Shown here one piece after another: positions 1-42,274 of a stretch of 42,274 bases of DNA. The position numbers were made by a program, and so were the translations under genes. Below the pieces are notes generated by a model. That model was given only the letters and a program-made list of their open reading frames with translations. It did not search any database and was not told where the DNA came from. This stretch comes from Clostridiales bacterium (lineage in GTDB: Bacteria > Bacillota > Clostridia > Peptostreptococcales > Acidaminobacteraceae): positions 1-42,274 of the forward strand of contig JAIOSU010000097.1 in the NCBI GenBank assembly GCA_021107455.1, written 5' to 3'. Each line of letters opens with the position of its first letter. Within the stretch, counting starts at the first letter, position 1.

Positions 1-553
1 AAGCTTCTCCATATGCCTGCTCTATGATTTGTTCACGTGTGAGCACTTGTCCTGTATGTTTGAGAAAGGTCAATAAAAGTTTGTATTCTGCTGTGGTCAA
101 ATCAATTGCCTCACCATCTTTGTATGCCGTCATCGCCTTTTGATCCAATTTGATGTTCTTATAGACGAGCAATTGTGATGCTCCAGCTGTAGGGTTCACA
201 CGTTTAAGTACGGCGTGGATTCTACGCATCAATTCTCTGGCACTGAAAGGTTTGATGACATAATCGTCCGCACCGAGATCAAAACCTCTGATTTTATCGC
301 TTTCATCCAGCCTGGCTGTCAACATGATCACAGGAACGTTTGAAAACTGTCTTATATTTTCAAGGACTTCAAAACCATCTATTCCGGGCATCATGACATC
401 GAGCACGATCATATCATATTTGCTTTTTCCGAAAAGCTCAAGAGCTTCAATGCCGTTTGAGGCCACATCACACTCATAGCCCTCATTCTCAATATATTTT
501 GAAACCACATCACTTATGGATTTCTGATCTTCAACCACTAAAATTGTGTTCAT
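1..553 (-). CDS. OmpR/PhoB-family response regulator, C-terminus cut by window edge
   Basis: This gene encodes a two-component response regulator that should switch transcription when phosphorylated. The first 184 residues are visible. The receiver domain (about residues 1-120) has the acidic pair E8/D9, the phospho-acceptor D52 in VLDVMMPG, the switch threonine in MLTAR and the conserved lysine in VIKPFS. From about residue 130 a winged-helix DNA-binding domain begins (LTTAEYKLLLTFLKHTGQVLTREQI), and it runs off the window at its recognition helix. The start is ATG at 553, with GGAGGT 8-9 bases upstream. The partner kinase is probably beyond the left edge, because kinases usually follow the regulator in such operons. 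The upstream neighbour on the same strand is a YhhN-like membrane protein, with a 71-base gap and a small inverted repeat between them. The target genes cannot be told from the sequence. Confidence 0.93.
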   Translation of the reverse strand, partial: MNTILVVEDQKSISDVVSKYIENEGYECDVASNGIEALELFGKSKYDMIVLDVMMPGIDGFEVLENIRQFSNVPVIMLTARLDESDKIRGFDLGADDYVIKPFSARELMRRIHAVLKRVNPTAGASQLLVYKNIKLDQKAMTAYKDGEAIDLTTAEYKLLLTFLKHTGQVLTREQIIEQAYGEA

Positions 554-567
554 TTGAGTTACCTCCG

Positions 568-587
568 TATGATATGATTTTATCATA
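568..587. repeat. 7-bp inverted repeat just upstream of the response regulator start
   Basis: TATGATA at 568-574 and TATCATA at 581-587 form a perfect inverted repeat with a 6-base spacer, immediately before the ribosome binding site of the response regulator. Five T residues follow on the plus strand. It could be an autoregulatory operator or a weak hairpin. No gene on the plus strand ends here, so I do not call it a terminator. Confidence 0.4.
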
Positions 588-624
588 TTTTTATGACTCA
601 AATATGACTAAAAATGTTATACTA

Positions 625-1314
625 TTATCGTAATCGGAACTTCGGATTTTTAGTAACAGCGCTAAGACTAAGAAGCACTTGTGCAGGCAAGTAAAAGAAC
701 CACATGGACACTCTCGTGAAATCATAAAACAGGTTTGAAATCCCATAGTTTGGCAATAAATTGAAGAACAGCACATTGATGTCACAAATCAGAAAAAGGA
801 CAAACCCGATTTTGAATAACATAAGTGACCGCCGTAATTTGGTTTGGACTATCATCAAGGTCCATAAATTCATCAAAAATAGCACCCCATACAAAAGTAC
901 TGCAGTTATGATCACTGTGCCTTTCCAGATCAACAGTGAACCCAATACTATTGTCACAGACGCACCTATGTAAATCCTATAATGGCTTCTTATTTGTCCA
1001 AATAGTGAGATCCTGTAAGCATAAAGCACTTGTACAAGGATAAAAACGACTACTCCGACAGACAACCAATCTGTGAATAATAATATCGCATCCGCAAGGA
1101 AAGTCACTGCAATCACAGCTGTCATCAATAAGTGATCAAACCCCGATGACTTACGATTGAATGTCAACAGCAAATACATAAAGCATATAAACACTGAAAA
1201 CAATTTAATACCATTAGACCAATCGGCAGTCAAATAATTCCAAGCATCACTGGATACTATCACCATATATATTATGCCTTGAAACACCAAAAAAATTTTC
1301 ACAGCACACCTCAT
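625..1314 (-). CDS. Integral membrane protein, YhhN-like (lysoplasmalogenase family?)
   Basis: This is a strongly hydrophobic protein of 229 residues with about seven or eight predicted membrane segments and short loops. Its pattern resembles the YhhN family, whose characterised members are lysoplasmalogenases. The resemblance rests on FLADAILLF in the place of the family's acidic GD motif, a Q-x-x-Y in the following helix, LFLICDINVLF as the second acidic segment, and FYLPAQVLL near the C-terminus. The longer reading frame to 1356 begins with TTG and lacks a ribosome binding site. I prefer the ATG at 1314, which has AAGGA 10 bases upstream. The gene is divergent from the MFS transporter and lies upstream of a response regulator on the same strand. 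The family call is tentative; a generic membrane protein is the alternative. Confidence 0.5.
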   Translation of the reverse strand: MRCAVKIFLVFQGIIYMVIVSSDAWNYLTADWSNGIKLFSVFICFMYLLLTFNRKSSGFDHLLMTAVIAVTFLADAILLFTDWLSVGVVVFILVQVLYAYRISLFGQIRSHYRIYIGASVTIVLGSLLIWKGTVIITAVLLYGVLFLMNLWTLMIVQTKLRRSLMLFKIGFVLFLICDINVLFFNLLPNYGISNLFYDFTRVSMWFFYLPAQVLLSLSAVTKNPKFRLR

Positions 1315-1374
1315 TTTCTTTTTGTCCTTATACCCAATATTTAAAGAAGTTTTCAAAACGTAAGAGGAGGCTAT

Positions 1375-2583
1375 ATGAAACTCGATATTAAAAAAACATT
1401 TATTCTAGGTTTGGGATTTTTTGCAGTCAGTCTGGTTTGGCCGCTTTACAACATCTATGTCCCTATTTTTCTCAGAGATTTTCTTGACAGTCAATTTCAA
1501 ATCAATGCGATTATGACACTGGACAATGTGCTGGCTGTAAGTTTGATTCCCTTCATCGCTTCACTCAGTGATAGAACTCAGACTCGTTTTGGAAGAAGAA
1601 TGCCTTATTTGATGATTGGTATTCCTCTATCTGCCATAGCATTCATTATGCTACCAAATTACAGTGGTTTTCTCAGTTTCATGTTGATCATCACAGTCCT
1701 CAACTTTTCCATGGCCATCTATAGAGCTCCGACCGTAGCCTTGATGCCTGATATCACACCTGCTCCTCTCAGAAGCCAGGCCAACGGTATAATCAACTTC
1801 ATGGGCGGACTCGCATCGGTATTTGTTTTGATCGGAGGATCCTTTCTCTACAAGACAAATAAAAATTTACCGTTCATTTTGACCGCAGTCTTAATGTTGT
1901 TTGCCCTGGCTATGTTGATCCGGTTTATAAAAGAACCAAAAGTAGGTGTAGAAGCCAAAGAAGATCGAGTGAACCTAAGGGCGTCCATCAAAGAGATCAT
2001 TGTGGATTCAGATAAATCCACTGCATTCATACTTCTGGCAATATTTTTCTGGTTTGTCGGTTATCAAGGTGTCGAGGCGACTTTCAGCAATTATTGCGTA
2101 CAATTTCTGGGTCTCGAAGTGACGGATGCCTCATTGATTCTCGGTTTTTTTGCCCTTTCATTTCTGGCATTTGCCATTCCAGCAGGGTTCATCGGCACAA
2201 AATTCGGGAAGAGAAAAACCATATTGGTTGGCCTTATTGGGGATACGCTAGTATTTCTTTCCCTATTCACGATAGGAACAATATTTCCATACAACCAGAT
2301 CGTCATGATGATATTGATGCTCATAGGCGGATTCTTCTGGGCACTCATCAATATCAACTCTTATCCTATGGTGGTTGAAAGAACCACAGAATTGAAAATC
2401 GGCACTTACACTGGACTTTATTACTTCGCATCCTCTCTTGCGGCTATATCAGGTCCGCTCTTCATAGGCGCATTCGTGGATCTCATCGGTTTCAAATCCA
2501 TGTTTATCATCACAGCAGCATCTTATTTTATAGCGTTCTTATTCATCAGTAAAACGAGCAAAATTGCTTCAAATGTCAAATAA
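1375..2583 (+). CDS. MFS transporter, GPH/SLC45-like sugar transporter type
   Basis: This 402-residue protein is a secondary transporter with about 12 membrane helices in two six-helix halves, split by a charged loop near residues 185-205. The loop between helices 2 and 3 reads SDRTQTRFGRRMPYL, which matches motif A of the SLC45/sucrose-transporter and GPH branch of the major facilitator superfamily. The second half has a matching G-x-x-x-x-x-FGKRK loop. The substrate is not evident; a glycoside is likely from the family. The start is ATG at 1375 with AGAGGAGG 6 bases upstream. The gene is monocistronic: it is divergent from the YhhN-like gene and convergent with azlD, and a bidirectional terminator follows the stop codon. 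Confidence 0.85.
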   Translation: MKLDIKKTFILGLGFFAVSLVWPLYNIYVPIFLRDFLDSQFQINAIMTLDNVLAVSLIPFIASLSDRTQTRFGRRMPYLMIGIPLSAIAFIMLPNYSGFLSFMLIITVLNFSMAIYRAPTVALMPDITPAPLRSQANGIINFMGGLASVFVLIGGSFLYKTNKNLPFILTAVLMLFALAMLIRFIKEPKVGVEAKEDRVNLRASIKEIIVDSDKSTAFILLAIFFWFVGYQGVEATFSNYCVQFLGLEVTDASLILGFFALSFLAFAIPAGFIGTKFGKRKTILVGLIGDTLVFLSLFTIGTIFPYNQIVMMILMLIGGFFWALININSYPMVVERTTELKIGTYTGLYYFASSLAAISGPLFIGAFVDLIGFKSMFIITAASYFIAFLFISKTSKIASNVK

Positions 2584-2590
2584 AATCAGA

Positions 2591-2631
2591 AAGGCTCCGA
2601 TCTCAATAGCTATTGTTGAGACCGGAGCCTT
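2591..2631. terminator. Bidirectional intrinsic terminator between MFS gene and azlD
   Basis: A 16-bp stem (2591-2606 with 2616-2631, one mismatch) starting AAGGCTCCG and ending CGGAGCCTT closes a 9-base loop. It lies between two convergent genes whose stops are at 2583 and 2634. The flanks are T-rich on one side in each direction (TCTTC on plus, TCTGATTTTA on minus), so it may serve both transcripts. Confidence 0.8.
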
Positions 2632-2633
2632 CT

Positions 2634-2951
2634 TCAGTTGAATATCATTTGAATCATAATCATATATATTGCTGTTCCGCCCAAAATACTTAAGAGATTG
2701 TTCCTTTTCCACAGATGAAGTAACCCAGTCAACCCCATAGCAAGTGCAACTGGCAGACTCGCCTTAAGAGCCAAAAAATCGACTCCTTTTATGCTATATA
2801 CAATAAGCATGCCCATCACAGAAGGAGGCAAATACTTTCCGGCGTATTCAACCCACTTCGGTGTTTGGACTGATCCACCGAATAATACAAAAGGAGCCAA
2901 TCTGACAAAATAGGTCACAAGCGCCATTGTGATGATTGATGCCCAAATCAT
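2634..2951 (-). CDS. azlD: AzlD, small subunit of branched-chain amino acid exporter
   Basis: This 105-residue protein has about four hydrophobic segments. It matches the AzlD family by size, by the motif TYFVRLAPFVLFGG near the N-terminus, by YLPPSVMGMLIVY in the middle, and by its position directly after azlC. AzlC and AzlD together export branched-chain amino acids in Bacillus, and close relatives act on other amino acids. The ATG overlaps the azlC stop by four bases (ATGA), so the two proteins are probably made in a fixed ratio. A terminator at 2591-2631 ends the transcript. Confidence 0.88.
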   Translation of the reverse strand: MIWASIITMALVTYFVRLAPFVLFGGSVQTPKWVEYAGKYLPPSVMGMLIVYSIKGVDFLALKASLPVALAMGLTGLLHLWKRNNLLSILGGTAIYMIMIQMIFN

Positions 2952-3643
2952 TGGTCAGCCCCCTCTCCCTTAATAATCAACGGTTTTAAAAACAGAAGCC
3001 CTATGAGCATCAATGCCATTGAAGGAATGATCAAACTGCCCTCACCGAACAACACCAGCGAGATGGCTGATGCCGCCAAGCCCAGCAAAGCAGGAATATG
3101 TGTTTTAAATGCCAACCACTGTTCTATAAAAATGACGATAAAAAGTGCTGTCAAAGCAAAATCAATACCCGCCGTATTGAAAGTGATCAGAGTCCCAAGA
3201 AATACTCCAATAATAGTACCGGTGATCCAATAAATCTGATTTAAGAGAGATATGGCGAAGAACAAAGATTCCTTCGATATCTCATTTTGAATGGCGAGAC
3301 CACATAGAAGCGAATATGTCTCATCCGTCAAAGCGAATATCATATATTGCTTTTTTGGTCCAAAAGTTTTGAATAGTTCAATAAAGGACAACCCATAAAA
3401 GAGATGTCTGATGTTGACAAAAAGGGTCATGAGTCCCACTTGTACGAGTCCTACAGGATTGAGCAAAAGTCCAATGGCTACAAATTGCATGGCACCGGCA
3501 TAAACGAACACACTCATTCCAATAGCTACCCATATACTAAGTCCTGATTTTATGACAAGAAGACCAAATGGAATCCCGACAGAAATGTATCCAAGCATAA
3601 CCGGTATGGTCATAGGAAATGCGATTTTTAATGTTTTTTTCAT
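2948..3643 (-). CDS. azlC: AzlC, large subunit of branched-chain amino acid exporter
   Basis: The protein has 231 residues and several membrane helices. It carries the AzlC signature near the N-terminus (MLGYISVGIPFGLL), followed by VFVYAGAMQFVAIGLL and NIRHLFYGLSF, which are typical of the family. The reading frame extends to 3709, but that start has no ribosome binding site. ATG at 3643 has AGAGGT 6 bases upstream and gives the usual family length. The product should export branched-chain or related amino acids together with AzlD, with which it overlaps by four bases. The gene is divergent from lipB. The palindromic element CATTATAATG at 3697-3706 offers a possible -10 box on this strand too, but I see no good -35 partner for it. 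Confidence 0.9.
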   Translation of the reverse strand: MKKTLKIAFPMTIPVMLGYISVGIPFGLLVIKSGLSIWVAIGMSVFVYAGAMQFVAIGLLLNPVGLVQVGLMTLFVNIRHLFYGLSFIELFKTFGPKKQYMIFALTDETYSLLCGLAIQNEISKESLFFAISLLNQIYWITGTIIGVFLGTLITFNTAGIDFALTALFIVIFIEQWLAFKTHIPALLGLAASAISLVLFGEGSLIIPSMALMLIGLLFLKPLIIKGEGADQ

Positions 3644-3676
3644 ACATCGACCTCTGTTCTCATTATTATTTGGCAG

Positions 3677-3705
3677 TTTACAATCCTTCTCTATTTCATT
3701 ATAAT
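3677..3705 (+). promoter_or_regulatory. Sigma-A-type promoter for lipB
   Basis: TTTACA at 3677-3682 and TATAAT at 3700-3705 are separated by exactly 17 bases. Transcription would begin near 3712, which leaves a leader of about 27 bases containing the lipB ribosome binding site. Confidence 0.8.
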
Positions 3706-3738
3706 GCATTTATACATTGATTGATTTGGAGGAACCCA

Positions 3739-4389
3739 ATGAAGCTACTCTATAAAGACCTTGGAACTGTCAAATACAACCAAGCCTATGATTTACAAGA
3801 AAAATATGTCGAAATGGTCCAAAATGGCTCTCCAGATACCCTTGTTTTACTGGAACACCCAAAAGTCATCACTCTTGGAATCAATGCGGATGTGTCCAAT
3901 ATTCTCATGGATACTGACGATCTGATTGCAAATGGATTTGAGATCATGAATATCAGAAGAGGCGGAGACGTCACTTATCACGGACCCGGGCAATTGGTTG
4001 CCTATACGATTTTCAATATCAAAAAGAATCATGGTGGCAGCATCAAGATATTTGTTCACGCACTAGAACAGATCATCATCGATCTACTGATTGAAGATTA
4101 TGGTATCGAGGCCAATAGAGACCCCATCAACTCAGGAGTATTCATTGGACTTTCAAAGATAGCAGCTATTGGGCTATCCGTTCATCGTGGTGTGACTATG
4201 CACGGGTTTGCATTAAATGTCAATACTGACCTCAGCGACTTCAAAACCATAGCCCCATGCGGACTGACAACAAGAGATGTCACTTCAATGGAGGCAATTC
4301 TCGGTCAGAGTCAAAATATGGTTCAAATCAAAAAAAACGTTTTAAATCGGTTCACTCAAACTTTTGGGTTTACTTCAATTGAAACTTGA
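3739..4389 (+). CDS. lipB: Octanoyl-[acyl-carrier-protein]:protein octanoyltransferase LipB
   Basis: LipB transfers octanoyl groups from acyl carrier protein to lipoyl domains (glycine cleavage H protein or E2 subunits) in the first step of lipoate synthesis. The 216-residue protein shows the family motif RRGGDVTYHGPGQLV near residue 75, the catalytic lysine in GLSKIAAIG and the catalytic cysteine in APCGLTTRDVTSM. The frame opens further upstream at a TTG (3721), but ATG at 3739 is preceded by TGGAGGA and is the better start. It has its own promoter. No lipA or lipoylated enzyme gene lies next to it here. Its last 20 bases overlap the 3' end of the convergent GNAT gene. Confidence 0.95.
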   Translation: MKLLYKDLGTVKYNQAYDLQEKYVEMVQNGSPDTLVLLEHPKVITLGINADVSNILMDTDDLIANGFEIMNIRRGGDVTYHGPGQLVAYTIFNIKKNHGGSIKIFVHALEQIIIDLLIEDYGIEANRDPINSGVFIGLSKIAAIGLSVHRGVTMHGFALNVNTDLSDFKTIAPCGLTTRDVTSMEAILGQSQNMVQIKKNVLNRFTQTFGFTSIET

Positions 4390-4825
4390 AAGCTGGAATC
4401 TTCAGACTTGGGTCAATGGTTGAACTTACTTCACCAACACGACTCGATCCCATTTTCGTATAAAATGGTATTGCTCCAGGGCTAGTTACCCAATTTAAAC
4501 TTTCTACATCAAACATCAAACAGACTTCGAGCATCAAATCCCACATTTTCCTGCCCATTCCACATCCGATTTGATCGACTCTGATATAAAAATATTCTAG
4601 CGTCGCTTCAAGTCCGTGTTTCTTTAAGCTGAAAAACCCGATTATCTCCTCATCATCGGTCATTACAAACGTTTCACTCTGTCTTAGAAACTCCTCATCA
4701 ATGGTATATTTTTCTTTGAAGATGCCCATGAACGTTTCATCATAACCCCAGTACGCTTCAGATTCATATGCGATTTTATTGAGTTGGTTCAGATCTTTTG
4801 AGTCAGCTTTTTTGTAGTCCAACAT
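4370..4825 (-). CDS. GNAT-family N-acetyltransferase
   Basis: This 151-residue protein has a single GNAT fold. The acetyl-CoA pyrophosphate-binding loop is RVDQIGCGMGRKMW, matching the Q/R-x-x-G-x-G/A motif, followed by the usual helix. The C-terminal part (SPGAIPFYTKMGSSRVGE) has the conserved FY-x-K-x-G substrate-end motif. The substrate is unknown. It starts 8 bases after the stop of the DMT transporter, so it is the last gene of a three-gene operon (GNAT, DMT transporter, GNAT). Its 3' end overlaps the lipB coding region by 20 bases on the opposite strand. Confidence 0.85.
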   Translation of the reverse strand: MLDYKKADSKDLNQLNKIAYESEAYWGYDETFMGIFKEKYTIDEEFLRQSETFVMTDDEEIIGFFSLKKHGLEATLEYFYIRVDQIGCGMGRKMWDLMLEVCLMFDVESLNWVTSPGAIPFYTKMGSSRVGEVSSTIDPSLKIPAFKFQLK

Positions 4826-4833
4826 ATTTTACC

Positions 4834-5670
4834 TCACTTTCGTGAATTCATATAATTGACTATACCTCCAAGAACAATCAGAACACCACCAAATAGTGAT
4901 AAGACATCCGGCAGTTCAAACCATACCACCAAACCGATCATAAATGAAAAAATAATATCTGAATAGCTGTAGATGGAAAGTTCAGATGCAGGTGCATACT
5001 GATAGGCATTGGTCATAAAAAGCTGTGCTATCAGCGCTGAAACTCCAATCCCCAACAAAGACATCAATTCGGTGACATCTGGCACTACAAAACCTTCGAT
5101 TGCCATGAAAGGCAATAATACGACACTTGAAAACAAACAAAAATAGAATACGATCAAAATCGGTGGGTCGTATGCTGTCAGTTTTCTAATCACAGTATAT
5201 GCAGCACCTGCAAATGCGGCAGATAAAAGTCCCAAAATGCCAGGTAATAGAGAATAATCAAGACTCGGCCTAACAACAAATAGTGCACCGACTATAGCAA
5301 TCAGTAATGCGACTTTCTGTGGTCGGTTAACTTTTTCCTTCAAAAAAAACACTGCAAATACCATGACGAAAAATGGTGATAATTTGTTTAAAATGACGGC
5401 ATTTGCAAGTGGCAATCTCTCTAGAGCGGCATAGTAGAGTCCAACCCCGATCAGTCCAAATAGTGATCTGAGCAACATTAAAGTTGGTTTTTGGGGTTTT
5501 AATTTGATCTTTTTTCTATACACTGTAAATGAAACCGCAATTAGACCTACCATATTTCTAAAAAACATTTTCTCAGTAAGCGGTAATTCAGGCACACTTT
5601 TCACAAAAGCAGCCATAATTGAAAAAAATAACGCTGAAAGCAATATATATATTATTCCTTTTTTCTTCAT
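4834..5670 (-). CDS. EamA/DMT-family transporter (10 TM)
   Basis: This is a drug/metabolite transporter of 278 residues made of two EamA repeats with five helices each. The first repeat begins IIYILLSALFFSIMAAFVK and the second ILGLLSAAFAGAAYTVIRKL. Members export amino acids, nucleobases or other metabolites; the substrate here is unknown. The reading frame continues to 5709, but ATG at 5670 overlaps the stop of the upstream GNAT gene in an ATGA arrangement and has an AGGA site about 9 bases upstream, so it is the likely start. Sitting between two acetyltransferases, it may export a compound that these enzymes modify; that is inference only. Confidence 0.87.
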   Translation of the reverse strand: MKKKGIIYILLSALFFSIMAAFVKSVPELPLTEKMFFRNMVGLIAVSFTVYRKKIKLKPQKPTLMLLRSLFGLIGVGLYYAALERLPLANAVILNKLSPFFVMVFAVFFLKEKVNRPQKVALLIAIVGALFVVRPSLDYSLLPGILGLLSAAFAGAAYTVIRKLTAYDPPILIVFYFCLFSSVVLLPFMAIEGFVVPDVTELMSLLGIGVSALIAQLFMTNAYQYAPASELSIYSYSDIIFSFMIGLVVWFELPDVLSLFGGVLIVLGGIVNYMNSRK

Positions 5671-6281
5671 CGATTTCCATCCTGTGAGTTTATTGTTTGC
5701 CTTAGCCATTGTTCCTTGTCCCTTATATCACTGTGTATGAAATCGTAAGCTGATTCAATGGCTGTGATGACCATTTTACCATCAGGAAATGCATTAATGC
5801 CTGTCGACTTGTAATAAAGGTACATTTCAAGACCTCCAAACTCATTGGGCAAATAATACTTCAGATTAAGTCTTACCGCTCCCGCGTACTCATAAAACGA
5901 AATTCTTCTCATCTGATTCTCATTGGCCTCCTCAGGAATCTCAACCTCAAGAAGCATTCCAATATAACTGTCATAGAAACTGCTCATCTTCTCAAAGAAT
6001 TTTGATCCATAGCCTCTTCCTTGAAACACTGGATGAATAACTATGAAATCCAGCCATAGCATACTAAGCTTTCTGATAGTATATAAAAATGCGTAACCCA
6101 CCTCAATTCCAGTTTCGCTCAGCGCGATTAAGAGTTTGTAGTCTCCGGTCTCAAACAATCTGATAAAAACATCTATGGCTTTGCGTTCACCTTCGGGAAA
6201 TTCTTCTATGATACTGTCGTAGAGCCTAATTACATCGGATAATCCACCTTCTATGATCGTGAGTTCTTCCATAATATGCAT
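5667..6281 (-). CDS. GNAT-family N-acetyltransferase with C-terminal extension
   Basis: The protein has 204 residues. The GNAT core lies at about residues 1-150, with the acetyl-CoA-binding loop HPVFQGRGYGSKFF and a downstream MRRISFYEYAGAVRL segment that matches the fold's last strand and helix. About 50 further residues at the C-terminus have no motif I know. The start is ATG at 6281, behind a run of five G residues with 7-base spacing. It is the first gene of the operon that continues with the DMT transporter and a second GNAT gene. It begins only 32 bases after the liv terminator, so its promoter must be very close or overlap that terminator. Confidence 0.8.
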   Translation of the reverse strand: MHIMEELTIIEGGLSDVIRLYDSIIEEFPEGERKAIDVFIRLFETGDYKLLIALSETGIEVGYAFLYTIRKLSMLWLDFIVIHPVFQGRGYGSKFFEKMSSFYDSYIGMLLEVEIPEEANENQMRRISFYEYAGAVRLNLKYYLPNEFGGLEMYLYYKSTGINAFPDGKMVITAIESAYDFIHSDIRDKEQWLRQTINSQDGNR

Positions 6282-6313
6282 CTGTCATACCCCCTGTAGA
6301 ATGATTTTATCAG

Positions 6314-6344
6314 AAAAAAACAGGATTGACTATTGTCAATCCTG
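6314..6344 (-). terminator. Intrinsic terminator of the liv operon
   Basis: A perfect 10-bp stem (CAGGATTGAC at 6321-6330, GTCAATCCTG at 6335-6344) with a 4-base loop is followed on the minus strand by seven T residues (A-run 6314-6320). It sits 12 bases past the livF stop. Confidence 0.93.
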
Positions 6345-6355
6345 CCATCCCTATA

Positions 6356-7060
6356 TTAAGCGCCTAAATAAGCTTTTTTCACATTTTCATTCTCGAGGAG
6401 TTCTTTCCCCTTTCCTTCAAGAACAATTTTTCCAACTTCCATTACATAACCATAGTCCGCTATTTCTAGTGCTACTTTGGCGTTTTGCTCAATCAACATG
6501 ATTGTAACACCAAGTTTGTTGATTTTCTTGATGATTTCAAAAATGTCCTTGACGATGAGAGGTGCAAGTCCAAGTGACGGTTCATCCATTAGAAGTACCT
6601 CAGGTTTGCTCATAAGAGCCCTGCCAACTGCCAACATCTGTTGCTCTCCACCGGACATAGTACCCGCCTTTTGTTTTTTCCTTTCAAGCAATCGAGGAAA
6701 AAGTTCATAGACCCATTCCATATCCTTTTGCACTTCATCAGAATATTTTCTGGAATAAGAACCCAGTATCAGATTCTCCTCAACAGTAAGATTCGTAAAT
6801 ACTCTTCTACCTTCTGGAACCAGGACCAAACCATTTTTAACGAGATTCTGAGTTTTTTCAAAAGTAATGTCCTTATCTTTATAAAATATAGTCCCCGATT
6901 TAGGCTTTTCAAGAGTCATGATCGCACGAAGTGTCGTACTTTTTCCTGCGCCGTTCGCTCCAATCAGACTAATGATCTTTCCTTTTGGTACTTCGAGTGA
7001 AATGCCTTTGATGGCATGTATTCCACCGTAATATACATTTAGATCGTTAATTTTTATCAT
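6356..7060 (-). CDS. livF: LivF, branched-chain amino acid ABC transporter ATPase
   Basis: LivF is one of the two cytoplasmic ATPases that drive the branched-chain amino acid importer. The 234-residue protein has Walker A GANGAGKST near residue 35, the ABC signature MSGGEQQMLAVGRAL, Walker B VLLMDEPSLGLAP and a switch histidine replaced by the LivF-typical LIEQN. The last codons give the AYLGA ending common in this family. The start overlaps livG by four bases. It closes the livKHMGF operon and is followed by a strong terminator. Confidence 0.95.
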   Translation of the reverse strand: MIKINDLNVYYGGIHAIKGISLEVPKGKIISLIGANGAGKSTTLRAIMTLEKPKSGTIFYKDKDITFEKTQNLVKNGLVLVPEGRRVFTNLTVEENLILGSYSRKYSDEVQKDMEWVYELFPRLLERKKQKAGTMSGGEQQMLAVGRALMSKPEVLLMDEPSLGLAPLIVKDIFEIIKKINKLGVTIMLIEQNAKVALEIADYGYVMEVGKIVLEGKGKELLENENVKKAYLGA

Positions 7061-7821
7061 TCGTCCACCCCTAAATAAGCCTCTATAACTTTTGGGTTAT
7101 TCTGCACTTCAGATGCACTGCCTTCGGCAATATTGACTCCATAATCCAGCACATAAGTTTTCTCACAGACTCCCATGATGACTTGCATGTGATGTTCAAT
7201 CATGAGTATCGACACTTTAAATTTCTTACGGATTTCTTTAACAAATTCCATAAGCTCAATGGATTCTTGAGGATTCATACCGGCCGCCGGCTCGTCAAGC
7301 AATAGAAGCCTAGGCTCAGTAGCGAGTGCCCTTGCGATTTCATGCTTTCTTTGCTTTCCATATGGCAGGGAACTTGCCTTGTCATCTTTATATTCCAACA
7401 AACCTACATCGTTCAGTAAATCAAGTGACTTTTGGATGACATCACTCTCTTTTTTTGTATAATCAGGTAATCTGATTACCGCTGAGAAGATGTTGGAATC
7501 CAATCTTAAATGATGTGCGATAATGACATTGTCAAGAACTGTCAAATCTTTGAATAATCTTATATTTTGGAATGTACGTGCTATGCCTCTCTTTGTGATC
7601 AAATGTGGTTTGAGTTTTTTTATGGAATTTCCATCAAATAATATATCGCCCTCAGTTGGAGTATAAACTCCCGTGATCATGTTGAACACAGTTGTTTTTC
7701 CAGCGCCATTCGGACCAATCAAACCAACGATGCTATCTTCGGCAATATCCAAATTGAGTCCTGAAACTGCAGTCAGGCCACCAAATCGCATGGTGATATT
7801 CTCGGTCTTTAAAATACTCAT
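7057..7821 (-). CDS. livG: LivG, branched-chain amino acid ABC transporter ATPase
   Basis: This is the second ATPase of the importer, 254 residues. Walker A is GPNGAGKTTVFN, the signature region reads SSLPYGKQRKHEIARAL (the SLPYG variant usual for LivG), and Walker B is LLLLDEPAAGMNP with the switch histidine in IEHHMQVIM. It overlaps livM upstream and livF downstream by four bases each, so translation of the three is probably coupled. Confidence 0.95.
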   Translation of the reverse strand: MSILKTENITMRFGGLTAVSGLNLDIAEDSIVGLIGPNGAGKTTVFNMITGVYTPTEGDILFDGNSIKKLKPHLITKRGIARTFQNIRLFKDLTVLDNVIIAHHLRLDSNIFSAVIRLPDYTKKESDVIQKSLDLLNDVGLLEYKDDKASSLPYGKQRKHEIARALATEPRLLLLDEPAAGMNPQESIELMEFVKEIRKKFKVSILMIEHHMQVIMGVCEKTYVLDYGVNIAEGSASEVQNNPKVIEAYLGVDE

Positions 7822-8864
7822 GATTTGGCCCCCTTCTTGATTTTATTTCTATAAAATTTTCCCATGGAGTCAATAGTGATTTCATCCCGTCCCATAAGTC
7901 CATTTTGATAGAACAGTACAACCAACATGAGGAGTATTGAAAAGAGTACCATTCTCATTCCAGGAACACTTTCAATTACCATGAATCCGAGGTTGATTGT
8001 TCCATCTAGGAAACGTAATACTTCCATAGCTACTGTGACGACCACAGCGGAAATTACAGTACCAGTTATACTACCAATACCACCTAAAACAACAATCAAC
8101 AGAACGTTAAAAGTCATCAGGAATCTGAACATCAACGGATCTATGGTTCCCATTAAGTGAGCCAATAGTGCACCACCGATTCCAGCGAAAAATGACCCTA
8201 TAGTAAATGCTAGAAGTTTGTGTTTAAACAGGTCTATGCCCATGGATTCAGCAGCTACCTCATCCTCCCTGATAGCCATAAAAGCCTTTCCATAACTACT
8301 GCGTCTAAGTGAGAACATGAAAATGATAGTGAGAATTGCAATGCCCCAACTATATGGAACATTCGTATAACGAGTCAATCCCTTAAGTCCAAGTGCTCCA
8401 TTTGTAAGTGACATGGTATTCGTAAAAATTACTCTGATGATTTCACTGAAACCTAGTGTCGCAATAGCAAGATAATCATCCCTTAGTCTGAGTATAGGTG
8501 CAGCGATCAATGCTCCTAAAACAGCAGCGACAAGTCCCCCAATCAGCATAGCCGGTAAAAAAGGAAGTTCTACATTCGCAAGCCAAGGCACTATAGGCTT
8601 AACGAAAAAATTTGATTGTTTTTGCGCAACAGACATTGTAAGAAGTGCACTGGTATATGCTCCTATTGCCATGAATCCAGCATGTCCAAGCGAAAATAGA
8701 CCGGCAAATCCATTGATGAGATTAAGACTTAATCCCAACACAACATAGATTCCAGCCAAATTCAAAATTCTCAGCTGATAATTCCCAAGTGTGAAATTCA
8801 GTATGGCGAGAATTAAAACCACAAGTATAATCAATCCTATTCTGATCTTATTTTCTTTTTTCAT
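7818..8864 (-). CDS. livM: LivM, branched-chain amino acid ABC transporter permease
   Basis: This permease subunit has 348 residues and about 9-10 membrane helices. Family landmarks are LSLNLINGFAGLFSLGHAGFMAIGAY near the N-terminus (quoted here only as a guide to the conserved G-H-A-G-F), APILRLRDDYLAIATLGFSEI in the middle, and the coupling-helix segment AIREDEVAAESMGID. The start is ATG at 8864 with GAAGGTG upstream, four bases past the livH stop. It pairs with LivH to form the membrane channel. Confidence 0.94.
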   Translation of the reverse strand: MKKENKIRIGLIILVVLILAILNFTLGNYQLRILNLAGIYVVLGLSLNLINGFAGLFSLGHAGFMAIGAYTSALLTMSVAQKQSNFFVKPIVPWLANVELPFLPAMLIGGLVAAVLGALIAAPILRLRDDYLAIATLGFSEIIRVIFTNTMSLTNGALGLKGLTRYTNVPYSWGIAILTIIFMFSLRRSSYGKAFMAIREDEVAAESMGIDLFKHKLLAFTIGSFFAGIGGALLAHLMGTIDPLMFRFLMTFNVLLIVVLGGIGSITGTVISAVVVTVAMEVLRFLDGTINLGFMVIESVPGMRMVLFSILLMLVVLFYQNGLMGRDEITIDSMGKFYRNKIKKGAKS

Positions 8865-8868
8865 CTCA

Positions 8869-9762
8869 TCACACCTTCTCTGCCAAATTTTCGCCCAAAA
8901 GTCCAGAAGGTTTTATGAGCAGTATTACAATGAGGATGACAAATGCAAATGCATCTCTGTATCCGGTCATTGAAGGTAAAAACGCAATCAACATGATTTC
9001 CGACATACCAAGCAAGAATCCACCTACCACTGCGCCTTTGATATTACCAATACCACCGATAACAGCTGCTATGAACGCTTTCAGTCCAGGCATGAGTCCC
9101 ATTAGTGGTATCAGATTTGGGTACTTAATGCCCCACATCATACCACCAAGTGCGGCAAGCACAGAACCCATAAAGAAAGTAATGGAAATAATTGTATCCA
9201 CATTGATTCCCATAAGCCTGGCAGCTTCATAATCTCTAGAAACAGCTCGCATAGCCATGCCCGTTTTTGTTTTATTGACGATATAAAGTAATATTACAAG
9301 TGCGGCCATTGTGATTCCAGGTATGAAAAAATTCGCAACCGGAATCGATACGGCATTGATATACACCACTTCATTGAAAAATTCTGGAATTGGAAATGCT
9401 TTTGGTCTACCACCAAAAATTACGATGGCAAGATTCTGAATCAAGTAGGATGCCCCTATAGCTGAAATCATGACAGAAATTTTCGGTGAATTTCTGAGAG
9501 ACCTATATGCAAGTCTTTCGACCAAGATCCCAAATGCTCCCGTCAAAAGAATGGCAACTACAAAAGCCACCCACCAAGGCATTAAAAATAGTGTGACACT
9601 GTAGAAAATGATATAAGTTGAGATCATAAAAATATCACCATGAGCAAAGTTGATCAGTCTTAATATACCATAAACCATGGTATAACCGATTGCAATCAAG
9701 GCATATAAACTGCCAAGTGCAAGTCCATTGCTAAGGTGCTGCATAAAAGTATTAAGCGACAT
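8869..9762 (-). CDS. livH: LivH, branched-chain amino acid ABC transporter permease
   Basis: This 297-residue permease subunit has about eight helices. It has the family motifs GSLYALIAIGYTMVYGI, INFAHGDIFM and the coupling segment MRAVSRDYEAARLMGIN, then AAVIGGIGNIKGAVVGG. A ribosome binding site (TGGAGGA) lies upstream of ATG 9762. The gene is separated from livK by 70 bases that hold a terminator-like hairpin, so livHMGF is probably made at a lower level than the binding protein. Confidence 0.95.
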   Translation of the reverse strand: MSLNTFMQHLSNGLALGSLYALIAIGYTMVYGILRLINFAHGDIFMISTYIIFYSVTLFLMPWWVAFVVAILLTGAFGILVERLAYRSLRNSPKISVMISAIGASYLIQNLAIVIFGGRPKAFPIPEFFNEVVYINAVSIPVANFFIPGITMAALVILLYIVNKTKTGMAMRAVSRDYEAARLMGINVDTIISITFFMGSVLAALGGMMWGIKYPNLIPLMGLMPGLKAFIAAVIGGIGNIKGAVVGGFLLGMSEIMLIAFLPSMTGYRDAFAFVILIVILLIKPSGLLGENLAEKV

Positions 9763-9782
9763 ATGAGTCCTCCAAATTAATT

Positions 9783-9819
9783 AAAAAAGGTACAGACACT
9801 TCATCTGCACCTTTTTTTT
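9783..9819 (-). terminator. Intercistronic terminator/attenuator between livK and livH
   Basis: A stem of 14 pairs (9783-9796 with 9804-9817, one G-U in the RNA) with a 7-base loop ends in a run of U on the minus-strand transcript. It stands inside an otherwise continuous operon, after livK and before livH. Partial termination here would give more binding protein than membrane complex. Confidence 0.85.
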
Positions 9820-9832
9820 AATCCACTGAATA

Positions 9833-10990
9833 TTACTGAGGTGAAATAGTTGTCAAATATGTGAATTCCCCATTTTTAACTGTTTTGATGACTGCATTCT
9901 TAACAGCGTCACCATTTGCATCTAGTGTAACAACTCCAGCTGCACCATCAAAACCTTCTGTAGCAGCAAGTGCTTCTTTAATCGCTTCAGGATCTGCGCT
10001 GCCAGCTCTTTCGATTGCATCTATGAGCAAGATATATGCGTCATAAGCGAGCGCTGTAACTGAAGCAGGCTCTTTGTCATATTTTTCTCTGTAAGCGTTG
10101 ATAAAGACTTCTGATTCAGGAGTCAAAGGAACTTGTGAATCGAAGAATGTGGAGAATACAGCACCATCAACAGCGTCTCCACCGATATCAATGAACTCAG
10201 GAGTTTCCCAAGTGTCCGCACCGAGGAAAGGTGCTTTGATATCAAGTTCTTTTGCTTGTTTGATCAACATAGCTGATTCAGAGTAGTTACCAGGAGCAAA
10301 TATCGCATCTGGATTGAGTTGCTTGATATTAGTAAGTTGAGCCGTAAAGTCCTGATCGCCAGTATTGTAATTGGCAATATAAAGAATTGAATCCGGATCA
10401 CCAGTCAATCTTACGAATTCATCAGTAAAGAATTTGACAAGACCTACCGAGTAGTCATTTGAAATTTCCTGAACAATCGCTACTTTGGTAGCTCCAAGTT
10501 CAGTAAATGCATAGTTTGCCATAACAACACCTTGGAAAGAATCGATAAATGTGACTCTGAAATAGTAATCATTTCCAAGTGTTACAAGAAGATTGGTACA
10601 TGAAGTTCCAACTGCTGGTATACCAGCTTCCATTACGATTGGGCCGGCTGCCATTGAGAATGAAGATCCCCATGAACCGATGATTGCATTGACTTTGTCT
10701 TGATCTACAAGTTTGGTTGCAGCATTTGCAGCCTCGACTTTATCAGACTTGTTGTCAACTATTACGAGTTCGATTTTCTTACCAAGTACTTCTGGATAGA
10801 GTTCTTGGGCAAGTTCGATACCTTCGATTTCCATTGCTCCACCAGCTGCATTCGCACCTGTCAATGGCTCAAAGACTCCAAACTTTATTACATCGCTGTC
10901 CGCAGCGTTCCCATTATCCGAAGATTGACATGCAGTCAACGGAATAGATAAGATCAATACGAGAACTAAGAGTAGTGCAATCCTTTTCAT
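9833..10990 (-). CDS. livK: LivK-like branched-chain amino acid substrate-binding lipoprotein
   Basis: This 385-residue protein captures the amino acid outside the cell and hands it to LivHMGF. A lipoprotein signal peptide (MKRIALLLVLVLILS then LTAC) ends at the lipobox cysteine, residue 21, so the mature protein is anchored to the outer face of the membrane. The rest fits the Peripla_BP_6 family: IKFGVFEPLTGANAAGG at the first strand, GSWGSSFSMAAGPI and GTSC in the ligand cleft, and ALAYDAYILLIDAIERAG near the end. Exact ligand preference cannot be read; leucine, isoleucine and valine are the usual ones. It has a strong AAGGGGGA ribosome binding site and is the first gene of the operon. Confidence 0.94.
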   Translation of the reverse strand: MKRIALLLVLVLILSIPLTACQSSDNGNAADSDVIKFGVFEPLTGANAAGGAMEIEGIELAQELYPEVLGKKIELVIVDNKSDKVEAANAATKLVDQDKVNAIIGSWGSSFSMAAGPIVMEAGIPAVGTSCTNLLVTLGNDYYFRVTFIDSFQGVVMANYAFTELGATKVAIVQEISNDYSVGLVKFFTDEFVRLTGDPDSILYIANYNTGDQDFTAQLTNIKQLNPDAIFAPGNYSESAMLIKQAKELDIKAPFLGADTWETPEFIDIGGDAVDGAVFSTFFDSQVPLTPESEVFINAYREKYDKEPASVTALAYDAYILLIDAIERAGSADPEAIKEALAATEGFDGAAGVVTLDANGDAVKNAVIKTVKNGEFTYLTTISPQ

Positions 10991-11057
10991 AAAAATCCCC
11001 CTTAAATCAATTTTGTATTTTTGTTCATACTCATGTTAAATTTTATTAACATTACTC

Positions 11058-11088
11058 ATTATAATACCACCATCGTGGTTAAAATCAA
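11058..11088 (-). promoter_or_regulatory. Probable liv operon promoter with internal inverted repeat
   Basis: On the minus strand TTGATT (11083-11088) precedes TATAAT (11058-11063) with a long 19-base spacer. The spacer holds the inverted repeat ACCAC-N4-GTGGT (11066-11079). A stretched spacer with a palindrome between the boxes is a plausible site for a regulator. The leader to the livK start is about 60 bases. Confidence 0.55.
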
Positions 11089-11151
11089 TAGTATTGTTTT
11101 TTTTATACGTATAAATAAAACTGTTCGTGTGATTTCAAGGCTTATAACTTT

Positions 11152-11187
11152 AAAAAAAATAGACAAGTCTAATAAAAACTTGTCTAT
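11152..11187 (-). terminator. Intrinsic terminator after the 163-aa membrane protein gene
   Basis: ATAGACAAGT (11159-11168) and ACTTGTCTAT (11178-11187) form a perfect 10-bp stem with a 9-base loop. Eight A residues at 11152-11159 give the U-tail on the minus-strand RNA. Confidence 0.9.
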
Positions 11188-11205
11188 AAGTATACATAAT
11201 TCAGT

Positions 11206-11697
11206 TTATTTATTTTTTATGGATATGTTCAGTGCACTTAAATGCTCCCTTACGGGTTTAACATCATGCTCGCTGAGCCAAACCATTTCTTGTTTTCTGC
11301 TTTTAGCCTTTCTGAACACCAAATATGGTCGCCCTTTAGCTCTTAGTACGTCAAAGTATTCAATTGTGCTGATTCGTGTATACCACGCTTTACCTAGAGA
11401 ATCCTTTGTGATCAATGTGTCTCCTAATTGAATGATGGTCCAGATGATGCCCATTTCAACAGACATGATAAAGATCAGTATCTTATTCAGTATATTTTTC
11501 TCAAAAAGTAATCCGGATACCATAATTACAATTGGCACAAGAAGTCCTAGTGCATAAAAAAGGTGCTTGTGCTTTTTTTCTTCTTTGATCCGATATCTAA
11601 TATCTTCCTTGTTGAGGATTCTTCTGCGCAAATCACTAAATAAGACCATTGAACATAAAAATACCAACAAACTGTAGTTGAAAACATTGCTGTACAT
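11206..11697 (-). CDS. Small membrane protein of unknown function
   Basis: The protein has 163 residues. A hydrophobic segment at about residues 7-22 is followed by a basic, charged stretch to about residue 43. Two more membrane segments follow at about 46-63 and 70-92. The C-terminal 70 residues are soluble and look like a small beta-rich domain (DTLITKDSLGKAWYTRISTIEY, then YLVFRKAKSRKQEMVWL), a layout that resembles PH-like tails of small membrane proteins such as DUF5673. I do not recognise the family with certainty. The start codon overlaps the stop of the upstream GNAT gene by one base (TAATG), so the two form an operon. A terminator follows at 11152-11187. Confidence 0.65.
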   Translation of the reverse strand: MYSNVFNYSLLVFLCSMVLFSDLRRRILNKEDIRYRIKEEKKHKHLFYALGLLVPIVIMVSGLLFEKNILNKILIFIMSVEMGIIWTIIQLGDTLITKDSLGKAWYTRISTIEYFDVLRAKGRPYLVFRKAKSRKQEMVWLSEHDVKPVREHLSALNISIKNK

Positions 11698-12254
11698 TAT
11701 AAATCCTCCATTTTATATTCAGATTTTAGCAAACCGTAGAGCACTCGATCTTTCCACTCTTGATTAACAGATTGATGCTCCTTTAACTCAGCTTCCTTCC
11801 GAAACCCCAGTTTGATCATGATGCGTTCAGACGCGACATTTTCTTTGACACAACCGGTCGTGATCTTCCATGCATAAAGTTCCTTGAAGGCAAAATCAAC
11901 ACATTTTTTCGCAGCTTCTGTCGTCAGACCCTGCCCCCAGAACTCTCTTTTTGTAAAATAACCCAGTTCAAGCAACTTACCAGAAGTATTCTCATCCATT
12001 ACTGTGAATCCGATTTCTCCGATATATTTTGACGTTTCTTTCTCAATGATTGCAAAAAAATAATGCTTGCGATTTGGTTTTCCAACATCTCGCATTGAAA
12101 CTTCCAAATTTTCTTCTGCCCCACTTTGGTCAACTGCAAACAAATCCATGATATACCTCATCTCAAAAGGTCTGGAAATCAAATCAAACAAATTGTCCAG
12201 ATCTTCATCAACATGGTCTCTTATGAGTAATCTTTTTGTCTCAAGCTTGATCAT
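11697..12254 (-). CDS. RimJ/RimL-type GNAT acetyltransferase
   Basis: This 185-residue protein begins LETKRLLIRDHVDEDLDNLF, the usual opening of the RimJ/RimL (Acetyltransf_3) group. The acetyl-CoA loop is KREFWGQGLTTEAAK and the C-terminal motif is NVASERIMIKLGFRKEAEL. Members acetylate protein N-termini or small amines; the target here is unknown. The frame extends three codons upstream to GTG 12263, but GAGGTG there is the Shine-Dalgarno site for ATG 12254 with 6-base spacing, so that ATG is preferred. TATAAT on the minus strand (12272-12277) may be its -10 box. Confidence 0.85.
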   Translation of the reverse strand: MIKLETKRLLIRDHVDEDLDNLFDLISRPFEMRYIMDLFAVDQSGAEENLEVSMRDVGKPNRKHYFFAIIEKETSKYIGEIGFTVMDENTSGKLLELGYFTKREFWGQGLTTEAAKKCVDFAFKELYAWKITTGCVKENVASERIMIKLGFRKEAELKEHQSVNQEWKDRVLYGLLKSEYKMEDL

Positions 12255-12295
12255 TTTAAACACCTCATGCTATTATACCACGGATATATGACAAG

Positions 12296-12336
12296 AAAAA
12301 AGAGTTTATCCCGTAATCGAACCGGGATAAACTCTT
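12296..12336 (-). terminator. Intrinsic terminator of the opp operon
   Basis: A perfect 14-bp stem (12300-12313 with 12323-12336, core GTTTATCCCG) and 9-base loop is followed by five U residues on the minus-strand RNA (A-run 12296-12300). A second, shorter hairpin lies between it and the oppA stop. Confidence 0.93.
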
Positions 12337-12340
12337 AAAC

Positions 12341-12360
12341 CGGGGATAAAACAATCCCCG
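12341..12360 (-). other. Second hairpin directly after oppA
   Basis: CGGGGAT (12341-12347) pairs with ATCCCCG (12354-12360) around the loop AAAACA-like hexamer. It lies 11 bases beyond the oppA stop and has no T-run. A GC-rich hairpin here could protect the 3' end of oppA mRNA. Confidence 0.6.
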
Positions 12361-12370
12361 AAACATTTAA

Positions 12371-14047
12371 TTATTCAACGATTGATGCACCACTGAAGTC
12401 TACAGTTCCAAGTACAGATCTGTCCCATCCAACTACAACGTCAGAAACTAACATTGTATCAGAATAGTGATAAACAGGTACGATTGGAAGCTCAGTCATC
12501 AAGATGTCTTGAGCTGCATAAAGAGCTTCAAAGTGTTCAGCGCCTCTAGTTTGAGAAGAAAGAGACAATAATCTGTCATATTCTGCATTTTCAAACTTAG
12601 GATCGTTGTAAGCGTTGCCAGTTGTAAAGATACTTAAAAGACCACTTGGATCCATAAAGTCTGTCAACCAACCACCACGAGCTAACTCGTAATCGCCAAC
12701 TTTTCTAGTATCTTGGAATACTGCCCATTCTTGATTCTCAAGAGAAGCGTTAAGGCCAAGATTAGTTTTCAACATTTCTTGAATGATTTCAGCTACCATT
12801 TGGTGGCCTTCAGAAGTGTTGTACATGATTGTGAATTCAGGGAAACCTTCTCCATTAGGGAAACCAGCTTCAGCCAAAAGTGCTTGAGCTTCTTCAATTT
12901 TGCTGTCATCAGTAGCTAAACCATATGTTCCAGCAGTTTCAAAGAAGTCATTTCCTTCAGCATCTGGGAATCCAGGTGGAACGAATCCAGCTGCAGGAAC
13001 TTGACCAGCACCAAGAGTATCACAGATCAATTCTCTGTCGATAGCCATGTTGATAGCTTTTCTTACAAGAGGATCTGCCCAGAGTTCAAGCTTCATGTTG
13101 AAGTTGTAGTAGTAAGTTCCGAGTAGTGGGAATACGTAAAATTGTGGATCTTCTGCGATCAATCTTGGAACTTCAGCAGTAGGAACTGAAGGAATAAACT
13201 GTAACTCACCACTTTGGAAAGCTTGGTAAGCAGTTGATTCTTCATCGATAAATACTGCATCGATTTTGTCGAGCATTACGTTTTCAGCATTCCAGTACTC
13301 TGGGTTCTTTTCAAGTACAAGACCTTGACCGATTGTGTATGAAGTCAACACAAAAGGTCCGTTTGATACTGCAAGAGCAGGATCTTTAGCCCATGCGCCA
13401 TCAGCAGCAGATTCTACAGCTGATTGCTTAACAGGCATGAAGTGGTAGAAAGAAAGTAAGCTTAAGATGTAATCTGTAGGATTGTTCAACTTGACTTCAA
13501 GTGTATAATCGTCAAGAGCAGCAACTCCTACATCATCAAGAGAACCTTCTCCAAATGCAGCATCAGCAGCACCGACTACATTAGTATATTCCCAAATCCA
13601 TGAATATTCAGATGCAGTAGCTGGATCCATTCCACGCTTCCAAGTATAAACGAAATCGTGTGCAGTAAGTGGAGTTCCATCAGACCAGTTTGATTCTCTC
13701 AAATTGAAAGTGATTGTCAAACCATCTTCTGATACTTCCCATGATTCTGCGATACCTGGATATACGATACCACTTTTTTCTCTTGTTAAAGCTTCAAATG
13801 TTTGATTGATTACATCACCACCATCGCTTGCACCGTTAAGTGTTGGGTCGATAGTTTTTGGGTCAGCACCAACGTTCCACAATAATACTTGAGGAGTTGT
13901 TTCTGCCGGTTCTTCTGTTGGAGCTGGTGTCTCATCGACTGGTGTTTCAGCAACAGGTGTGGTAGGCTCTGGATCTTTTGCTCCACACGCTGCCAAAAGC
14001 GAAGTCATCATGACTAACACCAAGAGTAGCGATAAAAATCTTTTCAT
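12371..14047 (-). CDS. oppA: OppA-like oligopeptide-binding lipoprotein
   Basis: This is the extracellular binding protein of the oligopeptide importer, 558 residues, SBP_bac_5 family. The signal peptide ends in the lipobox LAAC (cysteine 21) and is followed by a Pro/Thr/Glu-rich linker of about 30 residues. The mature domain has the family start QVLLWNVGADPKTIDPTLNG, then GIAESWEVSEDGLTITFNLR and the NGPFVLTSY motif. Codon use is enriched in a few frequent codons, as for highly expressed genes. It is the last gene of oppBCDFA, with its own strong ribosome binding site (GAAGGAGGA), a 69-base gap after oppF containing a hairpin, and a strong terminator downstream. Confidence 0.94.
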   Translation of the reverse strand: MKRFLSLLLVLVMMTSLLAACGAKDPEPTTPVAETPVDETPAPTEEPAETTPQVLLWNVGADPKTIDPTLNGASDGGDVINQTFEALTREKSGIVYPGIAESWEVSEDGLTITFNLRESNWSDGTPLTAHDFVYTWKRGMDPATASEYSWIWEYTNVVGAADAAFGEGSLDDVGVAALDDYTLEVKLNNPTDYILSLLSFYHFMPVKQSAVESAADGAWAKDPALAVSNGPFVLTSYTIGQGLVLEKNPEYWNAENVMLDKIDAVFIDEESTAYQAFQSGELQFIPSVPTAEVPRLIAEDPQFYVFPLLGTYYYNFNMKLELWADPLVRKAINMAIDRELICDTLGAGQVPAAGFVPPGFPDAEGNDFFETAGTYGLATDDSKIEEAQALLAEAGFPNGEGFPEFTIMYNTSEGHQMVAEIIQEMLKTNLGLNASLENQEWAVFQDTRKVGDYELARGGWLTDFMDPSGLLSIFTTGNAYNDPKFENAEYDRLLSLSSQTRGAEHFEALYAAQDILMTELPIVPVYHYSDTMLVSDVVVGWDRSVLGTVDFSGASIVE

Positions 14048-14080
14048 ATTTTCCTCCTTCTTACATTAGGTTTATATTAA

Positions 14081-14099
14081 TTGCCACCATAGGTGACAA
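14081..14099 (-). other. Intercistronic hairpin between oppF and oppA
   Basis: TTGCCACC (14081-14088) and GGTGACAA (14092-14099) form an 8-bp stem with a 3-base loop (one G-U in the RNA). No U-run follows on the minus strand, so it is not a terminator. It sits 34 bases upstream of the oppA start and could mark an RNA processing or stability site. Confidence 0.55.
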
Positions 14100-14116
14100 A
14101 TAATAACACTTGGAAC

Positions 14117-15109
14117 TTACAATCCGTTGATTTCTTCAACTATGTGACACGCTGCGTAATGATTTGGCATAACTTCTCTTAATGCTGGTGTCTCAACTTT
14201 GCATCTATCAACAGCATATCTGCACCTTGTGCTGAAGCGACATCCTGGTTTTGGATTGATCGGGCTTTTGACATCGCCTTGAAGTATGATTCTGCCTTCT
14301 TTTTTAATTCCTGGATCCGGAACAGGGATAGATGACAACAACGCCTTTGTATAAGGATGTAACGGTTTATCGTACAACTCTTCACTTGTGGCGACTTCCA
14401 TCATGTGTCCCAAATACATAACACCAATTCTATCGGAAATATGTTTTACCATGGAAAGGTCATGGGCAATAAACAGATACGTCAAACCTAGTTCATTTTG
14501 GAGATCTTCAAGCATATTGACAACTTGAGCCTGGATAGAAACGTCCAGAGCAGAAATCGGCTCATCACATATGATCAATTCCGGTTCGATAGCAAGTGCT
14601 CTTGCTATACCGATTCTTTGCCTCTGACCACCTGAGAATTCATGAGGATATCTATTGGCATGTTCCTTTTTAAGGCCAACAGTAGTCAACAGGCTGTGGA
14701 TTCTTTCCATACGTTCCTGTCCCTTATGATTGGTATGGATATCCATGCCTTCTCCTATGATTTCAGCGATGGTCATACGCGTATTCAGTGATGCGTATGG
14801 ATCTTGAAAAATCATTTGAATCTTTTTTCTATATTTCAATAATTCCTTATCTGATAATTTTGCAATATCAACACCATCAAATATGATTTCTCCATCCGTT
14901 GGTTCATAAAGTCTGACCACACATCGTCCAATAGTTGACTTTCCGCAACCGGATTCGCCAACGAGTCCGAAAGTTTCACCTTTGTTGATGAAAAACGATA
15001 GATCATCAACAGCTTTTAAGAGGTTTTTCTCTTTCTGAAACATCGGTGTTTTAACGGGAAAATACTTTTTTAAGTTTCTAACTTCCAATAAAGGTTTCTT
15101 TTCAGCCAT
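14117..15109 (-). CDS. oppF: OppF, oligopeptide ABC transporter ATPase
   Basis: This 330-residue ATPase has Walker [13 protein letters not shown], the signature [15 protein letters not shown], Walker [15 protein letters not shown] and the switch histidine in [10 protein letters not shown]. The C-terminal oligo_HPY region ([23 protein letters not shown]) has the cysteine pattern known to hold an iron-sulfur cluster in some Opp/Dpp ATPases. It overlaps the 3' end of oppD by 8 bases and works with OppD as the ATPase pair. Confidence 0.95.
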
Positions 15110-16118
15110 CTATTTCACATCCTTTTTTATATCCTTTTACCTCCGGTGCATCCTCGTGCAATAACCAACATGCAGAAGTATGCGTTTCGTTGATTCGATA
15201 AAATGGTGCCATTTCTTGTTTGCAGATTGTCATGACGTTCGGACATCTGGTTGAAAATGGACAACCAATAGGAGGATTCATCAAATCCGGTGGAGAACCT
15301 GGAATTGGAACCAATCTTCCTTTGGATTTCGAATGCATTTTAGGAATAGAGTTCATCAAACCTTGTGTATAAGGATGTTGAGGACTGTGGAAAATTTCAT
15401 CGACAGAACCTTTTTCCATGATCATCCCCCCGTACATGACGACCAAATTGTGGCAAGTCTCTGCTATAACACCAAGGTCATGGGTGATGATGATGATCGA
15501 AGTTTCAATCTCTTTTGATAGTTTAATGAGTATATCTAGAATCTGTGCTTGAATTGTAACGTCAAGTGCCGTAGTTGGTTCATCAGCAATCAACAGTTTT
15601 GGATTACATGAAAGCGCTGTAGCGATCATTGCCCTTTGTCTCATTCCACCTGAAAACTCATGTGGATAAGATCTGATTCTATTTTCAGGTTCAGGAATAC
15701 CAACCATTTTAAGTTTTTCAATTGCAATTTCCCTAGCTTCATTTTTGCTGACCTTCTGATGTCTTCTGATAACTTCAATCATGAGGTTCTCTATGGTGAA
15801 AACCGGATTGAGGGATGTCATAGGATCTTGGAAAATCATTGAAATCTCTTTACCTCTGATATTGGCCATGACCGCATCCGGTTTATTGGAAATGACTTCG
15901 CCATCGAAGACGATTTCCCCGCCCGTTATACGACCTGGATGGTCTATGAGTCCCATTATGGACAGAGCTGTTACACTCTTTCCACTACCGGATTCTCCAA
16001 CAATACCTAATATGTCACCTTTTTCCATGGAAAAAGAATTGCCTCTAACTGCTTTTACTTCACCCATATGAGTGAAAAAAGAAGTGCTTAAGTTTTTTAC
16101 TTCAAGTATTTTTTTCAT
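15102..16118 (-). CDS. oppD: OppD, oligopeptide ABC transporter ATPase
   Basis: This is the partner ATPase, 338 residues. It has Walker A GESGSGKSVTALS, the signature FSGGMRQRAMIATAL, Walker B LLIADEPTTALDVT and the histidine in ITHDLGVIAE. The C-terminal domain PIGCPFSTRCPNVMTIC has the family's cysteine motif. ATG 16118 follows GGGGTG with 6-base spacing, 9 bases past the oppC stop. Confidence 0.95.
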   Translation of the reverse strand: MKKILEVKNLSTSFFTHMGEVKAVRGNSFSMEKGDILGIVGESGSGKSVTALSIMGLIDHPGRITGGEIVFDGEVISNKPDAVMANIRGKEISMIFQDPMTSLNPVFTIENLMIEVIRRHQKVSKNEAREIAIEKLKMVGIPEPENRIRSYPHEFSGGMRQRAMIATALSCNPKLLIADEPTTALDVTIQAQILDILIKLSKEIETSIIIITHDLGVIAETCHNLVVMYGGMIMEKGSVDEIFHSPQHPYTQGLMNSIPKMHSKSKGRLVPIPGSPPDLMNPPIGCPFSTRCPNVMTICKQEMAPFYRINETHTSACWLLHEDAPEVKGYKKGCEIDG

Positions 16119-16127
16119 GATTCACCC

Positions 16128-17327
16128 CTACCCTTTTCTCAATCTTGGATCCAACGCATCTCTCAATCCATCGCCTAAAAAGTTAAATGCAAGCATTGTA
16201 ATTGCAATGGCGAGTGCCGGGAAAAACAATTGGTAAGGATATGTGATCAATCCAGATAACGCATTGTTGGCCAGTGTTCCCCAAGATGCCTGTGGTGCTG
16301 AAACGCCAAGTCCGATGAAGCTCAAGAAGGCTTCAGTGAATACTGCTGATGGAATCATCATAGTCATTGAAACGATGATTGGTCCGATCGCATTTGGAAT
16401 CAAGTGTCTTAATATGATTTTATATTTTGGTACACCAATAACTCTGGCTGCAAGGACAAATTCCTGTTCCTTGAGCGAAAGCATCTGACCACGAACAAGC
16501 CTGGCCATACCCACCCAGTAAACACTACTCAGTGCTATGATAATGTTTGTGAGTCCATCTGATTTTCTGAACCAAACCATCAATAAGATTACATAGAGCA
16601 TCAACGGAATTGAATTGATGATATCGACGATTCTCATCATGATATTATCAACACGCCCGCCTTCAAATCCTGAAATACTTCCGTAAATTACACCGATGAA
16701 CAAATTGACCATCGTCGCAACTACCGCAATCAAAAGTGAAATTCTCGCTCCATACATGACTCTGGTCAAAACATCTCGACCTAAATCGTCAGTTCCGAAA
16801 GGAAACGATAAATTGAACTTCGTACCTGTGGAATAATTAAAGACTTCACCTTTATACTCGATTGTAAAATCGTAATCATAGCCTTGCTTGTCTTTAAGTG
16901 TATTATAGGAAAAATCTAGAATTACTGCTTCATCTGAATTTTCCGCATCTAAAAGATAAGTGTACACTTTGTTGATTGGATCTCTTTTGTCGAGTTTCAG
17001 TTTTTTATCCATTTTTCCGTTGTCTAGAACAAGAAACATGTTGTAGTCACTTGAGAGATAAAGGTTTATGCCCTCTTCAACTTCAAATATTTCCAATCTA
17101 GGTGGAAGATTTTTAAAATCATTACTTTGGTCTGAGTAACTATAGGGTGTCAAATAAGGTCCCAAAGTACCAAATAATACTATGAAAACTATTAGAACTA
17201 TTCCAATCATTGCCAATCTATGTTTCTTAAGTCTTCTCCAAGCGTCTTGCCAATAAGTCAAACTCGGTCTGGTTATTTCCTCGTCTTCAACGTTGCTTTC
17301 CAAAAATTCAAATCTGTTGTCCTTCAT
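16128..17327 (-). CDS. oppC: OppC, oligopeptide permease with a large extracellular insertion
   Basis: OppC is the second permease subunit. The N-terminal part (WQDAWRRLKKHRLAMIGIVLIV) and the first helix are normal. About 95 residues, roughly 78-175, are then inserted before the family motif FGTDDLGRDVLTRVMYGARIS, which in ordinary OppC follows the first helix by only 30-40 residues. The insert is hydrophilic, rich in Asp, Lys and Tyr, and should lie outside the cell. The usual five helices follow, with the coupling motif AARVIGVPKYKIILRHLIPN. The protein has 399 residues against about 300 in E. coli. The frame reaches a TTG at 17348; ATG 17327 lies after AAGGAG within the oppB end and is the better start. 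Confidence 0.92.
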   Translation of the reverse strand: MKDNRFEFLESNVEDEEITRPSLTYWQDAWRRLKKHRLAMIGIVLIVFIVLFGTLGPYLTPYSYSDQSNDFKNLPPRLEIFEVEEGINLYLSSDYNMFLVLDNGKMDKKLKLDKRDPINKVYTYLLDAENSDEAVILDFSYNTLKDKQGYDYDFTIEYKGEVFNYSTGTKFNLSFPFGTDDLGRDVLTRVMYGARISLLIAVVATMVNLFIGVIYGSISGFEGGRVDNIMMRIVDIINSIPLMLYVILLMVWFRKSDGLTNIIIALSSVYWVGMARLVRGQMLSLKEQEFVLAARVIGVPKYKIILRHLIPNAIGPIIVSMTMMIPSAVFTEAFLSFIGLGVSAPQASWGTLANNALSGLITYPYQLFFPALAIAITMLAFNFLGDGLRDALDPRLRKG

Positions 17328-17334
17328 ATTGCCA

Positions 17335-18258
17335 TTACTCCTTTCCAAGTCGTATTCTAGGATCGATGAAACCGTAAGCGATGTCTACAAACAATACCAT
17401 GATAATATAGAATGCGGCGTAGAAAACGGTCATGCCCATGATGGTAGTATAATCACGATTGGTAACACTTTCCACGTAATATCTTCCCATTCCAGGAACA
17501 GCAAAAATCTTTTCAACAACAAATGAACCTGTCAAGATTGCTGCAATCATAGGTCCAATATAAGTTACAACTGGAATCAATGCGTTTTTGACAGCGTGCT
17601 TTCCAATGACACTAAACTCTTTAAGTCCATTGGCTCTAGCGGTTCTAATATAATCTTGTCTAAGCACTTCAAGCATACTCGAACGGGTCAAACGTGCAAC
17701 GAATGACAAGGAATAACCGGTGAGTGCTATTACCGGTCCAATATAACCCAGCGGAGTTGACAGTCCAAACGACGGTATCCAACCCAACTTCCCGGCAAAC
17801 ACGTAAATAATAAGAGTGGCAATAACAAAACTAGGCACAGTGACACCAAGTGTCGCCATGAACATGACGAAATAGTCTATAGGTTTGTTCTGTTTAAGTG
17901 CCGATATGATTCCGACGGGTATTCCTAGTATGACGATCAGCAAACTCGCCATCAACCCTATTTTTGCGGAAGTTGGAAATCCTGCAACAAGCAAATCGTT
18001 GACGGTCGTTCCAATTTTAGAATAAGAAGGTCCAAGATCAAAAGTTACAAGACCTTTCATATAGTCAAAATACTGAACATATAGTGGTGCATCCAAATTG
18101 TATTTTTCGTTCAAAGATTTCAAAATCTCATCTGGAACAGGCCTCTCTCTAGTGAACGGACCTCCAGGTATAGAGTGCATCATTGTAAAAGTCAATGTGG
18201 CAATGAGCAGTATGGTTATAATTGCCGATATAATCCTTTTCAAATAATATGATCCCAC
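17335..18258 (-). CDS. oppB: OppB, oligopeptide permease
   Basis: This 307-residue permease has six helices and the OppB/DppB N-terminal motif YLKRIISAIITILLIATLTF, then MHSIPGGPF and a C-terminal coupling region TARANGLKEFSVIGKHAVKN. The start codon is GTG at 18258, supported by AAGGAG with 6-base spacing; no ATG is close. It is the first gene of oppBCDFA. Nearly 400 bases of non-coding sequence lie upstream. Confidence 0.95.
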   Translation of the reverse strand: MGSYYLKRIISAIITILLIATLTFTMMHSIPGGPFTRERPVPDEILKSLNEKYNLDAPLYVQYFDYMKGLVTFDLGPSYSKIGTTVNDLLVAGFPTSAKIGLMASLLIVILGIPVGIISALKQNKPIDYFVMFMATLGVTVPSFVIATLIIYVFAGKLGWIPSFGLSTPLGYIGPVIALTGYSLSFVARLTRSSMLEVLRQDYIRTARANGLKEFSVIGKHAVKNALIPVVTYIGPMIAAILTGSFVVEKIFAVPGMGRYYVESVTNRDYTTIMGMTVFYAAFYIIMVLFVDIAYGFIDPRIRLGKE

Positions 18259-18590
18259 GTGTTTCTCCTTTCGTACATCCCAAAATGTTTGATATTATAC
18301 TTATGTCATATCGGTTATGTCTTGACCATATTCTTCCCCCTCATAATGCAGCCCTCCCCCTTTTGAAAGAGCATTATTGCCTTATTCGGTGCTGATAATT
18401 TATCTAAATATGCGCTCCAAAATGTTACGCCTTCTTAATTATAGCACCGTTCATATTATTAATATATATTAATATTGCCGAATTTTCAAACTTTTCTGCA
18501 AGATGAAAGGGCGTTTTAGGGGTCAAAACCGTAAAAATTTATTTATATCGAGTTTTTGGAACGTTCACAAAATTCTTACAAAAATGAAAC
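18259..18590. other. Non-coding region upstream of oppB
   Basis: No convincing gene is visible here. On the minus strand it must hold the opp promoter: TATAAT-like boxes occur near 18295 and 18435, but neither has a good -35 box at 17 bases. An exact 18-bp AT-only palindrome lies at 18457-18474. A purine-rich stretch (AAAAGGGGGAGGG on the minus strand, near 18348-18362) precedes a 9-codon ATG frame that could be a leader peptide. A plus-strand frame at 18503-18691 has no ribosome binding site and unlikely composition. Confidence 0.5.
18457..18474. repeat. Perfect 18-bp AT palindrome upstream of oppB
   Basis: TATTAATATATATTAATA is its own reverse complement. It lies about 200 bases upstream of the oppB start and could be an operator or simply AT-rich promoter DNA. 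Confidence 0.6.
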
Positions 18591-18632
18591 AAAAGGAAGC
18601 TGAACTTTCATTTTCGTCCAAAACTTCCTTTT
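18591..18632 (-). terminator. Possible terminator hairpin after the mutS2-like operon
   Basis: AAAAGGAAG (18591-18599) and CTTCCTTTT (18624-18632) form a perfect 9-bp outer stem around a 24-base loop that can pair further. The T-run after it on the minus strand is interrupted (GTTTCATTTTTG), so termination may be weak. Confidence 0.45.
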
Positions 18633-18637
18633 CAGGG

Positions 18638-18659
18638 ATATTACACTCATATTACACTC
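18638..18659. repeat. Exact 11-bp tandem duplication
   Basis: ATATTACACTC occurs twice in direct succession (18638-18648 and 18649-18659). The duplication covers the stop codon of the small ORF at 18652-18771, so the end of that frame may have changed recently. Confidence 0.8.
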
Positions 18660-18771
18660 GTGTTACAAATTCATTTTTTTCATTGTCCTGACCATCGAAG
18701 AAAATGATTTTGGCATTACCCACAATTCTTGATTCGGAGTAGATGATTTTAATTGAGTCAAGCAGTCTCAT
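18652..18771 (-). CDS. Possible 39-residue small protein downstream of mutS2-like gene
   Basis: An ATG frame starting 26 bases after the mutS2-like stop codes for a mixed-charge peptide beginning MRLLDSIKIIYSESRIVGNA, with FFDGQDNEKNE near the end. It reads like a soluble protein fragment with alternating hydrophobic residues. The ribosome binding site is weak (GAAGAGAAG directly before ATG). It may be a small gene, the remnant of a longer one, or chance. Its stop lies in an 11-bp tandem repeat. I do not recognise the sequence. Confidence 0.3.
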   Translation of the reverse strand: MRLLDSIKIIYSESRIVGNAKIIFFDGQDNEKNEFVTRV

Positions 18772-18797
18772 CTTCTCTTCATTCGAGGCTTATCTTG

Positions 18798-20714
18798 CTA
18801 TTCCATCATTATTACATCTTTTTTTCCTTTGACGATTTGCTTTTTCTGTTTTCGTTGTTCTTTGCTTTTAAACAGGATGTCATAATCATAATCATCAGGA
18901 TAAAGCTCTTCAGCTTCCAGATAAAGCGATAATCGCTTATGATTGACTTTGATTTTTTTATTCATAACGATTACTCCAATATCGCCTTTAGAATTTTCCA
19001 GTTCACAGACTATACCGTTTCGCTTCATGGTATGGATGTAAACGGAATCTCCTAGAGCGAACTTTGGTTTTGGTTTGGGTTTGAATATGGATTTGGGTTC
19101 CGGGGTGGGGATGTTTTGAAATGCGGATTCATTTTGATATTTTTCAATTCCCTTGGTCAACTTTTCTTCGTAATCCACTTTTTCGTTATATGCAATTTGA
19201 TGAGCCCTCTCTATCAAATCCTTCGGCATTCCGATCCTAAGTGCAATCAAAAGCGCATTGCTTTCTCCGCTTTTGCCCACTTCAAGCCTATATATCGGTT
19301 TAAGGGTTGATAAGTCAAAAGCCATGCTGCCGTTGATGAAATCCGGATGCTCCTCTGCAAAACGCTTGATTTCATTGTAGTGTGTCGAGGCAAGAATGAA
19401 TCCTTTTTTAGAGTTCAATGCCTCAAGTACTGCAATCCCAATGCCCATACCTTCACTTGGATCTGTACCTGCTCCAATTTCGTCCAGAATTACCAGTGTC
19501 CTGTCATCAGCATGCTCCAGAATCGAATTGATATTGGTGATGTGAGATGAAAATGTACTCAAATTTTGTTGCAAACTCTGACCATCACCTATATCACACA
19601 GTACCTGATGCAAAATCGGAAGCATGGTTCCTTCTTCACAAGGGACATGAAGTCCAGCTTGAGTCATCATGATGAACAGACCTACTGTTTTCATCGTCAC
19701 AGTCTTACCACCTGTATTAGGCCCGGTAATTACAAGATTCCTTTGTTTTGAATCCAGTTCCATAGATAAAGGTATGGCCCCCTCGCCAAGAAGCGGATGC
19801 TTTGCTCCTACTAATTTGATGCACTTTACCGTTGTGATATCTGCGGCTCTGGCTCTATATGCATTCGAAAGCTTCGCTTTTGCGAAAAGGAAGTCGTATG
19901 TCACCATGGCATCATAGTTGATTGTGATGGCACTAAGTGCAAAGATCAACCGATTTGATATCTCGGAAAGAATCCTATACTCCTCATTTTCTCCGTCTAT
20001 TCTGAGTTGTGCGAGCTCCTCATGCATTTTTTTCACTGCTGCAGGTTCAATAAATAGCGTTCCACCTGTTCTTGATCGGTCAAGCACCATACCATCGATA
20101 TTTTTCTTGTATTCACTTTTGACAGGAATCACATACCTCCCATCCCTTTGGCTGATCACCAGATCAGAGAGCATGGCACTATAGTTTGTACCCGCCAAAT
20201 AGGATTGTAATTTCAGTTTGATTTGATTTTCAAGTTGTTCCATTTTTCTTCTAAGTTTGTATAGTTTTCCTGATGCCTGATCCGCAACTGTATTGTGGAC
20301 TATGCATCTTGCAATCTCTTCGAGTTCTGAATCAAGTGGATCCATGCTGAGTGCGTAACTGGACAGCTTTGGTCCTATCTCCTCTTTATCACTCATGAAA
20401 CGGATCATCTTTTGTGAATCTTTAATGAATCCCGACATGTGAGTCAGATCCGTTGGTCGAAGAATTTCGTTTCTTCCCAGTTTCTCTATAACATTTTTAA
20501 TTTCAGTCAAAGCATGGAGTGGGACACTACCAAAACCATCATAGATCCTTCTCGCTTCTGTGGTCTCATCGAGTCTCCTGACCACAAGATAATAATCTGT
20601 CGCAATGTCGAGATATTCGATTTGTTCCTTGGCGGCCTCCGATAAAGCAAACCCCTTTAATTGATCTATGATTTCTGGCCAATCCAACATTTTTTTCGTC
20701 TGATTTTGATTCAT
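18798..20714 (-). CDS. MutS2-family ATPase without Smr domain
   Basis: This is a MutS-superfamily ATPase of 638 residues. The helical MutS-III-like core covers about residues 1-300. Walker A is TGPNTGGKTVTMKT (near residue 335), then the conserved STFSSHITN segment, Walker B VILDEIGAGTDPSEG (near 412) and STHYNE. A short KOW-like beta region follows (FALGDSVYIHTMKRNGIV, near 560). Canonical MutS2/RqcU is about 780 residues and ends in an Smr nuclease domain; here the protein ends with a lysine-rich tail instead. It may be a shorter paralogue with a role in recombination or ribosome rescue. ATG 20714 has GGGAGGA upstream; the frame to 20789 crosses a terminator hairpin and is rejected. Confidence 0.88.
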   Translation of the reverse strand: MNQNQTKKMLDWPEIIDQLKGFALSEAAKEQIEYLDIATDYYLVVRRLDETTEARRIYDGFGSVPLHALTEIKNVIEKLGRNEILRPTDLTHMSGFIKDSQKMIRFMSDKEEIGPKLSSYALSMDPLDSELEEIARCIVHNTVADQASGKLYKLRRKMEQLENQIKLKLQSYLAGTNYSAMLSDLVISQRDGRYVIPVKSEYKKNIDGMVLDRSRTGGTLFIEPAAVKKMHEELAQLRIDGENEEYRILSEISNRLIFALSAITINYDAMVTYDFLFAKAKLSNAYRARAADITTVKCIKLVGAKHPLLGEGAIPLSMELDSKQRNLVITGPNTGGKTVTMKTVGLFIMMTQAGLHVPCEEGTMLPILHQVLCDIGDGQSLQQNLSTFSSHITNINSILEHADDRTLVILDEIGAGTDPSEGMGIGIAVLEALNSKKGFILASTHYNEIKRFAEEHPDFINGSMAFDLSTLKPIYRLEVGKSGESNALLIALRIGMPKDLIERAHQIAYNEKVDYEEKLTKGIEKYQNESAFQNIPTPEPKSIFKPKPKPKFALGDSVYIHTMKRNGIVCELENSKGDIGVIVMNKKIKVNHKRLSLYLEAEELYPDDYDYDILFKSKEQRKQKKQIVKGKKDVIMME

Positions 20715-20742
20715 ATGATTTTTCCTCCCAGTATTAAAGCAC

Positions 20743-20775
20743 AAAAAATAGCAATAGACACACTGTCTATTGCTA
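20743..20775 (-). terminator. Strong intrinsic terminator just upstream of the mutS2-like gene
   Basis: TAGCAATAGACA (20749-20760) and TGTCTATTGCTA (20764-20775) form a perfect 12-bp stem with a 3-base loop, followed by six U on the minus-strand RNA (A-run 20743-20748). No coding gene ends within 220 bases upstream. It either ends a small RNA or attenuates the mutS2-like gene, whose ribosome binding site lies only about 15 bases further on. Confidence 0.9.
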
Positions 20776-20980
20776 CCGCAATTTTCCATTTTACATTTTC
20801 AGACACAAAAATAGAGTCCTATTATGCACAGTGTTCTAAACCAACTTTCAGCATCAACCGTATGACAAATAAACCTTTCCTAAAGGTCTGTCATGATTCA
20901 TACCGATTTTAAGTTACTAGTTTAGAACGACTCCATTCATAAAGCGACTCCCATGCGAGTTGCATTTTTGCAACTCTTAC
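20743..20980 (-). ncRNA. Candidate structured RNA or long regulated leader
   Basis: A non-coding stretch between tag and the mutS2-like gene has a promoter at one end and an intrinsic terminator at the other, giving an RNA of about 235 bases. It contains a perfect 8-bp hairpin (GAGTTGCA-N4-TGCAACTC, 20957-20976). Next comes a 9-bp closing pair GTTCTAAAC/GTTTAGAAC (20833-20841 with 20920-20928), which encloses a two-part hairpin: ATGACA/TGTCAT at 20862-20867 and 20889-20894, inside it ACCTTT/AAAGGT at 20873-20878 and 20882-20887. I do not recognise a known riboswitch, T-box, 6S or SRP RNA pattern. Either an independent small RNA or a mutS2 leader with attenuation would fit. Confidence 0.5.
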
Positions 20981-20986
20981 CCATTC

Positions 20987-21015
20987 ATTATATTCTTGGT
21001 CAAAGAATATTGCAA
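20987..21015 (-). promoter_or_regulatory. Sigma-A-type promoter at the 3' end of tag
   Basis: On the minus strand TTGCAA (21010-21015) and TATAAT (20987-20992) are separated by exactly 17 bases. The -35 box lies in the last codons of tag. Transcription would begin near 20980 and run into the candidate RNA and the mutS2-like gene. Confidence 0.75.
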
Positions 21016-21569
21016 TTGTTTTTTTTGAAACAATTGTTTGTGTGGTCATTGACCAGACCAATCGCCTGCATATAAGCATAGATGATGGTCGATCCCACAA
21101 AATTCATACCACGTTTCTTCAAATCCCCTGATATTTTATCGGATAGTTCAGTCTTCGCAGGCATTTCCTTTAGTGACCCAAAATCATTTTGGATTGGATT
21201 ACCATGCACAAAGCCCCAAATATAGGCGTCAAACGAGCCAAACTCATTCTGGATATCAATGAATACTCCCGCATTGCGAATCGCAGATTTTATCTTGAGC
21301 TTGTTACGGACGATTCCCTCATTTTTTAGAAGCTCCAGTTCTTTCGATTCATCATAGGATGCTACAATTTTCGGATCGAATCCATCAAATGCCACACGAT
21401 AATTTTCTCGCTTTTTAAGTATAGTCTCCCATGAAAGCCCAGCTTGGGCTCCTTCAAGGATCAACATCTCAAAATGCTTTATATCATCATGTACCGGGAC
21501 TCCCCATTCTTCATCATGATATTTTACATACAATTCATTTTGTGGGTTCACCCATGCACATCTTTCCAT
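21000..21569 (-). CDS. tag: DNA-3-methyladenine glycosylase I
   Basis: Tag removes 3-methyladenine from alkylated DNA. The 189-residue protein has the full family pattern: MERCAWVN with zinc ligand C4, YHDEEWGVPVHDD with the second ligand H18, LILEGAQAGLSWETIL in the helix-hairpin-helix region, FVGSTIIYAYMQAIGLVNDH with the third ligand histidine, and the last ligand in NNCF. Length matches the E. coli enzyme. ATG 21569 follows AGGAGGGA. It is 12 bases downstream of the B3/4-domain gene and forms an operon with it. Confidence 0.95.
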   Translation of the reverse strand: MERCAWVNPQNELYVKYHDEEWGVPVHDDIKHFEMLILEGAQAGLSWETILKKRENYRVAFDGFDPKIVASYDESKELELLKNEGIVRNKLKIKSAIRNAGVFIDIQNEFGSFDAYIWGFVHGNPIQNDFGSLKEMPAKTELSDKISGDLKKRGMNFVGSTIIYAYMQAIGLVNDHTNNCFKKNNCNIL

Positions 21570-21581
21570 AAGAATTCCCTC

Positions 21582-22208
21582 CTATAACCGTTTGAAAAAT
21601 GAAGCTGTCATTTTCAGATATTCTTCCCCTTCCTCATCGGGGTTGAACAAATATACACATAAAATCGCCAAAGTTGTGAATTCATCAACAGCCGTTCTCA
21701 CAGAATCAGCTGTTGATGAACCAAATGGCCCTATTTCATCTCTTAAAAGCGGTAATCCTTCGAGGTTGAGTTCATAACCTGCCAAACATTTGTAAGTTTC
21801 TCCGGATCTCCCGAAGTCCATAACAATATCGCCTTTGATCTTGCTTGCATCATAAACACCGATTGGTGCTTTAAGTTCCACCGAAAGCCAATTGGCAAGA
21901 TCAACGACATTATTGATATGCTCTATGCCCTCACCTTTGATTACCCTTCTGATCAACTTTTCACTCGAAAGTCTATATTTCGTCGGGTCCTTACCCAGTT
22001 TTCTATAGACTGTACGTCCCCACTTGATATTGTCTATGGTTGAGATTGGACTGACTTCATATGCGGACTTTATTATGCTAAGTCTTGAGTCCATTGCATA
22101 AGCCAAAGCCTCGTTCAATGGTTCAACCTTTACTGCAGATGAAAAGTCCACAATTTTGACATGAGGCACAAGTTCGATTAGATCTCTTGAAAAGTTGATT
22201 TTCTTCAT
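21582..22208 (-). CDS. B3/4 tRNA-binding-domain protein (PheT-like, COG3382 type)
   Basis: This 208-residue stand-alone protein resembles the B3/B4 editing-region domain of phenylalanyl-tRNA synthetase beta subunit. Characteristic segments are WGRTVYRKLGKDPTKYRLS, LIRRVIKGEGIEHINNVVDL, APIGVYDASKI and GPFGSSTADSVRTAV. Stand-alone copies are proposed to deacylate mischarged tRNA or bind free amino acids; the role here is not proven. ATG 22208 has AAGGAG with 6-base spacing. A minus-strand TATAAT box lies about 25 bases upstream, and tag follows in the same operon. Confidence 0.85.
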   Translation of the reverse strand: MKKINFSRDLIELVPHVKIVDFSSAVKVEPLNEALAYAMDSRLSIIKSAYEVSPISTIDNIKWGRTVYRKLGKDPTKYRLSSEKLIRRVIKGEGIEHINNVVDLANWLSVELKAPIGVYDASKIKGDIVMDFGRSGETYKCLAGYELNLEGLPLLRDEIGPFGSSTADSVRTAVDEFTTLAILCVYLFNPDEEGEEYLKMTASFFKRL

Positions 22209-22254
22209 CTGAAACTCCTTTGTTTTTTCTTATTATACCATTATCGAAAAAACA

Positions 22255-24243
22255 TTAAATCTTGAATTTCTTGATGATACTCTGTAAATTTTCAGCGAGC
22301 TCGGCCAAACCTTCAGAAGCGCTTGCGATTTCTTCCATGGAAGCGTTTTGCTCCTCTACAGCTGCTGAAACTTCCTCTGTAGAAGCAGAATTTTCCTCGG
22401 CGATAGAAGCCAGATTTTGGAGAGTATCCATAATTTGATTCTTCATATCATCCATCTTGACACTGGACATATTGAGCGATTGAACCGCATCTTCAGATTT
22501 CTTGATCGCACCTGAAATTTCGTTGTACTTGCTTTGTGTGACTTCAACACTCATCGTTTGATCTTTCATGATGGCAACCACACGCTCCATGATTCGAACA
22601 GCATCATTTGAGTTTTGTTGAAGTTCACTGACCACTTCATCTATAGTACTCGTTGACGTGGACGATTGTTCCGCCAGCTTTCTTATTTCTTCTGCTACAA
22701 CTGCAAAGCCTCTTCCCGCTTCACCAGCTCGAGCTGCCTCGATGGCGGCATTGAGTGCGAGCAAATTGGTTTGATCTGCTATGCTTGCAATGACTTGACT
22801 TGCAGCCTCTATCTTCTTTGCGCTCGTGTTGGTTTTCATGATCCCAAGATGGACCATTTCGGTGGCATCATTACTTTCTTTGGCAATTTTAGTGAGGCTG
22901 CCGATTTCTTTGAGTCCCTCTTCTACGAGTTCGGAAACTCTGCTTGTCGCTAAATTCAGAAGCTGCATTTCTTTTTGATCATTAGCCATTGTTTCACCGA
23001 GTTGAGTCCCTTTGACCGATCCTGCTTCTGTATTTTTAGCCTGGTCGCTGGCACCTTGAGCAATTTCCTCGATGGCTTTGGCAATTTCTTCTATAGCCCT
23101 CGCTGATTGACCGGCAGTAGCTGTCAATTCCTCTGAAGAGGCTGTTACTTGCTCAGATGAGGCATTGATGTCAGCCATAATGTTCCTCAAACTCAATATG
23201 ATGGTTTGCAATGAATTTCCCAGTTGTCCCACTTCATCTTTACGATTTATTATTTTTTTATCAATATTCTCTCTTATGTCTAAATCTGCTATTTTATGAG
23301 CATTTCCAACTACTTTGATGATTGGATTTGCAATGTTGCTACCAAGAAGATACGCAAAAATCACGCTGACAAGCAATGCGACGGCCATTGTAATCATTAT
23401 CGATCTTACAATTCTCGGCACATTTTTCAGCACCTCGGATTCGTTTGCCGTTATGATCAGTGTCCAATCTGTTCCTTCCACAGGAAAATAGGATGCGATA
23501 AGTTTTGTTTCATTGAATTCATATTGGTTGAATCCATTCTGTTCATCCAGGATAGTCTTGAAAAGTTCTGCAACAGGTTTGAGTACAGCGTTGTTTTCCG
23601 ACTCAACAATTGGATTCTGAAGGACTTCAACCCGCGCTCTATCCGGATGTGCGACAACGGTCCCTTCTTTGTTGATCATGTAGGCATATCCACTTTCACC
23701 ATAACCTAGTGTATCTGTAATATCAGAAAGGACATAACCATCTCTTCTGGCAATCAAGACTCCGACCACTTTTTCACCATTTTTGATTGGTGTGGCGTAA
23801 ACGAGTTCCGGCTGTTCAGTCAACCTGCTGATCAAAAGATCTGATACGACTGTGTTACCCTTGAGAGCTTCCACAAAATAAGCTCTATCCGCAACATTTG
23901 CCTCAGCGCCATCGTTGAAAACCGCATTTCCTCTAGGATCTACAACAGCAAATGATATAAATCCCGTTCTTTCCACTTGACTTTCAAGTATTTTTTGTTG
24001 TTCAATCCAATTCATAGTCTCCATATCGCTTCTTCCTGCAATCATTTCAAGAGCTATCATTTGTTTTTCAACTTGAACCGTTGTAGTGTGAGCCGCTTCT
24101 TCACTGAGTTTGACCATTCCCTCAATAGCTTCGCTCTCAATGGCCATCATTGCTCTATAAAGAGCCATACCACCCATGGTGCCAAGTGAAAGAATCAGTA
24201 AAATGGAGATGTAGAGAATTAATTTGGTTTTAATGCTTTTCAT
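22255..24243 (-). CDS. Methyl-accepting chemotaxis protein with dCache sensor
   Basis: This is a 662-residue transmembrane chemoreceptor. TM1 is at about residues 8-28. A large extracellular sensor of the double-Cache type follows to about residue 280 ([53 protein letters not shown]). TM2 is near 285-308, then a HAMP domain, and a signalling domain with the hairpin tip [32 protein letters not shown], quoted in part as [16 protein letters not shown]. The ligand is not known; the sensor lacks the R-x-W-Y pattern I associate with amino-acid dCache sensors. The start at ATG 24243 with AAGGAG is preferred to the longer frame to 24294, which runs into a terminator. No other che genes are in the window. 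Confidence 0.93.
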
Positions 24244-24276
24244 AAGTATCGCTCCTTCTGATTTAGATTTTTTCAC

Positions 24277-24323
24277 AAAAAAATACCAGCTCAAAAAATA
24301 GTGACTATTTCTTAAGAACTGGT
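24277..24323 (-). terminator. Intrinsic terminator after the YcaQ-like gene
   Basis: An outer stem ACCAG/CTGGT (24285-24289, 24319-24323) encloses an inner AAATAG/CTATTT stem with a TGA loop. Seven A residues at 24277-24283 give a U-tail on the minus strand. It ends about 20 bases before the chemoreceptor ribosome binding site. Confidence 0.8.
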
Positions 24324-24386
24324 TTTACTTTAGGCAATTTTTTCCCTGTCCGTCCAACCCATATATGCTATTGTATTTGTTAAATA

Positions 24387-25571
24387 TTAAGCAAAGTTAA
24401 TCGGATCCATCTCAATCTCCTCGCACTGATTGAATTTCGAGAACCTTTCTATGCATTCAGTGAGATGAGACTTTAATTCACTTGTGGCTTCAACACCGTT
24501 TTCAAGCCATAACTTCTTGACCAAAAGCACACTTCTTTTTCTGTCGTTGATGACTTCAATTCTTCCAATGAATTGTGTTCCAAACAGAACTGGCAATACA
24601 TAATAACCATACTTCCTTTGTGATTCCGGAGTATAGATTTCCCACTTGTAATCGAAATCAAAAATAGCTTTGATCAGCTTTCGATCCCACATGAGATTGT
24701 CCAGTGGTGCCATAAACTCCATTCTCTTCTTTAAACGGGCTGATTGCTTCACTTCATTGAGTAATTTCAAATCTTCCTTGAGCGCATATAACGTCTCTTT
24801 TATACCCTCAACTGATACCTTGATGATTTTTCCTTCATTAAATAAAGTCTCAAACACATCATTTCTATTTTTTGCGTTAAACCCCTCAATATACAAAAAA
24901 GCATCTGACGATTTGTTCCACAAAAGACCGACTGAAGCGATTCTTCTAAGCACTCTCCATTTTTGGTGGTCAAACATGGTGTCGTGCGGATCTTCAGCCT
25001 CTAAAATATCATCTGGTAAATGCTTCTCAGATAGGTCATAATATTTTATGGCTCCTTTTTTGTGATGAACAATCAGATCCCCTCTGAAGTAAAGTGTTTC
25101 AAGAGCTGCCCTGGAAAGTTTTGTCTCACTCCAGTACCAGTCGATTTTCCGGTCCATCTTAAAATCTTTTGAACACATGGGGCCATTTTCTTTCAACAAC
25201 TGTTTAATCTCTTGTTCAATGGAATCCACATCACTACGTCCTCGACTGTGGTTACGGTAATATTCCCGGATATGGGCAAAATGCTTCCAATCCCTCAAAT
25301 CGATAATTGAAAGATTCTTATCAAAATAATCTATAAGTTTCCTTTCATCATAAAGAAGATCATAAAGCATGCTCTTTTTGAATCCTTCAACTCTTGATTG
25401 AAGTACCAACTCAGGGTTTTTACCGCAAATGTCAATCGGGTCAAATTGAATACATCCAACTTGGTCCACAAACTCCAGAATTCCTTCCTTTCCAGAAAAC
25501 ATATATGGTCCGAGCAATCCTTGTTTAAGTAGAATGAATTTTCTGGCTTCAAAATTATTGAGTGTGATCAT
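24387..25571 (-). CDS. YcaQ/AlkX-like winged-helix DNA glycosylase family protein
   Basis: This 394-residue protein belongs to the HTH_42 (YcaQ/AlkZ) family, whose characterised bacterial members remove alkylated or crosslinked bases from DNA. The N-terminal part has the family opening ITLNNFEARKFILLKQGL and the motif VGCIQFDPIDI. Its Q-F-D triplet corresponds to the catalytic Q-x-D of the YcaQ subgroup (AlkZ has Q-x-Q). The middle has WYWSETKLSRAALETLYFRGDL and the C-terminal region RMEFMAPLDNLMWDRKLIKAIFDFDYKWEIYTP, also typical. ATG 25571 with AGAGG 5 bases upstream is preferred to GTG 25577. The substrate is inferred from the family. Confidence 0.85.
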   Translation of the reverse strand: MITLNNFEARKFILLKQGLLGPYMFSGKEGILEFVDQVGCIQFDPIDICGKNPELVLQSRVEGFKKSMLYDLLYDERKLIDYFDKNLSIIDLRDWKHFAHIREYYRNHSRGRSDVDSIEQEIKQLLKENGPMCSKDFKMDRKIDWYWSETKLSRAALETLYFRGDLIVHHKKGAIKYYDLSEKHLPDDILEAEDPHDTMFDHQKWRVLRRIASVGLLWNKSSDAFLYIEGFNAKNRNDVFETLFNEGKIIKVSVEGIKETLYALKEDLKLLNEVKQSARLKKRMEFMAPLDNLMWDRKLIKAIFDFDYKWEIYTPESQRKYGYYVLPVLFGTQFIGRIEVINDRKRSVLLVKKLWLENGVEATSELKSHLTECIERFSKFNQCEEIEMDPINFA

Positions 25572-25645
25572 AAGCACCTCTTCGAATTAATGATAAACTA
25601 TTATCGATCTTTTGTGTACCCTTTTGTGTAAGGGGTTATGCCTTT

Positions 25646-27049
25646 TCATTTCTTGAGAATAATCCTAAATAATGTTTTATAGGTTACATGATCATTGATC
25701 AGTTCAATGGTACCACCATGATTCTCCACAATTTTACTGACTATGGCGAGACCAAGTCCCGATCCGCCTTCAGAATTCCTGGAATGATCGCCCCTTATAA
25801 ATGGAGAGAAAATCATATCCCTCAGATGCTCTGGTATACCGTTTCCGTCATCCCCCACATCAATGGTCACGAAATCATCTGAATAACTGATTCCAATGTA
25901 AATTACAGTTCCCTTTTCATTATAGAGAATCGCATTACAAATGAGGTTGGATATTACTCTGGAGATTTCTTTTGGATTAAACCTCATAAAAAGTGATTCC
26001 GCATCGGATTCAAATAGAATCTTCATGTTTTTTTCTTCAATCTGTTCATAGTGTTCAGCCACCACACTTCTGATCAGCTCCACCATATCTCCATTTTTAA
26101 GGTCCGTCTTTTGCTCTGGACTGTCAAGTTTGGAGAGTTCAAATATATCATCGATTAATTTTGCCATTCTATTGGATTTGTTGTAAATGGTATTTAAATA
26201 TTTTCGGACTTTATCCTCATCTTTGATCATCCCTTCGGAAAGAGCTCTCGAAAATCCGTTGATGGTGGTAATCGGTGTTTTCAAATCATGTGAAATATCA
26301 ACAAACATTCTTTTTCTGCTCTCCTCCAGCTTGAGTTTCTCATTTTCTGATCTTTGGAGTCGATCCGCCATCTGATTGAAAGCATCGCGAATCTGAGAAA
26401 ATTCGTATTCGGCTTTAAATGCCATTCGAGCATCACTGTTGCCCTCGCCCATTTCCTGTATGACTTCAGTGATCTGGTCTAGAGGTTTTTGAATTTTTCT
26501 TGCCGTCCATTTGGAGTAAAAGAAGATATTGATCAAGAAAAGAAACAAAAAAACCCCTGCTCCTATGAGGAGGACCATGATTATCTTACGGCTCACATCA
26601 TATAGTCCAAATGAAAGCGACAACTGGTAATCCAAAACGCCATGTGGAATCACTACAAGTAAAATCAAAGATTCGCCTTCTCGGGATAGAAAAGGCGTGC
26701 TTTGATAAAAATATTCCTGAGTCTCCTGAAAACCGAGTAATGACGCCAGTGAATGCATATCATAACTCATGTGATCTGTCTTTTTATCGCCCTTTGTATA
26801 GATGACGTCACCATCTTCGTCAAGAATTTCTATCCATCCCTCAGCAATCTCCAAGTGTTCAAGATCCATATTTTCGTAATCTGCTCTTGCCAGCGAATCT
26901 GCAGTGATCATCGGAAAAGGTTCATCTTCCATGAACAGTGACAGACTGAACCCAATCACTGTAATTGTGATTATGACTATAAATACGACTATGGTTGTGA
27001 AAATTATGTAATTTTTGATCAAAGTTGAAAATATTCTTTTTTTCTTCAC
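25646..27049 (-). CDS. Sensor histidine kinase
   Basis: This 467-residue membrane kinase is the last gene of the ABC-2 operon. TM1 is at about residues 13-35, with an extracellular sensor of about 110 residues, TM2 near 155-180, and a HAMP linker. The HisKA domain carries the phospho-histidine in FVDISHDLKTPITTI. The ATP-binding domain has the N-box VISNLICNAILYNEKG, the G1 box VGDDGNGIP and the G2 box GSGLGLAIVSKIVENHGG. The longer frame begins at a TTG inside the regulator gene. GTG 27049, two bases beyond the regulator stop and 6 bases after AGAAGG, is the likelier start. The signal sensed is unknown. Confidence 0.92.
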   Translation of the reverse strand: MKKKRIFSTLIKNYIIFTTIVVFIVIITITVIGFSLSLFMEDEPFPMITADSLARADYENMDLEHLEIAEGWIEILDEDGDVIYTKGDKKTDHMSYDMHSLASLLGFQETQEYFYQSTPFLSREGESLILLVVIPHGVLDYQLSLSFGLYDVSRKIIMVLLIGAGVFLFLFLINIFFYSKWTARKIQKPLDQITEVIQEMGEGNSDARMAFKAEYEFSQIRDAFNQMADRLQRSENEKLKLEESRKRMFVDISHDLKTPITTINGFSRALSEGMIKDEDKVRKYLNTIYNKSNRMAKLIDDIFELSKLDSPEQKTDLKNGDMVELIRSVVAEHYEQIEEKNMKILFESDAESLFMRFNPKEISRVISNLICNAILYNEKGTVIYIGISYSDDFVTIDVGDDGNGIPEHLRDMIFSPFIRGDHSRNSEGGSGLGLAIVSKIVENHGGTIELINDHVTYKTLFRIILKK

Positions 27050-27050
27050 A

Positions 27051-27752
27051 TCACACCTTCTTTTCAAACCTATAACCAAGTCCTCTTATCGTTTTTAAAT
27101 ACTTTGGATTGCTAGGATCGTCCTCTATCTTTTCCCTGATTTTTCTCACATGCACCATGATTGTGTTATCATCGCCCTCAAAATAAACACCCCAGACGTT
27201 CTCGAAGATTTGTGAACGGGTATAAACTCTCCCCGGTTTTTCCATGAGCATACTAAGAATTTTATACTCGGTGGATGTGAGTGCCAATTCAGTCTCGTTT
27301 TTAAACAATGAGCATGAAACTTTGTTGAGCACATAAGGACCTATAATGATTTCTTTTTCCTCTTCAGAGGAAGCTCCACTATTCAATTTATGATACCTTC
27401 TCAACTGTGCACTTACTCTAGCAGTAAGTTCAAGTGGATTGAATGGTTTGGAAATATAGTCATCTGCTCCGATGCCAAGACCGAGGATTTTGTTGATATC
27501 CTCGTTTTTGGCAGATAATATGATCACTGGCATGTCATACTTTTCTCTTATTTTCTTTACAAGATTAAATCCATCAAGTCTGGGCATCATCACATCCAGG
27601 ATTGCCAAGTCCACTTTTTCAGACTCAATTTTACCAAGTGCCTCTAGTCCATCATATGTTGGTATGACTTCATAACCTTCATTTTCCAGATATAATGTCA
27701 ATAACTCCACTATTTCTTTCTCATCATCAGCAATTAAAATTTTGTATTTCAT
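27051..27752 (-). CDS. OmpR/PhoB-family response regulator
   Basis: The 233-residue regulator has a receiver domain with D9/D10, phospho-acceptor D53 (LAILDVMMPRLDG), switch serine in ILSAK and lysine in YISKPFNP. Its winged-helix domain ends with TSTEYKILSMLMEKPGRVYTR and VWGVYFEGDDNTIMVHVRKIREKI, as in PhoB. It precedes the kinase gene directly and should be its partner. ATG 27752 has AGGAGG with 7-base spacing. Its place behind the HExxH protein suggests it controls this operon. Confidence 0.95.
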   Translation of the reverse strand: MKYKILIADDEKEIVELLTLYLENEGYEVIPTYDGLEALGKIESEKVDLAILDVMMPRLDGFNLVKKIREKYDMPVIILSAKNEDINKILGLGIGADDYISKPFNPLELTARVSAQLRRYHKLNSGASSEEEKEIIIGPYVLNKVSCSLFKNETELALTSTEYKILSMLMEKPGRVYTRSQIFENVWGVYFEGDDNTIMVHVRKIREKIEDDPSNPKYLKTIRGLGYRFEKKV

Positions 27753-27769
27753 GATCACCCCTCCTGATT

Positions 27770-28735
27770 CTATTCATACCGCTGGATCTTCCTGAATAAC
27801 GACTCCGATTTGGTGAATACGCTCGATTTCCAGTCATCTGATAGCTGATCCAAAATCAAAGCCAGCCCCATGCCACTCCTGTAATATCTCTCTTTACCGG
27901 TGATATAATCCTGAATGCCTGCAAGATATTCATAATAAAGCGTTTGGTTGCCTAATGTCATTATAACATTTGCTTCCATATAACGAGCAGTGCCTTCCAC
28001 TTTTTCATAATAGTTTTCCAAAAAAATTATTTTCTTCACATCATCAAGTCCGAAATACTCTTTCAGCATCTCGGTTCGTTTTTCCCGAACAGAAATGTAA
28101 TGTTCTAAATATTCATCTGGATTGAACACTGCGTCATGTAGTGCATCAAGCTCTTCTTCATAAAGCCTTTTCAGAGGTTTGATTTCATCAATAGAATCGA
28201 TCATTTCCAATATATCATTTTCATCATAATCTATTGGTACGCTTTGAAACAACAACAATTCATGATGATCAAGTTGAAAAGCATGTAATGCTTCATGATA
28301 CATAATTCCAATATACTGTTCATCTGACATTTTGTTTTGAGTCATGGAAAACCCTTTTACAAACAACATCTCACTCCTGGACGTAATGCCTTCCATTATT
28401 GATCCGAGTGCAGCCATATCTGTACTGGATGGCATAAAAATGTTAATTCTATCATCTACACGATACGCAGTTGCCGCAATAACTGGCAAAACCGGTCTCC
28501 GTGAGGTTTCAATCCCATCTTCGATGACGAACTCCTTATCACCTGATCTTATCGCCATAGGATAATCAGAAAATCCAAAGTCCGGCCAGATTTGATAGAT
28601 AGTTCGAGTACTGATCGCGCATGCTTTTTCATATAGATTTCTATCAGCTTCAGGTAATCCACGACTGGCCAGAAGTAATGCAGTAACAACCAACCCTATC
28701 CCAATTACAGAGTAAATGACTTTAAATCTGTTCAT
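27770..28735 (-). CDS. Membrane-anchored HExxH protein, putative zinc metallopeptidase
   Basis: I do not recognise the family of this 321-residue protein. One N-terminal hydrophobic segment (VIYSVIGIGLVVTALLLAS, residues 6-24) without a lipobox suggests a signal anchor with the rest outside the cell. MYHEALHAFQLDHH contains the zinc-binding motif H147-E-A-L-H151. About 100 residues later VEGTARYMEA (E247) looks like the glutamate motif that supplies the third zinc ligand in gluzincin peptidases. Everything between is predicted helical and acidic. It lies one base after the permease stop (TGAAATG) and 18 bases before the response regulator, with AGGAGG upstream of ATG 28735. The longer frame to 28789 lies inside the permease gene. 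Confidence 0.75.
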   Translation of the reverse strand: MNRFKVIYSVIGIGLVVTALLLASRGLPEADRNLYEKACAISTRTIYQIWPDFGFSDYPMAIRSGDKEFVIEDGIETSRRPVLPVIAATAYRVDDRINIFMPSSTDMAALGSIMEGITSRSEMLFVKGFSMTQNKMSDEQYIGIMYHEALHAFQLDHHELLLFQSVPIDYDENDILEMIDSIDEIKPLKRLYEEELDALHDAVFNPDEYLEHYISVREKRTEMLKEYFGLDDVKKIIFLENYYEKVEGTARYMEANVIMTLGNQTLYYEYLAGIQDYITGKERYYRSGMGLALILDQLSDDWKSSVFTKSESLFRKIQRYE

Positions 28736-28736
28736 T

Positions 28737-29492
28737 TCACACCTCCTGCCTGAACATAAAAAACGATAATGTAACTGCAACGTATGCAAAAATCAATTGC
28801 ACCACCAGTGGGTAAAAATCAACAATGCCGCTGATGAGAGCATTTGCCGCTTGCTTTTGAACTGCTGAAAAATTCGGTATAACCATTAGCAGAAACCCAT
28901 ACACTTGCCCCGATGGACCTTCCATAGCGTTTGTCAGTGTCGAAAGCAAATTGTGAAATACACCAAGGAAATATATGCCTATAGATAGAATCGCATTGAT
29001 AAAAAGCGGGACACTTATACTTAAAGTACTGACAATAGCGCTCAAAGCAATCACATTGATGGTCATAATCGTAGTACTCCATAATACACTGACCATCAGA
29101 TCAAATCTTCCCAGCAGTGCAATAAAAACAAACAAAGATAGATTAAGTGCAAACATGGTCATAACAGATGCTGAAATGTTTCCCATACTCAGAGCGAACA
29201 TATATGTCCCTCGGTCCACCCGTCTTGAAAGAATAAGATGGGTGGTTTTGCGTTCAATTTCATTTGGAATGGTCTGAAGTGATATGATAATGGCTGTAAG
29301 ACAACCGATGAAAGAATTTATTGCAATAGCAACAGGGACGCGTTGCTCAAAATCTGTTACTCTTATCCCGTTGATCGACAACCCATTTCCGGTACTGATC
29401 AAAACCATCAATATGGCTCCCAGGAGACCGAAAACATAAATGATTTTATTTCTTAGTTTTTCTTTGATGACTATCTGAGTTATCGGTATCAT
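28737..29492 (-). CDS. ABC-2-type permease, NosY-like
   Basis: The protein has 251 residues and about six membrane helices. The segment IPNEIERKTTHLILSRRVDRGTYM after the second helix is typical of NosY-type ABC-2 permeases (COG1277). Such permeases pair with one soluble ATPase and export or extrude peptides, lipids or antibiotics, or support assembly of secreted proteins. The substrate is not known. It overlaps the ATPase gene by four bases and ends one base before the HExxH protein start. Confidence 0.87.
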   Translation of the reverse strand: MIPITQIVIKEKLRNKIIYVFGLLGAILMVLISTGNGLSINGIRVTDFEQRVPVAIAINSFIGCLTAIIISLQTIPNEIERKTTHLILSRRVDRGTYMFALSMGNISASVMTMFALNLSLFVFIALLGRFDLMVSVLWSTTIMTINVIALSAIVSTLSISVPLFINAILSIGIYFLGVFHNLLSTLTNAMEGPSGQVYGFLLMVIPNFSAVQKQAANALISGIVDFYPLVVQLIFAYVAVTLSFFMFRQEV

Positions 29493-30175
29493 AGACTTTC
29501 TCCTTTCAGCGCTTCGAGAAAAACGTTCTCAAGATTGATGCTTCCATCATCATGATTGAGATTGACAGACCTTACCAATCGTCCTTTATTGATGATCATT
29601 ACCCTGTCAGCGACACTTTCGACATCTGATAATATATGAGAATTGAGAATGATGGTTCTTCCTTCTCGTTTCAATCTCAATATCATCTTCTTCATTTCCA
29701 CCCTTCCGAAAGCGTCAAGCCCAGAACTGGGTTCATCGAGAATCAATAGACCTGGTTCCCCCAAAAGCGCCTGTGCCACTGCCAACCTTTGAAGCATGCC
29801 TTTTGAGTATTTTTTCACTTTTTTATTCATTTCAGATTCCAGTCCAACAACTTTCAAAAACTCTAGAGTCTGTTGTACTGCCAATTGTGCCGGAATCTTT
29901 TGGATTTTCGCATAAAAGAGCATTACCTCATAGGCTGATAAAAATGGATGGAAATAGGGTGTCTCCGGTGAATATCCTATATGTAATTCTGGATTTTTTT
30001 TGATTTCACCACCATCGAGCTTGGTCAATCCAAGAATTGCTTTAATAGTTGTAGTTTTTCCTGCTCCATTGGGACCTAAAAGGCCAAAGACTTCACCTTC
30101 TTTAACATGAAAACTCAAACCGTCGAGAACTTTTTTTCCATCATAATGTTTTATAATTTCATTGCATGTAATCAT
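29489..30175 (-). CDS. ABC-2-type transporter ATPase, CcmA-like
   Basis: This 228-residue ATPase has Walker A GPNGAGKTTTIKA, Q-loop region YSPETPYFHPFLSA, signature KYSKGMLQRLAVAQAL, Walker B LLILDEPSSGLDAFG and the switch histidine in NSHILSDVE. The signature YSKGM is normal in this group. Three methionine codons lie close together; ATG 30175 has AGGAGG at 7 bases and is preferred to 30178 and 30196. It is the first gene of the five-gene operon down to 25646. Confidence 0.9.
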   Translation of the reverse strand: MITCNEIIKHYDGKKVLDGLSFHVKEGEVFGLLGPNGAGKTTTIKAILGLTKLDGGEIKKNPELHIGYSPETPYFHPFLSAYEVMLFYAKIQKIPAQLAVQQTLEFLKVVGLESEMNKKVKKYSKGMLQRLAVAQALLGEPGLLILDEPSSGLDAFGRVEMKKMILRLKREGRTIILNSHILSDVESVADRVMIINKGRLVRSVNLNHDDGSINLENVFLEALKGESL

Positions 30176-30289
30176 CATTACCCCTCCTATCAACATAAAT
30201 CTTTTTTATACCAATAGTCTAAAGGAGCTATCTTATGAAGAGCTTAACACTACTTTATGAATCCATGAAATTTACTGGATTTTTGAAAT

Positions 30290-30319
30290 AAAAAACCCGG
30301 ATGCATTACCGCATCCGGG
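30290..30319 (-). terminator. Intrinsic terminator of the heterodimeric ABC exporter operon
   Basis: CCCGGATGC (30296-30304) and GCATCCGGG (30311-30319) form a perfect 9-bp GC-rich stem with a 6-base loop. Six A residues at 30290-30295 form the U-tail on the minus strand. It starts 10 bases past the ABC gene stop. Confidence 0.93.
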
Positions 30320-30328
30320 AGATTGAAA

Positions 30329-32179
30329 TCAATGTTCAAATTGACTGTTGTAAAGATCTGCATAAAATCCATCGTTGCTCAGAAGATCAACGTGTGTTCC
30401 CTGCTCGACAATATCGCCATGATTCATGACCAAAATCAAATCCGCATCGCGAATCGTCGATAACCTATGTGCAATGATAAAGCTGGTTCTATTCTCCATC
30501 AAATTGAGCATGGCATTTTGAATTTGGACTTCCGTCCTGGTATCCACAGAGCTTGTCGCTTCATCCAAAATCATAAGTACGGGATTTGACAAAATAGCTC
30601 TGGCAATGGTGATCAGCTGTTTCTGCCCTTGGGACACATTGGAGGCATCCTCGTTCAAAAGCATGTCATACCCTCCAGGCAACGTGTGTACAAAACTATC
30701 CACGTGTGCTGCCTTTGCCGCCTCAACCACTTCTTCATCAGAAGCATCGAGCCTTCCATAACGTATGTTTTCCATGATGGAAGCGTTATAAAGCCAAGTA
30801 TCCTGTAGTACCATTCCGAATTGGTCTCTAAGATCATTTCTGGTGAAATCCCTGATGTCATGTCCATCTAGTTTGATCCTACCGGAATCCACATCATAAA
30901 ATCTCATTAGAAGCTTGACCATTGTCGTCTTACCGGCGCCTGTAGGTCCTACAATCGCTACACGTTGACCCGGCTTGATTTCAACTGAAAAATCATTGAT
31001 GATGGTCTGATCCGCATTATATCCAAAATGCACATTTTCAAACTCAACATGTCCTTTTACATTGATATTTCTTACAGGATTCTCTGATTCTACAAGTTCT
31101 TCTTCCTCGTCCAAAAATTCAAATACACGTTCTGCTGAAGCGACCGTTTGCTGGAGGACATTTGAGATGTTTGCAAGTTGAGAGATGGGTTGGGTAAAGT
31201 TTCTCACATATTGTATAAACGCCTGAATATCTCCCACTTCAATCGCATTCTTAGCAGCAAGTGTTCCTCCAAGTACACAGACAGCCACATAACCAATGTT
31301 TCCAACGATGGTCATTACCGGCATCATGAGTGATGACAAGAATTGTGCTTTCCAGGCTGTGCCGTACAGATTGTCATTGAACTCATCAAAAGTCTCAATA
31401 CTCTTAGCTTCTGCATTGAATGCTTTTACAATCACATGTCCACTAAAGATTTCCTCAATATGACCGTTTACATGCCCAAGTTGTTTTTGCTGTTCCTTAA
31501 AATGTTTTTGTGACTGTTTGACGATCATCATCACTAGCAACATCGAAACTGGAATAATTGTGAGTGCCACGAGTGTCATCAAACCACTGATGCTGATCAT
31601 CATGATGAGCACTCCGACAACTGTGGTAAATGAAGTGATGATCTGAGTCATACTTTGGTTGAGAGTCTGACTGACAGTGTCCACATCATTGGTGATTCTT
31701 GATAGCACTTCACCATGATTGGTATCATCAAAATACTTGAATGGCATTCTATTCATTTTTTTCGAAATCTGTTTTCTCATGTTATAACTGACCTGCATGG
31801 AAACACCTGTCATTATATAGCCTTGAATGTATGAAAATATCGAACTGAGCCCATATAAAACCACAAGTGTCAAAAGGATTCCCGAGATATAGGAAAAGTC
31901 AATTCCACTGGACGAATCCACCATTTTTCCCATTACACCTTCAAATATCTTAGTAGTTGCCCTACCGAGGAGTTTAGGTCCGAAGATTCCAAACGTTGCG
32001 CTACCTACAGCAAAAAGGATGACTACTCCTATCTTGAGTTTATAATCACGTAGGTATGATGCTAGTCGCCTCATGGAGCCTTTAAAATCCTTGGCTTTAG
32101 CGCCTCCCATCATCATGGCTCCCGGTCCGCCTCCCATGCCTTGACGTTGAGGTCTGCTTGTTTTGTTGTTCTCACTCAT
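30329..32179 (-). CDS. Heterodimeric ABC exporter subunit with canonical ATPase
   Basis: This 616-residue fused exporter has six membrane helices (about residues 45-330) and a C-terminal ATPase. The N-terminal tail holds a Gly/Met-rich stretch (GMGGGPGAMMMGG). Walker A is GPTGAGKTTMVKL, the signature is NVSQGQKQLITIARAI (Q in place of the second G), Walker B is LMILDEATSSVDTRT with the catalytic glutamate intact, and the switch histidine lies in IIAHRLSTI. It overlaps its partner by four bases. Together they should export drugs, peptides or lipids in the manner of BmrCD, LmrCD or TM287/288. Confidence 0.93.
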   Translation of the reverse strand: MSENNKTSRPQRQGMGGGPGAMMMGGAKAKDFKGSMRRLASYLRDYKLKIGVVILFAVGSATFGIFGPKLLGRATTKIFEGVMGKMVDSSSGIDFSYISGILLTLVVLYGLSSIFSYIQGYIMTGVSMQVSYNMRKQISKKMNRMPFKYFDDTNHGEVLSRITNDVDTVSQTLNQSMTQIITSFTTVVGVLIMMISISGLMTLVALTIIPVSMLLVMMIVKQSQKHFKEQQKQLGHVNGHIEEIFSGHVIVKAFNAEAKSIETFDEFNDNLYGTAWKAQFLSSLMMPVMTIVGNIGYVAVCVLGGTLAAKNAIEVGDIQAFIQYVRNFTQPISQLANISNVLQQTVASAERVFEFLDEEEELVESENPVRNINVKGHVEFENVHFGYNADQTIINDFSVEIKPGQRVAIVGPTGAGKTTMVKLLMRFYDVDSGRIKLDGHDIRDFTRNDLRDQFGMVLQDTWLYNASIMENIRYGRLDASDEEVVEAAKAAHVDSFVHTLPGGYDMLLNEDASNVSQGQKQLITIARAILSNPVLMILDEATSSVDTRTEVQIQNAMLNLMENRTSFIIAHRLSTIRDADLILVMNHGDIVEQGTHVDLLSNDGFYADLYNSQFEH

Positions 32180-34284
32180 GACAGTTCCTCCTCGCTGAGT
32201 TGTGACATTGCAATTTCTTTATAAGTCGAGCAGGTTTCCATCAACATTGCATGTGTGCCATGACCAACCATGATCCCTTCATCAAGCACCAGGATTTGAT
32301 CTGCGTTCTTTATTGTTGAAACTCTTTGTGCGACGAGTAAAACTGTTGCTTCCTCCATTTTTGTCTTCATAGCCGATCTTAATGCGGAATCCGTTTTGAA
32401 GTCCAGTGCTGAGAAACTGTCGTCGAATATATAGATTTTAGGTTGCTTGACGAGTGCTCTTGCAATGGACAACCTTTGTTTTTGTCCACCAGAGACGTTT
32501 GTACCACCTTGAGAAATCGGTGCCGACATCCCTTCATTTTTTTCATTTATGATTTCAGAGGCTTGAGCGATATCAATTGCTTTATCAATGACCTGATCCT
32601 CTGCAAATTGATCTCCGAACTTTAAATTGCTTTCTATGGTTCCACTAAATAGGATTGCCTTTTGAGGCACATATCCGATGATTGATCTTAAATCAGATTG
32701 TTTCATAAGGTGAATCGGAACATTATCAATAGATATGGTCCCTTCAGTCGCGTCATAAAATCGAGGAATCAGATTGACCAAAGTGGATTTTCCACACCCT
32801 GTCGATCCGATAATTGCGGTCGTCTTACCGGGTTCAGCCACAAAACTTATATTTTTTAGCATGTTCTCTTCTGCGCCAGGATATTTGAATGAAACATTAT
32901 CAAACACAACTCGTCCACTTCCAGCAGTATTGACACTCTTGGGAGACTCAGGATCATGGATCATTATATCCTTATCCAGAACTTCCGAAATCCGCCCTGC
33001 GGAAACTGTCGCTCTTGGAATCATGATGAACATCATTGAAAGCATCAAAAATGCCATGATGATCTGCAGCGCATACTGCATAAATGCCATCATATCGCCA
33101 ACTTGCATAGCAGATGCCTCGATCTGCTTGGCGCCGACCCACACAATTAGAAGTGTGACTCCGTTCATGATCAGCATCATCACTGGAAATAAAAATGACA
33201 TGATTCTACCCACAAACAAATTCGTTTTAGTCAAATTTTGATTGGCATCATCAAATCTTTGTTCTTCGAAAGATTGGGTGTTGAATGCTCTAGTGACCAT
33301 CATTCCAGAAAGATTTTCTCTGATGACTCGATTCAATCCATCGACCATTTTTTGGATGGCTTTGAATTTTGGAAGTGCAATTGAAAATACTACTATTATT
33401 ACCCCTAATAGAACAATTACAGCAAGTGCAATGATCCATGACATGGAAGTGCTTTTCTCAAGTGCTTTTAAGATACCACCTACCCCAATGATTGGAGCAT
33501 AAAATAGCATCCTGATCATCATGACCATAAGATTTTGAATTTGTGTGATGTCATTGGTGCTCCTCGTTATAAGTGACGCTGTTGTAAAATGGTCCATCTC
33601 AAAACTGGAAAAACTAGCCACTTTCGTGAAAACCGCTTTTCTGAGATTTCTGCCCATTCCCGCGGCAACTTTCGCTGCTATGAAGCCCACAGCAATAGAT
33701 GCCACAGCACCTGCAAGTGCGATCAAAAGCATTTTGCCACCTGTTCTAAGGATATAATCTCTTTGAAATTTCACACCATCCACACCTAATTGCTCGTTAT
33801 ATGTCTTTACAATGCCCAGTGCCACTTGCTTTTGGGTCTGTTCGCTCATGACTTCAAAATCAACGGTTGCTCCGTTCATTTTTGCAATTCCTATAAGCAT
33901 TTTTGTGGTAATGTCCCCTATGATGGTTTGGTTCTCATCATCCAGAGGTTTCAAGTTATAAACTAAACTTCTATCAAGATTTGTATACTTACGTGATAGT
34001 TCGTCATAAGCAGCCGTATCTTGATTAAGATCCACTTGATTGTAAAAGCTCAGCAAGGTATCTTTCTCATCCTCGCTGAGTATCATGGTCATAACATTCA
34101 TATCTTCTGATTTTACGACTTCCAGTTTCACAGTCTCATAACCGCCTTGTTGAATGCCGTTATTGACTATGCCTGACATGTAATCTGGCAATGCAAGATC
34201 TGTCATGGCCTGAAAATAGAGTAGCCCAATAGCAATAATTACCAATAAGGTAAATGGTTTTAAAAACCTGATCAATTTTGTCAT
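32176..34284 (-). CDS. Heterodimeric ABC exporter subunit with degenerate ATPase site
   Basis: This 702-residue fused exporter differs from its partner in two visible ways. A hydrophilic loop of about 140 residues separates TM1 from TM2 and should lie outside the cell. The Walker B end reads IYIFDDSFSALDFKT, with aspartate replacing the catalytic glutamate. The signature NVSGGQKQRLSIARAL is canonical. In known heterodimers the subunit with the altered Walker B forms the inactive site with the partner's non-canonical signature, and here the partner has SQGQ, so the two fit each other. The switch histidine is also changed (LLVAQRVST has Q). It follows the MarR gene by three bases. Confidence 0.93.
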   Translation of the reverse strand: MTKLIRFLKPFTLLVIIAIGLLYFQAMTDLALPDYMSGIVNNGIQQGGYETVKLEVVKSEDMNVMTMILSEDEKDTLLSFYNQVDLNQDTAAYDELSRKYTNLDRSLVYNLKPLDDENQTIIGDITTKMLIGIAKMNGATVDFEVMSEQTQKQVALGIVKTYNEQLGVDGVKFQRDYILRTGGKMLLIALAGAVASIAVGFIAAKVAAGMGRNLRKAVFTKVASFSSFEMDHFTTASLITRSTNDITQIQNLMVMMIRMLFYAPIIGVGGILKALEKSTSMSWIIALAVIVLLGVIIVVFSIALPKFKAIQKMVDGLNRVIRENLSGMMVTRAFNTQSFEEQRFDDANQNLTKTNLFVGRIMSFLFPVMMLIMNGVTLLIVWVGAKQIEASAMQVGDMMAFMQYALQIIMAFLMLSMMFIMIPRATVSAGRISEVLDKDIMIHDPESPKSVNTAGSGRVVFDNVSFKYPGAEENMLKNISFVAEPGKTTAIIGSTGCGKSTLVNLIPRFYDATEGTISIDNVPIHLMKQSDLRSIIGYVPQKAILFSGTIESNLKFGDQFAEDQVIDKAIDIAQASEIINEKNEGMSAPISQGGTNVSGGQKQRLSIARALVKQPKIYIFDDSFSALDFKTDSALRSAMKTKMEEATVLLVAQRVSTIKNADQILVLDEGIMVGHGTHAMLMETCSTYKEIAMSQLSEEELS

Positions 34285-34287
34285 TTC

Positions 34288-34722
34288 CTACTCCTTACCC
34301 AACAGTTTATCGAGTGCCTCAAGTCCATCAATTATTTTCTGAAGTTCATCCTCAGAGGCCATTTCTATCTTTTTCAACCAAATGGATTCAACTTCTTTGA
34401 ACTTTCCAGCGGATTCTTTCCTGAACTCTTCAGTAAGCTCTACGAGTACTACCCTTCCATCTTCTGGAGACTTCATTCTTTTTACAGCGTCCATTTTTTC
34501 AAGTCGGTCGATGATTTCAGAAACCGTGCTCAGTGACAATCCCATTTTATCAGCAATTTCGCTCATTCTTAGTGAATCATGCCTTGTGAGAAGTCCCACA
34601 ACCATTCCTTGAGGACCTGTTAGCGTCAGATCTTTCAATTGGTGTTGCATCATCTGGTGCATGGATTCTTTGATGCTTTTCAGCTTTTTCATGACTTCAT
34701 ATGTCTTTTCTATATTTTCCAT
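34288..34722 (-). CDS. MarR-family transcriptional regulator
   Basis: This 144-residue winged-helix regulator has LTGPQGMVVGLLTRHDSLRMSEIADKM as helix-turn-helix entry, LSTVSEIIDRLEKMDAVKR as recognition helix, and the wing residues SPEDGRVVLVELTEEF, which contain the conserved D-x-R. It probably represses its own operon with the exporter genes and releases DNA on binding a small molecule. The ribosome binding site GGAGG (34733-34737) touches the edge of a 40-bp palindrome that overlaps the promoter. Confidence 0.93.
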   Translation of the reverse strand: MENIEKTYEVMKKLKSIKESMHQMMQHQLKDLTLTGPQGMVVGLLTRHDSLRMSEIADKMGLSLSTVSEIIDRLEKMDAVKRMKSPEDGRVVLVELTEEFRKESAGKFKEVESIWLKKIEMASEDELQKIIDGLEALDKLLGKE

Positions 34723-34737
34723 GTTTAGTCAACCTCC

Positions 34738-34777
34738 AATATACTTCGCACCCGAAGCTTCGGGTACGAAGTATATT
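34738..34777. promoter_or_regulatory. 40-bp near-perfect palindrome, probable MarR operator
   Basis: The half 34738-34757 (AATATACTTCGCACCCGAAG) pairs with 34758-34777 with one mismatch; the centre is AAGCTT. It overlaps the -10 box and expected start site of the MarR promoter, and ends at the Shine-Dalgarno site. This is the placement expected for an autorepressor operator. In RNA it would also form a long hairpin directly before the ribosome binding site. Confidence 0.8.
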
Positions 34778-34803
34778 CTACTCCTGTTTCAAGTCGCTGT
34801 AAA
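34775..34803 (-). promoter_or_regulatory. Promoter of the MarR/ABC exporter operon
   Basis: On the minus strand TTTACA (34798-34803) and TAGAAT (34775-34780) have a 17-base spacer. The -10 box overlaps the outer end of the palindrome. Start of transcription would be near 34768. Confidence 0.75.
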
Positions 34804-34839
34804 GTGAATTATCAAGAATTCACAAAGTATTCATATTTG

Positions 34840-34868
34840 TTGACAAATGTATTCTAAAGGAGTAACAT
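34840..34868 (+). promoter_or_regulatory. Promoter of the ArsB/NhaD-like transporter gene
   Basis: TTGACA (34840-34845) and TAACAT (34863-34868) are spaced by 17 bases. It would give a leader of about 85 bases that contains the hairpin at 34892-34936. Confidence 0.6.
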
Positions 34869-34891
34869 TTGTTGTTGTGTCAAATAATAGT

Positions 34892-34936
34892 CACTTTTCT
34901 TGGAGTTATGAATTCTTCGTGGTTTTAAGAAAAGTG
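34892..34936 (+). other. Leader hairpin before the ArsB/NhaD-like gene
   Basis: CACTTTTCTT (34892-34901) and AAGAAAAGTG (34927-34936) form a perfect 10-bp stem with a 25-base loop. The loop holds GGAG and a six-codon frame (ATG AAT TCT TCG TGG TTT TAA). It lies in the 5' leader, 25 bases before the start codon. Confidence 0.5.
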
Positions 34937-34961
34937 GATATAAAAATCAAGGAGAAGAATT

Positions 34962-36239
34962 ATGTTAGGCAACACTCAATTAATTGTAGCGATCGCCATA
35001 TTCACTTTAACTTATGTGGTAATTGTCTCCGAAAAGGTCAATCGCACGGCCATAGCAATTTTCGGAGCTGTAATGATGTTGGTTTTCAACATCGAAATGC
35101 AACATGAAGCTGTCATGCATGTTGATTTCAACACCATTGGATTACTCGTCGGGATGATGATCATTGTAAACATTCTTAAAAGAACGGGAATTTTTGAGTA
35201 TATGGCCATACGTGCCGCAAAATATGCCAAAGGTGATCCATGGAAAATTGTATTTATATTTTCAATTCTGACTGGTGTGTCATCCGCATTTTTAGATAAT
35301 GTCACCACCATTTTACTGGTGGTTCCTGTGACCATCGTAATTGCCAATGAACTGAAATTGAATCCGATACCATTCCTCGTCCCTGAGGTTTTGATTGCGA
35401 ATATCGGTGGTACAGCAACACTCATAGGTGATCCACCCAATATTATGATCGGAAGCGCCACCGGGCTGGGTTTCCTTGACTTCATCGTCAATTTGGGTCC
35501 AGTAGTCATCATTATAACGGTTGTCACTATGTTCATACTTAAACGGGTCTATGGGAAAACCCTCGTGACAACTGACGAGCGCAAACAAAAAATCCTTGCA
35601 ATGGATGAACATCTGGCCATTAAGGATAAAAAGCTACTTGTCAAAAGTTTGTCCGTACTGGGTATGACTGTCATAGGATTCATGTTGCATCAGACCCTCG
35701 GTTACGAATCGGCAACTATTGCTCTTTTTGGAGCGGCCACACTTTTATTGATCAGTAAACTCGACCCTGAAGATATCCTCATGGAGATTGAATGGCCCAC
35801 CATTTTCTTCTTTATGTCACTTTTCATTTTGGTTGGCGCGCTGGAAGATGTCGGTGTAATTCACTACTTGGCTGAAAAAATGTTGCTCCTCACCAAGGGT
35901 GATCTGTTCTTTACGGCTATGCTGGTGCTTTGGGGTTCTGCAATCGCATCTGCGTTCCTCGATAATATACCATTTGTTGCCACAATGATTCCACTCATCA
36001 CAAGCATAGGCGAAATGAGTTCCATCAGCATCACTCCACTTTGGTGGGCACTTGCACTCGGCGCTTGTCTCGGTGGAAATGGCACACTTGTAGGTGCATC
36101 TGCCAATGTCATTGTAAGTGGAATGCTCGAAAAACAAGGATATAAACTCTCGTTTGTCGAATACATGAAGGTAGGGTTTCCAATCATGTTGGTCTCTATC
36201 GTAATTTCAACGGCTTATCTTATCGTAAGATACCTATAG
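34962..36239 (+). CDS. ArsB/NhaD-like (SLC13-type) ion transporter
   Basis: This 425-residue protein has about 11-12 membrane segments. It matches the ArsB/NhaD permease group of the ion transporter superfamily. Two inverted-repeat motifs are visible: SAFLDNVTTILLVVPVTI with GGTATLIGDPPNIMIGSATG in the first half, and SAFLDNIPFVATMIPLI with GACLGGNGTLVGASANVIVSG in the second. Possible substrates are sodium, arsenite, citrate or another dicarboxylate; no ars genes for arsenic resistance adjoin it. ATG 34962 has AAGGAG with 8-base spacing. An unknown 159-residue protein follows in the same operon. Confidence 0.88.
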   Translation: MLGNTQLIVAIAIFTLTYVVIVSEKVNRTAIAIFGAVMMLVFNIEMQHEAVMHVDFNTIGLLVGMMIIVNILKRTGIFEYMAIRAAKYAKGDPWKIVFIFSILTGVSSAFLDNVTTILLVVPVTIVIANELKLNPIPFLVPEVLIANIGGTATLIGDPPNIMIGSATGLGFLDFIVNLGPVVIIITVVTMFILKRVYGKTLVTTDERKQKILAMDEHLAIKDKKLLVKSLSVLGMTVIGFMLHQTLGYESATIALFGAATLLLISKLDPEDILMEIEWPTIFFFMSLFILVGALEDVGVIHYLAEKMLLLTKGDLFFTAMLVLWGSAIASAFLDNIPFVATMIPLITSIGEMSSISITPLWWALALGACLGGNGTLVGASANVIVSGMLEKQGYKLSFVEYMKVGFPIMLVSIVISTAYLIVRYL

Positions 36240-36248
36240 GAGGATACC

Positions 36249-36728
36249 ATGAGTAGATTATTGGATGCCGAATTGACGATTCAAACCATGAAACTTCGTC
36301 AAATGGGCGCGAAAATCAAAACAATCAATAGTAAAATGTGCTATGTCAAATTCGATATCAGCGGCTTTGAAGTAGCATACGTCTATAACATCAACAAGGA
36401 TGGCAATTATTTTCTCGAGCGGATCAAACCTTATCCACTTGCAATTCGTGAGTTTTATGACGAGGAGCAGGTCATTGAAATTATTGAGATTGACCTTGAG
36501 CAATTCAAGAACGCCATAAATAGTCATAATATACAAAGTTTCATCGATATCAACAGAAGATTGCACCAAAGCATCAAGAAATTTGAGGATTTATTTCTAT
36601 ATTATAATGTTCCTCAAAGCGAGTGCGACAGAATTATTGATTTGCTCGACCAAATTGATGCTGAACTCAAGGATACAAAACTTAGCAGTAACAGAATATA
36701 TTTCAGAAAAGAACCAGAAAATATATAA
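36249..36728 (+). CDS. Unknown 159-residue cytoplasmic protein
   Basis: I do not recognise this family. The N-terminal half (about 1-75) looks like a small alpha/beta domain (VKFDISGFEVAYVYNINKDGNYFLERI). The C-terminal half is helical and rich in Ile, Asp and Glu (EQVIEIIEIDLEQFKNAI, SIKKFEDLFLYY, DRIIDLLDQIDAEL) and may form coiled helices. There is no signal peptide or membrane segment. It starts 9 bases after the ArsB/NhaD-like stop, behind AGGAGG, and a terminator follows, so it may regulate or accompany that transporter. Confidence 0.7.
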   Translation: MSRLLDAELTIQTMKLRQMGAKIKTINSKMCYVKFDISGFEVAYVYNINKDGNYFLERIKPYPLAIREFYDEEQVIEIIEIDLEQFKNAINSHNIQSFIDINRRLHQSIKKFEDLFLYYNVPQSECDRIIDLLDQIDAELKDTKLSSNRIYFRKEPENI

Positions 36729-36738
36729 CACAAAATTT

Positions 36739-36764
36739 GAGACGAAATTTTTCGTCTCTTTTTT
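36739..36764 (+). terminator. Intrinsic terminator after the 159-aa gene
   Basis: GAGACGAA (36739-36746) and TTCGTCTC (36751-36758) form a perfect 8-bp stem with a 4-base loop, running into a T stretch to 36764. Confidence 0.92.
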
Positions 36765-36833
36765 ATTGTTAAATGGAAAGTTGTCATGCAAAGTGTTACA
36801 ATGTTGTTAACATTTTCGAAAGTAGGTGTAAGC

Positions 36834-38516
36834 ATGACCGATCTATTATGGGGTCTCACCACAAAAGTATCACTGGTGTTCTTGGTGATCTATATTTTTT
36901 CCAGCACAAAGATGTTCAATAAAATCCTACATAATCGCAAATTCACATTGAGGGATCAACTCATAGTCTCACTGGTATTTGGGTTCATGGGAATTTTAGG
37001 AACATACTCTGGCATTCCCTATATGGGTGCAATTGTAAACAATCGTGTGATCGGAGTTGTCGTCGGTGGTCTAATCGGTGGTCCAGTCGTAGGTGTTCTA
37101 GCCGGTCTGATTGCGGGCGGGCATAGATTCCTGATAGACATAGGTGGATTCACAGCATTATCTTGTGGCATATCCACTGCACTAGAAGGCCTTATTGCCG
37201 GATTGTTGTCACAATATTTTTTCAGAAGTAAAAACAAGGTCATGTTTGGCTTTTTTGCTGGAATACTAACTGAAACTGTACAGATGATTGTCATTCTTCT
37301 TGTGGCCAAGCCATTTGTAGATGCTCTTATTCTCGTCAGAACAATATCAATTCCTATGATTTTGACCAATTCCATTGGTATCGCACTCATGATTGTCATT
37401 TACCAGAACATGCTCAAAAACAGTGATTTACAAGGCGCTTTTCGTTCTGAGCAAGCTCTGAGGATAGCACGCGAAACTATGAAGGACCTCAGAAAGGGGC
37501 TTACTGTCGAAGCCAGTCAAAATGTCGTGAAAATCATTCGAAATATCGCTAAAGTAGATGCTGTCGCTATAACCGATCTCGAAAAAGTTCTTGCCTATGA
37601 AGGCATCGAATCATTGGGATTCAAAACTGGAGATCCCATTCACTCAAGTATCACAAGGCAAGCAATGGATAATCACGTCGTAATCTCATCCCTACTCAAT
37701 ATGGATGTGAAATTCAAAAGCAAAAAAAATCTTAGTGTGGTCATTGCTCCTCTGATTGTGAATGGCGATGCCATCGGATCAATAAAGCTTTATTCACTTG
37801 GCCGAACAAAAATCTCCCTGGTCGATGAAGAACTTGCCAGTGGACTTGCAATGTTATTTTCCACACAACTTGAACTCAGCCACCTCGATGAACAAAAGCA
37901 TCTGCTCAACAAAGCCGAATTATCAGTCTTACAAGCAAAGATCAATCCCCATTTCCTATTCAATGCACTCAATACCATCCATGCGTTGATCAGGATAAAG
38001 CCTGAACAAGCTCGTGATCTGCTCGTCAAATTTTCAGATTACTTTAGAAACAATATCATTCATAATGATTGCATCATAACGCTTGAGAAAGAACTGGACC
38101 AAGTCATGGCCTACCTTGAACTTGAAAAGGCACGTTTTGGAGATCGACTTCAAATCGAGTTTGAAGTGCCGGAAAATCTCGATATTGAAGTCCCTCCATT
38201 AATCATACAGCCACTTATTGAGAACGCCATCAAGCACGGAATCTTCAAGCATAAGAGTAGCGGCAAAGTGAAAATTAAGATCACCGCTTTTGAAGAACGC
38301 TATGAAGTATCCATTGAAGACGACGGTATCGGAATCGATCCATTCATTGTGGAAAGTATTTATAGCATCGATGAAACAACAAATCACATCGGACTATTAA
38401 CGACACATAAACGATTGCTTGCGACTTATAAAAATAACAAAGGGCTTTATTTTGAGACAAAACCCGATATCGGGACTTTGGTTTCATTCATAATTCCTAA
38501 AGGAGAAAAAGCATGA
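36834..38516 (+). CDS. lytS: LytS-type sensor histidine kinase
   Basis: This 560-residue kinase has the LytS layout. An N-terminal 5TMR-LYT membrane domain covers about residues 5-190, with the conserved GTYSGIPYMGAIVNNRVIGVV and GGPVVGVLAGLIAGGHRF. A GAF domain follows at about 215-355. The His_kinase domain has its phospho-histidine in INPHFLFNALNTIHALI, and the ATP-binding part has PPLIIQPLIENAIKHGI and EDDGIGID. Homologues respond to extracellular pyruvate (LytST in Bacillus, BtsS in E. coli). ATG 36834 behind GTAGGTG is preferred to ATG 36786, which lacks a ribosome binding site. It overlaps the regulator gene by four bases. Confidence 0.92.
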   Translation: MTDLLWGLTTKVSLVFLVIYIFSSTKMFNKILHNRKFTLRDQLIVSLVFGFMGILGTYSGIPYMGAIVNNRVIGVVVGGLIGGPVVGVLAGLIAGGHRFLIDIGGFTALSCGISTALEGLIAGLLSQYFFRSKNKVMFGFFAGILTETVQMIVILLVAKPFVDALILVRTISIPMILTNSIGIALMIVIYQNMLKNSDLQGAFRSEQALRIARETMKDLRKGLTVEASQNVVKIIRNIAKVDAVAITDLEKVLAYEGIESLGFKTGDPIHSSITRQAMDNHVVISSLLNMDVKFKSKKNLSVVIAPLIVNGDAIGSIKLYSLGRTKISLVDEELASGLAMLFSTQLELSHLDEQKHLLNKAELSVLQAKINPHFLFNALNTIHALIRIKPEQARDLLVKFSDYFRNNIIHNDCIITLEKELDQVMAYLELEKARFGDRLQIEFEVPENLDIEVPPLIIQPLIENAIKHGIFKHKSSGKVKIKITAFEERYEVSIEDDGIGIDPFIVESIYSIDETTNHIGLLTTHKRLLATYKNNKGLYFETKPDIGTLVSFIIPKGEKA

Positions 38517-39220
38517 ATGTTGTAATAGTAGATGATGAACATCTTGCAATTGAAGAATTGGTCTTCCAACTGTCATTATTTGATGATATCCAAATAAGTA
38601 GCACATTCATGGATTCTGAAAAAGCATATGATTATATTATGGGCAACGAGATTGACGTCGTATTTCTGGATATTCAAATGCCTGGAACAAATGGACTGAA
38701 ATTCGCTAAAAAAATTCTGTCTGAGAAAAACATCCATATCATATTTGTAACTGCTTACACAGAATATGCAGTTTTTTCATATGAACTGGATGCCGTGGAC
38801 TATCTGCTCAAACCCATCAACAATGCGAGACTTGCAAAAGCTCTTGAAAAGGTGAACCTCACTGTACTCAGACAAAAACCTCAAAAAGTCATGAAGGATT
38901 TCTTGCTCATCTACGAAAATGACGTCCTCAAACCCATTAAATACGATGATATCTCATACTGTAGAGCTGACGACAAGCATGTTGAAATCTTTACCAAAAA
39001 TCAAAAATATTATTATGACAACAACATTGGGAAACTGGAAGAAATGCTTGATGAATCCCATTTTTTCAGATGCCATAGAAGTTTTATCATCAATTTGAAA
39101 CACATTGCCCTGATTGAACCCGTAGAGAGAACCTATCTCGTCAAAATGGTTGGCTACAATGAACTGATTCCAATAAGTCGATCAAATGTTCATACCTTTA
39201 AAAAGATCATGTCCATCTAA
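38513..39220 (+). CDS. lytR: LytTR-family response regulator
   Basis: This 235-residue regulator has a receiver domain with D7/D8, phospho-acceptor D53 in VVFLDIQMPGTNG, and lysine in YLLKPINN. From about residue 130 it has a LytTR DNA-binding domain (ISYCRADDKHVEIFTKN, FFRCHRSFIINLKHI, IPISRSNVHTFKKI). The ATG overlaps the lytS stop by four bases. LytS and LytTR form a two-component system, and a CstA-family transporter lies downstream, matching the BtsSR-BtsT arrangement of E. coli in content. Confidence 0.93.
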   Translation: MNVVIVDDEHLAIEELVFQLSLFDDIQISSTFMDSEKAYDYIMGNEIDVVFLDIQMPGTNGLKFAKKILSEKNIHIIFVTAYTEYAVFSYELDAVDYLLKPINNARLAKALEKVNLTVLRQKPQKVMKDFLLIYENDVLKPIKYDDISYCRADDKHVEIFTKNQKYYYDNNIGKLEEMLDESHFFRCHRSFIINLKHIALIEPVERTYLVKMVGYNELIPISRSNVHTFKKIMSI

Positions 39221-39245
39221 TCCGAATACTGTACAGCTTACGCCC

Positions 39246-39293
39246 AAATACGGACAACTCGCTATCAAAAGTGAGTTGTCCGTATTTTTTTTT
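39246..39293 (+). terminator. Intrinsic terminator after the LytTR gene
   Basis: AAATACGGACAACTC (39246-39260) pairs with GAGTTGTCCGTATTT (39273-39287) over 15 bases, with a 12-base loop and a run of nine T. It lies only about 27 bases before the next start codon (39320), so the promoter of the cstA operon must overlap it. TAAAAT at about 39295-39300 could be a -10 box, but no good -35 box stands 17 bases before it. Confidence 0.93.
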
Positions 39294-39319
39294 GTAAAAT
39301 GTTCCTGTGGGGGTGTGCT

Positions 39320-39808
39320 ATGTTTAAAGATCAATTGTTAAGAGGTTATGAAAGGTACTATGACACGTTCGAGTCCTATGAGGCATTGGGACTTGATTTT
39401 GAATTCTTTGCCAAATACTATCAAAGAAATTCAAAATATATGGCGGTCAAAAAAATGGAGTACTATGCTTTTTCAAATTTTGAAGAAGTCTATTACAAGC
39501 ATTATGAACATTTTGACATGAGAGCACTATCGGAAATCAATGCATTTATCAATCGTTACTTAGATCAATTTTCACCTGCAGATGAGGATCATATGGAAAC
39601 ACTAATCACCGTTATCGCGAGTACGGGCGTTTGTGTTTCAGATGATATCAAAAAAGCGGTGGAAAAATTGAATCCATCCAAAAGTATCATGTGGGGACTT
39701 AAGGGTTGGATCAAAGTCAAACTCATTCTTATTGATCCTCAAAGCAACATCATCACAAACAAATTTGGTCAGAATGACCAAATAAAACTCGCGAAACTAT
39801 TATCTTAG
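39320..39808 (+). CDS. Unknown 162-residue protein upstream of cstA
   Basis: This soluble protein is rich in Tyr and Phe and begins MFKDQLLRGYERYYDTFESY. Segments such as FAKYYQRNSKYMAVKKMEYYAF, HMETLITVIASTG and MWGLKGWIKVKLILID are reminiscent of an uncharacterised clostridial family (perhaps the one labelled DUF8052), but this is from memory and unverified. No membrane segment or catalytic motif is visible. ATG 39320 follows GGGGGTG; the longer frame to 39299 lacks a site. It lies 11 bases before cstA in the same operon. Confidence 0.7.
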   Translation: MFKDQLLRGYERYYDTFESYEALGLDFEFFAKYYQRNSKYMAVKKMEYYAFSNFEEVYYKHYEHFDMRALSEINAFINRYLDQFSPADEDHMETLITVIASTGVCVSDDIKKAVEKLNPSKSIMWGLKGWIKVKLILIDPQSNIITNKFGQNDQIKLAKLLS

Positions 39809-39819
39809 GGGGGTATAAC

Positions 39820-41433
39820 ATGAACGGATTAACACTTGTTATTGTATCAGTAGTTTTGTTCTTGGTGGCTTATGCAACTTACGGCTCATGGCTGGCAAAG
39901 AAATTCGGAGTGGATCCAACAAGAAAAACACCTGCACATACCATGAACGATGGCGTGGACTATGTTCCAGCCAAAGCACCTGTTCTTCTCGGTCACCACT
40001 TTTCATCTATCGCAGGCGCTGGCCCAATTGTTGGACCGATTGGTGCTGCAATATTCGGATGGATTCCTGTATTTTTATGGATCGTCATCGGGTCCATATT
40101 CTTCGGTGGAGTACACGATATGGGTTCCATGTTCGCTTCCGTACGTCATAAAGGTCAATCCATCGGTGAAGTCATTGGTACAACGATGGGTAAAAGAGGC
40201 AAACAACTCTTCTCAATCTTTGCATGGTTGACACTGATACTTGTCATCGCAGCTTTTGCTAACATCGTTGCGAACACCTTTGTTTCAGTTCCTGAGGCAG
40301 CTTCCAGCTCACTCATGTTCATCGCACTCGCTGTTTTATTTGGATACGGTGTATACAGAAAAGGCATCAGTCTTGGACTAGGTACAGTCATTGGTGTGGC
40401 ATTATTGATAGCCTGTATCTATCTCGGAACTATTTTCCCATTAGTGCTTTCAAAGAATGTTTGGATGATCATATTACTTGGTTACATCTTTGTAGCATCG
40501 GTAACACCTGTTTGGATCTTATTGCAACCTAGAGATTATCTGAACTCATTCCTACTTTATGCAATGCTCGCAGGTGGTGTGGTGGGTATCGTAATAATGA
40601 GACCGACACTTCAACTTTCAGGCGTTACCGCATTTAATGTAAATGGTTCTTATCTGTTCCCGATGCTTTTTGTCACTGTAGCATGTGGAGCAATATCAGG
40701 ATTCCACTCATTAGTTGGTTCAGGAACAACTTCCAAGCAACTCGACAATGAAAAAGACGTCAAGGTTATCGGATACGGCTCTATGTTGATTGAAGGTGTA
40801 CTCGCTACACTTGCCATCATTACTGCTGCATTCGTCACTGGTGGGAAATTGACTGAACTTCTTGCAGGTGGTGGACCAGTCAACGTATTCAGTGATGGAC
40901 TTGGATCTTTCATGACAGGTTTCGGATTACCATTCACTGTCGGTAAGAGCTTTACAGCACTTGCTATTTCGGCTTTCGCGATGACTACACTCGATACAGC
41001 CACTCGTCTTGCAAGATTTATCTTCCAGGAAATGTTCACTAGTGAAAAACAGACAAAAGAAACAGTTTTCACCAATAGATATGGCGCTACTGCAATCACT
41101 GTAGTTATCGCAGGTACATTGTCATTTTATGGTTGGGCATCTGTTTGGCCATTGTTCGGTTCAGCAAACCAATTGCTTGCGGCACTTTCACTTCTTGCAC
41201 TCGCAGTTTGGCTCAAAAAGAACAGCAAGAGTTATGGATTTGTTGTATTCCCGATGATTTTCATGTTCTCAGTCACTCTTGTGGCACTTGTTTTACTCAT
41301 CACTAAGAGTTTCGCTCAACCAGTTCTGTTGATATTCGCAGTGATTCTTTTCATCCTTGCACTAGTGCTGATAGGAGAAGCATCAAAAGCACTTAAAACT
41401 GAAAAACTTCCAGAGGTAAAATCCGAGCGATGA
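39820..41433 (+). CDS. cstA: CstA-family carbon starvation protein / pyruvate or peptide transporter
   Basis: This 537-residue protein has about 15-16 membrane segments. It carries the CstA family landmarks NDGVDYVPAKAPVLLGHHFSSIAGAGPIVGP (partly quoted as LLGHHFSSIAGAGPIVGP), FFGGVHDMGSMFASVRHKGQSIGE and, later, SGFHSLVGSGTTSKQL and AMTTLDTATRLARF. E. coli members transport pyruvate (BtsT, CstA) and were first linked to peptide uptake under starvation. The LytSR system upstream supports pyruvate as substrate, which is inference. The leader GGGGGG precedes ATG 39820. It overlaps the following 91-residue gene by four bases. Confidence 0.93.
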   Translation: MNGLTLVIVSVVLFLVAYATYGSWLAKKFGVDPTRKTPAHTMNDGVDYVPAKAPVLLGHHFSSIAGAGPIVGPIGAAIFGWIPVFLWIVIGSIFFGGVHDMGSMFASVRHKGQSIGEVIGTTMGKRGKQLFSIFAWLTLILVIAAFANIVANTFVSVPEAASSSLMFIALAVLFGYGVYRKGISLGLGTVIGVALLIACIYLGTIFPLVLSKNVWMIILLGYIFVASVTPVWILLQPRDYLNSFLLYAMLAGGVVGIVIMRPTLQLSGVTAFNVNGSYLFPMLFVTVACGAISGFHSLVGSGTTSKQLDNEKDVKVIGYGSMLIEGVLATLAIITAAFVTGGKLTELLAGGGPVNVFSDGLGSFMTGFGLPFTVGKSFTALAISAFAMTTLDTATRLARFIFQEMFTSEKQTKETVFTNRYGATAITVVIAGTLSFYGWASVWPLFGSANQLLAALSLLALAVWLKKNSKSYGFVVFPMIFMFSVTLVALVLLITKSFAQPVLLIFAVILFILALVLIGEASKALKTEKLPEVKSER

Positions 41434-41705
41434 AATTTCTAGAAAATCTCTTATTGTTTTTTAAAGGAGCTCTCAGCTTCAATAAAAAAGCGTATGAGTT
41501 AATCGAAAAGGATCTGAGACAGGAAGAGGACAATTTTCTTTTGGCTGCAAGAGCCGACCTGCTTGGACTCAACTTTCCAACAATGTATTACATGTTGGAG
41601 CTGTTGCCTTATATGGTAGAAGAGGAAGAAGCTTGGATCAAACGCATGGTCAAAAGAAAGAGTATCTGGGAAGAACGTTTTTCAGACCTCGACATGGATC
41701 CTTAA
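41430..41705 (+). CDS. 91-residue protein, cory-CC-star-like without the CC tail
   Basis: This small soluble protein reads AYELIEKDLRQEEDNFLLAA, then LLGLNFPTMYYMLELLPYMV and ends EERFSDLDMDP. From memory it resembles the 'cory-CC-star' small proteins, which share the E-E-D-x-F-L...LG-x-x-x-P-x-x-YY-x-LEL-x-PY pattern and are often encoded next to an ArsA-like ATPase. Those end in two cysteines, and this one does not. Its ATG overlaps the cstA stop (ATGA) and the ArsA-like gene begins 10 bases after it. A role as adaptor between transporter and ATPase is possible but unproven. Confidence 0.65.
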   Translation: MKFLENLLLFFKGALSFNKKAYELIEKDLRQEEDNFLLAARADLLGLNFPTMYYMLELLPYMVEEEEAWIKRMVKRKSIWEERFSDLDMDP

Positions 41706-41715
41706 GGAGAATCTA

Positions 41716-42274
41716 ATGCTAAAAGTAGAATTCTACGGAGGAAAAGGCGGGGTGGGTAAAACCACCCTTTCTTCTGCAAGAGCACATCATTATACCAAAC
41801 TTGGAAAAAAGACTTTATTGGTTTCCACTGATCCGGCACACTCGATTTCTGATGTTTTAGGGGTTCAGGTCGGGTCCAAAATCAAGGGAATCACTCCACT
41901 TTTGGACGCTATTGAGATCGATCCTGAAGAGGAAGCGAACCAATACATCGATCAAATCAGAAAAGATTTGAATTCAATCCTTAGTCCAGTAGTGCTTGAG
42001 GATGTCAATAAGCAACTGCGAGCGGCAAAGATTATGCCTGGCACTCATGAGGCGAGTTTGTTTGACAAGATCATCATTTTAATGGATCTGTATAAAGAAG
42101 TCTATGATGTGATGATTTTTGATACCGCTCCCACTGGTCACACGTTAAGATTGTTGACCTTGCCTGAACTTTTGATTGAATGGTTTGAAGGCTTGATCAA
42201 AAAACGTGAAAAGATCGTAAAACTCAAAGCGATGCTAGGATTGAAAGATGAAGATCCAATTTTGACACGGCTCA
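41716..42274 (+). CDS. ArsA/Get3-like ATPase, C-terminus cut by window edge
   Basis: The first 186 residues are visible. The protein starts MLKVEFYGGKGGVGKTTLSS, with the deviant Walker A KGGVGKTT of the ArsA/Get3/MinD class. Switch I reads VSTDPAHSISDVLG and switch II reads MIFDTAPTGHTLRLLTLPELL, both specific to ArsA/Get3. In eukaryotes and archaea Get3 delivers tail-anchored membrane proteins, and in bacteria ArsA drives arsenite export. No arsenic genes adjoin it. AAGGAG stands 6-7 bases before ATG 41716. It is the fourth gene of the operon starting at 39320. Confidence 0.92.
   Translation, partial: MLKVEFYGGKGGVGKTTLSSARAHHYTKLGKKTLLVSTDPAHSISDVLGVQVGSKIKGITPLLDAIEIDPEEEANQYIDQIRKDLNSILSPVVLEDVNKQLRAAKIMPGTHEASLFDKIIILMDLYKEVYDVMIFDTAPTGHTLRLLTLPELLIEWFEGLIKKREKIVKLKAMLGLKDEDPILTRL

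Follow-up and report, generated by a model that had tools for sequence, protein, structure and literature searches.

The window, the whole stretch of 42,274 nucleotides analysed here, comes from a Clostridiales bacterium of the Acidaminobacteraceae (contig JAIOSU010000097.1). On its minus strand, the interval from the tag stop codon (21000) to the start of a mutS2-like gene (20714) is occupied by a leader, the features of which are collected in Table 1. The original prediction had described a promoter, an 8-bp hairpin, a 9-bp closing pair, a nested hairpin and a 12-bp terminator with six U in this interval, and all of them were recovered at the same coordinates. It had also counted about 235 bases without a coding gene, which is contradicted by a seven-codon upstream open reading frame (uORF) that has its own Shine-Dalgarno sequence and is kept in relatives. 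The 239-nt minus-strand sequence folds with −83.6 kcal/mol (z −8.7), and none of 200 dinucleotide shuffles folded equally well. Taken as a class, sites resembling promoters show no enrichment in the region (nine versus 7.5 ± 3.0 in shuffles), and the promoter by itself is therefore weak evidence.

Table 1. Features of the leader and of the gene behind it, with positions in the window.
Feature	Position	Strand	Basis or remark
Sigma-70-type promoter, TTGCAA-17-TATAAT	20987..21015	-	10/12 consensus; overlaps tag end
Promoter boxes	TTGCAA 21015-21010; 17-bp spacer; TATAAT 20992-20987	-	Sequence
8-bp 5' hairpin (GAGUUGCA/UGCAACUC)	20957..20976	-	Fold; outside conserved core, absent from model alignments
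uORF Shine-Dalgarno, GGGAG	20948..20952	-	7 nt before AUG
uORF, AUG AAU GGA GUC GUU CUA AAC UAG (MNGVVLN)	20917..20940	-	Seven codons; codons form closing-pair arm
P1 5' arm, anti-antiterminator (GAGUCGUUCUAAAC)	20920..20933	-	Inside uORF; comparison
Closing pair, GUUCUAAAC with GUUUAGAAC	20928-20920 with 20841-20833	-	9 bp; 78 bases between
Apical hairpin, candidate RNA polymerase pause hairpin	20871..20889	-	Fold, helix 3 of covariation test, comparison
UUAUUU, fits NusG pause motif TTNTTT	20867..20872	-	Sequence
P1 3' arm (GUUUAGAACACU)	20830..20841	-	Covariation and folding
Antiterminator 5' strand, UAGAACACUGU	20828..20838	-	Permutation test, folding
Antiterminator 3' strand, ACAGUGUGUCUA	20755..20766	-	Inside terminator hairpin; permutation test, folding
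Intrinsic terminator: 12-bp perfect stem, loop GUG, U tract (six U)	20742..20777	-	Sequence
MutS2-like ATPase gene, 638 aa	18798..20714	-	Shine-Dalgarno ~20729-20724; KOW-like C-terminal segment, no SMR match

A single scan of genome contigs yielded one relative only. The 239-nt leader was searched in 61 genomes (own, genus, family and order) and matched in seven, some of the matches being spurious; L007 and L008, among the first nucleotide hits, matched weakly and in part only and were discarded. A 15-base core matched in six of 41 genomes of the family, five of which hold real leaders (the window, G003, G063, G011 and G064, from two genera). A core match with one mismatch (L017), lying before a pyrH-looking gene and lacking the rest of the leader, was also dropped. 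The five leaders have in common the uORF MSGVVLN or MNGVVLN (MSGVVLNR in one), the GUUCUAAAC/GUUURGAAC helix and the terminator, and all five precede a MutS2-like gene. Their fold z-scores are −7.2, −6.4, −4.6, −3.9 and −2.1, the last being that of G064, which folds mildly better than its shuffles (5/200 as good).

Two covariance models, R1 and R2, were built from five and 21 leaders respectively. Searches with them over 393 genomes of the order, 391 of the class and 398 of the phylum gave 36 distinct leaders in total. R1 detected 21 leaders in 20 of the 393 order genomes, and 20 of these leaders lie upstream of a MutS2-like gene. R2 matched in seven class and 11 phylum genomes; the window is included in both counts, and G037 is counted once more in that of the class. 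Lowering the E-value limit kept a plus-strand match on L023 (E 0.022) out of R2. The models are blind to genes, and 31 of the 36 leaders have a MutS2-like gene on their own strand 91–458 nt further downstream. The other five precede genes for an ABC-F protein (L067), ABC exporters (L072, L076) and a GNAT acetyltransferase (L068), and a gene remnant (L043) that is presumably bpsA-like. The ABC-F protein is of the ribosome-protection type, and its nearest matches are the ExpZ entries 8buu and 6ha8, which are VmlR2 and VmlR respectively. The leader before the remnant is a second copy in one genome (L043/L063, G019:C3), where a small ORF (MLSVKREY...) and a truncated gene follow it.

The association was also approached from the protein. 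A protein search gave a match at E <= 1e-115 in 80 of the 393 order genomes, including G002, in which the gene is broken. Besides the window's own, 29 loci from these 80 genomes were examined. Thirteen loci (L119, L122, L123, L126, L128–L132 and L134–L137) were in genomes without an earlier leader hit; an R2 leader lies upstream of nine of these at E < 0.001, two more match R2 at E 0.034 and 0.4, and the remaining two, L136 and L137, have no R2 match upstream. L136 and L137 carry longer uORFs, MKKFKYSETVVGLLNK and MKKITNYFESVVRLLNK, which end in VVxLLNK and are overlapped at that end by a hairpin of their own; this leader type is found some 100–170 nt upstream of the mutS2-like gene. R2 gave no match at any of 22 loci of canonical mutS2, 21 of which hold 1413–1497 upstream bases and one of which (L100) is cut off at model position 693. 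The genome of the window has one single R2 place at E <= 1.

R2 was also without a match in two close relatives from the genus of the window in which the locus has decayed. G001 retains a stub of the gene only and no leader, and G002 is missing 137 bases of the leader core, its gene matching in two pieces without residues 195–414. Thus, the pair seems to be dispensable and to have been lost together. The notion that the 137 bases are an element inserted in the window was rejected, because the same core stands with the same gene in another genus and the G002 gene is incomplete; loss in G002 is the simpler reading. Among records of a plasmid collection, the best four of 60 matching ones carry the leader upstream (E 6e-7 to 2.1e-4), and these belong to Cytobacillus spongiae, Acetoanaerobium noterae, Paenibacillus cellulosilyticus and Paenibacillus sp. 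IHB B 3084. In the last of these, leader and MutS2-like gene (L140) lie on the 115-kb plasmid pHD01 with a tyrosine-recombinase gene about 1.2 kb on; the cassette may therefore move.

The uORF start codon stands exactly 12 nt 5' of the P1 arm in 34 of the 36 (ATG in 30, GTG in four), and an in-frame stop follows after six, seven or eight codons. A short uORF with a Shine-Dalgarno sequence in or overlapping the anti-antiterminator, as in leaders of the vmlR type, is thus present at a fixed place in these 34. The consensus peptide is M[S/I/L]xxVLN, mostly of seven to eight codons, with Val at codon 5 in 33, Leu at codon 6 in 32 and Asn at codon 7 in 28 of the 34 uORFs. Because the model contains AUG, the search itself accounts for part of the start-codon conservation. 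It does not account for the synonymous codons: Ser2 is written as AGT, TCG or TCT, and Leu6 as CTT, CTA, CTG, CTC or TTA. The two exceptions are MPVVLN in L068, with its start at −9, and MRRIFLAF in L067, which is in another frame. The V-L end of the peptide may resemble the arrest sites of Erm leader peptides.

The P1 helix formed by part of this uORF is conserved as a structure. In the 36-row alignment, which is fitted to the covariance model and so favours helix statistics, 91.3% of helix cells are paired versus 78.2% in shuffles, and 14 of 18 helix pairs show double-sided changes versus 7.2. Covariation in the stems had been named by the original prediction as a check, and the helix covariation score of 0.300 compares with 0.108 in shuffles, with none of 500 shuffles reaching it and six slid controls at or below 0.049. 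RNAalifold on the first five leaders gave 38 pairs, 13 of them changed on both sides. Primary sequence is conserved in the uORF and its Shine-Dalgarno sequence, in the helix partner and in a U-rich stretch. Inside the long hairpin, both length and sequence differ among leaders. Where codon 6 changes, the facing helix arm changes with it (CUA/UAG, CUU/AAG), and L037 has AUC/GAU in place of AAC/GUU. Thus, peptide and helix are both kept.

The same codons could be read as control codons of a classical biosynthetic attenuator, in which a shortage of branched-chain amino acids would slow the decoding of Val-Val-Leu and stall the ribosome. The window uORF does have Val4, Val5 and Leu6, and the near-constancy of codons 5 and 6 across leaders fits such sensing. 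However, these are the only two control codons conserved, and because both sit in the P1 arm, helix constraint explains part of their conservation. In addition, the genes behind the leaders (MutS2-like ATPases, ABC-F, ABC exporters, GNAT) include no known amino-acid biosynthetic gene, and the uORF of the ABC-F copy reads MRRIFLAF. Amino acid sensing is therefore considered unlikely.

The original prediction recognized no known RNA class, and the Rfam covariance search of the window agreed, with no match above a curated score. The best sub-threshold match in the window was greA, at 25.2 bits with 60 needed; this and the other weak hits of a permissive search (a plant miRNA and two streptococcal sRNAs) were all set aside as below their cut-offs. 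Among 20 of the 36 homologous loci taken together, Rfam reported only one ZMP/ZTP riboswitch (RF01750; L065:1762-1844, plus strand), which lies outside the leader and on the strand opposite to it. A metabolite riboswitch or other ligand-binding leader would account for the strong conserved structure ending in a terminator, but we regard it as very improbable given these Rfam results and a hairpin interior that, unlike an aptamer, varies in length and sequence. Because the conserved core is a translated-looking uORF overlapping the anti-antiterminator, the sensor should be the ribosome and not a metabolite aptamer. Of the earlier layout, a conserved, covarying leader that looks designed for attenuation before a mutS2-like gene is upheld, and the description as riboswitch-like is not, the core being a short ORF; the sequence probably constitutes a leader enclosing a tiny seven-codon gene rather than a riboswitch.

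The predicted switch involves a pairing of the P1 3' arm region with the 5' half of the terminator. The antiterminator duplexes of the leaders' own sequences average −7.8 kcal/mol, versus −6.7 ± 0.29 when permuted, and one of 5000 permutations was as good, in a test made without correction for the relatedness of the leaders. The pairing is weaker than −5 kcal/mol in L030, L031, L038, L039, L042, L069, L073 and L075, in some of which the wrong hairpin seems to have been picked. When the leader RNA of the window was folded at length 226, with synthesis having reached UCUA of the terminator, masking of the uORF raised the probability of the antiterminator from 0.00 to 0.96 and lowered that of the terminator from 0.42 to 0.00. 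Antiterminator and intrinsic terminator are thus mutually exclusive in these predicted folds, as in vmlR-type leaders. From length 230, four bases on, the terminator is favoured at equilibrium even with the uORF masked; therefore the switch must be kinetic, and timing matters.

The motif TTNTTT occurs between the uORF and the P1 3' arm in 25 of the 36 leaders and is absent from 11, compared with 16.1 ± 2.3 leaders in 200 shuffles (maximum 24). A hairpin followed by this motif fits the NusG pause of vmlR and tlrB, and a candidate pause is proposed here by that analogy. Further hairpins resembling terminators were seen 3' of the leader in L033, L035, L036, L040, L065, L066, L068, L070, L071, L073, L074, L077 and L078. 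Their loop or arm holds TGTTC, complementary to GAACA of the P1 3' arm, which suggests tandem terminators served by a single antiterminator strand. In L030, L032, L033, L035, L036, L037 and L043 the gene is also closely preceded by another short ORF, which has a strong Shine-Dalgarno sequence. These ORFs begin with ML (MLRVN, MLPVR, MLYFK; longer in L030, L032 and L043) and may constitute a second sensing step.

With its own promoter and strong terminator, the transcript might instead work in trans as a free small RNA, with the terminated RNA itself as the product. Listeria rli80, a similar terminated leader, was initially described as a small RNA that is made constitutively (PMC6310831). A trans-acting RNA would need neither a fixed place before one gene type (31 of 36) nor a uORF nor an alternative pairing, and this explanation is accordingly judged highly improbable. 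A terminated leader of about 235 nt would be expected to accumulate, and we infer that it is a by-product of attenuation.

The product of the gene behind the leader has the MutS core and ABC-type ATPase of canonical MutS2. The window protein scores 588.5 bits against TIGR01069 (residues 4–524 on model positions 2–527 of 790) and aligns to MutS2 structures over residues 7–507. In a profile comparison of 25 short and 21 canonical proteins, the C-terminal segment matched the canonical KOW region with a probability of 96.7% (E 4.6e-10, 57 columns). Pfam MSSS, however, reaches no more than sub-threshold scores, and these in five of 19 short proteins (best 23.5 versus 26.8 bits), with none reported in the window protein at E 0.001. 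No SMR match was found in the window protein, nor at E 0.1 in any of the 19 proteins (639–694 aa) behind the other order-level MutS2 leaders; the canonical copy that the window's genome has besides the short form gives 92.1 bits for SMR. The family cut-off was passed in all 23 genomes checked, by a whole-model match in 21, a match cut off at position 693 in G002 and the short form only in the draft genome G739. An open short form was present in 21 of the 23, the exceptions being G001 and G002. In a tree of 46 proteins, a single branch with 100/100 support splits short from canonical forms, although midpoint rooting sets three long-branched short forms beside the canonical ones. As judged from these sequences, we infer that the leader controls a MutS2 paralogue with an ATPase and a KOW-like segment and with SMR absent.

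MutS2 of Bacillus subtilis (structures 7qv3, 8qpp and 8r55) shares the MutS core, the ABC-type ATPase and, as far as the profile comparison suggests, a KOW-like segment with the short form, which differs from it in having no SMR match. The B. subtilis protein splits stalled ribosomes, its loss sensitizes cells to chloramphenicol, tetracycline and erythromycin, and deletion of SMR strongly lowers its binding to ribosomes (PMC10897456). An SMR-less paralogue must therefore be recruited some other way. By analogy, the MutS2-like product may free stalled ribosomes.

From sequence comparison and modelled folds together, we consider it likely that the leader is a uORF-controlled transcription attenuator in which ribosome stalling switches on the MutS2-like gene. 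Without stress, a ribosome would read the uORF quickly and leave, P1 would form and lock the antiterminator strand, and the terminator would then end transcription about 28 nt before the gene. Under stress, a ribosome would stall in the uORF, the neighbourhood of the V-L-N end being the likeliest place and 50S antibiotics, by analogy, the likeliest inducers. The stalled ribosome would block P1 and leave UAGAACACUGU free to pair with ACAGUGUGUCUA; this pairing would prevent the terminator, and the gene would be transcribed. The resulting SMR-less ATPase would then act alongside ordinary MutS2 as an inducible partner, splitting or clearing ribosomes that have stalled.

A broader proposal has two parts: that SMR-less MutS2 paralogues of Clostridia and Bacilli form an undescribed, antibiotic-inducible family of ribosome-splitting resistance proteins, and that M-x-x-x-V-L-N represents a novel short peptide that arrests ribosomes in dependence on a drug and is carried by a portable leader cassette, also used before ABC-F, ABC exporter and acetyltransferase genes. 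We give the two together an even chance. Attenuators that depend on ribosome stalling mark genes that cells switch on against ribosome inhibitors, and here one conserved leader without an Rfam match stands before MutS2-like genes in several families of Bacillota. It draws attention to a little-studied group of inducible proteins for ribosome rescue, beside HflXr and the ABC-Fs, and its short peptide, the Val-Leu-Asn end of which hardly varies, offers material for stalling assays. The open-access literature searched contained no paper joining MutS2 with a uORF or with transcription attenuation. In that literature, MutS2, ribosome, antibiotic and leader peptide came together only in a Pseudomonas review, and among the titles found none concerned this leader or an SMR-less bacterial MutS2.

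The layout and the principle are already known from vmlR, tlrB, bmrCD and hflXr, with which the leader is compared here by their published descriptions. The vmlR leader of B. subtilis has the same layout, an antiterminator overlapping both anti-antiterminator and terminator, with a uORF in the anti-antiterminator SL-1, a pause hairpin SL-2, TTNTTT and a terminator (PMC9226507). One leader of the present set (L067) precedes a close relative of VmlR and VmlR2. However, the vmlR uORF encodes MIN (PMC10201436) and not M[S/I/L]xxVLN, and vmlR controls an ABC-F protein, whereas the leader described here is found mainly before a MutS2-like ATPase. The tlrB (yxjB) leader of B. subtilis is likewise an antibiotic-induced leader-peptide attenuator with a NusG-dependent pause, but its peptide is MIIQFIRYR (PMC6851288). 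Similarly, bmrB-bmrCD of B. subtilis combines antibiotic-induced attenuation with an ABC transporter target, as for L072 and L076, but with a 53-codon bmrB leader peptide (PMC4191407). In Listeria, the rli80 leader of hflXr (lmo0762) is also an attenuator with a small ORF and induces a homologue of a ribosome-splitting factor; its ORF has 14 codons with an RLR motif and its target belongs to the HflX family, not to MutS2 (PMC6310831). By analogy with that system, the simplest reading is that leader and gene would form the MutS2 counterpart of HflXr.
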